Assembly (NCBI GenBank): GCA_028287395.1
Contig: JAQBPR010000227.1
Span: 1 to 64,000 of the forward strand
Reading direction: 5' to 3'
From: Bacilli bacterium
Lineage (GTDB): Bacteria > Bacillota > Bacilli > Paenibacillales > NBRC-103111
Length of the DNA: 64,000 nt
Of this stretch, positions 1 through 64,000 are shown in pieces; the first letter of the stretch is position 1, and every line of letters starts with the position of its first letter. The translations under genes and the position numbers were made by a program. The notes under the pieces are model-generated. The model was given only the letters and a program-made list of their open reading frames with translations. It was not told the DNA's origin and did no database searches.

Positions 1-148
1 GGCATATGAGGGATGTGCCTACGGCTGCTCTTGAAAACAAGTTTCCTTTATTAGAATAAGGTCGAAACTCATTTTCAAAGGCAGCGCGTAAACTCTCCGG
101 TCACATTCCCTCATATACTCTCCACCACTTATTAAACACACTCTTTAG
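1..148. repeat. Degenerate palindromic intergenic repeat, copy 1 (may be cut by the window edge)
   Basis: Arms CATATGAGGGATGTG...GCTGCTCTTGAAAACAAGTTTCC and GAAACTCATTTTCAAAGGCAGC...CACATTCCCTCATAT form a long imperfect hairpin. Confidence 0.6.
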
Positions 149-281
149 AAAATAAACTTCGCTTTTTTCAGCAGATTTATCCATCGTTTCCGGAAATATA
201 AGAACATTTTGAACATTCCAGAAATGATGGTAGAATGTAGCTTAGCTTAATGACTTTTTAACCTTGTTACGGGAGGCCATC

Positions 282-1805
282 ATGACAGTCAACAAACGGA
301 TCGGCATTATTGACATTGGATCGAATTCAATTCGACTTGTAATTTACGAAGAAACTGAGCATGGTGCGCATCATGTGATTGATGAAAGCAAAGATTCCGC
401 TCGACTGAGCGAGAAAATAGGCGCTGACGGTATTTTAAAAGAAGAAGATCTTCGATTAATCGTGCAAACCTTGAATTTTTTTAAAAAAATATGCGAAGCC
501 AATCGCACCTCCAAAATTCGCGCCGTCGCAACAGCTGCTATACGCAACGCCAAAAACTCCACAGATATTTTAAGCTCTCTAAGCCAACATACTGGATTAA
601 ATATTGAACTGCTTAGCGGAGAGGAAGAAGCCCGCCTGGGTTTTCTTGGGATGATCCAATCGCTTGCTTTACAAGACGGTTTTCTCGTCGATATAGGCGG
701 CGGCAGTACAGAAGTTACTTTGTTTCGTGATCGCCGCATTGTACAAAGCGTTTCATTTCCGTTTGGTTCCGTAAACACAACGAAAAAGTATACGCGAAAC
801 GGTGATTTAGATTCGACCGATGCGAATCGTATTCAATCCCTTGTTGAACATGCATTGCACCAAAATTCGTGGCTTCTCGGTCATAAAAATCTACCTTTGG
901 TTGGTTTAGGCGGAACCATTCGCAGCATCTGCAAATTAGATCAAAAAACTAAAAAATATTCGCTTGCTTTAACCCATAACTATGATTTAGATGGGCAATC
1001 CCTTGATATATTGCTGCAGCAACTGCTCCATATGTCTGTAGATAATCGTAAAAAGGTAGAAGGCATGTCAAAGGATCGAGCCGATATTATTGTACCGGGT
1101 TTAATTATTCTGCAAACGGTGTTTCGTTTTATCGGCGCAAGTCATTATAAAATCAGCGGATCAGGCTTACGAGACGGACTTTATTATGAAACTGTTTTTC
1201 CCGATCAACCCGTCGTACTTGATGTCTTAAACAAGAGCGTGCGAAATCTCCTAGCCTTACATCCTTCTGTGCCCACTGAGCATGTGGAGCAAGTGAACCG
1301 ACTAGCGCTTAAGCTCTTTGATGATTTACGTGCCACCCATACGTTCGATGCACGATGCCGTGACTATTTAAACGTGGCTTCCCTGCTTTACCGAATTGGT
1401 GTTACTGTACTTTATTATGAATATTCCAAGCATACCTTTTACTTGATGGCGCATTCGCGCATTGACGGTCTCAGTCATCGTGAAATATTAATTTGCGCCT
1501 TTATTGCTTCCTACAAAAATAAAAATCGGACACGGAAAATGTTTTTGGAATATAAAGACATTTTGACCGAATCCGACTATGTATTAGTGCTTCAATTAGG
1601 GATGCTTTTACAGCTCGCGATCGCTTGCGATCGCAGTGAAACGCAGCCTATTCAACAATTAACTGCCCATGCGAACAAAAAGGGATTAGCGATTCATTTG
1701 GATTGCGTGCACTCGCCCGCAATTGAAATTCGTGAAGTGCAATCCCTGCAAAAAGAATTCAAAAAGGTTTGGGATTTGCAAATTTCACTTACTTCCACGA
1801 TTTAA
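282..1805 (+). CDS. ppx: Ppx/GppA family phosphatase (exopolyphosphatase)
   Basis: N-terminal IGIIDIGSNSIRLVIYE and internal FLVDIGGGSTEVT (ASKHA phosphate motifs); next to ppk. Start at 282 preferred over 264 because of the upstream GGGAGG. Confidence 0.9.
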   Translation: MTVNKRIGIIDIGSNSIRLVIYEETEHGAHHVIDESKDSARLSEKIGADGILKEEDLRLIVQTLNFFKKICEANRTSKIRAVATAAIRNAKNSTDILSSLSQHTGLNIELLSGEEEARLGFLGMIQSLALQDGFLVDIGGGSTEVTLFRDRRIVQSVSFPFGSVNTTKKYTRNGDLDSTDANRIQSLVEHALHQNSWLLGHKNLPLVGLGGTIRSICKLDQKTKKYSLALTHNYDLDGQSLDILLQQLLHMSVDNRKKVEGMSKDRADIIVPGLIILQTVFRFIGASHYKISGSGLRDGLYYETVFPDQPVVLDVLNKSVRNLLALHPSVPTEHVEQVNRLALKLFDDLRATHTFDARCRDYLNVASLLYRIGVTVLYYEYSKHTFYLMAHSRIDGLSHREILICAFIASYKNKNRTRKMFLEYKDILTESDYVLVLQLGMLLQLAIACDRSETQPIQQLTAHANKKGLAIHLDCVHSPAIEIREVQSLQKEFKKVWDLQISLTSTI

Positions 1806-3837
1806 TATTCATCGCTTCAAACTGACTGCGGTAGGGTACCTCAGGATTAGTGGAGATATAATACATCCCATTCGATTGTAGATGCCTTGCTTTTACATTG
1901 TCGTTTAAACATATTTGCAGAATCAGATTGAGACTATGCCGAATGTGCTTGTCCAATACCGGACACATGAGTTCAATGCGGCGTGTTAAATTACGCGTCA
2001 TCCAATCTGCGCTGGACAACCAGATGGCAGGCTCCCCCGCATTCTCGAAATAAAATATTCGCGAATGCTCCAGAAATCGATCCACAATACTGCGCACTGT
2101 AATATTCTCGCTTAATCCTGCTACTCCAGGGCGCAAGCAGCATACCCCGCGTACGATCAAGTCGATTTTCACCCCCGCTTGTGAAGCGGCGTACAGCTCA
2201 TCAATCATTTCTTGATTCGATAGCGAATTCATTTTGGCAATAATCCTAGCAGGCTTACCTGCGAGAGCATGTTTGGCTTCTACGCGAATAATTTCAAACA
2301 GCTTCTGCTTCATATCCGTAGGCGCAACTCCGAAAGCCTGCAAGTGTTGAGGAGCCGAATAACCGGTAATTTCATTAAACAAGGAAGAAGCATCTTCGCC
2401 AATCGTTGGATGACAGGTGAATAAACCAACATCCGTATATAATTTAGCTGTATTATCGTTGTAATTTCCGGTACCTACATGCACATATCTTCGCAAGCCG
2501 TCATGTTCCTGCCGAACAACCAACGTAATTTTAGCATGCGTTTTTAAACCTACAAGACCATAGACGACATGACATCCCGATTTTTCCAATTTTCTCGCCC
2601 AAGCAATATTGCGCTCCTCATCAAATCGAGCTTTCAATTCCACCAGAACCGTAACTTGCTTCCCGGATTCAGCAGCTCTCGCTAACGATTGAATGAGCTC
2701 CGATTGACCGCTCACACGATACAATGTCATTTTAATCGCTAATACTGCAGGATCGTCCGCAGCCTGTCCTATAAAGTCGCTGACCGCTTCGAATGATTCG
2801 AATGGATGGTAAATTAAAACATCCTTATGCCGTAAAACATTGAAAAAGTCATCTGTATCGGCAAATTCTTGGGGATAAACCGATTCAATCTCCGCAAAGC
2901 GCAAATGATCATATCCAATAAGCGAACCCGAAAGCTTCATTAGATAACTAAGATCAATCGGTCCGTCGATTTCAAATACATTTTCCTCTATCTCGAATTC
3001 TTCCTTTAACATGGCAAGCGCATAAGGATGCATGCCTTTTTTCACTTCCAAACGAATGGGCGAGCCCCAACGGCGACGACGAAGCTCCTTTTCAATTTCT
3101 TCAAGCAGATCCTCAGCGCCCTCTTCATTGAGTGTTAAGTCCGCATTGCGCGTCACGCGGAAGCCGTGTACAGCAATCGGAATATAGCCACTAAACAGCG
3201 TTTGAATATGCTGTTCTATTAAATCCTCTAATAAAATAAACTCTTGCTTTTTACTATTCGCTCGCATGGGAACGCGCACAAGACGAGATAAATTGGACGG
3301 AACCTGAACAATCGCAAAATAAGGTTCGTCCTCCGGGTCATCGCCTTCTTTTAACAGCAGGGTCGCCAAATATAAAGATTGATTATGTACTAATGGAAAC
3401 GGCCGGCTTTGATCAACAGCCATCGGGGTCAAAACCGGAAAAATAATATCATGAAAATAGGTATCCATTTGTTTTCTTTGATTAAGCGTCAATTCATCGT
3501 AAGAAGCAAATAAAATCCCCTCTTTAGATAACTGCCTGCTGATTTCACGAAACGTTTTATACTGCTCGGCTACCATTCGCGAGGTTCTTTTCATAATGCG
3601 CTTAATTAAGCCTGAAGGCATGTACCCTGTAAAATCTTTTTTGATGTATCCTGCTTTCAGTTGATCCATGATCCCGGCATAGCGAACACTCATAAACTCA
3701 TCCAAATTGGTTGAAACGATCGATAAAAACTTGACCCTTTCCAACAGTGGGGTTGCTGCATATTGAGCTTCTTCAAGAACACGCCAATTAAATTCAATCC
3801 AGCTCAAATCGCGATTTAAATAATTCGATGTACTCAT
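1789..3837 (-). CDS. ppk1: Polyphosphate kinase 1 (RNA degradosome polyphosphate kinase)
   Basis: NRDLSWIEFNWRVLEEA N-terminus, HAKITLVVR, YVHVGTGNYNDNTAKLYTDVGLFT, typical length 682 aa. Confidence 0.97.
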   Translation of the reverse strand: MSTSNYLNRDLSWIEFNWRVLEEAQYAATPLLERVKFLSIVSTNLDEFMSVRYAGIMDQLKAGYIKKDFTGYMPSGLIKRIMKRTSRMVAEQYKTFREISRQLSKEGILFASYDELTLNQRKQMDTYFHDIIFPVLTPMAVDQSRPFPLVHNQSLYLATLLLKEGDDPEDEPYFAIVQVPSNLSRLVRVPMRANSKKQEFILLEDLIEQHIQTLFSGYIPIAVHGFRVTRNADLTLNEEGAEDLLEEIEKELRRRRWGSPIRLEVKKGMHPYALAMLKEEFEIEENVFEIDGPIDLSYLMKLSGSLIGYDHLRFAEIESVYPQEFADTDDFFNVLRHKDVLIYHPFESFEAVSDFIGQAADDPAVLAIKMTLYRVSGQSELIQSLARAAESGKQVTVLVELKARFDEERNIAWARKLEKSGCHVVYGLVGLKTHAKITLVVRQEHDGLRRYVHVGTGNYNDNTAKLYTDVGLFTCHPTIGEDASSLFNEITGYSAPQHLQAFGVAPTDMKQKLFEIIRVEAKHALAGKPARIIAKMNSLSNQEMIDELYAASQAGVKIDLIVRGVCCLRPGVAGLSENITVRSIVDRFLEHSRIFYFENAGEPAIWLSSADWMTRNLTRRIELMCPVLDKHIRHSLNLILQICLNDNVKARHLQSNGMYYISTNPEVPYRSQFEAMNIKSWK

Positions 3838-3881
3838 AGCGCCTCCGTTTAACTTGACTCCATTTTAGTATGAAGCGGCAT

Positions 3882-3920
3882 TGTTATCTTTGTATAAATG
3901 GTTTGTAAATGGTTTGTAAA
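3882..3920 (-). promoter_or_regulatory. Candidate PhoP (Pho box) operator of ppk
   Basis: On the minus strand TTTACA-N5-TTTACA-N5-TTTATA-N5-ATAACA: four TT(A/T/C)ACA-like hexamers with exact 11-bp periodicity, 45-83 nt upstream of the ppk start. Confidence 0.6.
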
Positions 3921-4021
3921 CTTTATTGAATGTGTTTATTAATATTCAAAATAAACAACTTTGATTTCAGACTTGCATCATCTCATGTTACAATAGGGCT
4001 ATCACGTTTACTAGCGGAAGG

Positions 4022-5164
4022 ATGAAGCATTTGGATAAAATGATGCAAAAACAATGGTTGCGGGGCATATATGTTTTCTTCATCTTGATTCTAATCGCGA
4101 TCGTCCTTTATTACGTTGTGCCTTTGGTCTATCCATTTCTTTTCGGCTGGGTCATTGCTTACATTCTAAATCCTTTAGTTAATCTGCTTCACAAAAAAGC
4201 CAAACTACCGCGTTTATTAGCTACACTGATCTCATTACTCGTATTTTTTGCGTTAGCGGGTTTAATTATAACGACATTAACGATTAATATCATCGGAGAA
4301 ATCGGGTCATTATCTCAAACGATTCAGAATAATATCGACAGCTGGAGAGAGCAATTTATTCAATACATAAATTCGGACAGTATTCAAAAAATAGTCACAC
4401 AGTTGAACACATTTTATCAAGAAAACCCACAATATCAGAATACCATTAACGCGAACTTGAATTCAACGGCAACTACACTGGCCAGTATCGGTTCTTCTCT
4501 TGTAACTATGGTTTTTAATCTTATGGTTAATTTCATTGTTTCCTTACCGAGATTCGCCACTTTAAGTATTATCGGCTTGCTCGCCGCTTTCTTCATCAGT
4601 AAGGATTGGTACAAATTATTAGCTAAAGCAGCGGATTTTTTTTCAGAAAACACACGAAAAGCTACACGCGCCATCTGGAACGACTTACAGAAAGCTTTGT
4701 TCGGTTACATCCGTGCACAATTAATCCTCATAACCATAACCGCCATCGTCGTACTAATCGGACTCATCATATTAAATGTTAAATACGCCATTACCATTAG
4801 CGTATTGATTGGTCTATGCGATTTGATGCCTTATTTGGGAACAGGAACCTTTATGATTCCTTGGATTATTTTCCTTTTTATTCAGCATAATCTATATTTA
4901 GGCATTGGACTCTCCATATTATACGGGATTATTTTAGTGGCCAGGCAAACCTTTGAACCGAAAGTGCTCGCATCCAGTGTTGGTTTAGATCCTTTAGCCA
5001 CATTAATTGCCATGTTTGTTGGTTTAAAATTATTTGGTGTGCTGGGTTTAGTGATTGGGCCAGTTACATTGATTATTTTGACCGCTTTTCATAAAGCTAA
5101 CGTTTTTCGCGATATTCGTAATTATGTTATGCATGGATCGATTCAAGATAAAATACAACTATAA
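4022..5164 (+). CDS. AI-2E family transporter / sporulation membrane protein YtvI-like
   Basis: Polytopic permease with conserved C-terminal ARQTFEPKVLASSVGLDPLATLIAMFVGLKLFGVLGLVIGP. Confidence 0.85.
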   Translation: MKHLDKMMQKQWLRGIYVFFILILIAIVLYYVVPLVYPFLFGWVIAYILNPLVNLLHKKAKLPRLLATLISLLVFFALAGLIITTLTINIIGEIGSLSQTIQNNIDSWREQFIQYINSDSIQKIVTQLNTFYQENPQYQNTINANLNSTATTLASIGSSLVTMVFNLMVNFIVSLPRFATLSIIGLLAAFFISKDWYKLLAKAADFFSENTRKATRAIWNDLQKALFGYIRAQLILITITAIVVLIGLIILNVKYAITISVLIGLCDLMPYLGTGTFMIPWIIFLFIQHNLYLGIGLSILYGIILVARQTFEPKVLASSVGLDPLATLIAMFVGLKLFGVLGLVIGPVTLIILTAFHKANVFRDIRNYVMHGSIQDKIQL

Positions 5165-5626
5165 CCCTTTGATGATTTGAAAAAGATCGGGTGCCATTTT
5201 ATCGATACGAATCGGCTTCCAAGATGGATTAACCCAAACGTGACGTGACATTCCGCTCACTAGCAATTCACCCTGCGGCTCCAGCGCATCCGTTAGTTGG
5301 ACGGGATTTGCATGCTGCTCCGTTTTGTTAAACCTGCGAATTTCACTTGCAAATTGAAGCCTTACGTTAGAAAATTCAATCATCTTCGTGTAAATAATAA
5401 TTTGATCGTCGTAACGAGCGGGCAGCCTAAATTTGATCTCCGCATCTGTCAGAGGCAGAAGCATTCCTCTTTCCTCCAGCTCTTGATAGGTTATTCCTTT
5501 TGCACGAATCCACTCCGTCCGTCCAATCTCAAACCAATTTAAATAATTCACATGGTAAACTACTCCCATCTGATCTGTTTCGCTGTATCTTACCCTTAGT
5601 TCATGGCAAGTCCAATTATCGCTCAT
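5159..5626 (-). CDS. Acyl-CoA thioesterase (hot-dog fold, YbgC/FadM type)
   Basis: RVRYSETDQMGVVYHVNYLNWFEIGRTEWIR is the signature of 4HBT thioesterases. Confidence 0.9.
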   Translation of the reverse strand: MSDNWTCHELRVRYSETDQMGVVYHVNYLNWFEIGRTEWIRAKGITYQELEERGMLLPLTDAEIKFRLPARYDDQIIIYTKMIEFSNVRLQFASEIRRFNKTEQHANPVQLTDALEPQGELLVSGMSRHVWVNPSWKPIRIDKMAPDLFQIIKGL

Positions 5627-5664
5627 CTGATTTCCTCCATATGTTTAAACAGCTTATCTTAAAT

Positions 5665-5702
5665 TAAAAAAAGCAAAGCAGACCTTGCATCTGCTTCGCT
5701 CC
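5665..5702 (-). terminator. Rho-independent terminator downstream of pyk
   Basis: Minus strand AGCGAAGCAGA-TGCAAGG-TCTGCTTTGCT followed by TTTTTTT. Confidence 0.85.
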
Positions 5703-5728
5703 CGTACGTTTTGTTAAAGGAAAGCAAT

Positions 5729-7483
5729 CTACATTACTTTAGCTTTGCCTGAGTAGATCACACCAACCTCAGGATAAATCGAAACCTCTGTGCCATCTTT
5801 AAGCAATTCCAAAACACGATCCACTCCGACAATAACCGGAATTCCTAAGCTTAAACCTACTACTGCAGCATGGGAAGTAATCCCGCCCGTTTCAGTAATG
5901 ACTGCAGATGCGCGTTCAAATGCCGGCATATAATCTTTATCTGTGGAAATTGTAACCAGAATCGCTCCATCTGTCATCTTACGAATCGCTTCCTCAGGTG
6001 TTCTAGCAACTACTATATGACCATTAGCGCTTGTTGTGCCAATCCCTTGTCCTTTGGCGATCATTTCACCCACATGATGTACTTTAATCAAATTCGTAGT
6101 TCCTGAGCGCCCTACAGGAACACCTGCCGTAATAATAACGATATCCCCTAGGCGAACATATCCTGCGTTCATAACACTGTCTACTGCAAGCTCAAACATA
6201 TGATCCGTGGTCTCAGCTTTTACCCCTAGAATCGGAATAACTCCCCAGATTAAAGCAAGGCGACGCATCGAGCCTTCATTCGGTGTGACAGCAAAAATAG
6301 GCGATTTTGGACGGTATTTGGATACCATACGTGCCGTATATCCGCTTTCTGTCGAGGTTATAATGGCTTTCGCCTGTAAATCCAAAGCACAGTTTGCTAC
6401 AGATTGGCTAATTGACTCTGTAACGGAGATTTGCTGCGCTTGGCTTTGTCTATTCAGAATTTCACGATAATCCAAAGCCGATTCAGCACGTTCAGCAATG
6501 CGCGACATCGTTTCTAAAGATTCTAAAGGATATTTGCCTGCCGCTGTTTCGCCTGACAACATGATCGCATCTGAACCATCAAAAATCGCGTTTGCCACGT
6601 CGCTTGCTTCTGCACGTGTTGGACGGGGATTACGTTGCATCGAATCTAACATTTGGGTAGCTGTAATAACAGGTTTACCTACATGGTTGCACTTTTTGAT
6701 CATTTGCTTCTGCACCAAAGGCACTTCTTCAGCAGGGATTTCCACACCTAAATCACCGCGCGCTACCATCAAACCATCCGATACTTCAAGAATTTCATTG
6801 AGGTTGTCTACACCTTCCTGATTTTCAATTTTCGAGATAATTTGAATATGAGAAGCATTATGTTTTTCTAGCAATTGACGAATTTCCAATACATCGCTTG
6901 CTTTTCTGACAAAAGATGCTGCAATAAAATCGATGCCTTGCTCGATACCGAAAACAATATCGTTGGCATCTTTCTCAGTAATACCTGGCAATGTAATTCT
7001 TACGCCTGGTGCGTTTACACCGCGTCTGCTTTTGATTTGACCGCCATTAATGATGATACAATCAATCTCCGTGCCTCTTACACCTACAACACTTAGTCCA
7101 ATTAAACCATCATCGATCAAAATAGTTGAACCGATGTGCACATCTTTTGGCAAATCTTGATAGGTTACGGAAAGCCGGTGTTTGTCGCCTAAAATATCTT
7201 CAGTCGTGAGTACAATGTGCTCGTCCTGAATCAATTCGATCGGCTCTTCTTTTAATTTCCCTGTTCGAATTTCCGGACCTTTAGTATCGAGCAAAATCGC
7301 TACCGTTTTGCCAAGCTCCGCGCATGCTTTGCGAATATTAATAATTCGATTACCATGCTCTTCAAAATCACCATGTGAAAAATTAAGTCTTGCCACATTC
7401 ATTCCGGCTGAGATCAGCTTTTTCAACATTTCCAACGATTCACTTGCAGGTCCAATCGTACAAACAATTTTTGCCTTACGCAT
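5729..7483 (-). CDS. pyk: Pyruvate kinase with C-terminal PEP-utilizing domain
   Basis: [38 protein letters not shown]-terminal [25 protein letters not shown]-mobile domain. Confidence 0.97.
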
Positions 7484-8450
7484 GGTTCTGTCCTCCTGAT
7501 AGGGCTACTGTGCCTATCTCTCTAAATTTATGAAAGCGGTGTTCCCGCAGTTCAAACTCGTTTAATTTTTGCAGCTCCTGCAAATGCTTCCAGAGAGCCC
7601 CTTGAATCGCTTGCACTTGCTGCTCTACATCACGATGAGCGCCGCCTCTAGGTTCAGGAACGATATCATCAATAACGCCCAATGATAAAATATCCTGCGC
7701 AGTAATTTTCATTCTCTCCGCTGCTAATAACGATTTGGAAGCGTCCTTGTACAGAATAGAGGCTGCCCCTTCGGGAGAAATTACAGCATATATAGCATGC
7801 TCCAACATAAGAACACGATTTCCTACGCCAAGTGCCAAAGCACCGCCGCTGCCGCCTTCCCCGATCACAACACAAATAATCGGTACACCGAAGGATGACA
7901 TTTCACGCAAATTCCGCGCAATGGCTTCTGCTTGACCTCTTTCCTCGGCAGCAGCACCTGGATAGGCACCCGCTACATCGATAAAAGTAATAATCGGCCG
8001 CTTGAATTTATTCGCCTGCTGCATTAAGCGTAATGCTTTACGAAATCCTTCCGGATGCGGCATCCCAAAATTACGGGCAATATTATCCTTGGTATCTTTC
8101 CCTTTTTGATGTCCTACGACCGTAACGGAAACCCCGTTAAACTTCGCGACTCCACCGACAATCGCCAAATCGTCGCCATACAATCGATCTCCATGAAATT
8201 CAATAAAATCGCTAAAAATAGCTTGAATGTAATCTAATGTTGTCGGTCGTTGCGGAAACTTAGCAATCTGAATTTTATGCTGCACGGTCAGATTATCGTA
8301 AATTTCATCTTCCAACTGCAAATATCTTTCTTCCAAACGAGCAATTTCATCTTTAAAATCGATTTTTTTATCTAAACCGAATTTGATCAATTCGTCGATT
8401 TTACTGCGAAGCTCAGCAAGAGGCTGTTCAAACGGCAATTCAACTGCCAT
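7476..8450 (-). CDS. accA: Acetyl-CoA carboxylase carboxyltransferase subunit alpha
   Basis: [67 protein letters not shown]. Confidence 0.97.
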
Positions 8451-9315
8451 TGGAAATGACCTCCTTCACGGTGTGTATATCTAGAATTTTAGTTAAAGTA
8501 GCTCTCATATCTCGACGATGAACAACTTTATCTAATTGTCCATGCTTCAAATTAAATTCTGCGGTTTGAAAATTATCCGGCAGCTTTTGACGAATGGTCT
8601 GTTCAATGACACGACGACCCGCAAATCCAATGGTTGCGCCTGGTTCTGCAATAATAATATCACCCAGCATCGCAAAGCTGGCACTGACGCCGCCTAATGT
8701 TGGATCGGTCATCACGGAGATATAAAGGCCGCCTTGCTCTTGAAATTTCGCCAAAACCGCACTCGTTTTCGCCATTTGCATCAAAGCCAGGATGCTTTCT
8801 TGCATTCTCGCTCCCGCAGATGTGGAGAAGATGATCAACGGATATTGCTTTTGGATTGCCATTTCAATCGCTCGAGCAATTTTTTCTCCCACAACGCTAC
8901 CAAGCGTTCCGGTGAAAAATTCAAAGCTCATTACCCCAAAAACAACAGGAAACCCGCCAATTGTACCCTCGCCTGTAATAACGCCATCATTAAAACCTGT
9001 TTTCTCCATGGCCTGAGCGATTTTCTCCTCATAACCGGGGAAATCTAGTGGATTCTGCGAAATCATATCCGCATCATATTCAAATAAACGTCCCTCATCT
9101 AAAGTCATTTGAATCCGTTCAGCACCGTTTAAAACAAAATGATAGCCGCAAGATGAACATACTTTTAAGCTTTTTTCCAGTTCCATACTGAATTGAATCG
9201 TCGAGCATTTGGGGCATTTGTTCATTAATCCTTCGGGAATTTCGCGCTTGGTTCTTTCCGATGGAATCGTAGCGTATTTACGTTTTTTCTGAAATATATC
9301 CATGAATGATGACAC
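8440..9315 (-). CDS. accD: Acetyl-CoA carboxylase carboxyltransferase subunit beta
   Basis: Zn-finger [82 protein letters not shown]. Confidence 0.97.
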
Positions 9316-9356
9316 TTTGACACCTCACCAGGCGTTATTTTCATAAGGGCGTTTCT

Positions 9357-9545
9357 TTATCTATGTAAAATGGAATTGAGCACCTCTTGTACTTCTTCCA
9401 GTTCACCTGCAGGGACCAATATTTCGAACTGATTTTTAGTCAGATTAATTGCACGAATGCGTACAAGAAAGCCTTCTTCAGTTAGTTTCTGCTTTATACG
9501 CTCGGCGATTTTCGCCGTAGGAGCAATATAAATGACTGTCCACAT
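9357..9545 (-). CDS. Small conserved protein (DUF2007-like fold; sometimes auto-annotated as glutamate decarboxylase)
   Basis: Short ORF MWTVIYIAPTAKIAERIKQKLTEEGFLVRIRAINLTKNQFEILVPAGELEEVQEVLNSILHR between dnaE and accD; internal MWTV start preferred. Confidence 0.7.
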   Translation of the reverse strand: MWTVIYIAPTAKIAERIKQKLTEEGFLVRIRAINLTKNQFEILVPAGELEEVQEVLNSILHR

Positions 9546-9637
9546 GCAAAATAACCCCCTGATCATAGCTTTTTTAGTCGACACAATGATTAATGATATC
9601 ACAATTACGCTTTTAATCGCAACAAAGGAAGTCCGAT

Positions 9638-12600
9638 CTATTTGACTTTAATTGTTCCGCTGCCCATTAATGCTTCAATAGACTGTATAAAAACTCCCGA
9701 CGGCTTCACATAATACTGATTGTTGAGCGCTACAGATTTTTGTGTTTTTTCATAATATAGCACAACTGGCAAGGTTCCAGTGTGTTCCTGTAGAATCGAT
9801 TTCAGCCGAGCGAGGACGCTTTGGTTCTCAAGGGATTCGCTGATTTTCACAAATACGCGCTGCTGAATGCGGGGAGGCGCTTTTTCAGGCTGCAAACGCT
9901 GATTCCGTCCCACTGAGGAAGCACGCTGCATTTGCAAAAGCAGCTGATCTTGCAGATTCGGATTATTCAACTGGACGACATGCTCCGCCAAAAGCTTCAC
10001 ATCTTCGTCTTGCTGCTGCAGCTTCGCCTTTACAAGCAACAAGTCTCCTTTATTCACAAGCGATCCATATTTTTTCCAGGTTTCCGGAAACAACACAACC
10101 TCTGTTTTTTCAATGCGATCTTCCAATTCAAGGAAAGCCATTTGCAGTCCTTTTTTGGTGATAATGATTTTGATCGATACGACCATACCCGCCACCGTAA
10201 CCTCACTGTGATCAGGTAATTCAAGCAAATGTACGATGGAGCTGACTTCCCCTTCACGCAAAAGCTTTTCATAAGCGTCCAAAGGGTGCCCTGATAAGAA
10301 TATGCCGAGCAGTTCTCTTTCCAATTCCAACTGCTGCATCATCGTAAACGGCTGAATGTCCGGATAGTCAATCGTCCAATTGATTTCCTCATCAAAGCCA
10401 AAAAGATACAACTGTAATTCGTCGCGTTCCTTTCTCCACTTCACAGCGGCCTCCAACGTTTCATCCAAGCCTGCCAGAAGCTGTGCACGATGACCAGGAA
10501 GCGAATCGAAGGCGCCTGCTTGAATCAACGACTCCAACACTCGTTTGTTACAAACCCGAAGATCTATTCGGCGACAAAGATCAAGCAAGCTTTCGTAAGG
10601 TTTTTCCGCGCGTTCCTTCATAATCGACTCGATCGCTTGCGTCCCTACATTTTTGATTGCGGCAAGTCCAAAACGAATCACTTGTGCATCATCAAAGGGA
10701 GCTTTTTCGTCAGTTAGGATCAAGCGTTCACCTCTCACAGGTGTAAAAATCATCCCGCTCTCATTCACATCAGGCGGAAAAACTTGGATATTCATTCTCC
10801 TGCACTCATCGATATATTCAGCTACTTTACGATGGTTGCCCATGACGGCAGTCAACATAGAAGCCATGAACTGTGCGGGATAATGCGCCTTTAAATACGC
10901 GGTTTGAAAGGAAAGCACCCCATACGCAGTGGCATGTGCGCGACAGAATCCATAATCTGCAAAGCGGACAATCATATCATAAACCTTGTTTGCTTCCTCT
11001 TCTTTGTAGCCCTGCCGCAGGCTGCCGCTGACAAAATGCGCTCGCTGTTCGTCGAGCACTTCGCGCTTCTTTTTACTGACGGCACGACGCAATAAATCTG
11101 CTTCACCCAAGGAAAAACCCGCCATTTGCGAAGCAATTTGCATGATTTGTTCTTGATAAACAATAATACCGTAGGTATCCCGTAATATCGGCGTTAAAGA
11201 AGGATGCGGATAGGTCACTTCAATTTGACGATGCTTGCCCTGAATATACTTCGGAATAAATTCCATCGGACCTGGGCGATATAGTGCAAGCACTGAAATA
11301 ATATCTTCAAATTCCGATGGTTTCAAATCTCGTAATACGCGCCTTACCCCTTGCGACTCTAATTGAAAAATTCCTGTCGTATCGCCCTTGCTTAGTAATT
11401 CATAGGTCATGGGATCCAAATCGGAAACGCGATCTAAAGCGAAAGCAGGCTCTTGATCCTGCGTTATCCAACTAAGCGCGCGTTCGATAACAGATAGCGT
11501 TCGCAAGCCTAAAAAATCCATTTTCAGCAGCCCTATAGCTTCAAGATGCTCCATCGTGTACTGCGTTAAGGCTGTTTTAACAGTCCCCTCCTGCAGAGGA
11601 ACATATTGCGTTAACGGTTCTCGTGAAATAACAACACCCGCAGCATGTGTAGAGGCGTGGCGCGGCATTCCCTCCACCTTCATCGCCATTTCCAGCAGCC
11701 GAGCTGTATTCGCATGACTTTGGCTGAGAGCTTGCAGCTCCGGAGTTGTCGCAAGCGCCTCCTCTAACGTGACGCCTGGCTGGCGTGGAATCATTTTTGC
11801 GACACGATCTACCTCATGGTAGGGCATATTGAGCACTCGGCCGACATCGCGCACAGCGCCCTTTGCAGCCATCGTTCCAAACGTGATAATCTGCGCTACA
11901 TGCTCTGCCCCATACTTATCGACGACATAATCAATGACTTCATCACGACGTTCATCGCTAAAATCAATATCAATATCCGGCATACTTACCCGCTCCGGGT
12001 TTAGAAACCGCTCAAACAGCAAATTGTAACGGATCGGATCTACATTGGTAATCTGCAGAACATAGGCAACCAAACTACCGGCTGCCGAGCCGCGTCCCGG
12101 CCCCGTAACAATTTTCTGTTCATGCGCAAAACGAATAAAATCCCAAACGATAAGAAAATAATCGGAAAAGCCCATACGTTCAATTACTTCAAGCTCATAA
12201 CGCAGTCTCTCCTCTAACCTACTGCGATGCTCCATTTCCTGCCATGCCTTGCTTTCGCCATAGCGTTGAACGATTCCTTGCGCACATAGCTGCCGCAAAT
12301 ATTCACCTGCTGTGAATGGTTCAGGAATAGGCTTAAAGCTCGGCAAAATCGAATGGCCAAAATCAAGATCCAGCATGCATTTGGCTGCTATGACAGCCGT
12401 ATTCTCCAATGCTTCGGGCACATGCGCAAACAAACGCGCCATCTCATCGTTACTTTTCAAATAAAGCTGCGTCGTATTAAATTTCATTCGTTCTTGATCT
12501 TCAATTGTCTTGCCTGTCCCAATGCATAACAAAATATCTTGCACTGCATGATCCTCAGGATGCACATAATGCGCATCATTGGTCACGACCAAGGGGATGC

Positions 12601-13210
12601 CCGTTTCAGCGCTCAAACGAATCATCGCCTGATTGACCTTCTTTTGCTCCAATATCCCATGATCCTGTAATTCCAAATAAAAATCATCGTCAAAAATGGC
12701 ATGATATCTTTCCGCGGCTGATCTTGCTTCCTCTGCACGATCATGCAGCAAATGCTGTGAAATTTCACCGCCCAAGCAAGAACTCAGGCATATCAATCCT
12801 TCCGCATAGGTTGAAAGATGCTCCAAATCAATTCGCGGTTTATAATGAAACCCTTCTAAGTGAGCAATCGAGGTTAGCTTCATTAAATTTTGGTAACCTA
12901 CGTTATTCTTCGCTAAGAGAATGAGATGATAAATAGGCTGTTCTTGCCTGGAAGCTTTGGTCTTTAATGAACCGCTTGTAAAATACATTTCACAGCCGAT
13001 AATCGGTCGTATGCCGTGTTTAAGACACGATTTGTAGAAAGGGATCGTTCCGTACATCACGCCATGGTCCGTAAGGGCAAGCGCAGACATGCCTAAATGA
13101 GCTGCTTGCGCTGTTAAATCCTCGATACGCGCCGCGCCATCTAATAAACTATATTCACTATGTACATGTAGATGAACAAAATCACTCATATGCCGTTCCC
13201 TCTCGATCAA
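9638..13210 (-). CDS. dnaE: DNA polymerase III subunit alpha (DnaE)
   Basis: N-terminal PHP FVHLHVHSEYSLLDGAARIEDL; GPGRGSAAGSLVAYVL; PDIDIDFSDERRDEVIDYV. Confidence 0.98.
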   Translation of the reverse strand: MIERERHMSDFVHLHVHSEYSLLDGAARIEDLTAQAAHLGMSALALTDHGVMYGTIPFYKSCLKHGIRPIIGCEMYFTSGSLKTKASRQEQPIYHLILLAKNNVGYQNLMKLTSIAHLEGFHYKPRIDLEHLSTYAEGLICLSSCLGGEISQHLLHDRAEEARSAAERYHAIFDDDFYLELQDHGILEQKKVNQAMIRLSAETGIPLVVTNDAHYVHPEDHAVQDILLCIGTGKTIEDQERMKFNTTQLYLKSNDEMARLFAHVPEALENTAVIAAKCMLDLDFGHSILPSFKPIPEPFTAGEYLRQLCAQGIVQRYGESKAWQEMEHRSRLEERLRYELEVIERMGFSDYFLIVWDFIRFAHEQKIVTGPGRGSAAGSLVAYVLQITNVDPIRYNLLFERFLNPERVSMPDIDIDFSDERRDEVIDYVVDKYGAEHVAQIITFGTMAAKGAVRDVGRVLNMPYHEVDRVAKMIPRQPGVTLEEALATTPELQALSQSHANTARLLEMAMKVEGMPRHASTHAAGVVISREPLTQYVPLQEGTVKTALTQYTMEHLEAIGLLKMDFLGLRTLSVIERALSWITQDQEPAFALDRVSDLDPMTYELLSKGDTTGIFQLESQGVRRVLRDLKPSEFEDIISVLALYRPGPMEFIPKYIQGKHRQIEVTYPHPSLTPILRDTYGIIVYQEQIMQIASQMAGFSLGEADLLRRAVSKKKREVLDEQRAHFVSGSLRQGYKEEEANKVYDMIVRFADYGFCRAHATAYGVLSFQTAYLKAHYPAQFMASMLTAVMGNHRKVAEYIDECRRMNIQVFPPDVNESGMIFTPVRGERLILTDEKAPFDDAQVIRFGLAAIKNVGTQAIESIMKERAEKPYESLLDLCRRIDLRVCNKRVLESLIQAGAFDSLPGHRAQLLAGLDETLEAAVKWRKERDELQLYLFGFDEEINWTIDYPDIQPFTMMQQLELERELLGIFLSGHPLDAYEKLLREGEVSSIVHLLELPDHSEVTVAGMVVSIKIIITKKGLQMAFLELEDRIEKTEVVLFPETWKKYGSLVNKGDLLLVKAKLQQQDEDVKLLAEHVVQLNNPNLQDQLLLQMQRASSVGRNQRLQPEKAPPRIQQRVFVKISESLENQSVLARLKSILQEHTGTLPVVLYYEKTQKSVALNNQYYVKPSGVFIQSIEALMGSGTIKVK

Positions 13211-13280
13211 GCTCTATCCTTCTATTTTAACATAGCCGTTCGTAAAAGCGAACCCGTATTCGCATACTTATTTCAATGGC

Positions 13281-13658
13281 ATGTACATACATATGAAGTA
13301 CATGAAGGGAAAGGTAGGCTTGGCAATGGCACAATTCATCACCAAATTGGCATCGGATTTCTTCATTGCGTTTGGCATTGTACTGGGTGGGAGTTTGTTA
13401 GGCGGCATTTGCGCGGTCATTTTTCTTGAGCCGCCATCTATTACCATGGAGCGTATAGCCGGAAACATTAAAATCTGGGCGATGGTTGCTGCTGTAGGCG
13501 GAACAATCGACCCGCTTCGCCTGATTGAAAGTCACTTTCTCGAAGGCTATCTTTCGCCTGCGATCAAACAAATTTTATATATTATCAGTGCTTTTGTCGG
13601 CGCACATCTTGGTTTCTTACTCATTCAATGGATTTGCAAAAGCACAGGAGAGCCATGA
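13281..13658 (+). CDS. ytrH: YtrH family sporulation protein
   Basis: AQFITKLASDFFIAFGIVLGGSLLGGICAVIFLEPPS...; divergent from dnaE and followed by ytrI, as in B. subtilis. True start probably the internal ATG at 13326. Confidence 0.8.
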   Translation: MYIHMKYMKGKVGLAMAQFITKLASDFFIAFGIVLGGSLLGGICAVIFLEPPSITMERIAGNIKIWAMVAAVGGTIDPLRLIESHFLEGYLSPAIKQILYIISAFVGAHLGFLLIQWICKSTGEP

Positions 13659-14155
13659 GAATTCCCCCTTTTGAACGTTATGAAAAAACCTTTGTTGGCC
13701 TGGGCATATTTATTGTCGGCATGATCGTGGGCAGTGCCATTTTCATGGCTATCTATCAAAACAATTTCAGCCTGCTATCGATTCAAAATCAACACATGCG
13801 TACGGAAATAGAAAGCTTAAAAACGACCAATAAAAATCTCAGTCTAAAACAGAATAGAGTTGCGCCTTCTGCAATCCGCTCCATCGCTGTTATTTTCGAA
13901 GCCAAAAACGATGCAGCCAAGCTAGACGAAATAAGCGAAAATGAGCTGCGCAAAAAGATCGTTCAGGATCTGCAGTTCCTGAATGGCAAAGCCATTGCCA
14001 AGCTTAAGGAAGACCCCCTGCTTTACCGTAATTTAATCGATGGTAAAACATATCACGCGATTGGAGAACGTGACTATGTCGTCTATGTGCGCACGTTTAT
14101 GGTCATTGAATCTAACTTGATCCTCACCGTAAACCCCACTCTGTTACGCAGGTGA
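13655..14155 (+). CDS. ytrI: YtrI-like sporulation membrane protein
   Basis: One N-terminal TM plus coiled coil (IQNQHMRTEIESLKTTNKNL); directly after ytrH. Internal start MRIPPFERYEK preferred. Confidence 0.75.
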   Translation: MRIPPFERYEKTFVGLGIFIVGMIVGSAIFMAIYQNNFSLLSIQNQHMRTEIESLKTTNKNLSLKQNRVAPSAIRSIAVIFEAKNDAAKLDEISENELRKKIVQDLQFLNGKAIAKLKEDPLLYRNLIDGKTYHAIGERDYVVYVRTFMVIESNLILTVNPTLLRR

Positions 14156-14243
14156 CAATATTTACTTAAGGAGTTGATTTTATCGCCAATAATCAGTAAA
14201 GTGGAGAAAAATACGATTTGTTTTAGAAGGAGTTTTTCCAGTT

Positions 14244-14540
14244 ATGAAAGATGTAATTTCCTATTTTATTTCTACAGTTATTATTTTGTCACTCTGCTTT
14301 TCGATATTTTACAGTTACCGTCAACGTACGCAAACCGATGCCATCAAAAAGGGAATTCTCGCAGCAAAAATGAACATTTCGATGGGTTCTATGCTTGTAT
14401 TCATGGCGCTTTTGCAAATTTTTTTATTCGAGGCCAATTCAGCACGCACGATCCTCGGCATCTTATTCCTATTGCTCGGATTGTTCAACCTCTTTTCAGG
14501 ATTTCGCAATTATATTCATTTTCATTCATTCAAACGCTAA
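14244..14540 (+). CDS. YtpI family membrane protein
   Basis: 98-aa, three hydrophobic segments with conserved AKMNISMGSMLVFMALLQIFLFE and ILGILFLLLGLFNLFSGFRNY; synteny with ytoI. Confidence 0.7.
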   Translation: MKDVISYFISTVIILSLCFSIFYSYRQRTQTDAIKKGILAAKMNISMGSMLVFMALLQIFLFEANSARTILGILFLLLGLFNLFSGFRNYIHFHSFKR

Positions 14541-14558
14541 TAGAATGTGTTTAATTTT

Positions 14559-15899
14559 CTATTGATCAAAAACTTGTGCAGTTAGCAATGCTTTGGACAC
14601 AAGCTGTCCCTCGTGATAAATTTCCACGTCAATTTTAGCAAATTTTCGGCTGATTTCAATGATTTTCGGACGTATTTCAATTATACTTTCCATTTGCACG
14701 GGTTTAATAAAATAAGTCGACATGTTATCTATGACCAAATCGCCTTTTTTGTGTTCATGAACCACATAGTAAGCCGCTTGTGTCATTAATGTAGTCAAAA
14801 TGCCTGCCGAACCTGATCCGAAGTAGTTAGACATTTGCGGTGAAATCACGCCGCGAAAAGCCAATTCTCCGCGCTCATCCCGAAATTCCTCAAAACCCGA
14901 CCAGATCAAATCTTCAAAGGTTTCGCCAATTTGCGGCTGCCGCTGAATGTACTGCATGACCTTTAAGACATCGTTGCGGCTAATGACCCCAATCATTTTC
15001 CGATTATTCGCATCAACCACAGGCAGCAGTTCAATGCCTTCCCACACCATTAAGTGCGCGGCGGAAGCAATCGAAGTACGCAAATGAACAGTCAACGGGT
15101 TGCGCGTCATTAATTTATCCAGCGTATGACTCGGATCCGCATTCACGATATCCTTCGACGTAATCATGCCAATTACGCGGTTCCACTCATCCACGACTGG
15201 AAAGCGACTGTGGCCGGTTTTTTCAACTAATTGCTGCCAATCCTGCATCGTGTGATTATTTTTCAAAGCATGCACAATAGAGTCCGAAGATACAATGTCC
15301 TCCACTAACATAATCTTTTTCTTAATTAAACGATCATAAATCGCCCGATTGATCATGGAAGCCACTGTAAACGTATCATAGCTGCTGGAAATGATCGGGA
15401 GTCCCAATGTGTTTGCTAAAGCCTTCACGTCGTCACTTGTATCAAAGCCTCCCGTTATTAAAACAGCGGCTCCCTGCTCCAACGCACAAATATGCGCCTT
15501 TTCACGATTGCCTACAATCAGCAAATTACCCGCGTCAATATAACGCATCATCGCTTCCTGCTGCATCGCGCCGATCACAAATTTGTTTAACGTTTTGGAA
15601 AGACCCTCTGCACCGCCCAGTACTTCACCATCGACAATATTCACCACTTCACCATAGGTTAGCTTATCGATATTACTGCGCTTTTTTTTCTCTACACGCA
15701 CGGTTCCGATTCGTTCTTTGGTGCTGACCAAGCCTTGATTTTCAGCCTCTTTAATCGCGCGATAGGCCGTTCCTTCACTAACTTCCAACACCTTCGCGAT
15801 TTTTCGCACTGAAATTTTATTGCCAACTTTTAAACTTTCAATATGTCTGAGAATTTGTTCATGTTTAGTCACTGTTTCAGCATTAACGTCCATTTCCAT
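14559..15899 (-). CDS. ytoI: HTH-DRTGG-CBS-thioesterase-like regulator (YtoI type)
   Basis: N-terminal winged HTH, DRTGG-like segment, CBS pair (MTSKDIVNADPSHTLDKLMTRNPLTVHLRT...), C-terminal hot-dog-like domain. Confidence 0.85.
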   Translation of the reverse strand: MEMDVNAETVTKHEQILRHIESLKVGNKISVRKIAKVLEVSEGTAYRAIKEAENQGLVSTKERIGTVRVEKKKRSNIDKLTYGEVVNIVDGEVLGGAEGLSKTLNKFVIGAMQQEAMMRYIDAGNLLIVGNREKAHICALEQGAAVLITGGFDTSDDVKALANTLGLPIISSSYDTFTVASMINRAIYDRLIKKKIMLVEDIVSSDSIVHALKNNHTMQDWQQLVEKTGHSRFPVVDEWNRVIGMITSKDIVNADPSHTLDKLMTRNPLTVHLRTSIASAAHLMVWEGIELLPVVDANNRKMIGVISRNDVLKVMQYIQRQPQIGETFEDLIWSGFEEFRDERGELAFRGVISPQMSNYFGSGSAGILTTLMTQAAYYVVHEHKKGDLVIDNMSTYFIKPVQMESIIEIRPKIIEISRKFAKIDVEIYHEGQLVSKALLTAQVFDQ

Positions 15900-15916
15900 C
15901 CTCTAATCCACCTTTT

Positions 15917-18421
15917 TCAACGCATTTTAAGAAATGTGGTCATTTCCTCAACTTCCAATGGTTCGCTAATAATATAGCCTTGAATTTCGGTGCATTTTCT
16001 GGCTCGTAAAAAAACGAGTTGTTCATAGGTTTCGACACCTTCCGCAACAACGGATAGTTTTAACCGGCGCGCTAAGGCAATCACCGTCTTCGTAATGGCT
16101 GCATCCTTGGAATCCGCTGATATATCTTGAATAAATGAGTTGTCCATTTTCAAAGTATCAATCGGAAAAAGCTTTAAATAGCTTAAAGAGGAAAACCCTG
16201 TGCCAAAATCATCAATCGATATTTTGACGCCCAATTCTCGTAATAAATTTAGTTTTGTTATCGTCATAGGGGCATTTCGCATAACCATGCTTTCAGTCAA
16301 TTCTAATTCCAACCAACAGGGTTCTAATCCGGTCTCTTTCAAGACGCGATTTACACATTGATAGAAATCATCTCGTTGAAATTGTAACGCAGAAATATTG
16401 ACTGAAACACGAATGGGAGACAAACCTTCTTTTTGCCATGCTTTATTCTGCAAGCAAGCGCTGCGCAATACCCACTCGCCAATTTCTATAATCGAACCTG
16501 ATTCTTCAGCTAATGAAATAAAATCTTCAGGATAAAGCAGACCCTGCTCCGCATGCTGCCAACGAATGAGAGCTTCCACACCGGTAATTTGTCCGGTAGC
16601 TAATTGTTGCTTAGGTTGATAATGCAGCAAAAATTCATCTCGTATCAGGGCTTCATGCAACGCTTTTTCCATTTGTAATCGTTCTTTTGCTTGCGCATTC
16701 ATTTCTTGCTCATAGAGTTGATAACTGTTTCGTCCTTGTGATTTAGCATAATACATGGCGGCATCTGCATTTCGAATCAACACTTCGGGGTCGTTTCCAT
16801 GCTGTGGAAATACACTTATACCTAAACTTCCCGAAATCGTCAATTCAAGGGACTCCAGCTTCAACGGCATGGATAAAGCAGCTAATAGTTTTTCAGCCAA
16901 TCCGGTCATTTGATCCAATTCTTTTAAGCCTGACAAAATAATCATAAATTCGTCGCCGCCCATACGCGTAACCGTATCTGACGCACGCAAACACAATTTC
17001 AGCCTTTCCGCCACATTCTGAAGAAGACTATCTCCCACACTATGCCCATACGTATCATTAACTGCTTTAAAACGATCTAAATCCAAAAACATCACACCGA
17101 CTAGCTCCTGATTACGTGAAGCCATTGCTAAAGCTTGCCCCAGCCGATCATTAAATAGAACCCGATTTGGCAAACCTGTCAGAGAATCATGATAAGCTAA
17201 AAATTTAATCTGTTCTTCCTGACTTTCACGCTCATTTAACATTTTTTCTAATGAAATCGCCATTTTGTTATAAGCAATTCCCACAGCCTGCAGCTCGTCC
17301 TTCGTATCAAGGTAAACACGTTCTCTTAAATTCCCATTTGACATTCGGGCTGCTGAACGCATCAATTTATAAATCGCGCGATGTACAGAAAGATAAAATC
17401 CCACAAACAAATAGACTAAGAGCAAACCAACTAAACAAGTAAATCCAGTTACAAAGTATTTTTTTTGTTTAAGCGCGTCCATTTTTTGCTTTAATACATC
17501 ATTTAAGATCGGTATCCCTGCATCAAATAATTTGTAACCATCATTCAAAGCATCTGTTCCCAAATTAAATTGATTTTGCGAATGGATTTGTGAAAAATCA
17601 GATAGCCTCAGAATCGTTTGCGTTAATTCGTCGTGAAAAATATGGAAGGTTAAAGCATAATGAACTAAGTATGGCTGTAGATCGTTGGAGCTGCGACTTA
17701 TGTATGAGTAATCCTGCAGATCTTTCTGAATCACTTCAAATTCGGGTTCAAATGTACCCGCTAAGACAATCATTCTTAATCGATCTGCTTCAGTTAGAAA
17801 ATTTCCGGCTACCGCACCTGAACTAAGTCCCCTGGCTTGTCCAACCGTTTCCAACATTTCAGGCAATTTATCAAGCAAACCCTCAATTAAGCTGCTTCCT
17901 TCACGATCTTGCTTAAGCCCCGAATAACTATTCACACTCGAAATCTGCGCTTGAATAAGTTTAACTATGTCCGAATGCTTCGTAAAGTTATCCAGAGAGC
18001 TGCCTTCACTTCCTGTCTTACTTAACAAGGCCTGCCATTCTCGTTTCAAATCTACCCAATGACTATTGTTTGCCCACTTCTCATCCAGCTTATTTTCAAA
18101 CCAATCCATATTCGCTATATCCTCATTAATTAACTTTTCATTTTCCGCGACCGCCTGCTTATTTTCTGTATCCCCATTCAACATCATGTAAGTTAAGCCT
18201 CGATGCTGTTGGATATGCTCCACTAAATGGCGGACAACAGCATTATACTCAACCCCTTCTGTTTCTAACTTCACAACAGCAATCTTTTGATTCAGATCTG
18301 AAATGAGTAAATATAGGGTGAGTCCTATCGGTAATAGAAAAAGAAGGCCAATGAGTGAAAACTTTTGTAGATAACTCAAGCGATTCATTAAACTAACGCC
18401 AGGAAAAAATAATCTTCTCAT
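15917..18421 (-). CDS. Membrane-anchored GGDEF-EAL protein with nitrate/sulfonate-type sensor region and HAMP
   Basis: RMGGDEFMIIL (GGDEF), GVEALIRWQ (EAL), two TMs, HAMP-like MSNGNLRERVYLDTKDELQ. Confidence 0.9.
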   Translation of the reverse strand: MRRLFFPGVSLMNRLSYLQKFSLIGLLFLLPIGLTLYLLISDLNQKIAVVKLETEGVEYNAVVRHLVEHIQQHRGLTYMMLNGDTENKQAVAENEKLINEDIANMDWFENKLDEKWANNSHWVDLKREWQALLSKTGSEGSSLDNFTKHSDIVKLIQAQISSVNSYSGLKQDREGSSLIEGLLDKLPEMLETVGQARGLSSGAVAGNFLTEADRLRMIVLAGTFEPEFEVIQKDLQDYSYISRSSNDLQPYLVHYALTFHIFHDELTQTILRLSDFSQIHSQNQFNLGTDALNDGYKLFDAGIPILNDVLKQKMDALKQKKYFVTGFTCLVGLLLVYLFVGFYLSVHRAIYKLMRSAARMSNGNLRERVYLDTKDELQAVGIAYNKMAISLEKMLNERESQEEQIKFLAYHDSLTGLPNRVLFNDRLGQALAMASRNQELVGVMFLDLDRFKAVNDTYGHSVGDSLLQNVAERLKLCLRASDTVTRMGGDEFMIILSGLKELDQMTGLAEKLLAALSMPLKLESLELTISGSLGISVFPQHGNDPEVLIRNADAAMYYAKSQGRNSYQLYEQEMNAQAKERLQMEKALHEALIRDEFLLHYQPKQQLATGQITGVEALIRWQHAEQGLLYPEDFISLAEESGSIIEIGEWVLRSACLQNKAWQKEGLSPIRVSVNISALQFQRDDFYQCVNRVLKETGLEPCWLELELTESMVMRNAPMTITKLNLLRELGVKISIDDFGTGFSSLSYLKLFPIDTLKMDNSFIQDISADSKDAAITKTVIALARRLKLSVVAEGVETYEQLVFLRARKCTEIQGYIISEPLEVEEMTTFLKMR

Positions 18422-18497
18422 CGTTTTTCATCCATCCACTCGTTTGCTGTTCTATAACATATAATTGTATACGCTAGTTCATTATAATTCAATCAAA

Positions 18498-18725
18498 TTA
18501 TAAGCTGCGCATCCGTTCCATCTGTTTCAGCTTCAGCTTCACTTCTTTGTCGACCTGTAGAACACCATGTAAATGCGCAGCAATCACAGTAAGCGCCAAT
18601 GAGAGCCAAACAATAGCGAATATCGTTGGCAGAGTGAAACCATGACCTACCTGCAGCTGTGGCACGGCGTACAGCATCATGCCTAGAGCTAGAATAATAC
18701 TAACCATATTAAGCCATCCTTTCAT
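18498..18725 (-). CDS. Small membrane protein of unknown function
   Basis: 75-aa ORF with two hydrophobic stretches; RBS-like AGGAGGGGA upstream. Confidence 0.55.
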   Translation of the reverse strand: MKGWLNMVSIILALGMMLYAVPQLQVGHGFTLPTIFAIVWLSLALTVIAAHLHGVLQVDKEVKLKLKQMERMRSL

Positions 18726-18826
18726 AAAAAAATCCCCTCCTTCTTCTGCTTCATTACACTCTTTATTGTATGAAATCTCAGCATTTACTATGTTTTTGTT
18801 TTATTCGAAGATGGGCATTAAATAAG

Positions 18827-18854
18827 CACCAAGGAAAATATGCCCTCATATGAT
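18827..18854 (+). promoter_or_regulatory. Candidate SigK-type promoter of the YheC/YheD cluster
   Basis: CACC (-35, mACm) - 16 nt - CATATGAT (-10, CATAnnnT), followed by AAGGAGGG and ATGGCAAAA. Confidence 0.5.
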
Positions 18855-18881
18855 GAATGAGTGCTGGAAGGAGGGCCGACT

Positions 18882-20252
18882 ATGGCAAAAACGAACATCG
18901 TGATCAATGTGCAAAACGGTAATACCCTTCTGGAGGAACACGCTGTTTTACTTGGAGAATCCAACCTAAAAAAATGGAAATTGAAAGAGAACGAAACCGT
19001 TAACTTGCGTTATGGTTCTTTCAAAAAAGAAGTCAAAGTTGTTTCCGTTGCCCGACTGTCCGCACTGCGGCTCCATGAAGCTTTGGCTAATCGGCTGGGC
19101 TTACACCCGGGCGCGCGACTTTGTCTTCAATATAAACCACGCTCACGCACCATCCATCTTGGACCGTTAATTGGAGTACTGGTTAGCCGATTATATTTGA
19201 AAAATTTCGAAAAACCTTTTGGAGCCACCACTGCCTTCTGCAGGGAATTAACGGACGCTTGCGCCAAATACGGTGCATTCATTTATTTTTTCACACCAAA
19301 TGATATTCCTCCAACCATGCAAACGGTTCACGGCTGGTGCTATACCGATCATTGGGGTAAAAAAGAGTTTCCGATCCCAGATGTCATATACAATCGTTTA
19401 ACCTCACGTAAGTTAGAAAATAAAGTAAATGTGCAAAAATTTATGAAAGAAGCTAAATCGCGCTATGGCGCCGTTGTTTTTAACGAAAAATATTTGGATA
19501 AAACCGAGGTGTTTCAAGCCTTAAAAAAGGACGCTTCGCTTCATAGTTACTTGCCGGAATCCTACCTTTTAAAAAATTATTTGATGCTTAAAACAATGCT
19601 TGATCGGCATTCAACGCTTTTTCTAAAGCCAATCACTGGAAGTTTGGGCAAAGGAATCATCCGGATTGCCAAAATATCGAATACAAATTACCAATGCTCT
19701 TACAATTCTTTAAACGGCGTTCGTACACAAACGTTCATAAATCTTAGCGAGCTCTTTTCAAGCATTACCGGAAAAATAAAGCACCAGCGTTATCAAATTC
19801 AACAAGGCTTGAAATTAATTCAAGCGGGTGGTCGACCTGTAGATTTTCGTGTGCTCGTACAAAGAAACCACTTGGGTGAATGGTCTATCACCTCTGTCGT
19901 AGCGCGAACCGCAGGGGATCGCAATTTCGTCTCCAACCTTGCTAGAGGGGGTAGTCTCAGTACCGTACAGGATGTAGTTGCTAAATCTAACCTCAGTCCC
20001 TCAAAAAAAGGAAATTTGCACGCCAAACTGAGTAATTTGGCGCTGCAAATTGCTAAAGGGATGGACACACAAGTACCTGAGCATTTCGCTGAACTTGGCA
20101 TTGATTTGGCCGTGGATTCGTTGGGAAAAGTGTGGCTGATTGAAGTCAATTCCAAACCATCCAAGGATGATAATACACCGCTTCATGACAATAAAATCCG
20201 CCCTTCTGTCATTAAAGTTATCCGATATTCGCAATTTTTAGCGAAATTTTAA
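18882..20252 (+). CDS. YheC/YheD family ATP-grasp protein (copy 1, long form)
   Basis: LGPLIGVL, PDVIYNRLTSRKLE, FLKPITGSLGKGIIRI, ELGIDLAVDSLGKVWLIEVNSKPSK (ATP-grasp E-x-N). Confidence 0.88.
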   Translation: MAKTNIVINVQNGNTLLEEHAVLLGESNLKKWKLKENETVNLRYGSFKKEVKVVSVARLSALRLHEALANRLGLHPGARLCLQYKPRSRTIHLGPLIGVLVSRLYLKNFEKPFGATTAFCRELTDACAKYGAFIYFFTPNDIPPTMQTVHGWCYTDHWGKKEFPIPDVIYNRLTSRKLENKVNVQKFMKEAKSRYGAVVFNEKYLDKTEVFQALKKDASLHSYLPESYLLKNYLMLKTMLDRHSTLFLKPITGSLGKGIIRIAKISNTNYQCSYNSLNGVRTQTFINLSELFSSITGKIKHQRYQIQQGLKLIQAGGRPVDFRVLVQRNHLGEWSITSVVARTAGDRNFVSNLARGGSLSTVQDVVAKSNLSPSKKGNLHAKLSNLALQIAKGMDTQVPEHFAELGIDLAVDSLGKVWLIEVNSKPSKDDNTPLHDNKIRPSVIKVIRYSQFLAKF

Positions 20253-20255
20253 CTT

Positions 20256-21362
20256 ATGAATCATAGCCATGGAAAAAAAATCGTCGGTATTATGGTATGT
20301 GAAACAAATACAGGACCCCCACTGGCACAACAAAGCTTTTTTGCCCAATTATGCGCGCTCGGAGCAAAATACAATCTTTTGGTTTATGTTTTTTCTCCGC
20401 AGCATATCCATTTAAACTCTGCAACCATACAAGGTTACACTTATCATCCAGAAAACGAAAATCATTGGGCTTCACAAGAGCTTCCTTTGCCAGACCTAAT
20501 TTATGATCGTTCCTTTTTTGAAAACAGAACGCAATACATTAAACATCGTGCCGCAATTCGCGCTTTACTTACAATCAAAAAAATCCCTTACCTTGGGCGC
20601 TGTCTAAAAGGCAAATGGGAGGTGCATAAGGTATTGCAAACCGATGCTTTAATTGCCCCACATCTGCCGCAAACTGAATTATTATCCAATCTATCCACTC
20701 TCATTCGAAGATTGAATGACGATGGCGATGTTGTCATCAAGCCTGAGTTTGGCACACATGGAAAAGGGATTTTAGTTGTTACAAAAACAGAAAATTCGGA
20801 TTACTTTGTTCAGGGAAGAAACAACCTAAACCATTGCATCCGCAAAAAAATTTCAGATCCTATTGCTTTGTGTCGTTGGATTTCCCTATTCATCGGGTCA
20901 CGAAATTATTTAATACAAAAATATTTGCCTCTACTAACAAAACGTGGAGAAGCCTTTGATATCCGCGTATTATTGCAAAAGAATCAGCATGGAGATTGGA
21001 CCCTAACGGGGATGGCCGTTCGTTTAGGTCAACCATTAAGCATAACTTCAAATTTGCATGGTGGGGGCACAAGTCACCCCTTGTCTCCCTTCTTAGAGCA
21101 ACAGTTCGATCCAGACCAAGCAGAAATGATCAAAGTAAAAGCAATACAACTTGCGGAAAGCATCCCCCGCTTACTTGAACAACACTTTGGCAGACTTGCC
21201 GAGCTTGGCCTCGATCTCGGTGTCGATACAGCTGGACAAATATGGGTTATAGAGGTTAATTCAAAGCCCGGCAGGGCTGTCGCTCGATGCTTTAGTCAAC
21301 CAATGGCTTATCAGCATGCGATTCACAATCCAATACATTACGCTCGTTATTTATTGCATTAA
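20256..21362 (+). CDS. YheC/YheD family ATP-grasp protein (copy 2, short form)
   Basis: PDLIYDRSFFENRTQY, VIKPEFGTHGKGILVV, ELGLDLGVDTAGQIWVIEVNSKPGR. Confidence 0.88.
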   Translation: MNHSHGKKIVGIMVCETNTGPPLAQQSFFAQLCALGAKYNLLVYVFSPQHIHLNSATIQGYTYHPENENHWASQELPLPDLIYDRSFFENRTQYIKHRAAIRALLTIKKIPYLGRCLKGKWEVHKVLQTDALIAPHLPQTELLSNLSTLIRRLNDDGDVVIKPEFGTHGKGILVVTKTENSDYFVQGRNNLNHCIRKKISDPIALCRWISLFIGSRNYLIQKYLPLLTKRGEAFDIRVLLQKNQHGDWTLTGMAVRLGQPLSITSNLHGGGTSHPLSPFLEQQFDPDQAEMIKVKAIQLAESIPRLLEQHFGRLAELGLDLGVDTAGQIWVIEVNSKPGRAVARCFSQPMAYQHAIHNPIHYARYLLH

Positions 21363-21397
21363 GCGTGTTTTAGGAACAATCTTGGGAGGGTAACCTG

Positions 21398-22768
21398 ATG
21401 AGTTTGACCACCTGCAATGTCATTATTACACAACAGTCTGAAAAAGCCGTCACGATCACTCGCTCCTTAAGCAGAGCATTGCAACTATCCAAAGCCAAAA
21501 TGATTACCCTACGATTAGGCAATAAGTCAATCTCAGTTCCTGTGAAAATATGGAAACGCGAGGGCAATGTTCTAGCCTTACCTTTAAGTATTGCTTCTTC
21601 TATCCATTTACCTTCCGCTGGAAATTGCATGGTTAAAAGCAATAACGGGCGCGAGATTCAGTTGGGCCCGTTAATTGGAATTCTGGCTGGTCCAGCTAAT
21701 AATTCAGCACTTCCTTTTGGCGGAAGAACTGGATTCATTCGCGAGTTTATGCAGGCCGGGGCAAATAAAGCCTTTTATATTGCTTTTGCACCCCATCAAG
21801 TCGACTGGAATCGAGAGGTCGTCACAGGTTATTTTCCGAATGCGAACGGCAAATGGATCCGCAAAACTGTCCCGCTCCCCGATGTCGTCTATAACCGTTC
21901 TCCTAGTCGCAGAGCGGAAAATTCAGCAGCGATGACGTCTTTTAAAACAAAATTCGTCAATCGTAGAATCCCTTTATTTAATTGGAGCTTTTTTGACAAA
22001 TGGGATGTGTATCGTTTGCTTGACGGCGATCAAGAAGCTGCGAAATATGTACCTGAATCTGTTAACAACCCATCAAGTGATCAGATTCGTAGGATGATGG
22101 AAAAACATCGTTTTGTTTATTTAAAACCGAATACCGGCAGCTTAGGCATTGGGATTTATCGCCTAACCTATAATCCAAATCGCGGATATTACGCCCGCTT
22201 TCGCCGAAATGGCAGTAATGTACTTATTCGATTTCCGCGATTTGCGGGGCTTTTCAATATGCTTCAACGTCAAAATGTGAAGCTGCAATATTACGTTTTA
22301 CAACAAGGAGTGCGATTGATCGAAATGGAAAACTGCCCCATAGATTTTCGTTTTCATCTCACGAAAAATGGGCATAATCAATGGGTCGCTGCCGGAATCG
22401 GAGCTAAAAAGGCAGGCAGAGGCAGCGTGACAACACACGTTAGATCAGGCGGTCAATTGATGATGCCGGAGCAGGTTTTAAAAAGTGCATTCGGCAGCAG
22501 AGGCGATCATGTATTGGAACACGCCAAAGAAGTTGCAATTAAGCTTGCTGAAGCTATTGAGCGAAATTACAACCATACCTTAGCTGAGTTAGGCTTTGAT
22601 TTAGGGATCGATCAAAACGAGAAAGTATGGATGTTTGAAGCAAATGCTAAGCCAGGCCGTTCGATTTTCAAGCACCCTTCATTAAAAGCGCAAGGGAGGA
22701 CGTCTCTTGTCAATTTGTACGAACACTGTCTATATTTAAGCCGTTTTTACGCGAGGAGGGAGGGATAA
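21398..22768 (+). CDS. YheC/YheD family ATP-grasp protein (copy 3, long form)
   Basis: LGPLIGILAG, PDVVYNRSPSRRAE, YLKPNTGSLGIGIYRL, ELGFDLGIDQNEKVWMFEANAKPGR. Confidence 0.88.
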   Translation: MSLTTCNVIITQQSEKAVTITRSLSRALQLSKAKMITLRLGNKSISVPVKIWKREGNVLALPLSIASSIHLPSAGNCMVKSNNGREIQLGPLIGILAGPANNSALPFGGRTGFIREFMQAGANKAFYIAFAPHQVDWNREVVTGYFPNANGKWIRKTVPLPDVVYNRSPSRRAENSAAMTSFKTKFVNRRIPLFNWSFFDKWDVYRLLDGDQEAAKYVPESVNNPSSDQIRRMMEKHRFVYLKPNTGSLGIGIYRLTYNPNRGYYARFRRNGSNVLIRFPRFAGLFNMLQRQNVKLQYYVLQQGVRLIEMENCPIDFRFHLTKNGHNQWVAAGIGAKKAGRGSVTTHVRSGGQLMMPEQVLKSAFGSRGDHVLEHAKEVAIKLAEAIERNYNHTLAELGFDLGIDQNEKVWMFEANAKPGRSIFKHPSLKAQGRTSLVNLYEHCLYLSRFYARREG

Positions 22769-23893
22769 TTGAACGTTCGTTTACACGATAGCACTGCACA
22801 GACTTTGATCGCAATATTAACGATGCATGATGAACATCGCCTCTTTCGTGGCAACCTCTTTAATTTTATTGATTTGATTCGTACAGGCAAAGAAATGGGG
22901 GCTAAAGTATTTGTCGTCACAGCCAAAGATATCAAGCTTGGCAATCCCAAAGTAAAAAGCTTTGTTTATAATGCTGAAACTAAAGCATGGACTCAGAAAC
23001 TACTTCCGTTACCTCATGTCATTTATAATCGAATTCCTTCGCGCAAGGATGAATTGCTGCCAGAGGTACAGCAAACCATTCAAGCCTGCATGAAGCACAA
23101 AAATATCCATTTATTTAATCCAAGTTTTTTTAATAAATGGACTTTATTTGAATGGTTAAGCAAAGCGAAAACAACAAAAAAATTCATACCGGCCACCCGC
23201 AAGTTTTTCCATTTACAAGAGCTTGAATCTATGCTGCGGCAATATTCGCTTGTCTACTTGAAGCCCGCACGAGGCAAAGCTGGAAAAGGAATCATGAAAA
23301 TCGACTTTGCTAATTCGAACTTTGGATTGCTTTATAGATTGCACATTCAGCATATGAAAAAAAGCCGTATTTCGCTGCATCGTACGATATATGAGCTTGG
23401 ACAAAAGTTGCAGCAGCACATTGGATTGGAGGAATATATCGTACAGCAGGGCATTCATTTAGCCAAATTTAATAATCGCGCCTTTGATTTACGAGTTTTG
23501 GTACAAAAAAACGCCAAAGGGGTATGGAGTTTGACTGGGATCGGGGCAAGAGTGGCCGGAAGTCTGAGCATTACAACGCATGTGCCTCGCGGAGGTTCGA
23601 TTGACGAACCGGAAAAATTGTTGAAGCTAGCTTTCGGCCAAGAAGCAGCTAAACAAATTATGCGCCGCGTGAGACTTTCCGCTTATGCTATTGCAAGACA
23701 AATCGAAAAAGCATCAAAAAATACAATGGGTGAAATGTCATTGGATTTGGGCATAGACACATCTGGACAAATTTGGTTTTTTGAAGCAAATTCCCGACCG
23801 ATGAAATTTGACGAACCTGAAATACGCAAAAAATCTTTGGAGCGCATTATCCAATATAGTGAATATTTGAAACAATCGAGAAAGAAAAAGTAG
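22769..23893 (+). CDS. YheC/YheD family ATP-grasp protein (copy 4, short form, TTG start)
   Basis: PHVIYNRIPSRKDE, YLKPARGKAGKGIMKI, EMSLDLGIDTSGQIWFFEANSRPMK. Confidence 0.87.
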   Translation: MNVRLHDSTAQTLIAILTMHDEHRLFRGNLFNFIDLIRTGKEMGAKVFVVTAKDIKLGNPKVKSFVYNAETKAWTQKLLPLPHVIYNRIPSRKDELLPEVQQTIQACMKHKNIHLFNPSFFNKWTLFEWLSKAKTTKKFIPATRKFFHLQELESMLRQYSLVYLKPARGKAGKGIMKIDFANSNFGLLYRLHIQHMKKSRISLHRTIYELGQKLQQHIGLEEYIVQQGIHLAKFNNRAFDLRVLVQKNAKGVWSLTGIGARVAGSLSITTHVPRGGSIDEPEKLLKLAFGQEAAKQIMRRVRLSAYAIARQIEKASKNTMGEMSLDLGIDTSGQIWFFEANSRPMKFDEPEIRKKSLERIIQYSEYLKQSRKKK

Positions 23894-24994
23894 GTGGAAG
23901 CATTGTCCCATCCAACTCTCGGCGTTATGGCGCTTTATATGAATCAAAAAAAACTGGAGGAGCTCAATTATTTTCGCCGGTTAATTTCTTTTGGTAAAAA
24001 ACTGAATCTCAATGTCATTATATTTACACCAGAGGACGTTCTTCCTGAAAAAAATCAAATAACAGCTCTGCAATACGATATTAAAAAAGCCAAATGGTTC
24101 AGCAGTATAAAACCAATACCCGATTTAATTTACGATCGTTGTCGTTTTCAACAAACCTATCGTTTTGCATTGCTGCGCAAATTCCGTACGAACTATCCTC
24201 AGATCACCTATATTAATCACCCGATGGCACACAAATGGCCCGTCCATCAATTGCTTTATAAAAACCGAACGATTCGCCCCTTTCTTCCTGAGACGATAAA
24301 ATATAAGCAAGCATCTGACTTAATTTCGTTTTTGCAAAATCATAGTCTTGTTTATTTAAAGCCCAGCAACGGTACAGGTGGCAGAGGCATTCTTTCCATT
24401 CGGCGTTTAACTGATGGCCTATGCTTGGTTCAAGGCAGAGATCTTTTCAGAAAAATTATCACCCCGCGTAAGATGAAAATAGAACAAATTTCCATTCGTT
24501 TTAACTCTTGGGGGTTAAAGGATCGTTACTTGATCCAGCAAGGCATTCCTTTAGCATTACCTGACGGACGTGTACATGACTATCGATTATTAATCCAAAA
24601 AAACGACATAGGTCAATGGGAGGTAACCGGTTGTGCAGGTCGGGTCGGCCCCGCACGCAGTATTACCTCCAATCTTCATGGCGGCGGTATGGCATTGCCG
24701 ATGATGAAATTACTGCACAGTCGATTTTCATCCACTGCTAAAATAAACGAAATCAAAGAGACGATGGAACAATTGAGCCATGAAGTTGTGATTCAATTAG
24801 AAAATCAATATGGTCGACTTTGCGAAATGGCACTGGACATTGCCGTTTCACCTTCAGGTCGAGTATGGCTATTGGAAGTGAACCCAAAACCAGCGCGCGA
24901 AGTATTCCGCTTGATTAAAGAAACAGAAACGTATGAAAAAGCCATTCGCCGTCCATTAGAATACGCGCTGTGGTTGCATAAGCAAGAAAAATAG
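23894..24994 (+). CDS. YheC/YheD family ATP-grasp protein (copy 5, short form)
   Basis: PDLIYDRCRFQQTY, YLKPSNGTGGRGILSI, EMALDIAVSPSGRVWLLEVNPKPAR; start GTG 23894 or TTG 23903. Confidence 0.87.
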   Translation: MEALSHPTLGVMALYMNQKKLEELNYFRRLISFGKKLNLNVIIFTPEDVLPEKNQITALQYDIKKAKWFSSIKPIPDLIYDRCRFQQTYRFALLRKFRTNYPQITYINHPMAHKWPVHQLLYKNRTIRPFLPETIKYKQASDLISFLQNHSLVYLKPSNGTGGRGILSIRRLTDGLCLVQGRDLFRKIITPRKMKIEQISIRFNSWGLKDRYLIQQGIPLALPDGRVHDYRLLIQKNDIGQWEVTGCAGRVGPARSITSNLHGGGMALPMMKLLHSRFSSTAKINEIKETMEQLSHEVVIQLENQYGRLCEMALDIAVSPSGRVWLLEVNPKPAREVFRLIKETETYEKAIRRPLEYALWLHKQEK

Positions 24995-25012
24995 CCGGAA
25001 TTCTCCGGCTAT
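24991..25012 (+). terminator. Hairpin terminating the YheC/YheD cluster (no strong T-tract)
   Basis: ATAGCCGGA-ATTC-TCCGGCTAT perfect 9-bp stem; includes the stop codon of copy 5. Confidence 0.55.
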
Positions 25013-25122
25013 TAAACTGTTGAGAAACCTTTTACGTTTCAGATCTGTTTCAACACAAATAACCCACAAAATGCCTGAGCATTCATGGGTTAAAAACAAT
25101 ACCTAAATATATTTAAAACTAT

Positions 25123-25692
25123 TTAAAATACCTTCTGCACGCTTTGCTCCACCTTTAATATTTCCACTGCTTCCCTGAAGCGATGAGCGTGAATAATTTC
25201 CCGCTCACGAAGAAATTTGAGGCCGTCTTGCAAATCGACATCATCCGTCATATCGATTAACCATTGATACGTAGCGCGTGCCTTTTCCTCGGCTGCAATA
25301 TCTTCATATAAATCCGCAATGGGGTCGCCTTTGGCTTGAATATAAGCTGCTGTCCAAGGGACTCCTGCTGCGTTTTCATAAAATAAGGCTCTGTCATGGG
25401 ACACATAATGCGCTCCTAAGCCTGCTGCCTTTAGCTGTTCAACCGTAGCGTCTTTTGTAAGCTTATACACCATGGTCGCAATCATTTCTAAATGAGCAAA
25501 TTCTTCCGTTCCTATGTCAGTTAGCAGTCCGATTACCTTATCAGGTATCGTATAGCGTTGGTTAAAATAACGTAACGCTGCTGCCAGCTCCCCATCCGCT
25601 CCACCATACTGCTCCATTAAAAATTTAGCCATTTGCGGATCGCATTTACTTACGCGAACCGGATACTGTAGTTTTTTTTCATAAATCCACAT
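25123..25692 (-). CDS. cotJC: Spore coat protein CotJC (manganese catalase family)
   Basis: MWIYEKKLQYPVRVSKCDPQMAKFLMEQYGGADGELAAALRYFNQRY, TEEFAHLEMIATMVYKL. Confidence 0.96.
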   Translation of the reverse strand: MWIYEKKLQYPVRVSKCDPQMAKFLMEQYGGADGELAAALRYFNQRYTIPDKVIGLLTDIGTEEFAHLEMIATMVYKLTKDATVEQLKAAGLGAHYVSHDRALFYENAAGVPWTAAYIQAKGDPIADLYEDIAAEEKARATYQWLIDMTDDVDLQDGLKFLREREIIHAHRFREAVEILKVEQSVQKVF

Positions 25693-25710
25693 AGAGGTTT
25701 TCTCCTTTTT

Positions 25711-25974
25711 TTATACTTGCCAAGGCCAGGGATCTTCGGACCATTGCCAGGGTAACCGGGAATAACTATGTCCGTACTGCAACAACGGACCATATTTTGC
25801 TTCATAATTTGCAGCAACTTGCTGCCTCATTTGTGTAAATTGGTTGAATTGCTGAATGGCCTGAACATCATTAGGATGAGTATCGAGATATAAGGTTAGC
25901 TCCACTAATACAAAATCGAGAGCTTGCAGTTCATGCAGATGTTTATAGTATTCATCATTCGTTTGTTTCTTCAT
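25711..25974 (-). CDS. cotJB: Spore coat protein CotJB
   Basis: YYKHLHELQALDFVLVELTLYLDTHPND ... YGPLLQYGHSYSRLPWQWSEDPWPWQV. Confidence 0.94.
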   Translation of the reverse strand: MKKQTNDEYYKHLHELQALDFVLVELTLYLDTHPNDVQAIQQFNQFTQMRQQVAANYEAKYGPLLQYGHSYSRLPWQWSEDPWPWQV

Positions 25975-25992
25975 ATTCGATTCGCCCCTCTC

Positions 25993-26199
25993 TTATTTTC
26001 TGGCTTCGTACGGACTATAGAAAGCAGGCCATAGCGTGCCAGCTTTTAAAGCTTCATAGGCATTAAATTGGGGCAAGCACATCGGTTGAAAGGGAGCATA
26101 TAAATTAGATGCGGTAATATACGTTTTGCAACGGATCGGTGGACAAGGATCGTACGGACCTACAAAAGTTTCATAACCTTTATAGGGACTATTCATGGT
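25993..26199 (-). CDS. cotJA: Spore coat associated protein CotJA
   Basis: YEAFQPMCLPQFN-like core (APFQPMCLPQFNAYEALKAGTLWPAFYSPYE) upstream of cotJB. Internal start MNSPYKGYE (AAAGGAGGAATTTACCATG) preferred over the 26274 start of the ORF track. Confidence 0.88.
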   Translation of the reverse strand, partial: TMNSPYKGYETFVGPYDPCPPIRCKTYITASNLYAPFQPMCLPQFNAYEALKAGTLWPAFYSPYEARK

Positions 26200-26244
26200 A
26201 AATTCCTCCTTTATGGGCTCTGTATTAGGCTCTCCTTTAAGGTA

Positions 26245-26280
26245 TGACAAATGCCTATCTTTCGTTATAGGCATTTGTCA
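26245..26280 (-). repeat. Perfect 14-bp inverted repeat in the cotJ leader
   Basis: TGACAAATGCCTAT-CTTTCGTT-ATAGGCATTTGTCA (plus strand), 45-81 nt upstream of the cotJA start. Confidence 0.85.
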
Positions 26281-26329
26281 CGGTTTTCTTTCAAATACGG
26301 TAAAATGTTCACATATAAATGCAAAATAC

Positions 26330-26379
26330 AAAAAAGCTAAGTATGAAACGCAGTTACACGCTTCATGCTTAGCTTTTTT
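26330..26379 (-). terminator. Bidirectional-looking rho-independent terminator between the guanylate-kinase-like gene and cotJ
   Basis: AAAAAAGCTAAGTATGAA...TTCATGCTTAGCTTTTTT. Confidence 0.85.
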
Positions 26380-26391
26380 GAATGATAACCT

Positions 26392-26994
26392 TTAAGCCGT
26401 TGGATTCGGAAGAAGATGCTGTTCTATGGTATGCTTCACCATTTCAATCGTATGCGATAACTCAATATTTTCAAAAATATGCTCACAATCCTTACGATAC
26501 GTCACTTCCTCCGTATAATGATCCATATAATGCTGGATGACTTCATACGATTCACCACGTGCTTCGAGACGCTCTCTGACTGTATGCTTTTCAACATATA
26601 TGAAAAGGCGGATTGCTTTTTCCTTAAATTCAAATTTAATTCTATTCGCTCCACTGCGATTGACGATGAGGTAGGCGTTCTCACCCGCTTCTACCAATGC
26701 ATGCATTTTCCGCTTTTTCACTCCGTAAAAGATGTGGTCGATTTCTGCCGTTTGGAAAAATTCGCCTTTCAAATCTTCCTCAATAAATTGAGCGCGGCTA
26801 ATATAATGATAATCCACGCCTTCCACTTCATGAGGTCGAGGTTCTCGTGTTGTGTAAGATACAATTTTCTTAATACCCAGTTGATCACAGACCTTCTTGG
26901 CAACCGTTTTCCGACCTGATCCGCTTGTCCCTGTAAAAATAAAAATCATCTGACCCACCTCCCGAGAGTTTACGTAAATTTCGGCCTCAATCAT
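26392..26994 (-). CDS. Guanylate kinase-like protein
   Basis: FTGTSGSGRKTVAKKV P-loop, VSYTTREPRPHEVEGVDYHYIS. Internal start MIFIFTG at about 26949 likely. Confidence 0.85.
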   Translation of the reverse strand: MIEAEIYVNSREVGQMIFIFTGTSGSGRKTVAKKVCDQLGIKKIVSYTTREPRPHEVEGVDYHYISRAQFIEEDLKGEFFQTAEIDHIFYGVKKRKMHALVEAGENAYLIVNRSGANRIKFEFKEKAIRLFIYVEKHTVRERLEARGESYEVIQHYMDHYTEEVTYRKDCEHIFENIELSHTIEMVKHTIEQHLLPNPTA

Positions 26995-27111
26995 TTAAAT
27001 GGATTAGGCTTGCAGGTAAGCGCTGTCACTTGTTATATCTATATCATATGCCAAAAATCAAATAAAGACTAGCACAAAAAACACCCGATAGTGCTCAAGT
27101 GTTCTCAATAA

Positions 27112-28437
27112 TTATACATTTTTGAATGGGATTTTTGCTGGGTAAATGTGTATTCGCACGATGCGAAGTCGTTCGACTTCTGCAACCTCAAAGGTACGAC
27201 CGCCCATTTCAACCTTTTTCCCTTTTTCCGGCGCCCCTTCAAGCTTTTTAAATAGCCATCCGCCAATCGAATCTACTTCTTCATCCTCAATTTCCAAATG
27301 AAGCGTATCACTTAATTCCTCAATAAGCACACGTCCATCCACCGAAATGATATCGTCTTTTACTTCTACCATGGGACGTTCATTATCGAATTCATCCTGA
27401 ATTTCACCAACAATTTCTTCTAAAATCTCTTCTGCTGTTAAAAGTCCCGCAGTTCCGCCATATTCATCAATCACAATAGCTAGCTGGGACCGTTTTTTCT
27501 GCATCAGTTTTAACACATGGCTAATCTCCATCGATTCAGGTACTGTTAAGATCGGTCTCACAAAACTCTTTAGCTCATGCTCTTCATCTGGATCTGCAGT
27601 CAATAAATCCGTAATGTGAACAAATCCAATGATTTCATCTTTATCGCCTAAAGCAACCGGATAACGAGTATGCTTGGTTTCGTAAACGGCTTTCAGATTT
27701 TCTGCATATGTATCTTCAAGAAAAAGACAATCCATATCGATCCGCGGCAGCATCACCTCACGAGCCAAGCGATCAGAAAATTCAAATATACTATCGAATA
27801 GTGCCATTTCTTCTTTATTGATATGGCCGCTCTTCACGCTTTGATTCATCAGAATACGGATTTCATCTTCAGTATGCGCTGCTTCATGCTCACTTGCCGG
27901 CTTAATCCCAATCAAGCTTAATATGCTATTCGCCGCGCCATTCAAAACCCAAATAAACGGGAAAAATATTTTATAAAAAACAAGCAAGGGAGCGGATAAC
28001 CAGAGCGCAGTCGTATCCGATTTTTGAATCGCAAGCGATTTAGGCGCCAGTTCACCTATTACAATGTGTAAAAAAGTAATGATTGCAAACGCAAGGATGA
28101 CCGACAGCGTTTCACTTACAAAAGCCCCTTGCCAATGGAAAAGTCGAAACAACGGGGCAATCACCAAATTCGATATCGTTTGTTCCCCAACCCAGCCTAA
28201 GCCAAGTGAGGCCAAAGTGATACCAAACTGAATTGCCGATAAATAAGCATCCAGCTTACGAGTTACAGCCAGTGCATACTTAGCTTTCTTGTTCCCTTCG
28301 TTAACCAGCTCCTGCAGTCTGCTTTGGCGTACCTTAACCAATGCGAACTCTGCGGATACAAAAAAACCATTTAATAAGACAAGCCCCAGTACCATCATTA
28401 ATTTCCAGAAAGTATTCCAAAAATCAAAACTGTCCAA
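27112..28437 (-). CDS. CNNM/CorC (hemolysin C) family transporter
   Basis: DUF21 membrane domain, CBS pair, C-terminal transporter-associated domain (IIGFVHITDLLT, IDEYGGTAGLLTAEEILEEIVGEIQDEFD). Confidence 0.93.
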   Translation of the reverse strand: MDSFDFWNTFWKLMMVLGLVLLNGFFVSAEFALVKVRQSRLQELVNEGNKKAKYALAVTRKLDAYLSAIQFGITLASLGLGWVGEQTISNLVIAPLFRLFHWQGAFVSETLSVILAFAIITFLHIVIGELAPKSLAIQKSDTTALWLSAPLLVFYKIFFPFIWVLNGAANSILSLIGIKPASEHEAAHTEDEIRILMNQSVKSGHINKEEMALFDSIFEFSDRLAREVMLPRIDMDCLFLEDTYAENLKAVYETKHTRYPVALGDKDEIIGFVHITDLLTADPDEEHELKSFVRPILTVPESMEISHVLKLMQKKRSQLAIVIDEYGGTAGLLTAEEILEEIVGEIQDEFDNERPMVEVKDDIISVDGRVLIEELSDTLHLEIEDEEVDSIGGWLFKKLEGAPEKGKKVEMGGRTFEVAEVERLRIVRIHIYPAKIPFKNV

Positions 28438-28455
28438 TAGTTTAACTCCTTCAGC

Positions 28456-29595
28456 TTAAATAATTGCATTTCTTTTGGTAAAATCGACGCCTTTATAATA
28501 GGAATGAGCAACAAGCAGATTAGGACCGCAGCATTTGGCTTGCGGGCAATGACAGTTTACCGATTGATTTAATGCATGGTCTGTCCATTTTGCAAATACC
28601 TCATCTAATGGGTCGTGTTGAATATTTCCAAGCGCGGGCAGATTAGCAAAATCGGTGACGAAGATATCACCCGTAAACAAATTGACGTTCAAACGATTGC
28701 GCCCGTCAGGGTCATTGCGAACGGTCACATTAGGCTCATCACGCAGCCTCTGGATCAATGTCAAATCTGCTTCGTTATCATTACAGCTAAAAAACGGCAA
28801 TGTGCCGAACAGCATCCAGAGCTGCGGGTTACGACCATCCAGCAAGCGATGCATCGAATGGCGTAGATCATCCAAAGAAAGCATCGGCAGATTTGCTGCA
28901 AACGCGCTGGGATACATCGGATGAACTTCATGACGACTGCATCCCATCTGATCAATCAATTTATGGATCGCAACCAGTTTTTCATGTGTGCGATAATTAA
29001 TCATCGATTCAGCAGAAACGAACATCCCGCCCTTACTTAAAGCGATCGTATTCTCCACCATGCGCTCATACATTTTGACAGCTGTATCGCGGCTCACCTT
29101 ATGATTCGCATTGGCAAAGCCCACCTGTAAAAAATCCTCTTCATTTAAATAATTAAACGAGATATGAAGTATATCCAAATAAGGCGCCATCATCTCATAG
29201 CGAGAAAAAGGCAAAGTAACATTTGAGTTTATTTGGGAGCGTACCCCGCGATCCTTCGCATAGCGAAGTAAGGGTACGATGTATTCCTTAACGGTTTGTT
29301 CTCGAAAGGAAGGCTCTCCACCGGTAATGCTTATCGTTTCGAGATGCTCTACCTGATCGAGCATACGAATGACTTGATCCAGAGGAAGCGGCGGCTCCTC
29401 CGTCATAACCAAGGCATCTCCAACTGCGCAGTGCTCACAACGCATATTGCAGAGATTTGTTATGGTCAATTCGACGCTGGTTAACACATGCTTGCGATAA
29501 TGCTGCAGCGAAACGAGCGGGTCCCATGGATCATTTAACGGGCTAAGCGGCTGTAACATTTGCGCTAAAAGCTTTTCATTCATCTTAAAACACAC
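28456..29595 (-). CDS. yfkAB: Radical SAM protein YfkAB
   Basis: CNMRCEHCAVGD radical SAM cluster, C-terminal CHCPQAKCCGPNLLVAHSYY. Confidence 0.9.
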   Translation of the reverse strand: MCFKMNEKLLAQMLQPLSPLNDPWDPLVSLQHYRKHVLTSVELTITNLCNMRCEHCAVGDALVMTEEPPLPLDQVIRMLDQVEHLETISITGGEPSFREQTVKEYIVPLLRYAKDRGVRSQINSNVTLPFSRYEMMAPYLDILHISFNYLNEEDFLQVGFANANHKVSRDTAVKMYERMVENTIALSKGGMFVSAESMINYRTHEKLVAIHKLIDQMGCSRHEVHPMYPSAFAANLPMLSLDDLRHSMHRLLDGRNPQLWMLFGTLPFFSCNDNEADLTLIQRLRDEPNVTVRNDPDGRNRLNVNLFTGDIFVTDFANLPALGNIQHDPLDEVFAKWTDHALNQSVNCHCPQAKCCGPNLLVAHSYYKGVDFTKRNAII

Positions 29596-29701
29596 CTGAC
29601 CTATAATTTTGCAATAAGCATGAAGCCGTACTCTTTATTTTAACTGACTTTACGCTAAAATTAAACCTTAATTAATAACAACCTTGAGGAGAATGCTTTT
29701 T

Positions 29702-31912
29702 TCAACCTCGTTTCCCTTTCATCCATCGCGGCGCCCACCAATTCGCTCGACCTAGAAGCTTCATTAAAGCAGGAACAATAAAGATACGAATGAGTGTCGC
29801 ATCAATCAAAACTGCAAGCGACAATCCCAAGCCAAGCGCCTTAATAATTTCAATATCCGTAAAAATAAACGCCCCAACAACGACAATCAAGATAAATGCA
29901 GCGCTTGTGATTAAGCTCCCCGTTTTCTTCAGACCCTCCGCAGTGCTTTTCTCATTATTTCCTGTTTTCTCATATTCTTCGGCAATTCGCGAAATCAGAA
30001 ACACTTCATAATCCATCGAAATCCCAAATACAACACAAAATATGATTACCGGCAAAGTGGCGCTTACATAGCCAATCGAGGTGATATGCAGCGCATGTGC
30101 TAAAAACCCTTTTTGAAAAACAATAACCACAATTCCCAGACTAGCGCCTAGACTGAGTAAATTCATCAGCACAGCCTTTAATGGTAATAAAATCGAACGA
30201 AAAGCAAGCAACAGCACAAAATAAGTGACAATCATCACAAAACCAACTACTTTAGGAATGCCATCATTGATGCGCTGCAAAATATCAATACGATACGCTG
30301 TCCCCCCAGTTATGAAGGGTTGAAGTCCTGCAACCTTTATCTGACGCAGCTGCTTAACCACCTCGCCCGTCTTTGAGTCCTCCGGATCGGATGCGGGTTC
30401 TACAACAATATAAGCAGAGTGGTCGTTTGCCATGCGTAAGCCTGCTATACGAGCTCGAACATCATTCTGCTGTAGAATTGCAGCTGTTTTCGCAGGAGTT
30501 TGATCAGCAAAATCAGAAATATAGCTTTTCACCTGTTTTACACCAGCTGTTTGTTGAAGCAGCTTAGTATATTTTTGAATTTGCCCAATCGTACCTTCAT
30601 TCCAAACCTCTTCACCCGCTTGTACATAAATTTGAATCGGATTCATTTCCCTCGCATCATACACTTGATTTAACAAATCAGATGCAGAGCGCGACTCATA
30701 GCTTGGCGGCAATACACCGGCACTCGGTACACCTAGTTTCATCTGTCCAAGAGGCAGCGTCAAAAACAACAAAACTGTACCCACAACAATAACCAATACC
30801 AACGGGCGCTTCATAACAAAATACGCCATTTGTCCCCAGAATTGTGAAGCTTCTTTTCGCCGAAAGCGAGCAGGAATAACTCGCAGCACATTAATTTTTG
30901 TTCCAAACAGTCCAAGCAGTGCTAACAGCAGCGTATTCGCAACTAAAACAGAAATGGAAACGACAATCACTCCACCAATGCAAAGCGAGCTATAGATCGT
31001 CAAATTAATAAACAGCATGCCTAACAAGCCAATCAACACAGCAATGCCAGAGAAAAAAATCGATCGACCTGCCTTCTGGCAGGTCATCGCAACAGCATCT
31101 TGGACATTTGACTGAATTTTTAATTCCTCGCGGAAACGACTTACCATAAACAAAGCATAATCAATCCCAACAGCTAAACCTAGCATCGTCACAATATTAG
31201 GCAAAAAATTGGAAAGCGAAACACCCTGTGCGATAAAATAAGTTAAGCCGAGTGTCACCGTCACACTCATCAAGCCAACGATCAAAGGCAGCAGTGCGCC
31301 GAGAACCGTTCCAAAAATAAGCAGGAGAACAATAATAGCAATCGGAAGTCCAATTGCTTCCGACTTGGCAATATCATTCTTGCTCGCTGCCTGCATGTCA
31401 TATAAAATCGCTGTCGCACCCGTCAATTCGACCTGCATTCCTGCTGGAGCATGAACCAATGCCTTGATCTCGGGATAACGATCCAATGCTTTATCTGCAT
31501 CCAGCCGCAAAAAAACATTCATTGCTTGAATATTTTCTTGCTTTCCAGCCTGCAGCCGTTTCGCCTGATTGACAGCGATATCTGCAACATAAGGAAGCTT
31601 TTTCAAATCAGCGAGCGACGCCAAAATCTTTTGCGTTGCTTCGGCTCCGGTTAATTTCTCTTCAGCACTGCGATAGATTAGCGTAACTGTTGATGCAGGG
31701 AAATCGAGCTTTTGCTGCATTAGCTGCAATCCTTGATCTGATTCGCTGCCTCTCGGCGTAAATCCATTATCCTTTAACAAGGAGGGAGCTTTTTGGGCAA
31801 ACAGAGCTAAGCTTAAGAACAAAACAAGCCAAATCGCTACAACAAGCCAACGAAAATGATGAATGCTCTTACCCCAATACCAGAAAAAACCTTTCTCATC
31901 CGCTTCCTTCAA
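29702..31912 (-). CDS. MMPL family (RND-like) transporter
   Basis: 736 aa, duplicated SSD-like topology, GLAVGIDYALFMVSRFREEL and VFGISMDYEVFLISRIAEEY. Confidence 0.94.
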   Translation of the reverse strand: MKEADEKGFFWYWGKSIHHFRWLVVAIWLVLFLSLALFAQKAPSLLKDNGFTPRGSESDQGLQLMQQKLDFPASTVTLIYRSAEEKLTGAEATQKILASLADLKKLPYVADIAVNQAKRLQAGKQENIQAMNVFLRLDADKALDRYPEIKALVHAPAGMQVELTGATAILYDMQAASKNDIAKSEAIGLPIAIIVLLLIFGTVLGALLPLIVGLMSVTVTLGLTYFIAQGVSLSNFLPNIVTMLGLAVGIDYALFMVSRFREELKIQSNVQDAVAMTCQKAGRSIFFSGIAVLIGLLGMLFINLTIYSSLCIGGVIVVSISVLVANTLLLALLGLFGTKINVLRVIPARFRRKEASQFWGQMAYFVMKRPLVLVIVVGTVLLFLTLPLGQMKLGVPSAGVLPPSYESRSASDLLNQVYDAREMNPIQIYVQAGEEVWNEGTIGQIQKYTKLLQQTAGVKQVKSYISDFADQTPAKTAAILQQNDVRARIAGLRMANDHSAYIVVEPASDPEDSKTGEVVKQLRQIKVAGLQPFITGGTAYRIDILQRINDGIPKVVGFVMIVTYFVLLLAFRSILLPLKAVLMNLLSLGASLGIVVIVFQKGFLAHALHITSIGYVSATLPVIIFCVVFGISMDYEVFLISRIAEEYEKTGNNEKSTAEGLKKTGSLITSAAFILIVVVGAFIFTDIEIIKALGLGLSLAVLIDATLIRIFIVPALMKLLGRANWWAPRWMKGKRG

Positions 31913-31968
31913 ACAAATCTCTCCTTAGAGGTTAAACTTATGTCGTAAGCTTCCATCGAAAATTGATT

Positions 31969-32088
31969 AGAGTCTGTTTAATAAGTGTGGCTGTGTTGCG
32001 TGATGAATATGCCCTCATTTTCAAAGTCGGCACGTAAACTTTTACAAGCACACCCATTAATCCTCGTCGCCACACACTCTTTTAAGAA
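31969..32088. repeat. Degenerate palindromic intergenic repeat, copy 2
   Basis: Ends GAGTCTGTTTAATAAGTGTGGC and GCCACACACTCTTTT are inverted; inner ATTTTCAAAGTCGGCACGTAAACTTTTACAAGCAC aligns with positions 71-105. Confidence 0.6.
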
Positions 32089-32127
32089 AAAAACCACTTC
32101 CTCTGACAATTGTCCAGAACAAGTGGG
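32084..32127 (-). terminator. Rho-independent terminator of uppP
   Basis: Minus strand CCACTTGTTCT...AGAGGAAGTGG then TTTTTTTC. Confidence 0.8.
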
Positions 32128-32160
32128 ATTCCTTACTAAAGACGATTTTTTTCAACTCAC

Positions 32161-32982
32161 TTACTTTAATTCGCCGCCCAACACTAAATAAAGAATGGCA
32201 ACGGCTGCTAACGCAAAACGATAATAAGCGAAATAAGTCAAACTTAATTTTTGCACCAATCTAATAAAAGTAGCAACCGCAATCAGCGCCACAACAAACG
32301 ATACAACAAAACCAATTACAAGGTAAATAAAATCATCATGCGTAAATATTTTGTAGTCTTTCAACAGTTCATATCCTGTAGCTGCCGCCATAATCGGAAT
32401 GGCCATTAAAAATGTAAAGTCTGCTCCGGCAGCACGACTAGTACCCGCTAGCATCCCTGCGGCAATCGTTGTACCCGAACGTGAAAAACCAGGCCAAAGC
32501 GAAAGAATCTGTGCCACACCTATAAAAAATGCTTGGCGATATGTAATTTCATCCATCGTATTCGCTTCCACACGTGGTTTCCTTTTTTCCGCAATGATCA
32601 TAAATATTGCCCCGGCAATGATCCCGATAATAACTGTTTCAGGCGAAAACAAAACATTTTTGATAAACTTACGGAAAATAAAAGCAAAAAATAGTGCTGG
32701 AATAATTCCGATTAATATGTGCTTTAAATTCAATTTCGGTCCCGATTGCAGCTTGCTTGCAGCATCTTGTATGCCAAATAGTCTCAAAACCTTTTTCCAA
32801 TAAAGCACAACAATCGCCAAAATGGCTCCCAGCTGAATGATAACCTCAAACGAATCCGCTTTAGCCCCTGTAAATCCGATCATATGACCTACTAAAATCA
32901 TATGACCCGTTGAAGAAATCGGTAAAAATTCCGTAATTCCTTCGACAATACCAAGAATAAGTGAGTTCCATAAATCGAGCAT
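32161..32982 (-). CDS. uppP: Undecaprenyl-diphosphatase (BacA type)
   Basis: GIVEGITEFLPISSTGHMILVGHM and LWPGFSRSGTTIAAGMLAGTSRAAGADFTFLMAIPIM. Confidence 0.97.
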   Translation of the reverse strand: MLDLWNSLILGIVEGITEFLPISSTGHMILVGHMIGFTGAKADSFEVIIQLGAILAIVVLYWKKVLRLFGIQDAASKLQSGPKLNLKHILIGIIPALFFAFIFRKFIKNVLFSPETVIIGIIAGAIFMIIAEKRKPRVEANTMDEITYRQAFFIGVAQILSLWPGFSRSGTTIAAGMLAGTSRAAGADFTFLMAIPIMAAATGYELLKDYKIFTHDDFIYLVIGFVVSFVVALIAVATFIRLVQKLSLTYFAYYRFALAAVAILYLVLGGELK

Positions 32983-33054
32983 AATAACCTCCTATGATTG
33001 GACAAAGCTTTTTTAATACTTTTCATTTCATGTTACAATACGTAGCTTAGCAAA

Positions 33055-34491
33055 TCAAGCTTTAATCCAATGACGTTCTTGACATTTTGCAACTGCAGCA
33101 GGATCACGGAGCTCATGTAGTAACAAGTCGCGGAGAAACTCCGGCAAGTAGTATTCAATTTCTGTTCCCTGCTGAAGTGACAAATAGCCGATGCCAAAGG
33201 TAAACATATCAATCGTTCCTACCCGATAGATTTTATCTGCTATTATCTCCTCCTCGTTTACCAAAATGCGCTTAATTTTGTGCAATGAAGGCGCTTCAGG
33301 ATCGTATTCGATACGCAAACCGCTTGTACTTAATGAGCCTAACCATTTCCCGCGAAAACCATAGCCTTGGATTGCTTTTTCTTGAAAGGATAGCAGCAAG
33401 GACTCTTCTAAAGCCAATTGAATTTGATCACCACGCAGCAGCATGCGACAAGGATTGATGGGTGAAGGGCACATCTGTAATAGATCTGCTTTAGTAATTT
33501 CACCGTGCCTTAAACTTTGTAAGAGCTGTCCCGAATTGGTAAGGCCAATCTCTGCATCAACCCATTTGCGAATACCTGTCGCTAATAAGTTTCCTAAGCT
33601 CGATTCCTCATACCAATGGATCTCTAGAGGCTCATCCAATTGAGCGACAACCTGTGTCATCTCAAGCTCACTTTTCTCCCTGATCTCTTGAATTAGGCGG
33701 ACGATCGATTCATCCTTTTCAAAGCGATTCACCTCGATACAGCGACCACTGACTTCCAGCAAGCAGTGCGTTTCTAAATCGAAAGTTAACTCAACCTCCC
33801 CAACATACTGGCCAAATTTACCCGTGGCGCAAAGGTATGTGTTCTCAACAAGTAAAGGCTTCTCTAAGAGGTGATGCGTATGTCCGCCAAAAATCAAATC
33901 AATTCCCGTTATTTCCTGGGCCATCTGTTTATCTTGATTCAAACCAAGATGAGATAAAACAACGATTACATCTACTTGTTCACGCAAAACCTTAACCCAA
34001 TGAGCGACAACTTCCATAGGTTTGCGAATATCCCAATTCAACAGTCTGTAAAAATCAATGAAATAAGCGGTGACGCCAATAAAGCCCATTCGCAATCCGT
34101 TTATTTCCGAGATATGGTAGGGTTTCATCCATAAAGGATGCTGCTCCGTTCGCGCATCAAATAAATTGCTTCCAAGTACGACAAAGTCCGCATAATCTCC
34201 ATATGCTATCGCCAAATCCTCTATACTATACGTCAAACCCTCATTGTTTCCCAACAATGCAATGTCATACCCTGTTGCATTCATCACCTGAATATTGGCG
34301 ATCCCCTGGGTGCCTTCTGTCTCTATGTACATACGATCCATATGATCACCGCAATCGATTGTGATCACTGTTCCTTGCTCGTGTCTGGATTTTAACGTAT
34401 GAACTGCTGTAGCAACCTGAGGCATCTGTTCAAAATGACTGTGAATATCATTGGTATGCAGAATAGTTACCTTTTGGATGGTCGTTGACAA
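33055..34491 (-). CDS. Bifunctional metallophosphatase/5'-nucleotidase (YunD-like)
   Basis: ILHTNDIHSHFEQMPQ, GNNEGLTYS, VVLSHLGLNQDKQMAQEITGIDLIFGGHTHHLLEKP. Confidence 0.92.
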   Translation of the reverse strand: MSTTIQKVTILHTNDIHSHFEQMPQVATAVHTLKSRHEQGTVITIDCGDHMDRMYIETEGTQGIANIQVMNATGYDIALLGNNEGLTYSIEDLAIAYGDYADFVVLGSNLFDARTEQHPLWMKPYHISEINGLRMGFIGVTAYFIDFYRLLNWDIRKPMEVVAHWVKVLREQVDVIVVLSHLGLNQDKQMAQEITGIDLIFGGHTHHLLEKPLLVENTYLCATGKFGQYVGEVELTFDLETHCLLEVSGRCIEVNRFEKDESIVRLIQEIREKSELEMTQVVAQLDEPLEIHWYEESSLGNLLATGIRKWVDAEIGLTNSGQLLQSLRHGEITKADLLQMCPSPINPCRMLLRGDQIQLALEESLLLSFQEKAIQGYGFRGKWLGSLSTSGLRIEYDPEAPSLHKIKRILVNEEEIIADKIYRVGTIDMFTFGIGYLSLQQGTEIEYYLPEFLRDLLLHELRDPAAVAKCQERHWIKA

Positions 34492-34662
34492 TCTGGCTCC
34501 CCCCTTTCATTTGCTACCCAAATAAATAAACCTCTTTATGACTATCCTAACCCATTATAATTAAATTTTTATTAAATTTGTAGCTGATAAATGAAGTCGT
34601 TTTGCTTAATTTATGATATGCTTATTGTCAATACATCCATTACTTCTTAGGAGTGCCTTATT

Positions 34663-35394
34663 ATGAAGCTAAATATTCGTTTATTTGCAGGATTAGCTGG
34701 AACGATTGGTCATTCCCATATAACTATCCATATCGAACAGTCAGCAATAACTGCAGGACAATTAAAAACATACTTGATTGAACAATACCCTCACGCTTCT
34801 GAAATGATTTCACTTAGCTTCATTGCCAAGAATCAAACGTACGCACTAGCAGATGAAATTCTAGGTGAACAAGATGAACTGGCATGCATTCCTCCAGTCT
34901 CCGGTGGGGAAACACAATCAGGAAACTCACTCCATCATATCACTTGCGATCCTATTTCCATAGACGTAGTAAGTCAGCTAGTCATCGTACCTCAACATGG
35001 CGCAGCGATTAACTTTGTCGGAACGACAAGAGAATTTACAGAAGGCAAACGAACTGTGCTTTTGGAGTACGAAGCCTATATGCCTATGGCGCTTGCCGCT
35101 CTTGAACAAATTTCTCGTGAAATTGACAAACAATGGCCTGGTACACTTTGTGCGATTACACATCGAATCGGCCAAGTAGCCATCGGTGAAATTAGTGTTG
35201 TCATCGCCGTTTCCGCCAAGCATCGTTTAGAATGTTATGAAGCCAGCCGTTTTGCGATTGAACGATTGAAACAAATCGTCCCCATTTGGAAAAAAGAAAT
35301 TTGGGAAGATGGGTCTGAATGGAAAGGTCACCAAAAGGGTCCATGGGATCCAACAGCGAATCCATTTGCAAAGGATGGATTCGATCATGAATGA
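34663..35394 (+). CDS. Fused MoaD-MoaE molybdopterin synthase
   Basis: N-terminal ubiquitin-like MoaD ending ...ACIPPVSGG; C-terminal MoaE NFVGTTREFTEGKRTVLLEYEAYMPMA, RIGQVAIGEISVVIAVSAKHR, VPIWKKEIWEDGSEW. Confidence 0.93.
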   Translation: MKLNIRLFAGLAGTIGHSHITIHIEQSAITAGQLKTYLIEQYPHASEMISLSFIAKNQTYALADEILGEQDELACIPPVSGGETQSGNSLHHITCDPISIDVVSQLVIVPQHGAAINFVGTTREFTEGKRTVLLEYEAYMPMALAALEQISREIDKQWPGTLCAITHRIGQVAIGEISVVIAVSAKHRLECYEASRFAIERLKQIVPIWKKEIWEDGSEWKGHQKGPWDPTANPFAKDGFDHE

Positions 35395-36436
35395 ATTAAC
35401 TACAGAACAGCTTGCACGTTATTCTCGACAAACGTTGTTCCCTCCCATAGGTGAAGAAGGCCAATTCAAATTAATTCATTCCCGTGTTGCGATAGTTGGA
35501 ATGGGCGCACTTGGCACAGTTTTAGCCAATCACATGGTCAGAGCTGGCGTTGGCTATGTCCGTATTATTGACCGTGACTATGTAGAATGGAGCAATCTGC
35601 AGCGCCAAATGCTATTTGATGAAAATGATGCAGAGCATTTAGCACCTAAAGCCATCGCTGCAGCAAATCGTCTACGTCAAATCAATTCATTTGTAGAAAT
35701 TGATCCACACGTATCTGATCTTAATCCAACTAATGCAGAGGCACTCCTTGGCGATGTTGATTTGATTTTAGATGGAACCGATAATTTTTCCGTTCGCTTC
35801 TTATTAAATGATGTGAGTATTAAGCACAATATTCCTTGGATTTATGGTGGCGCTGTCAGCTCTAGGGGCGTGTCGATGACGATAGTACCAGGGCAAACAC
35901 CTTGTCTTCGCTGTATGTTTGGACAAGCGCCGCAGCAAGGAACCGGAGACACTTGTGATACCGCTGGCGTAATTAGTCCTATTATACATTTGGTCGCATC
36001 ACATCAAGCAACGGAAGCTATGAAGCTTTTAGTTGGTGACCATACATACCTTAATCGGCAAATGATACATATTGATCTATGGTACAATCAGCACTCGTTT
36101 ATTGATGTATCCCATGCAAAAAAGGCAGACTGCCCAGCCTGTGGAAATGGACATTTTGAATATTTGCAAGCTGACCTACAGGGTGAAACGATACAATCCT
36201 TATGCGGACGAAACTCCGTGCAAATTTTCCCGGTTGAATCTCAAAGCTATGATCTCCATGCTTGGGAACAGAAATGGAAGCCCCTTGGTAAAGTCGAACG
36301 TACACCCTTTCTTTTAAAATTCTATATAAATGATTTATTCACTTTTGTTTTATTTCCGGATGGAAGAGTCATGATTCAGGGAACAGATGATGTAGTCGTA
36401 GCCAAAAGCCTTTATAGCCGCTATATCGGCTCATAA
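35387..36436 (+). CDS. moeB: ThiF/MoeB/HesA family adenylyltransferase
   Basis: RYSRQTLFPPIGEEGQ, VGMGALGTVLANHMVRAGVGYVRIIDRDYVEWSNLQRQML; ATG 35387 overlaps the moaDE stop. Confidence 0.93.
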   Translation: MNELTTEQLARYSRQTLFPPIGEEGQFKLIHSRVAIVGMGALGTVLANHMVRAGVGYVRIIDRDYVEWSNLQRQMLFDENDAEHLAPKAIAAANRLRQINSFVEIDPHVSDLNPTNAEALLGDVDLILDGTDNFSVRFLLNDVSIKHNIPWIYGGAVSSRGVSMTIVPGQTPCLRCMFGQAPQQGTGDTCDTAGVISPIIHLVASHQATEAMKLLVGDHTYLNRQMIHIDLWYNQHSFIDVSHAKKADCPACGNGHFEYLQADLQGETIQSLCGRNSVQIFPVESQSYDLHAWEQKWKPLGKVERTPFLLKFYINDLFTFVLFPDGRVMIQGTDDVVVAKSLYSRYIGS

Positions 36437-36442
36437 AATGTA

Positions 36443-37516
36443 TTGCAAAGCATAGGAAAAGGAGCGTTCAAATTGAGAATTCATGTTATGGAGTTAATGG
36501 AAGGCGACTTATTGATTGAGGATACTTATAATTCATATGGACTACATATCCTCTCGGCTTCTACTATTTTAGATCAATATGAGATTAACAAACTATTAAA
36601 TCATGAAATTGATTATGTTGAAATTGCCTATCGAGAAACATCTGTTAACGCAATGAGACCTGCTCGTAAAAGAGATTCCGCAGTAACAGAAAAGAAATAC
36701 AATCTCGCTGTTGATGGTATAAAAGACGTATTTAAGAGAGCGATTGCGAATGGGAAAATTGTAGATGAAGAAGTAATGAAAAACTTTGGCCCGCTTGTCG
36801 ACAATTTCAAGCAAGAAAGAGATGTCGTTTCACTACTTCTCACACTTAATAATAATGACGATTATACCTATCAGCATTGTGTTCAGGTGGGCATACTCTC
36901 CTACTACATTTCCAAATGGATGGGCTCCACCGAGGAGAAAGCTCTCATTGCCGGGAAAGCGGGCTATCTTCATGACGTAGGTAAAAGCAATATCAGTATT
37001 ACGATTCTCAATAAGCCCGCAAAACTAAGCGTAGATGAGTTTAATGAAATGAAAAAACATACCCTTTATGGATATCAGCTTATCAGTAAATCATTGAATC
37101 AGCCTGAGGTTGCTTTTGCTGCACTTCAGCATCATGAACGATTGGACGGAACGGGCTATCCTTTGGGGATTAAAGCAGAGAAAATCCAGCCTATCTCCAA
37201 AATAGTTGCCGTTGCTGATATATATAGCGCAATGATTTCTTCCCGTGTTTTTCAGAAAGAAAAGGATATGCTCCAAGTATTGAAGGAATTACATCGCATG
37301 AGTTTTAGTGAAATCGATCCCGAAGTTTGTATGGTATTTATAAAAAATATGCTGCCCCATTTTATCGGGAAAAAGGTTTCCCTAAGCAACGGAGAGGTAG
37401 GAACTATTATCATGACTAATCCTTCCGATTTCTTCCGTCCCTTAATTCAGATAAATGAAAATTTTGTCGACTTGTCTTCTCGTCGTGAGCTTCAAATCAC
37501 TAAATTATACATATAA
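36443..37516 (+). CDS. HD-GYP domain protein (probable c-di-GMP phosphodiesterase)
   Basis: AGYLHDVGKSNI and HHERLDGTGYPLGI (HD-GYP signature). Confidence 0.93.
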   Translation: MQSIGKGAFKLRIHVMELMEGDLLIEDTYNSYGLHILSASTILDQYEINKLLNHEIDYVEIAYRETSVNAMRPARKRDSAVTEKKYNLAVDGIKDVFKRAIANGKIVDEEVMKNFGPLVDNFKQERDVVSLLLTLNNNDDYTYQHCVQVGILSYYISKWMGSTEEKALIAGKAGYLHDVGKSNISITILNKPAKLSVDEFNEMKKHTLYGYQLISKSLNQPEVAFAALQHHERLDGTGYPLGIKAEKIQPISKIVAVADIYSAMISSRVFQKEKDMLQVLKELHRMSFSEIDPEVCMVFIKNMLPHFIGKKVSLSNGEVGTIIMTNPSDFFRPLIQINENFVDLSSRRELQITKLYI

Positions 37517-37532
37517 AGATGGAGCCATCCGA

Positions 37533-38627
37533 CTAAGTAGCGATGCGTTTTGCTCGCAAAAAGGCATTTTTCCAATAAGGTTTATTTATATCTGTAATTT
37601 GCACGCCATTTTGGGGGACATTATTGGCATTTATCATTTTATTGCCACCAAGGTAAATACCTACATGCCCAACCGTCGTATTGGACCTAAATCTTCCCGG
37701 AACTGAAAAGAAAACTAAATCCCCTACACGCAAACTATTTCTGCTTACAGTTACGCCTTGATTAGCTTGATCTCTAGCTACCCTTGGCAAACCTATCCCA
37801 TACTTCCCAAAAATATACTGTGTATAGGAAGAACAATCAAATTTCCCCGATTTCGCGTAAGGTCCTGCTGCGAACTGGTAGCCTACCCCCAAATACTGCC
37901 ACGCTTTGCGAATCATCCCCGGAATATCGATATTGCGTAAGACCACGGGTATACTATTGTCATCCTCTAAATCATTTAAAACGGCCTGATCCGATGCTCC
38001 AGTCGCTGTCGGTCCACCTTGATTTTTGTATGGATCATTCGGATCATCTCCAAAATTCAAATGCTGGTCTTGCGATGTTTGCGAATAATTCGTATCCTGG
38101 TTGATGCTTATATCCTTACTAGAACTATAAAGAATTAACTGATTCCCGCTTACTGTAAAAGACATGTCTTCTTGAAAAAGATCTCCTAATGCAGATACCG
38201 GAATATAAGCACTTTGATCGATAATCATCGGAGGTGAAGTTAGCTTAATCGTATCTTCTTGTTTGATCGCATCATTCGAATTCATTTTCAATACAAAGTT
38301 AGCATCCTTATCCCCTATTAGGAAAGTCGAAGTAGCGGGGTCCCAGGTAGATTGGAAATTAAGCAAATCTACAAGCTGTTTAGCTTGTACATATTGAATA
38401 CCATTGTGAGAAATTAGCGGAATCGAGCTTTGATTTTGATTTGCTTGCAAAGGCTGAGTATTGCCTGTATTTAAAATCTTATTACCGGATTGTTTTGTAG
38501 ATTGTGCAGAAGGATTGTTTGTTTTATTCATACAAGCTGTTAGTGTTATTAGACTGCATACCAATGTGAGCTGTATACTCGTTCGTATCCATTTCCGAAC
38601 GTTATGACTAAGCTTTACCACCCTCAT
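37533..38627 (-). CDS. NlpC/P60 endopeptidase with copper-amine-oxidase-type N-terminal domain and signal peptide/lipobox
   Basis: LITLTACMN lipobox-like; GGAYVPVSAL-type repeat (QSAYIPVSALGDLF); KFDCSSYTQYIFGKYGIGLPRVARDQANQG, VGHVGIYLGGNKMINA. Confidence 0.9.
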   Translation of the reverse strand: MRVVKLSHNVRKWIRTSIQLTLVCSLITLTACMNKTNNPSAQSTKQSGNKILNTGNTQPLQANQNQSSIPLISHNGIQYVQAKQLVDLLNFQSTWDPATSTFLIGDKDANFVLKMNSNDAIKQEDTIKLTSPPMIIDQSAYIPVSALGDLFQEDMSFTVSGNQLILYSSSKDISINQDTNYSQTSQDQHLNFGDDPNDPYKNQGGPTATGASDQAVLNDLEDDNSIPVVLRNIDIPGMIRKAWQYLGVGYQFAAGPYAKSGKFDCSSYTQYIFGKYGIGLPRVARDQANQGVTVSRNSLRVGDLVFFSVPGRFRSNTTVGHVGIYLGGNKMINANNVPQNGVQITDINKPYWKNAFLRAKRIAT

Positions 38628-38971
38628 TTATCTCGCTCCTTTTAGATTAGAACTGTTATTTCTAGTCCTTAGGATGCAAACATTGCACGTTTAATATGCA
38701 AAAAAAAGACATGTTTGTTTTAAAAGACCTTAGGAATTATTGATAAAGTAAGCCCGTTACAAGTCCGTAATAACCATCTACACCCGCTCTTGAAATAAGT
38801 CAAATTAAATTAGATTTAATTAATCAAAGGAGCTTCACACCTTATCGTATAGAAACGGACAAAAAACACCATTCGGGGTTTCTTCATAGAACTTTAACAT
38901 TTTCTTAAGTTTGAATTAAGCTATTAGGGATATTCTATAAGTACCCCTTTATTTTATATAGAATAAAAATT

Positions 38972-39012
38972 GGACTTGCAAAACTAAAAAGTTGCAGGTC
39001 TAATTTTTTTCT
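38972..39012 (+). terminator. Rho-independent terminator-like hairpin on the plus strand with no upstream plus-strand gene
   Basis: GACTTGCAA-AACTAAAAAG-TTGCAGGTC-TAATTTTTTT. Confidence 0.6.
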
Positions 39013-39179
39013 CATTCCATTTGAGCTGAACGTAATAAGAATGCCCTTAATATATTGCATCCCCCTTTTAATCCTCCTTAAAAATGAAAAAGGAGGTTAT
39101 TCTATGGTTGGTTTTATTTCAGATTCAGATGATAATGATTACCTCAGTATCACGACCTATGCTGTTCCTTTCCTTCCAA

Positions 39180-39211
39180 TAAAAAATACGTGTCCGAAGG
39201 ATCGGACACGC
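39180..39211 (-). terminator. Rho-independent terminator of the suf operon
   Basis: Minus strand CGTGTCCG-ATCCTT-CGGACACG-TATTTTTT. Confidence 0.9.
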
Positions 39212-39240
39212 AAGTATAATTGTTACAGCCAACAGCAAGA

Positions 39241-40638
39241 TTATCCAATACTGCCTTCCATCTCGAACTTGATGAGACGGTTCATTTCTACGGCGTATTC
39301 CATCGGAAGCTCTTTGGTGAACGGTTCAATAAAGCCCATGACGATCATTTGTGTTGCTTCAGCATCCGTTAATCCGCGACTCATCAAGTAAAATAGTTGA
39401 TCCTCGGAAACCTTCGAAACCGTTGCTTCATGCTCAAGCGTGATGTTATCGTTCATTATTTCATTGTAAGGAATCGTATCTGAAGTCGACTCTTTATCCA
39501 TAATTAACGTATCACACTTGATATTCGCTTTAGAGCCTTGTGAATTACGTCCAAAGGAAGCTAATCCACGATAAGTTACTTTACCTCCATGCTTGCTAAT
39601 CGACTTAGAAATAATCGTCGAAGTGGTGTCTGGCGCAAGATGAGTCATTTTCGCTCCTGCATCCTGATGTTGACCGCGGCCAGCAACGGCGATTGAAAGC
39701 ACCATACCTTTGGCTCCGCGACCTTTTAACACAACTGCTGGATATTTCATCGTTAGCTTGGATCCAATGTTACCATCAACCCATTCCATCGTCGCATTTT
39801 CTTCAGCAACCGCACGTTTAGTAACGAGGTTATAAATATTAGGCGCCCAATTTTGAATCGTAGTGTAACGAGCGCGTGAATTTTTCAAGCAAATGATTTC
39901 AACTACAGCACTGTGTAATGAGTTCGTACTGTAAATTGGAGCTGTACAGCCTTCTACATAATGAACCAAGCTGTCTTCATCTGTAATAATCAACGTCCGT
40001 TCAAATTGACCCATATTTTCGGAATTAATTCGGAAATAGGCTTGCAGCGGAACTTCACATTTTACGCCTTTTGGCACATAGATAAAGCTGCCACCAGACC
40101 ATACGGCACTGTTCAATGCTGCGAATTTATTGTCGTTTGGCGGAACGATTGTACCAAAGTATTGACGAAATAATTCCGGATGCTCGCGTAACGCCGTATC
40201 TGTATCCGTAAAAATAACACCAAGATCCTCCAGCTCTTTTTGCATGCTGTGATAAACCACTTCGGATTCATATTGTGCAGAGACACCAGCAAGGAACTTT
40301 TGCTCCGCTTCAGGAATACCTAGCTTATCAAAGGTTTCTTTAATTTCGGAAGGCACTTCTTCCCAAGTTTTCCCTTGTTTTTCTGATGGTTTCACATAAT
40401 ATTGGATTTCGTTGAAATCCAAATCTTCCATATTGCCGCCCCATTTAGGCATCGGCATTTTGAAGAAAAGCTCTAACGATTTCAAGCGGAAATCTAGCAT
40501 CCATTGCGGTTCATTCTTCATTCGGGAAATTTCCATAACAATTTCTTTTGTTAAGCCTTTCCCGGATTTGAAAATCGATTCATGTTCATCGCGAAACCCA
40601 TATTTATAAGCTTCCATTTCAGGCATTTTCTTAGCCAT
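39241..40638 (-). CDS. sufB: Fe-S cluster assembly protein SufB
   Basis: [71 protein letters not shown]. Internal start MAKKMPEME preferred. Confidence 0.98.
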
Positions 40639-40716
40639 GATTAATTCCTCCCGTAAATCAATTTGCAATACTTTAACCTTTAACCTTTTAACGTATGTGT
40701 TGAATCCTATTTAGAT

Positions 40717-43662
<2,946 letters not shown>

Positions 43663-43759
43663 GTTTATCTCTCCTTAGAGTTTTCCGCAGAAAACTTTCT
43701 TCGTAAGCATTTGCTATTATACTGATTAACAGCCAACTTGCTCCTCGTTATCAGTATGT

Positions 43760-44548
43760 TTAGACGCCAAGTCCAACTGTTTCATCAACAATGCCCAATT
43801 CTTCCTTTATCCAATCATAGCCATCCTTTTCCACAAGCTCGGCAAGCTCTGGACCACCGGATTTAACGATGCGGCCTTGCATCATAATGTGTACAAAATC
43901 AGGAGTAATGTAATCCAACAAACGTTGATAATGGGTGATAATTAAAAAACCTCTATCTTCGCTCTTCAAGGAATTCACGCCTTCAGCAACGATACGAAGC
44001 GCATCGATGTCCAGCCCCGAATCAATCTCATCCAAAATGCAAATGCGCGGCTCAAGAAGCATCATTTGCAATATTTCGTTACGCTTCTTTTCTCCACCGG
44101 AAAATCCTTCGTTCAAATAACGATGGGCAAATTCAGCATTCATTTCCAAATCCTTCATTTTCTTTTCCATTTGGCGAATGAATTTGATCAATGAAATTTC
44201 GTTGCCTTCACCACGTTTAGCATTAATCGCACTGCGTAAAAAGTCAGAATTCGTCACACCTGAAATTTCACTTGGGTACTGCATGGCCAAAAACAATCCA
44301 GCACGCGCTCTTTCATCTACAGCCATATCCAACACATCTTCGCCGTCCAAAGTAACGGTTCCTTCCGTTACTTCATACTTAGGATGCCCCATTAATGTGG
44401 ATGCCAAGGTACTTTTTCCTGTACCATTCGGACCCATAATTGCATGGATTTCTCCACCGCCAATAGTTAAGCTAAGTCCTTTTAAAATTTCCTTTCCTTC
44501 AACAGACGCCTTTAAACCGTCTATAATAAATTTCAGTGAATTTGGCAT
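43760..44548 (-). CDS. sufC: Fe-S cluster assembly ATPase SufC
   Basis: GPNGTGKSTLASTLMGHPKYEVTEGTV, NEGFSGGEKKRNEILQM, ILDEIDSGLDIDALRIVAEGVN. Confidence 0.98.
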   Translation of the reverse strand: MPNSLKFIIDGLKASVEGKEILKGLSLTIGGGEIHAIMGPNGTGKSTLASTLMGHPKYEVTEGTVTLDGEDVLDMAVDERARAGLFLAMQYPSEISGVTNSDFLRSAINAKRGEGNEISLIKFIRQMEKKMKDLEMNAEFAHRYLNEGFSGGEKKRNEILQMMLLEPRICILDEIDSGLDIDALRIVAEGVNSLKSEDRGFLIITHYQRLLDYITPDFVHIMMQGRIVKSGGPELAELVEKDGYDWIKEELGIVDETVGLGV

Positions 44549-44579
44549 GATTGTTGTTACCTCCAGCTAAATTAGTTTG

Positions 44580-44631
44580 TAATCATTATTAAATGATTAT
44601 CATTGATTATCATTTGCGTAATATCATTATA
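44580..44631 (-). promoter_or_regulatory. suf operon promoter region with overlapping Fur-like boxes
   Basis: AATGATTATCATT (44592-44604, palindromic 6-1-6) overlapping ATTGATTATCATT; TATAAT -10 on the minus strand at 44626-44631. Confidence 0.6.
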
Positions 44632-44700
44632 CCGCACCTTGAAAGAGGATTAAAGTCCATTTGCCTGAATTTGTGAAAAAGACTTGACTCTTTTTCAAGA

Positions 44701-45291
44701 TTACCTCCGTTTATTTGTACAAAGCCGCTTAATTTGCTCCACCTGAGTGGCGAAAACATCATCTGCTAAAACAGGTGCCATTGAAACATCCAATGGAAGC
44801 TCCGTAAGTAATCGAATCCATGATTTGCACCCATTATATTCCGGTAATATGGGCAGAATAAGCGGCTTGCTTAAACGATACACACGTAACAATAAAACAT
44901 GAAGCGGCTTATCGCGCTTCCATTTTAACCGTTCCTCTGCAAAATGTTCTGTCCAAATATGATAAGGGAATAAAAGATTTAATTGCTCTTGATCATTTAC
45001 TTCCAAATCAGCAGTCACTTCCGCATAACTTGTCACTTTAATAAATGACGCTTGATTATCCCATGTTTCTAATATTTCATCCAAGTTCGTCTGATATGCG
45101 CTTTTAAGCAGTTCGTTTTTTTGATGCTCATAAGTGGGATACAAATAAAAAGCATTGCTTTCCAAGCGGAAATCACGTGTTTCTTCAATAATTCCACCTT
45201 TGCGCATAATAACGATTTGCTCCCCCGCTTCAAGTGCTTTGACAGCGATCGCCCATTCTTTAAGCGCGATGGTTTGTTTCTCTTCCATCAT
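44701..45291 (-). CDS. DUF1802 family protein
   Basis: ALKEWAIAVKALEAGEQIVIMRKGGIIEETRDFRLESNAFYLYPTYEHQK is typical of DUF1802. Confidence 0.85.
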   Translation of the reverse strand: MMEEKQTIALKEWAIAVKALEAGEQIVIMRKGGIIEETRDFRLESNAFYLYPTYEHQKNELLKSAYQTNLDEILETWDNQASFIKVTSYAEVTADLEVNDQEQLNLLFPYHIWTEHFAEERLKWKRDKPLHVLLLRVYRLSKPLILPILPEYNGCKSWIRLLTELPLDVSMAPVLADDVFATQVEQIKRLCTNKRR

Positions 45292-45386
45292 TCTATTCCC
45301 CCTGCCAATACTCTGTATATTTAATTATATTTACTAAGGGAAAACAATGCAAATTTCATCGGGAGCTGCATTGCGCAACAAATACC

Positions 45387-45527
45387 CAGCAGTGGCTTGG
45401 GGGAGTTATCGGATTTGGTCTAGCCCATATTGTTCTTGGAGCCATTGACTTAGTTGAACATCGATATGAATCAAAAAATAGAGGAGACGACGAGGTCCTT
45501 TCGCGGCCTCTATTTTTATTTTGTTAA
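45387..45527 (+). pseudogene. Possible remnant of a small membrane protein gene (C-terminal part only)
   Basis: Frame reads QQWLGGVIGFGLAHIVLGAIDLVEHRYESKNRGDDEV...; no good start codon/RBS in that frame upstream; runs into a terminator hairpin. Confidence 0.4.
45474..45522 (+). terminator. Rho-independent terminator upstream of mtnK
   Basis: AAAAATAGAGG...CCTCTATTTTTATTTT. Confidence 0.75.
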
Positions 45528-45630
45528 TGCAAGTGAAAATAAGTTATCATATAATTCAATTAAGCATAAAAACTTAAGATAATGCTTACGATGCAAGTTT
45601 TGCTTACGCAAAACGCCAAGGAGGAATATC

Positions 45631-46839
45631 ATGTCCGATTATCATGCTTTAAATGCAAAAGAAGCTATTGATTACGCTAGATCCATAGAAGGTATATTTC
45701 CTGAAGATGCTGAATTATCGTCCCGTGAAATTGGCGATGGCAACCTAAATCTCGTTTTTCATATTTCCGACCCGAAAAGCGGGAAAAGTTTAATTCTTAA
45801 ACAAGCATTGCCCTATGCCAAAGTCGTTGGTGAAACTTGGCCGCTAACCATCGATCGCGCGCGAATAGAAAGTGAAGCACTGCTTTTGCAATCATCCCTT
45901 TGTCCTGAATTAGTTCCACATGTTTACATCTATGACTCTGTGCTTGCTTTGACGGTTATGGAAGATCTAAGTGATCATGTCATTATGCGTAAAGGATTAA
46001 TCGAAGGAAATGAATATCCTTTATTTGCTGAACACATCGGTCACTTTTTGGCGCATACCCTTTTCTATACTTCCGATTTGGGCTTGAATCAACAGCAGAA
46101 AAAGCTTCGAGTACAGCAATTTATTAATCCCGAGCTATGCAAAATTAGCGAAGACCTTATTTTCGATCACCCTTACACCAATGCGGAAACCAATAATTTT
46201 AATCCATTGATAGGTAATGAAGTGAAACAGATATGGCATAACTCTAAATTGCAATTTGAGGTTGCTTTACTTCGCGAAGGTTTTTTAACGCATGCTCAAG
46301 CGCTGCTTCATGGTGATTTACATACTGGAAGTATATTTATCACTTCACGGTCAACGAAAGTCATCGATCCTGAATTTGCCTTTTATGGTCCTATGGGCTT
46401 TGATATTGGCGCTGTAATCGCTAATTTACTATTAAATTACGCTGGACAAGAAGCTTGGATTGCGGATGAAACAGCGCGAATTAAATTCCGCGAATATTTG
46501 CTGCAGACTGTTCAGGATGTATGGCAGCATTTCTCTGAGCAATTCCTGGCTCTATGGCAGAAAGATAGTGTAGACCGACTATCCTCAGTTCCTGGATATC
46601 GTGAGAATTACATGCAGCGTCTGCTTCAAGATGCAATGGGCTATGCAGGTTGTAAAATGATTCGCCGGATTATCGGATTGGCTCCTGTCGCTGACATTCA
46701 ATCCATAAATGACCCGAACATTCGCGCAAAAGCGGAGCGAATCGCTTTATCGATAGGTCAAGCTTTAATCCTTCAGCATCGCCAAGCCAGCTCTATTGAT
46801 GAAATATTGGAAATTGCGAAAAGAGGCCTCGAACAATGA
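45631..46839 (+). CDS. mtnK: S-methyl-5-thioribose kinase
   Basis: [75 protein letters not shown]. Confidence 0.97.
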
Positions 46840-47918
46840 ATGAGCTTAAACAGAAAAATATCGTATCCTTGCGGTGGAATGCAGATCATTTGGAGCTGCT
46901 TGATCAAAGATTATTACCTGAGGAAATATGTTATTTAGATTTAACACGCGTTGAGGAAGTTTGGGATGCGATTCGGCAGCTTAAGGTTCGTGGTGCACCT
47001 GCAATTGGAATTGCCGCAGCATATGGCGTATATTTGGCTGTTCAGAGTTATAAAAAAGCGAATCCAGAGGCATTGCCCCAAGAATTATTAGCTGAAGTCC
47101 AGCGACAATCGGATTATTTAGCTACTTCACGACCTACAGCAGTCAATTTGTTTTGGGCGCTGGACCGCATGAAACGCCGGGCATCTGAGCTTGTTGTTCT
47201 AAATTCGACAGAAAAAACAACCGACAGCCTTTGTCTGGCTCTTTTAGTAGAAGCACAGCAAATCCAAGCGGAAGATGAAGAAACATGCCGAATGATCGGT
47301 GAACATGCCTTAACGCTTTTTGAGGATGGTATGGGAGTTTTGACTCATTGCAACGCGGGCGGTCTGGCAACAGCCAAATATGGAACAGCTTTAGCTCCAT
47401 TTTATTTAGCTTTAGAAAAAGGGATTGCGTTAAAAGTATTTGCTGATGAAACACGACCCGTGCTTCAGGGTGCGCGACTTACAGCTTTTGAATTGCAGCA
47501 AGCTGGTGTTGACGTTACCTTAATTTGCGATAATATGGCAGGTATGGTGATGTCAAAGGGGTGGATTCAAGCTGTCATCGTCGGTACTGACCGTGTTGCA
47601 GCAAATGGAGATGTAGCCAACAAAATCGGCACTTATAGCGTCGCAGTATTAGCTAGAGCACATAACATTCCGTTTTATGTAGCCTGTCCGTTATCAACGA
47701 TTGATCTGAACACGCCAACGGGAGAGCAAATTACGATTGAAGAACGAGATGCGGAGGAAATAACGGAAGGGTTCGGTAAACGAACGGCCCCTCAAGGTAT
47801 TAAAGTATACAATCCAGCATTTGATATTACACCTCATGAATACGTAACTGCGATCATCACTGAAAAAGGAATCATTCGACCCTCCTATATTAAGAATTTG
47901 CCCCGGCTTTTTGTATAA
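46836..47918 (+). CDS. mtnA: S-methyl-5-thioribose-1-phosphate isomerase
   Basis: [70 protein letters not shown]. Confidence 0.97.
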
Positions 47919-47948
47919 GAGCATGTTTTAGAATAACTAAGTTTCTTG

Positions 47949-47993
47949 ATAACTGCTTACGGTTATCCTTATTTGTTGCCCGTAAGCAGTTAT
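47949..47993. repeat. Perfect 14-bp inverted repeat downstream of mtnA
   Basis: ATAACTGCTTACGG-N17-CCGTAAGCAGTTAT; no T-tract on either strand after the stem. Confidence 0.8.
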
Positions 47994-48019
47994 AAAAAAG
48001 CGACTTCATTCAATCGTTT

Positions 48020-49231
48020 TTACGCTTCAATCACCCTTCTTTCCATCTCATTAATTAAAATATCCAATGCAGCATGAATATCGCTTATTGAAAAATCTTC
48101 TAAACTAAATAATTGTAATAAATTCTCTAGTCTTTTATGCCAGTAGTCCTTATCTAGTTGGTCTATATTTATCGTGGAAATTTGAATCAATGGGGCTTGT
48201 TTAATGGAAGTACCTCTTCCCAAATCCTCACTTAATTTTTCTCCGTTTTCCATAGGCGAAAAGATCACGTTGGATTGCAACCACGATTCTACATCTTTTA
48301 CGAGATTGCTCTTTTTCATAATCATTTTTACCAGGTCATCAATTCGAATAGAGCGTATCCATTCCGGATTCAAACTAAAAATATTCCCAGCTTCGCAGAT
48401 ACATCCAACTAATATCGCTAATTGAGCAGCCATTTTTTTGGTTATAAAGTATCGATCAGGTATTAGTCCTTCTTTGCTTCTGCGAATAGTAACCGCTTCG
48501 TTATTCATGATTTGTTTTCGGAAAGTGGGAATGGCAAAGCTACCAGCTGCATCCAAAACATTACAATAGCGCATGATGCCAGATTGAATGTTTTTATTTT
48601 GAAATGCAAATGTTTGAACCATAAACTCACAAATTCTTTTTGTTTTCCCATAAATATTGGTCGGTAATTCAGCTTTATCCGAAGAAATATAAATAAATCG
48701 CTCCAAACCAGGACTATGATAGCATAAGTTTAATACAACATAAGTCCCTCTAATATTTACATCAATGAACTCATCTGGTGAAGCGTTTCCCATCACTAAG
48801 CTCTTATAATTGGCATAATGAAAAACAACTTGGGGCTTGTACTGTTCAAAGAGTTTTGATAAATAGTCTTTCCTTCTTATATCAGCGAGAATAAATTGAA
48901 TTTTGGAGCAGATGGAACTATGCTTTTGCTTCATTTCCCTTTGCAAGGCATAGAGTGCGTTTTCATCTTTATCAATTAAAAGCAGCATTTTAAATTCTTC
49001 ATCTAACAATTGAGCTATTAGCTCAGAAGCAATAGAGCCTGCTGCCCCTAAAACGACTATCGTTTTATTTCTTAAATAAACTTTCTTGGACTCATCCAAA
49101 GAAAAATATTTTGTTTTCTGTTCGTTAATATAATCACTAACAAGTTCTTCTTCCTTAAGTGATGCGAACTTAAACATATTTAGCTCTTCAATAATTTGGT
49201 TCATATGATCTTCCTTATACTTGTTCAACAT
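48020..49231 (-). CDS. Polysaccharide biosynthesis protein (CapD/FlaA1-type NAD-dependent sugar dehydratase/epimerase)
   Basis: VVLGAAGSIASELIAQLLDEEFKMLLLIDKDENALYAL Rossmann, RFIYISSDKAELPTNIYGKTKRICE. Confidence 0.85.
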   Translation of the reverse strand: MLNKYKEDHMNQIIEELNMFKFASLKEEELVSDYINEQKTKYFSLDESKKVYLRNKTIVVLGAAGSIASELIAQLLDEEFKMLLLIDKDENALYALQREMKQKHSSICSKIQFILADIRRKDYLSKLFEQYKPQVVFHYANYKSLVMGNASPDEFIDVNIRGTYVVLNLCYHSPGLERFIYISSDKAELPTNIYGKTKRICEFMVQTFAFQNKNIQSGIMRYCNVLDAAGSFAIPTFRKQIMNNEAVTIRRSKEGLIPDRYFITKKMAAQLAILVGCICEAGNIFSLNPEWIRSIRIDDLVKMIMKKSNLVKDVESWLQSNVIFSPMENGEKLSEDLGRGTSIKQAPLIQISTINIDQLDKDYWHKRLENLLQLFSLEDFSISDIHAALDILINEMERRVIEA

Positions 49232-49262
49232 GTATAAAACTCCCTATATAAAGTTACCATCA

Positions 49263-50438
49263 TTAGTAAATTATTTTCAAACAATCTGCAGCCTTTTTCG
49301 CCTGCTGTCTGGCTGTTTCTACATCTGCAGCCGAGCTTAGAGCAACGGCCATTCTGCGACCGATTTTTGTTTCAGGCTTACCAAATATGCGAATTTGCGT
49401 ATTTACTCCTTTTAGCGCATCATGAACACCATCAATACGGTAATCCTTACTTTCTTCCCACGCTTTTAAAGTATGAGAGGCCCCTGGGGTAAGTAAGCGA
49501 ATCGATGGAATAGGGTACCCCATAATCGCTCGAACGTGTAAAGCAAACTCAGATAAATCCTGCGTTACCATAGTTACCAGACCGGTATCATGCGGTCTTG
49601 GCGAGACTTCGCTAAAATAAATCCGATCTTTAGCAATAAATAATTCCACACCATAGATTCCATAGCCGCCTAAAGCTTCCGTTACAGTACGAGCAATATG
49701 TTGTGCTTCCGTAATCTGCGTGTCTGACATATGATGAGGCTGCCAGGATTCAATATAATCCCCATCCTTTTGTATATGACCAATCGGGGCACAATAAGTT
49801 GTTCCAGATACGGAACGAACCGTTAACAATGTAATCTCCGAGTCAAAATGAATAAATTGCTCGACAATCACCTTTGCGCTTTTCGTGCGACCGCCCTCCA
49901 TTGCCGTATTCCATGAGGCTTCAATGTCAGCAGGAGTCTTACAAACACTTTGACCTTTACCAGAAGAGCTCATTATGGGCTTAATTACACAGGGTGTCCC
50001 AATAACCGCAACAGCATGCTTCAATTCCGCTAAATTCTCGGCAAAAGCGTATGCAGCCGTAGGCAAGTGTAATGTCTCCGTCGCCAGCCTGCGAATGCCT
50101 TCACGATCCATAGTCAGCTTGGAAGCCGTGGCAGTTGGAATTATGTTGTATCCTTCCTTTTCCAAAGCAATTAGCTCAGAAGTCGCTATGGCTTCTATTT
50201 CCGGAACGATCCAATCCGGCTTTTCCGCTTCTATTGTCGCACGAAGCTGCTGCGGGTCCAGCATATTGATCACATAAGATCTATGGGCAACCTGCATAGC
50301 TGGTGCATCCGCGTAGCGATCTACAGCAATAGTCTCGACACCCAGCCTTTGCGCCTCTATAATAATCTCTTTACCTAGCTCGCCTGAGCCAAGCAGCATA
50401 ATTTTTTTAGCATATTTTGTTATTGGTGCACCGTACAA
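49263..50438 (-). CDS. purT: Formate-dependent phosphoribosylglycinamide formyltransferase
   Basis: [75 protein letters not shown]-type motif. Confidence 0.97.
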
Positions 50439-50492
50439 AAGATATCAACTCCACCGTTTTTCCTCTTATTGTGAAGCGAAGGCTTACACATG

Positions 50493-51845
50493 TCAACCAA
50501 AGAATGTTTGAAATAAAAGATACGCATTCAGAAGCATGATCAATCCTGCAACAAACCAAGCTAACAAAGACATCCAAAGAGGATTCGCAAATTCGCCCAT
50601 CTTCTTTTTGTCGCTAGTAAACTTTACCAAAGGGACAACAGCAAACGAAAGCTGAAACGAAAGAATGACTTGGCTTAAAATTAAAAGTGAGAATGTTCCC
50701 TTTTCCCCTGCAACGATGGCAACAATTACTGCAGGTATGATTGCAATCATTCTTGTAATTAACCGACGAATCCAAGGCCGCAATCGGATGTTAAGAAATC
50801 CCTCCATGACAATTTGTCCTGCCAATGTTCCTGTCAAAGTTGAATTTTGCCCTGAAGCAAGCAAAGCGACCGCGAATAAAATGCTGCCTAATGTTGTCCC
50901 TAATATTGGAGAAAGTGCAATATAAGCATCTCCAATTTTCTCTATTCCAGTCATACCTAAACGGTGAAATGTTGCAGCAGATAAAATTAAAATCGCTGCG
51001 TTAATAAACAATGCAAAAAATAAAGCTATCGAAGAATCCCAAGTGGAGAAATGAATCGCCTCACGTTTGCCAAGGGAAGTTCGTTCATATTTACGCGTTT
51101 GTACAATCGAAGAATGTAAATATAAATTATGCGGCATTACTGTAGCACCTAAAATACTAATAGCCAGGTAAAGCATCGCGGGGTTGGTGATAATTTCCGA
51201 ATGTGGAATAAAACCAATCATAATCCCGCCCACATCTGGTTTCGACATAATCATTTCTGAAATAAAACAACCACCAATCGTTACGATCAATACAATAACA
51301 AGCGATTCAATATAACGAAAACCTTTGTTTTGCAAAAATAATATAATCAAAACGTCTAAAGCAGTAATCAAAATCCCAAGTACAAGCGGAATACCAAAAA
51401 GTAATTGTAAAGCTATCGCTGAACCGATGACTTCTGCCAAATCACACGCTGCAATGGCAATTTCGCACATCACCCATAGAACAAAGGACACTGGTTTACT
51501 GTAATGATCACGACATGCTTGCGCCAAATCACGTCCTGTCACGATACCAAGCTTACCAGCGAGCGCTTGTAACAAAATCGCCATCAAATTTGATATTAAA
51601 ATAGCTGCCAATAATGTATAGCCAAATTGGGAACCACCCCCAATATCCGTTGCCCAATTGCCTGGATCCATATATCCTACGGCAACCATATAACCCGGTC
51701 CGGCAAAAGCAATAAATTTCCTTAACCAAGAACCAGTTTTCGGAATACGAAGTGAGTTGTGCACTTCGGGCAAAGAAGGTTGATTTGCAGAATTCCGCCA
51801 ACCTTCATTTATATCTTTTAATACTGTTGCATTTTTATTCATCAT
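50493..51845 (-). CDS. mntH: Nramp family divalent metal (Mn) transporter
   Basis: AFAGPGYMVAVGYMDPGNWATDIGGGSQFGY, VMPHNLYLHSSIVQTR. Start at 51845 (GAGGTGAAAATGATG) preferred over 51932. Confidence 0.95.
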   Translation of the reverse strand: MMNKNATVLKDINEGWRNSANQPSLPEVHNSLRIPKTGSWLRKFIAFAGPGYMVAVGYMDPGNWATDIGGGSQFGYTLLAAILISNLMAILLQALAGKLGIVTGRDLAQACRDHYSKPVSFVLWVMCEIAIAACDLAEVIGSAIALQLLFGIPLVLGILITALDVLIILFLQNKGFRYIESLVIVLIVTIGGCFISEMIMSKPDVGGIMIGFIPHSEIITNPAMLYLAISILGATVMPHNLYLHSSIVQTRKYERTSLGKREAIHFSTWDSSIALFFALFINAAILILSAATFHRLGMTGIEKIGDAYIALSPILGTTLGSILFAVALLASGQNSTLTGTLAGQIVMEGFLNIRLRPWIRRLITRMIAIIPAVIVAIVAGEKGTFSLLILSQVILSFQLSFAVVPLVKFTSDKKKMGEFANPLWMSLLAWFVAGLIMLLNAYLLFQTFFG

Positions 51846-51855
51846 TTTCACCTCA

Positions 51856-51891
51856 TTGGTTGTTATTACCTTATTGGTTGTTATTACCTTA
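51856..51891 (-). repeat. Exact 18-bp tandem duplication in the mntH leader
   Basis: ATTGGTTGTTATTACCTT x2 (plus strand). Confidence 0.9.
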
Positions 51892-51921
51892 TTCATCCAA
51901 AAAACATGCACCAAGTTAATT

Positions 51922-52052
51922 ATTTTGCCCAAGGGAAACTTTTACTCCAAAAAAAGAGGACAGTTAAATTGCTTTTATCAACATACTTTACGCTTAATAA
52001 GCGCTATAATTAAATTGTACAAGAGAAATAGTTTTTGTCAAGGGAAACTTTT
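51922..52052 (-). promoter_or_regulatory. mntH promoter with two MntR-like boxes
   Basis: Plus-strand ATTTTGCCCAAGGGAAACTTTT (51922-51943) and GTTTTTGTCAAGGGAAACTTTT (about 52031-52052); minus-strand TTGACA-N16-TACAAT (52041..52014). Confidence 0.7.
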
Positions 52053-52416
52053 ATAAATGAATTATAATAAAGAATAAAGCGACCAAGGCAGGTAACCCTT
52101 GAACAAAAAGAATCGATCTTTTAACACTCAGCCCCCCATAAATGGCAGCTATAAGAACGCAAATCAGAAAAAACAATTGAATCTGATGACTCACCATTTT
52201 ATCGGGATATAACAAACTCCAGAACAATCCTGCGGCTAGAAATCCATTGTAAAGTCCTTGGTTTGCAGCCAATGATTTGGACGCTTCTGCAATTTCTCTT
52301 GTGGTTCCAAATGTCTTTAGTCCCTTTGGTTTTGTCCATAAAAACATTTCCAAATATAGTATATACATATGTTCTAATGCTACAATCCCAACTAAAATCG
52401 CACTTATCACATTCAC
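52051..52416 (-). CDS. DUF1304 family membrane protein
   Basis: VALEHMYILYLEMFLWTKPKGLKTFG and NQGLYNGFLAAGLFWSLL are typical of DUF1304. Confidence 0.93.
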   Translation of the reverse strand: MNVISAILVGIVALEHMYILYLEMFLWTKPKGLKTFGTTREIAEASKSLAANQGLYNGFLAAGLFWSLLYPDKMVSHQIQLFFLICVLIAAIYGGLSVKRSILFVQGLPALVALFFIIIHL

Positions 52417-52488
52417 TCACCCTTTTTAACAAAATATTAATCCAAAATCATCATAGCAATATTTGTTAAAATAGCATAGGGGGAATGA

Positions 52489-52522
52489 AAACGACCACAA
52501 TGCAACAATGTGGTCGTTTAAA
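52489..52522 (-). terminator. Terminator-like hairpin after the DUF1805 gene
   Basis: AAACGACCACA-N9-TGTGGTCGTTT perfect 11-bp stem. Confidence 0.75.
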
Positions 52523-52547
52523 AAAGGTTATGAATCTTAGTAACCCT

Positions 52548-52856
52548 TTACATCATCCGCATAATCGCCTCTTTTCCCTTCATGCCAGGAACGATTCCTA
52601 ATGCCTCAGCCTCATAAGTCACAGATTCTAGAGGAGCTTCCAATAATTGCTCAATCGATCGCACCCCGACAGCACGAGCTGCGATGATCTGACGTTCGCT
52701 TAATTTATCGTTCAACAATTGAATATCCAATGCACCGCACATAATATATCCTTTTGCGGTAGAGATCGTAATCAACGTTGTCTTTGGCAACGACACTTCA
52801 ATGCCCACTGCCACAATATCTTGGAATTGAATGGGAATCATTCGTATCATATACAC
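52548..52856 (-). CDS. DUF1805 / YunC family protein
   Basis: IVAVGIEVSLPKTTLITISTAKGYIMCGALDIQLLN ... AARAVGVRSIEQLLEAPLESVT. Confidence 0.9.
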   Translation of the reverse strand: MYMIRMIPIQFQDIVAVGIEVSLPKTTLITISTAKGYIMCGALDIQLLNDKLSERQIIAARAVGVRSIEQLLEAPLESVTYEAEALGIVPGMKGKEAIMRMM

Positions 52857-53003
52857 ACCTCCAGCTTTTTACATAGCTAATATATGTCATATAATCGATA
52901 AAGGTTAATTTCTGAATTGTAACCTGTATGTGAATTTGTTATCATGGTTAGATAGCATTAAAGCACTATTTTAAAAAAAACAGCGAGGCGTGAAAAATTT
53001 ATT

Positions 53004-53465
53004 ATGGAGAAAAACACACTAGATACAAAGAAAAGAGTATATTTATTTCATGTCGACGTTGTCATTGAAGGCTACAATAAAGCGATGGCACTGGATGCAT
53101 TAGAAAATCTGCTCAAAACGGAGAAGATAAAATACTTCCAACTCGAAGAAGAAGCTAACGAAGTACATCCTATCGAAGACGATAAACTAAAACCTCGAAG
53201 AAAAGAACAGCTGGCTAAACCAATCGAACCCAAACCGACAATCACAGTAGGATATCAACATATTATTGATCAAATCGAACAATTTAAAGTAAATAATACG
53301 TTGATTCGTTTATCTATTGTTAAAAGTAAGGGGATCAAACTGAGTGTTCCTTGTCGAGTTTTAAATTATGATGATGCAACACAAATTGTCACAATTTACC
53401 ATGTGGATGAAAAAAAGGTTTATCAATACAAACTGAACGAAATTGACGATTTAATTATTAATTAA
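53004..53465 (+). CDS. Conserved hypothetical protein
   Basis: 153-aa ORF with GCGAGGCGTG upstream; flanked by a clean terminator; coherent composition. Confidence 0.7.
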   Translation: MEKNTLDTKKRVYLFHVDVVIEGYNKAMALDALENLLKTEKIKYFQLEEEANEVHPIEDDKLKPRRKEQLAKPIEPKPTITVGYQHIIDQIEQFKVNNTLIRLSIVKSKGIKLSVPCRVLNYDDATQIVTIYHVDEKKVYQYKLNEIDDLIIN

Positions 53466-53507
53466 AAAATATCCGCTGCCCAGATTAACTGGCAGCGGAT
53501 ATTTTTC
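53463..53507. terminator. Bidirectional terminator between convergent genes
   Basis: AAAAATATCCGCTGCC-N10-GGCAGCGGATATTTTT, 16-bp perfect stem; one arm encodes the C-terminus of the minus-strand GGDEF/EAL protein. Confidence 0.92.
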
Positions 53508-55326
53508 CTTTCTGGAGGAAATTCCTCATTTTATCATACGGAACTGGCGGGCTGTACCAGTAGCCTTGAACTTCCGTGCATTTATGATTACGCAATAAAC
53601 TAATTTGCTCTTCCGTTTCTACACCCTCAGCAATGACCCTAAGCTTCATGTGCTGTGTCATCGCAATAATCGTCGACACAATAGCCGCATCATTCGGATC
53701 CAGCATCATATCGCGGACAAAAGAACGATCAATTTTTAATTTGTCAATCGGGAACATTTTTAAATAACTCAAGGAGCTATAACCTGTCCCAAAATCATCA
53801 ATACTGATTTTTAAGCCAAGCTTTTTCAATTCAATTAAGGATTGCGTCGTATATTCTACATCCATGGTCATACTTTCAGTAATTTCCAATTCCAAATATT
53901 TGGGATCTAATTCAGTTTGACTCAAAATTGATTGTATTTTATCTAATAAATTAGATTGTAAAAATTGCCTTGATGACAAATTGACTGAAATCGGGATACA
54001 TGGCAAACCTGCATCCTGCCAATCTTTATTTTGCCGACACGCCTCGGTAAGTACCCATTCGCCAATTGCAACAATAGTGCCATTTTCTTCAGCAGCCGGT
54101 ATAAAGTCACCTGGGGAAACGAGTCCTCGTTCCGGATGATTCCATCGAACAAGTGCCTCCATGCCAATAATAGTATGCGTGTCAATATTGATTTGCGGCT
54201 GATAATAAAGCTCAAACTCTCCGTTAATTAAGGCTTGACGCAGTTCACGTTCCATCGTTAAACGTAGTATAGAGATAGATTTCATGTCCGAATTAAAAAT
54301 TTGGAAATTATTTTTCCCCTTTTCTTTTGCTCTCGACAATGCAATATCAGCATATTTCATTAAAGTATCCGCATCTTCTTTTTCTTGCAGAGAAACTATG
54401 GATACCCCCATACTGGCTGTGATATGTATTTGGTAATCTCCTATAATAAAAACCTGCTCAAGCGCTTGAAAAATTCGTTCAGCAAATAGATTAATATCTT
54501 TTGCGCTTTTAATTCCAATAAAATAAAAAGTAAATTCGTCACCTTCAGTCCGAGCCAAAAAGTCGCTCTCGGAAACGCAGTGCGTAAACCTTTCAGCAAT
54601 TTGCATCAACAACATATCTCCATAATCATGTCCAAAACTATCATTGACTAATTTAAACCGATCAATATCCAAATAAAAAACAGCAACGCCTTGCCTATGT
54701 GTATCGTTCATTGCTAACATTTCCATCAAATGGTCACGAAATAATCGGCGATTAGGTAAACCCGTCAAATCATCATAATAAGCCATATGCCGAATCTGTT
54801 CGACTTTGCGCTTACTTTCCGAAATATCTTGCGAAATTGCGATAAATCCTTCCATTTGCTTACCTTTGCCATTAGGAACGATAGTTACGTTGAGATCCAC
54901 TTTAAATCCTTCTTTATGGATCATATAGGTGTTTATATTTATCGTTTCACCATCTTTAATTTTATTGTATAAATCATGTGTTCTTTCAGCAAAAGGTGAA
55001 GGAAGCAGTGATCCTAAGGATTTACCGCTTAATTCCTCTTCTTTGTAACCAATTAAACGATAAGTACGTGCATTTCCTTTAAGTAAGTTTCCTTGCCTAT
55101 CAAATATACCAATCGCATTCGGATTATTCTCAAATATGGTTTGAAAATTTCTTTCGGAAAGTCTCGAAATATGACGTCTCCATTGATCAAGCAAAGTGAG
55201 CAAAATTACATTGATTAAGATATACATCCAAAAAGAAATTAATTTAGGGGAGGAAATAGTCAACCAGCCTGCATTCCACAAAAAGATACTCGCATATAAA
55301 CCATTTTGAGCACTTACCTTCTTCAT
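53485..55326 (-). CDS. PAS-GGDEF-EAL protein
   Basis: PAS IFENNPNAIGIFDRQGNLL; RTEGDEFTFYF (degenerate GGDEF); GMEALVRWN (EAL). Internal start MKKVSAQNG likely. Confidence 0.92.
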   Translation of the reverse strand: MKKVSAQNGLYASIFLWNAGWLTISSPKLISFWMYILINVILLTLLDQWRRHISRLSERNFQTIFENNPNAIGIFDRQGNLLKGNARTYRLIGYKEEELSGKSLGSLLPSPFAERTHDLYNKIKDGETININTYMIHKEGFKVDLNVTIVPNGKGKQMEGFIAISQDISESKRKVEQIRHMAYYDDLTGLPNRRLFRDHLMEMLAMNDTHRQGVAVFYLDIDRFKLVNDSFGHDYGDMLLMQIAERFTHCVSESDFLARTEGDEFTFYFIGIKSAKDINLFAERIFQALEQVFIIGDYQIHITASMGVSIVSLQEKEDADTLMKYADIALSRAKEKGKNNFQIFNSDMKSISILRLTMERELRQALINGEFELYYQPQINIDTHTIIGMEALVRWNHPERGLVSPGDFIPAAEENGTIVAIGEWVLTEACRQNKDWQDAGLPCIPISVNLSSRQFLQSNLLDKIQSILSQTELDPKYLELEITESMTMDVEYTTQSLIELKKLGLKISIDDFGTGYSSLSYLKMFPIDKLKIDRSFVRDMMLDPNDAAIVSTIIAMTQHMKLRVIAEGVETEEQISLLRNHKCTEVQGYWYSPPVPYDKMRNFLQKGKISAAS

Positions 55327-55387
55327 AAATTCTGCTCTCCCTACTTCAAGAAATAGCTGCGTATGTTGTTGCAAGTATAGGTTTCTA

Positions 55388-56440
55388 TTAGTTAAGCTTC
55401 TCATTTAGGGCTTGAAGAGGTGATGATATAAAACTGGTTTGCTGCAGATAAAGCAGAAGCGATGCAACTCCATATCCAATTAATGTAGAGAAAAGAGCGG
55501 CAAATAGAGATAATACCGGCATTGGCGGATGGATAGGAAAAGTAGGGTTTAGTAAACAAACAGAATAGACACAGCAAACAATACTTACTGTAATCAATCC
55601 CCATGTTAATCTTGGCATTTTTTTATTGTTTAATAGTACATAAATCAAATCTGCTACAATTGCGGCTAAAAGTAAAAAATAAGGCACTGTCGATTCAGGA
55701 TAAGGAATGGAATGATAAATCGCATTTGCCAAGGCGCGAAAAGCAACATAGATAAAAGCTATTAAAGTACAGGAAAACATCGCAATTTTAAAATAGCGGA
55801 TTATTCTAAAAACAACCATACAAGTGAAACTAGCGTATACCCCATATAACCAATCGGGAATACCGCCATAAATTTGAGATTTCGGATTATTCAATTGGAC
55901 AAGAATTTCTTGGGAGGCCATAGGTGTTCCATGATTAAATAAGTACAAAGATATAACGCCCTGCTCTTGCTGCAGCATAGGAAACCAAAACGCTTCCAGC
56001 ACAAAAACTAACAAAAACATTAAACTTACTCTACGCATTCTGCGTGATATTATACCTTCTGCAAAATATGCTTCGGTCAATAATATAGTGCCAGCGATCA
56101 TCAACGCAGTACCGATGTATAAAATCGCATGCGTTAAGCTCCATGTAGTTAAATCAATCCCGAAGATTCGATGCCAAGCTTCATCCAAAGGAATCCCAAT
56201 GAAGAAAACTATAAAGCCTAGACCACTTACACGGAGAGGTTTAGTCAACTTATAGTCCGCTCGTCTTGCCATATACAGCCAAAGAAGACAAGCCAAAACA
56301 AGTCCAATGGTATTGACTATATGAGAGTATTGTGTTGTTTCTCTTAAGTATTTGAAATGAAAGGAGGCGTCCCAAGAAGCACCAATTGCTTTAATCGAAA
56401 AAGCAACGATCCATAAGGTTAATAAGGTAGTCGGCTTCAT
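55388..56440 (-). CDS. Polytopic membrane protein of unknown function
   Basis: 350 aa, many TM segments; tight coupling to the downstream GGDEF/EAL gene. Confidence 0.8.
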   Translation of the reverse strand: MKPTTLLTLWIVAFSIKAIGASWDASFHFKYLRETTQYSHIVNTIGLVLACLLWLYMARRADYKLTKPLRVSGLGFIVFFIGIPLDEAWHRIFGIDLTTWSLTHAILYIGTALMIAGTILLTEAYFAEGIISRRMRRVSLMFLLVFVLEAFWFPMLQQEQGVISLYLFNHGTPMASQEILVQLNNPKSQIYGGIPDWLYGVYASFTCMVVFRIIRYFKIAMFSCTLIAFIYVAFRALANAIYHSIPYPESTVPYFLLLAAIVADLIYVLLNNKKMPRLTWGLITVSIVCCVYSVCLLNPTFPIHPPMPVLSLFAALFSTLIGYGVASLLLYLQQTSFISSPLQALNEKLN

Positions 56441-56488
56441 ATAACCTCTCCCTCAACAGATTTTAAGCTTAATACCGACGAGCATGAA

Positions 56489-56863
56489 TCAGGAATGCTT
56501 CCAAGCCACAACGGCAAGCATAACCCAACCTATTAAAAATGCTAAACCACCCAGCGGTGTAATTGCGCCAAGATTCTTTATTCCACTTAAGCTTAGTGCA
56601 TACAAACTGCCTGAGAACAATACAATCCCAGTAAAAAAAAGCCAACCTGACCAACTCAGTGCTGCACTATTCGGAACTTTAGTAGAAACCAGTGCGATCA
56701 CAATTAGCGCCAGCGCATGGTACATTTGGTATTGTACCCCGGTTTGATACACAGAAAGCATATCGGCGGAAAGCATTTTTTTTAGCTGATGAGCTCCAAA
56801 TGCGCCAAGTGCTACTGCTAAAAAAGCATTTACACTGCCTAAAAAAAGAAATGTTCTAAACAT
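56489..56863 (-). CDS. DUF423 family membrane protein
   Basis: LGSVNAFLAVALGAFGAHQLKKMLSADMLSVYQTGVQYQMYHALALIVIAL. Confidence 0.95.
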   Translation of the reverse strand: MFRTFLFLGSVNAFLAVALGAFGAHQLKKMLSADMLSVYQTGVQYQMYHALALIVIALVSTKVPNSAALSWSGWLFFTGIVLFSGSLYALSLSGIKNLGAITPLGGLAFLIGWVMLAVVAWKHS

Positions 56864-56881
56864 AATACGCTCCCTTGTTGC

Positions 56882-57184
56882 TTAAAATTCTCCAATATCA
56901 TGCTGTCCTACAATCAAGGTGACAGGCTCGAGGAACACCTTAACCACACTGCTTTCCCCAAGCAAATTAATTTCTAAATCAGTAATTTTCGAACGCTTTA
57001 TTGCATCTTCAGACCTCTTATCGTAGACAACGGAAAATTCTTTCAACCCAAGCGGATAAGTAACCACAGTTGCACCAATTGTAGGTATAGGAGTCTCTAC
57101 TTCGCCATGATCAAAAACAACTTCAAGTATAATTTCTTCGTTCATATCGACGATTTTTACCAACTGACAAATGTCATACCTCAT
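56882..57184 (-). CDS. Conserved hypothetical protein
   Basis: Internal start MRYDICQLVKIVDMNEEI with AGGGAGGGTTCGC upstream. Confidence 0.65.
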   Translation of the reverse strand: MRYDICQLVKIVDMNEEIILEVVFDHGEVETPIPTIGATVVTYPLGLKEFSVVYDKRSEDAIKRSKITDLEINLLGESSVVKVFLEPVTLIVGQHDIGEF

Positions 57185-57262
57185 GCGAACCCTCCCTCTT
57201 TTAATGAATTGTAACATATTTTCAAAGAAAAATGCAGGTAGATATTTCTTCTCCAAAGCGCA

Positions 57263-57748
57263 TTACACTCTAATGGCACTCCACGCCGCCCATTTATTTG
57301 CAAAGGATAACGTGTGTGCTGGACTGGATGACGGAAGTTTATGAAACGCCAAAAGACTTAAATCCAAAGCTGGCGAAATATTCTTCATGAATAGATCATA
57401 GGCTTTAGCACCGTTAAAATAAATGGTTTGAATGTCTGGAAACGTCGAAAATAACAGCTCGAAATTATTCATAATCGGTTTTTGTATATTGGAATCCAAA
57501 CTTCCTACACGTTCGCAATGACTAATTACGTCCCATAAAGCGATCCGTTGCGATAATACGAATTGGATACGTTTGCCGTATTCCTGATCCGGTTTTTGGT
57601 CACATAAGGCATAGATCAGCGGCCAAAATTGGTTTCGCGGATGAGCGTAGTATTGCTGTTGCCGTAAAGATTCTATTCCGGGCATCGATCCTAGAATAAT
57701 CTTATTGCAAAACTTGTTTGCAATCCAGGAAAATGAAGTTACTTGCAT
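57263..57748 (-). CDS. DNA-deoxyinosine glycosylase (uracil-DNA glycosylase superfamily)
   Basis: ILGSMPGIESLRQQQYYAHPRNQFWPLI motif. Confidence 0.88.
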   Translation of the reverse strand: MQVTSFSWIANKFCNKIILGSMPGIESLRQQQYYAHPRNQFWPLIYALCDQKPDQEYGKRIQFVLSQRIALWDVISHCERVGSLDSNIQKPIMNNFELLFSTFPDIQTIYFNGAKAYDLFMKNISPALDLSLLAFHKLPSSSPAHTLSFANKWAAWSAIRV

Positions 57749-58515
57749 ACATTTAATAGCGATAAAATATTAGCTTTAAATTCATTTATCGCGATGTCTG
57801 TATCTTTGCTGTACTTGCATTCCAGTCCGATATATCCAGCAAAGCCCGTTGCTTGAATAGCTCGTAAAATATTCGCATAATTTAACTCTCCCGTACCAGG
57901 CTCTTGACGTCCTGGATTATCTGCTATGTGGTAATGGTTGATTCGATCAACATAATTTGTTGCATTACGTATGACGTTGCCTTCACTTATTTGCTGATGA
58001 TATACATCGAAAACCAATTTCACATACGGGCTGTCCACCTGATCAATAACAGCTGCTGCGTCATCCGAACGCACCAGGAAATGACCTTGATGATCAACAA
58101 GTGTATTCAAGGGTTCAAGTTCCAATACTAACCCCGCTTTCTCCAGCATGGGTACGCAAAGCTTCAGAGTATCCACCATCGTTTTTAACTGAACTGCGCG
58201 TGGAATATTTGCAAGCTCATTACCCGTCTGCGAAACAATCGACTGTATATTCAAAATTCGACACGCTTCAATGGTTTGACGCAGACCTTCAATATATTGA
58301 TCACGTAGCCCTATGTCTACTAAGCTTATGAACTTTGTACAAGTCGCCGAAATACCCACGCCAATTTGTTGCTGCTGCTTAGCCAAAGCTTTAATATCAG
58401 GCAATTCCCACCAGCAGTAATACTCCAGTCCTTGGAAGTCATGTTCCTTCACTTTTTGCAGATGATATATAACGTCTTTTCCTGAATAGGCTCCAATACA
58501 TAATGAATATTTCAA
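57739..58515 (-). CDS. Xylose isomerase-like TIM-barrel sugar phosphate isomerase/epimerase
   Basis: LVLELEPLN, VKLVFDVYHQQISEGN, RINHYHIADNPGRQEPGTGELNY, YIGLECKY. Confidence 0.88.
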   Translation of the reverse strand: MKYSLCIGAYSGKDVIYHLQKVKEHDFQGLEYYCWWELPDIKALAKQQQQIGVGISATCTKFISLVDIGLRDQYIEGLRQTIEACRILNIQSIVSQTGNELANIPRAVQLKTMVDTLKLCVPMLEKAGLVLELEPLNTLVDHQGHFLVRSDDAAAVIDQVDSPYVKLVFDVYHQQISEGNVIRNATNYVDRINHYHIADNPGRQEPGTGELNYANILRAIQATGFAGYIGLECKYSKDTDIAINEFKANILSLLNVCK

Positions 58516-58517
58516 AG

Positions 58518-59303
58518 CTACACTCCCTTTTTATTAGTGAAAATTTTCTTAACTTCATTTTTTAATTTATACAAGAAGGTATTGTACTGCTTTTTCGCCA
58601 AGTGAGGTTCGTTATATGGATAAAATACACGAGTCTTCACTTCGCCTATTTCTTCGTAGTATTCCTTCCCTTCATGAAAATGAATGGGGTTCGAAAATTG
58701 AATATACTGAAAGGCATCTTCAGTAATTAGTAAATATTCGTTGGAATTTACCGAGTTTTTCAATAAACGATGGAGGATAATCACATCAACACCTGAAAGC
58801 TCTTCATATTGGTCAATTTGATAAATTAAAATTTTGCCGCTATGCAGGATCACCTTTAATTTTAAATTCGTCACATTGGTGCAAGCGGTACAGCCACATA
58901 GATTAGATTCGGCTAATTCCCTTACTTTCTCTGAAAAAACCTCAAAGAATAACAAAATTCTATCACCAATATTTTCACTTATTTCTTGCCCACGGGTTGG
59001 ATTCGTATCTCTATGAGCATATAAAAATACGGCATCCCCTTCCAGCTTACTTACTAGAAATGGAATTTTCACTTGTTGAATAATCGTTTTGGTGAGCTCT
59101 GTTATGATCGTCTGACTATGTTTGATAGACTGTCTGTTAGACAACATGAACTTAGTATACCCGCTGATATCTGCGATCAATAAAAGTGAATCAATCTCTT
59201 TGGGTACTGAGGACATCGTATCACTCCTTCGATTCATTTCCAGTAAATTATAACACGTAAATTTAGATGATATTACATAAATATAAGCTTGATAGGATGC
59301 CAC
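58518..59303 (-). CDS. DUF2652 / nucleotide-cyclase-like protein
   Basis: LLIADISGYTKFMLSN, KLEGDAVFLYA, CGCTACTNVTNLKLKVILHSGKI. Likely internal start MSSVPKEID (about 59217). Confidence 0.8.
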   Translation of the reverse strand: MASYQAYIYVISSKFTCYNLLEMNRRSDTMSSVPKEIDSLLLIADISGYTKFMLSNRQSIKHSQTIITELTKTIIQQVKIPFLVSKLEGDAVFLYAHRDTNPTRGQEISENIGDRILLFFEVFSEKVRELAESNLCGCTACTNVTNLKLKVILHSGKILIYQIDQYEELSGVDVIILHRLLKNSVNSNEYLLITEDAFQYIQFSNPIHFHEGKEYYEEIGEVKTRVFYPYNEPHLAKKQYNTFLYKLKNEVKKIFTNKKGV

Positions 59304-59380
59304 GTTATGGGGAGGTCTGGAAAATACGGGGAAAGCTTGGGGCAGGCATTCATTGAAGAACTGGAGATGCCTAAAGCATC

Positions 59381-60334
59381 CTAAGAACTGAAAAAATCAT
59401 AAGTACGTGTCCATGATTGGACTTCTCCGGGATTTAAGTGAATATGGATAAAAACCTCGGGTGAAACCACATGTGATGCTCCCCATACTGCTATCATAGA
59501 AGCAGGAAAGCTGCTCGTCTCACGAACTCCAACGCCACTAGGTGTATGTGTTAATTCCCATTGAACCTGCTGATTTTCCGGGAATCCCTTGAGCCTGCAA
59601 TAAAACTCGTGATTTGGTTTTTTGCTCCACTTCACTTCATTTCCGGACAAAAGGAGAATTGTGGGAGTGTATACCTTTTCCATGAGCTCTAATTCCAGAG
59701 GAAAAGAAAATTTCAAGCAATAATCCGGACCGACGGAATGACCGTCAATACCGATAAAATTATGCGTATATTCATTTGTGTCAATCACTTTACTGCCTAT
59801 ATTATGTAAACTGTAATCAATGCGTAAGCTTGCCCCTTGAATGGAGAGCTGTTTCACTAATTTAGCCGCATATCCATTACATTCTTTAGGCTGCACCACA
59901 TATTGCACACTTTGCTGCCCGTTGTTAGTGACTTCAATAGAAAAGGGTGAAATAGGATAGGCTTTATAAAACGCATATTTCAGTTCATCTTCACGCTTCA
60001 ATAGTCCAACGCCAAGCTTTGGAAAATAATCCCCCATCCCAATCTCTTCGAAACCAATCGCTTCCATAAGTCCAAATTCATTGCATATTCCGGCTCCGCC
60101 TGTTAAAAAAGGAGAGGTTTCTTTTTCAAACACGCAAAAGGTATGATTACCTGCTTTAAGACGTACTTGAGTTATAAAACCTGACCAGTCGAATCGAGAA
60201 CCCTGATAATCTCCTATTTCAGCTAGTTCTACTAAAAGTTCTTCATTAGATAAATATTGTGAGCCCATAATTGAAATCTCCTCGAATGGTATTAAACACC
60301 CCCCTATCTTTGAAAACAAGGGGTTGTTGTACAT
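59381..60334 (-). CDS. Aldose 1-epimerase-like (galactose mutarotase fold) protein
   Basis: LTGGAGICNEFGLMEAIGFEEIGMGDYFPKLGVGLL; immediately downstream of the phosphorylase gene. Internal start MGSQYLSNEE (about 60268) possible. Confidence 0.7.
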   Translation of the reverse strand: MYNNPLFSKIGGCLIPFEEISIMGSQYLSNEELLVELAEIGDYQGSRFDWSGFITQVRLKAGNHTFCVFEKETSPFLTGGAGICNEFGLMEAIGFEEIGMGDYFPKLGVGLLKREDELKYAFYKAYPISPFSIEVTNNGQQSVQYVVQPKECNGYAAKLVKQLSIQGASLRIDYSLHNIGSKVIDTNEYTHNFIGIDGHSVGPDYCLKFSFPLELELMEKVYTPTILLLSGNEVKWSKKPNHEFYCRLKGFPENQQVQWELTHTPSGVGVRETSSFPASMIAVWGASHVVSPEVFIHIHLNPGEVQSWTRTYDFFSS

Positions 60335-63075
60335 TATTTTTGCAGAAAAACTTCAATGGTATGTGTTGTTTGATCTGGCAATGAGGTCAGAATTTGACGC
60401 TTAATAATACATGAGGCTTGAAGGTTCTCATACAAAACCTCTTGATTGTTCAAAGTAACCTTGCCAATCTTATATTGTTTATAATCCAAATGCGCTGCGT
60501 TTTTATATACAATTTTTAAAGTTTTATCGGCAAATAAAGTGACCATAGAAGCTTGATGATTATCATCGAACTGATGTATGAGAAGCTTGGGTTCAAGCTG
60601 CAAATCGCCTAGTTTCCCTTTTACCCCAAATACTTCGGTTACCATAGTTAAAAGCAGCCAGCTTGCCGATCCTGTGAGATAGGGGTACATTCCTCTCCCT
60701 TTTTCATTGATGTACTCAGGTATCCCCGGATAGATTCGGCTCCGTTCAAAGTCTGTGCTTAGCTTGTAAATGGAAGATAGCACCTCATGTCCTTCTTTAA
60801 CAAAGCCTCGTTTATAGAGCGCATTAGCGTACATGACAGACATATGGCTAAACATCGCGCCATTTTCTTTATGGCCATAAGCAAAGCCAAATGCCCGCCC
60901 CAAATTTTGTTGTATCGTTCCGAAACGGGAGTTTAAGCGATAGCCAATTTGGGGGTCCTTTAAATATTTATCCACAGCACTAGCTACCATTCTTACTTGC
61001 TCATCTGTGGCTGACCCACCCATGATAGCAAAAACCTGCCCTGTTAATGTAATCCGAACACCTGCTGGATGGTCGCCTTCCACACGAATCCCATCATTAT
61101 TATAGTAGCCATTAAACCACGCATAGCCTGCGCTATTTTGAATCCACTCATTCTTCCTTATATGTTCAAAGATCCAGCCCGCTTTCTTGGCTAAATCCTG
61201 AGCCACTGCTTCAATGCTTAAGCTTACTTTTTTCCCGCTGACTGATATTGGGCATGTTTCATAATATCGGTCTAACAATGCAAGCTTTTCAATAATCGAA
61301 TCGTAATCTATTGAATGAAAGATGGAGTCTAAAAGCACGTTCATTTCCTCAGCTAATTCAATTTGATCCAGACCTAATTTCTCTTTCAAACTGAGCAACA
61401 ACTTACTAATCTCTACAAGGTTGCTTGCATAAAACGCTGTAAAGGCAACACTTTCTCCTCTATCCGAAGCCAAGTCTAAACCATCGTTCCAATCTGCACC
61501 CTCAAGCTTAATATTGTTATGTTCACCCACATTGAAAAAAGGAACTAAATTTTGCAATAAAAGATGTTCTAAAATAGAGCCTTGATAAACTTGGCCTTCT
61601 GCTGTTTTCAGTTGATTGCCTTCTTCAGGCTTCCATGACAGATCTATATCTTTACTGCGCTTAATGTATTTATCCTTGAAGTAGCATTGTTCCTGCAATA
61701 AGAAGGGAAGATCCCCGGATTGATTAATATAAAATAAGGTGGTCAGAAAAGGCCAAGTGCCATGATCCATCCAAACGCGTGGAATATTGTTGCGATCCGC
61801 AACAAATTCACCCGATTTCGTCCCAATAATCGTTGCATTGCTTCCATCTATACGCACACCGGCAAAATTGTTAAACAATAAATGTCTCACATCTGCGGGT
61901 TCAGTAATTAATAAGGCTAAACAGTCTTGCCAAAGGTCTCTCCAGCCGCGTCCACCCCGACCGTAATCATGACTGGGGAGAAAAGAATTGCCATAGATCC
62001 GTCTCAGTATCGGCTGTAACGTAACCCATTTCATCCATACATCATAGTCATGATTTCCGGATTGAAAGGCGACTGCATTTATTTTATTTTGCCAAAATTG
62101 GATATTGCGTTGGAAAAGCAGATCAAATTTACTTGTGGAAACATACTTTTGGAGATAATATGCTTCATTTATCCGTTCATTCGAGATCACCATGGCAATG
62201 GTATAACATTTAGATTGCCCAGGCAATATTACAGCATCGCGAAATCTTATCGCACCCATCGATTCATAACCCTCAAGCTCAGTTCCTGAGCCTGTTGGGG
62301 CCGATAAATTTTTAACAATCGATTCGGGCCAGTCTAAGCTTCCGCCTTCACCAATATATTCCTCTAATATAGGAAAGAAGCCGACTGGCGCTTCTTCTTC
62401 ACCCTCTCTTGCTAACACACTATAGGACACATGATTAATGCGATGTCCTCTCTCGTCAAAGGTTAAAGCAGGCTGCAATTCAATTCCATTGGATAAGGTA
62501 TACATCCGGTGCAGCAGAGAAGTCACATGGCGATGATCGCGAATCTCATCAGCAGACCGGCCATATAGCGGGATAGCAGCTGTAGGTGTGATGCGTATGG
62601 AATCGCTGCTCGTATTCGTAATCGTAATTTTCATTAATTCTACTTTATCAGATTCGATCGGGACAAAGCTGATGATTTCAGATTTTATACCAAGTGAAGG
62701 ATTAACGCGTACAACTTTATGCCAGAGAAATCCCGCATCCAAGGTTACTTGCTCTAGCTCATTCACAAATAAATTCGCTTTTTGCGTTACAGAGTTACCT
62801 GCAGCTGACCATGGTCCTTTTCCTGCGATATACACCCAAAAATTTCGCGACGCTTTAGAATTATGCAATTCATCCAAAGAAACAGGCGGGGTTAAAAAGG
62901 TGTACTGACTAGACTTAATATCCCCATGTAAAATCGGTGAAATTGCGGATAGCATACCTGCTTCATTCGCAAGCGGAAAATATAGATAGCTTGATTCATT
63001 CGGTTTATCTATACTAAAGTCCCCTTGATCCCCTATGAATTTCCATCCCACTTTTTCTTTCTGTAGTTGAGTCAT
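60334..63075 (-). CDS. GH94-like (GH36-type catalytic domain) glycoside phosphorylase
   Basis: LEGADWNDGLD (GH94 catalytic-Asp motif), PSHDYGRGGRGWRDLWQDCLALL, GIPEYINEKGRGMYPYLTGSASWLLLTM. Confidence 0.85.
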   Translation of the reverse strand: MTQLQKEKVGWKFIGDQGDFSIDKPNESSYLYFPLANEAGMLSAISPILHGDIKSSQYTFLTPPVSLDELHNSKASRNFWVYIAGKGPWSAAGNSVTQKANLFVNELEQVTLDAGFLWHKVVRVNPSLGIKSEIISFVPIESDKVELMKITITNTSSDSIRITPTAAIPLYGRSADEIRDHRHVTSLLHRMYTLSNGIELQPALTFDERGHRINHVSYSVLAREGEEEAPVGFFPILEEYIGEGGSLDWPESIVKNLSAPTGSGTELEGYESMGAIRFRDAVILPGQSKCYTIAMVISNERINEAYYLQKYVSTSKFDLLFQRNIQFWQNKINAVAFQSGNHDYDVWMKWVTLQPILRRIYGNSFLPSHDYGRGGRGWRDLWQDCLALLITEPADVRHLLFNNFAGVRIDGSNATIIGTKSGEFVADRNNIPRVWMDHGTWPFLTTLFYINQSGDLPFLLQEQCYFKDKYIKRSKDIDLSWKPEEGNQLKTAEGQVYQGSILEHLLLQNLVPFFNVGEHNNIKLEGADWNDGLDLASDRGESVAFTAFYASNLVEISKLLLSLKEKLGLDQIELAEEMNVLLDSIFHSIDYDSIIEKLALLDRYYETCPISVSGKKVSLSIEAVAQDLAKKAGWIFEHIRKNEWIQNSAGYAWFNGYYNNDGIRVEGDHPAGVRITLTGQVFAIMGGSATDEQVRMVASAVDKYLKDPQIGYRLNSRFGTIQQNLGRAFGFAYGHKENGAMFSHMSVMYANALYKRGFVKEGHEVLSSIYKLSTDFERSRIYPGIPEYINEKGRGMYPYLTGSASWLLLTMVTEVFGVKGKLGDLQLEPKLLIHQFDDNHQASMVTLFADKTLKIVYKNAAHLDYKQYKIGKVTLNNQEVLYENLQASCIIKRQILTSLPDQTTHTIEVFLQK

Positions 63076-63094
63076 TTATTTCCCAGCCCTCTCG

Positions 63095-63988
63095 TTATGT
63101 TAAATACACTTCTATTTGTTTGACTTGTTTATTTCTAATCCAATGTGCCCTCAAACCCTGAATGGTACTGCCGGCAATAGATTCAACTTCACCATTCTGC
63201 AAGGTTAAGATCATCCTTTCAATCAACGTCCCTTCATTGGAATCATAGGTATTGCGTCGATTTGGATTATGGTAAATAACGTCACAATGTCCCAAAAACT
63301 TCGCCTTCACCTGATCCTTACGATCAAACAACCATTCAGGAAGCAGTGGATGCAGCTGCATTTTCAATTGTCCCTCTTCCAGTACAAACGGTCGCTCGCC
63401 AAACATCATTACATTCCAAATGGAAAGGAATTCCGCAGTGGAACCGCTAAGTCTGGCAACAAAGCCTCTTCCATGCAAGCTAGGGTCAGGATTAGCACTA
63501 CTGGCAATAAAGGAGCTGTTTTCCACTGTGCTTCGTCCGTAAATTTCCGGGTCCATAAAAGGAATCATCACATGCTGCATTTCTTCATAAAACTCGCCGT
63601 ATAATTTGCCCTTCAACAATTCCAATAAATATTTATATTCCATATGCAAAAATACAGATTCATTTTCCAACCATCCTGCGGTAAAAGCTCTTGATCTCCC
63701 GATTTCTTGCGTTTGACCTTCTAATGAAGCATTCACTTTATACATTTTTAACTTTTTGTCATAAAGCTCACTATTTTTGATCTTTTTATACAGCTCGAGC
63801 TTTTGCTCGCGCGATGTGAGGATTTTCATTGCTTTTGTGGGTCCTTCTAAAAAATAAGGTAAATCAACACGTTGGAAACTTGTAACTCTAACAAAAGGTT
63901 GTTTTTTCGCATTGCACTTCATCTTGCCGGCTTCATCCAAAAGCGGTTCATGAGCCGTTGCCTCATAATAAAAATAGGTTGGATACAT
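63095..63988 (-). CDS. C-terminal part of a second GH94-like protein; truncated by the window edge
   Basis: GRSTVENSSFIASSANPDPSLHGRGFVARLSGSTAEFLSIWNVMMFGERPF, LHPLLPEWLF. Confidence 0.75.
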   Translation of the reverse strand: MYPTYFYYEATAHEPLLDEAGKMKCNAKKQPFVRVTSFQRVDLPYFLEGPTKAMKILTSREQKLELYKKIKNSELYDKKLKMYKVNASLEGQTQEIGRSRAFTAGWLENESVFLHMEYKYLLELLKGKLYGEFYEEMQHVMIPFMDPEIYGRSTVENSSFIASSANPDPSLHGRGFVARLSGSTAEFLSIWNVMMFGERPFVLEEGQLKMQLHPLLPEWLFDRKDQVKAKFLGHCDVIYHNPNRRNTYDSNEGTLIERMILTLQNGEVESIAGSTIQGLRAHWIRNKQVKQIEVYLT

Positions 63989-64000
63989 TCCATCGCCTAA

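Follow-up and report, generated by a model that had tools for sequence, protein, structure and literature searches.

Five conserved YheC/YheD-type ATP-grasp genes in Paenibacillales form a candidate spore coat ligation system

The ATP-grasp family PF14398 and the association of its Bacillus subtilis members with the spore coat are already known, and for two decades YheC and YheD have remained coat-associated proteins of unknown function. YheC/D ATP-grasp proteins are reportedly predicted, by Pfam and by the 2009 survey of Iyer and colleagues, to modify spore-wall proteins. In the literature searched, we found nothing that treats YheC/YheD together with ATP-grasp, and no activity, substrate or product for any PF14398 member. 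Likewise, among the papers searched, a set that did not include the 2009 survey, none dealt with the orthology of the five slots or with the linkage of cotE and PF14395 described below. In B. subtilis, YheD is a SpoIVA-dependent coat protein that appears first as two rings and later as a shell around the forespore, and it is the only PF14398 product with documented coat localisation (PMC7911427). It interacts strongly with itself in two-hybrid assays and its function is unknown (PMC7911427).

The locus described here encodes proteins of the same Pfam family as YheC and YheD, with five gene positions, hereafter slots, where B. subtilis has two genes.

Organisation of the five-gene array

The window, by which we mean the whole 64,000-nucleotide stretch analysed, contains five consecutive plus-strand ORFs, as the earlier note had described, and each encodes a full-length PF14398 protein (255.6-270.5 bits against a cut-off of 26.8, from profile positions 1-3 to 255). 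The features of the locus are as follows:

18827..18856, plus strand: SigK-type promoter, CACC-N16-CATATGATGA, kept in orthologous upstream regions
18882..20252, plus strand: slot 1, long YheCD ATP-grasp gene, Asn-type active-site loop (PF14398 E 4.3e-77; clade 100/99)
20256..21362, plus strand: slot 2, short YheCD ATP-grasp gene, Asn-type (PF14398 E 1.8e-76; clade 100/98)
21398..22768, plus strand: slot 3, long YheCD ATP-grasp gene, His-type (PF14398 E 1.6e-80; clade 100/99)
22769..23893, plus strand: slot 4, short YheCD ATP-grasp gene, His-type (PF14398 E 2.2e-79; clade 100/99)
23903..24994, plus strand: slot 5, short YheCD ATP-grasp gene, Asn-type (PF14398 E 5.6e-76; clade 100/98)
24990..25013, minus strand: intrinsic-terminator hairpin, T-run on this strand, separating the array from the convergent cotJABC operon
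25123..26274, minus strand: cotJC, cotJB and cotJA, the convergent neighbour (PF05067, PF12652, PF11007)

The five proteins are 22-35% identical in pairwise comparison, and all contain the KPxxGxxGxGI and ExN segments that had been noted in them. Slot 1 consists of an N-terminal beta-rich domain and the ligase. Intergenic gaps are 3-35 nt, apart from slots 3 and 4, which abut. The gaps had been given as 3, 35, 0 and 0 nt, and the last of these values probably does not hold: gene 5 more likely starts at TTG 23903 than at GTG 23894, because AGGTGG is found 5' of the TTG, and with that start the last gap would be about 9 nt and not 0. Similarly, ATG 18882 is the more likely start of gene 1, in preference to GTG 18861, because GGAGG stands just 5' of the ATG. 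The hairpin reported at the end of the array is present, but the minus strand carries its T-run, so that its orientation as an intrinsic terminator fits the convergent cotJABC operon, whose identity was confirmed by the three Pfam matches listed above. The hairpin may possibly act in both directions.

Orthology and active-site conservation of the five slots

PF14398 proteins were present in 60 of the 60 relatives searched, and most arrays in the order of the window contain exactly five genes arranged long-short-long-short-short. In an IQ-TREE phylogeny of 64 proteins (from thirteen loci with arrays, plus three slot-5 genes that stand alone), each slot formed a single clade with support of 100/98 to 100/99, recovered in 100% of bootstrap trees. 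FastTree phylogenies of 282 and then about 490 proteins gave nearly pure slot groups, of which those of slots 1 and 5 were less well supported. Slots 2 and 5 group together as sister clades (100/100), and slots 1, 3 and 4 make up the other half of the tree. The order 1-2-3-4-5 was exact in 68 of 80 named Paenibacillaceae loci, and contig ends truncate some of the shorter ones. Many of the loci fetched from other Bacilli hold 1-2-3-4 in order; as loci were picked by strong matches, these counts are no unbiased census. The phylogeny proposed in the earlier note thus placed each copy in its own orthologous group, with conserved gene order, and recent strain-specific duplication was not seen.

Outside the order, slot 5 stands at the end of the array in loci L115 and L126 and in L153, L154, L161 and L166, the last four without slot 3, and it is found alone elsewhere in the genome in L114, L117, L162, L164, L167 and L168. 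Some other families lack one or more slots, and the first array gene of the cotE-linked loci (see below) fits no slot. Slot 4, short in the window, is long in most of the other Bacilli fetched. Clustered PF14398 genes are also carried by Clostridia genomes.

Across 461 sequences, two Lys, Gln, D-x-R, GG, E-x-x-x-D and E-x-N were 97-100% conserved in each slot, a set that includes the KP lysine and the nucleotide and metal residues of ATP-grasp enzymes. This conservation agrees with the earlier view that all five proteins appear catalytically competent. One position of the active-site loop is fixed by slot: slots 1, 2 and 5 carry Asn, slots 3 and 4 carry His, and an Arg-to-Lys change is confined to slot 3. 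Such slot-fixed residues fit distinct specificities maintained under purifying selection, but do not point to any particular ones.

AlphaFold models of slot 2 (pLDDT 93.8) and slot 3 (pLDDT 92.1), the two of the five slots modelled, both have intact predicted ATP-grasp folds; the collapsed ATP sites that the earlier note had named as a possible objection do not appear in them. Foldseek searches with these models returned hundreds of matches, the top ones being ATP-grasp ligases. The nearest fold to slot 2 was RimK, and the nearest to slot 3 were ArgX, a graspetide ligase, Ddl and RimK; the best PDB matches for the two slots comprised ArgX with LysW, a graspetide ligase, Ddl, RimK, GshB and TTL. 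TM-scores were moderate (about 0.4-0.7), as they are across the whole superfamily, and scores of this kind do not fix the substrate. A single-sequence search of the PDB with slot 4 gave no direct sequence relatives.

Links to sporulation and to the spore coat

The SigK-like promoter recognised ahead of the array was upheld, as CACC-N16-CATATGATGA matches the SigK consensus and is kept in relatives. It occurs once in the window, where 0 copies are expected, and its extended form is a single copy in the window's own genome. With the SigK and SigE consensus strings taken from general knowledge, and a promoter call meaning a consensus match, at least 8 of 10 SigK positions were matched in 91% of 74 orthologous upstream regions compared to 29% of shuffles. 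In the same 74 regions, the SigE and SigG consensus were at null level and SigA was near null. A SigE promoter 5' of the array was rejected, since it did not rise above shuffles. The conserved promoter match supports the proposal that the array is one sporulation-controlled operon, as judged from sequence. To our knowledge, yheC and yheD of B. subtilis are not SigK genes. They are under SigE and SpoIIID control, SpoIIID being an activator (PMC517825), and the SigK-type promoter of the array differs from them in this respect.

Among 120 Bacilli genomes, PF14398 and SpoIVA were both present in 87, one of them alone in 4 and 6, and neither in 23 (p=2.4e-15, a value that overstates independence because the genomes are related). 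Any widespread sporulation gene would give a correlation like that with SpoIVA.

The association with cotE involves a second ligase. PF14395 is a COOH-NH2 ligase, an amidoligase of a Pfam family unrelated to PF14398. The gene order cotE-PF14395-mutS was found in 15 of the 15 loci fetched from the order, including that of the window's genome (L174), where the PF14395 gene lies outside the window; within the order neither it nor cotE is part of the array. Of 61 genomes, 58 carry PF14395, almost all of them in one copy, and in the class sample it occurred only in genomes that carry PF14398 (77/91 vs 0/29, p=1.4e-17). Other families have the array, together with the PF14395 ligase, set between cotE and mutS: the PF14395 gene stands inside the array or directly after it in 12 loci (three were tested, E 1e-95 to 1e-105), and in 8 of these 12 CotE immediately precedes the first array gene (PF10628, E 1.3e-62 in the one tested). 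Genes that are separate in one lineage and merged in another are a classical sign of a shared pathway. Common location is, in itself, without proof of a common pathway.

The earlier note had drawn its coat link from cotJABC. The adjacency is real, but cotJC is a neighbour of the array in about 25 of 57 loci of the order, and none of the loci fetched from other Bacilli has it there; the linkage with cotE and PF14395 is the stronger connection to the coat. Within the order, the C-terminal tail of CotE contains 14-19 Asp/Glu in its last 35 residues (background mean 3.7, 99.5th percentile 12.6). Acidic tails or C-termini are the sites at which TTL and RimK act, which makes CotE the foremost candidate substrate. 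An acidic tail by itself is weak evidence that CotE is a substrate.

Two other associations were considered. In about 32 loci, a GNAT acetyltransferase gene either separates slots 4 and 5 or follows slot 4 closely; as a universal component it was rejected, because it was not found in the window's genome. A role in anti-phage defence was rejected as well, as PADLOC gave no match.

A proposed ligation system compared with known ligases

We think that the array probably encodes an ancient, vertically inherited, multi-step system for carboxylate-amine ligation directed at the coat late in the mother cell, by analogy with the RimK-, TTL- and ArgX-like folds. The observations behind this reading are the orthology and order of the slots, their conserved active sites, the promoter match and the linkage to sporulation and to cotE/PF14395. 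The array would be transcribed late in the mother cell from the SigK-type promoter, yielding five paralogous and functionally non-redundant ligases of the YheC/D family. Each would use ATP and Mg2+ to turn a carboxylate into an acyl phosphate and then join it to an amine, and each may have its own acceptor or donor, the Asn-type slots 1, 2 and 5 being set apart from the His-type slots 3 and 4. A sixth amidoligase, PF14395, encoded directly after cotE, would work with the five. The presumed product is a coat protein, or a coat-bound peptide, to which amino acids or isopeptide links have been added; the amide chemistry, the coat substrate and the cooperation of the enzymes are all what we infer. 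A specific form of the proposal, in which the acidic tail of CotE or of a partner coat protein is extended or cross-linked in the manner of TTL or RimK, is improbable as it stands.

It is unlikely that the proteins are mainly structural, forming a self-assembling coat layer in which the ATP-grasp fold serves ATP-dependent assembly and not ligation. The rings, shell and strong two-hybrid self-interaction of YheD (PMC7911427), together with the co-location of the genes with coat genes, would suit such a layer. However, all five slots, over the whole class, keep their catalytic and metal-ligand residues at 97-100% conservation, also beyond the nucleotide site, which counts against a scaffold, as it would not need such residues. 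We give slightly less credence to a small-molecule or ribosomal peptide product of sporulation, graspetide- or LysW-like, made in place of coat-protein modification. Several ligases per operon suit stepwise synthesis, the nearest folds include ArgX with its LysW carrier, a graspetide ligase and PsnB, and the GNAT gene near slot 4 could belong to such a pathway. Nevertheless, the array has no precursor or carrier gene, its gaps being 3-35 nt, the GNAT gene was not found in the window's genome, and clustering of neighbouring ORFs of at least 60 aa, a threshold that shorter peptides encoded elsewhere would escape, gave no recurrent small in-operon family. Recent lineage-specific tandem duplication into redundant copies, which the tandem position of the homologues might suggest, is refuted by the FastTree and IQ-TREE phylogenies, every slot being monophyletic across orders (100/98-99) with collinear order kept and residues fixed by slot, and its probability is negligible.

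In many Bacilli, a yheB-like DUF445 gene and a yheA-like YlbF gene lie divergently upstream of the array. A two-gene locus (L141) has only slot 2 (363 aa) and, after it, slot 3 (452 aa), with DUF445 and YlbF genes alongside, and its lengths, order and neighbours match what we take to be the B. subtilis yheC-yheD locus. Slot 2 is probably the YheC orthologue and slot 3 the YheD orthologue; because lengths and neighbours agree, this suggests that YheC and YheD are remnants of a fuller pathway. In a control search, PF14395 was absent from B. subtilis, whereas it is present beside cotE in the window's genome. B. subtilis sporulates although it lacks PF14395 and, according to the literature, has just yheC and yheD, and sporulation as such can therefore do without the full system. 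A tentative extension is that the Bacilli ancestrally had a coat ligation system drawing on two unrelated ligase families, of which B. subtilis has a reduced version. If it is true, the system has been overlooked because slots 2 and 3 are all that B. subtilis has retained after losing the rest; B. subtilis may have been the wrong organism for its study, and Paenibacillus has the complete set. Five ancient ligase lineages tied by gene linkage to CotE and to a second amidoligase turn an orphan annotation into a testable hypothesis of coat modification.

Among known ligases, RimK and ArgX-LysX are the top Foldseek matches of the slot 2 and slot 3 models, and the FRSNLHRGG segment of RimK aligns to the Asn-type SITSNLHGGG loop of slot 2. 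The array proteins differ from RimK in their longer N-terminal region and in the His that replaces Asn in slots 3 and 4, and the best array score against the RimK family TIGR00768 was 24.3 bits, below its cut-off of 143.4. In window genes 1 and 2, the TTL family PF03133 exceeded its cut-off with a match that covers only part of the domain, and TTLL6 and TTL are among the profile matches to solved structures. We know of no tubulin-like substrate for the array proteins, and to see an analogue of one in the acidic CotE tail is no more than speculation. Graspetide ligases of the microviridin type have the fold in common with the array proteins (structural match 7mgv), but no gene for a precursor peptide was seen in the operon, and the array is linked to the coat instead. 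Finally, the phiEco32-like COOH.NH2 ligase type 2, PF14395, is an amidoligase co-located with the YheCD genes and cotE; it belongs to another Pfam family and is encoded by a separate partner gene.

The cotE-PF14395-mutS cluster

A second, unrelated amidoligase family (PF14395) is encoded directly after cotE at the cotE locus of the window's genome (L174, contig C88):

L174:7595-12408, consecutive cotE, PF14395 COOH-NH2 ligase and mutS genes
L174:7595-8191, CotE gene

The same three genes are consecutive in 14 further loci of the order. The CotE of L174 and the products of 22 other CotE genes carry a strongly acidic C-terminal tail, and a (F/Y)(E/D)(D/E)LDPDLLDDEL-like motif recurs in CotE within the order. 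In the PF14395 proteins, the ligase domain is preceded by approximately 210 residues (e.g. L158:7945-9381), a region for which no Pfam match was found. Judged by eye, this N-terminal region includes an ATP-grasp-like ending, LGLDFGLVSIG...LYVLDVSPTP, and it may possibly correspond to a degenerate fused ATP-grasp domain.

Neighbours of the array and irregular slots

Two minus-strand genes of the window lie beside the five-gene PF14398 (YheC/D-like ATP-grasp) array:

15917-18421, minus, GGDEF-EAL protein with a HAMP domain, adjoining the array
18501-18725, minus, small membrane-like protein (75 aa), upstream of the array and divergent

The 75-aa protein, without a Pfam match, is conserved at about 26 loci. 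The adjoining GGDEF-EAL/HAMP gene was seen in the window's genus and also in L042.

In other arrays (L115, L126, L153, L161, L078 and about 27 more loci), a GNAT acetyltransferase gene is found between slots 4 and 5 or immediately 3' of slot 4; a search of the window's genome did not find this GNAT gene. Genome G024 carries an array devoid of slot 1 and, alone on a separate contig (L098), a slot-1-like gene, possibly the relocated slot. At L074, slot 4 is divided between two ORFs, a possible pseudogene or sequencing error.

PF14398 genes away from the array

At least seven more PF14398 genes or fragments were detected outside the array in G000, on contigs C142, C151, C97, C27 and C98 (L006-L012, L099-L101), and none of the copies tested groups within any of the five slot clades. 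On C97, the match at 48,819-49,145 contains internal stops and looks decayed. Clustered PF14398 genes also occur outside the class Bacilli, in the phylum-level genomes G193, G237, G275, G309 and others.
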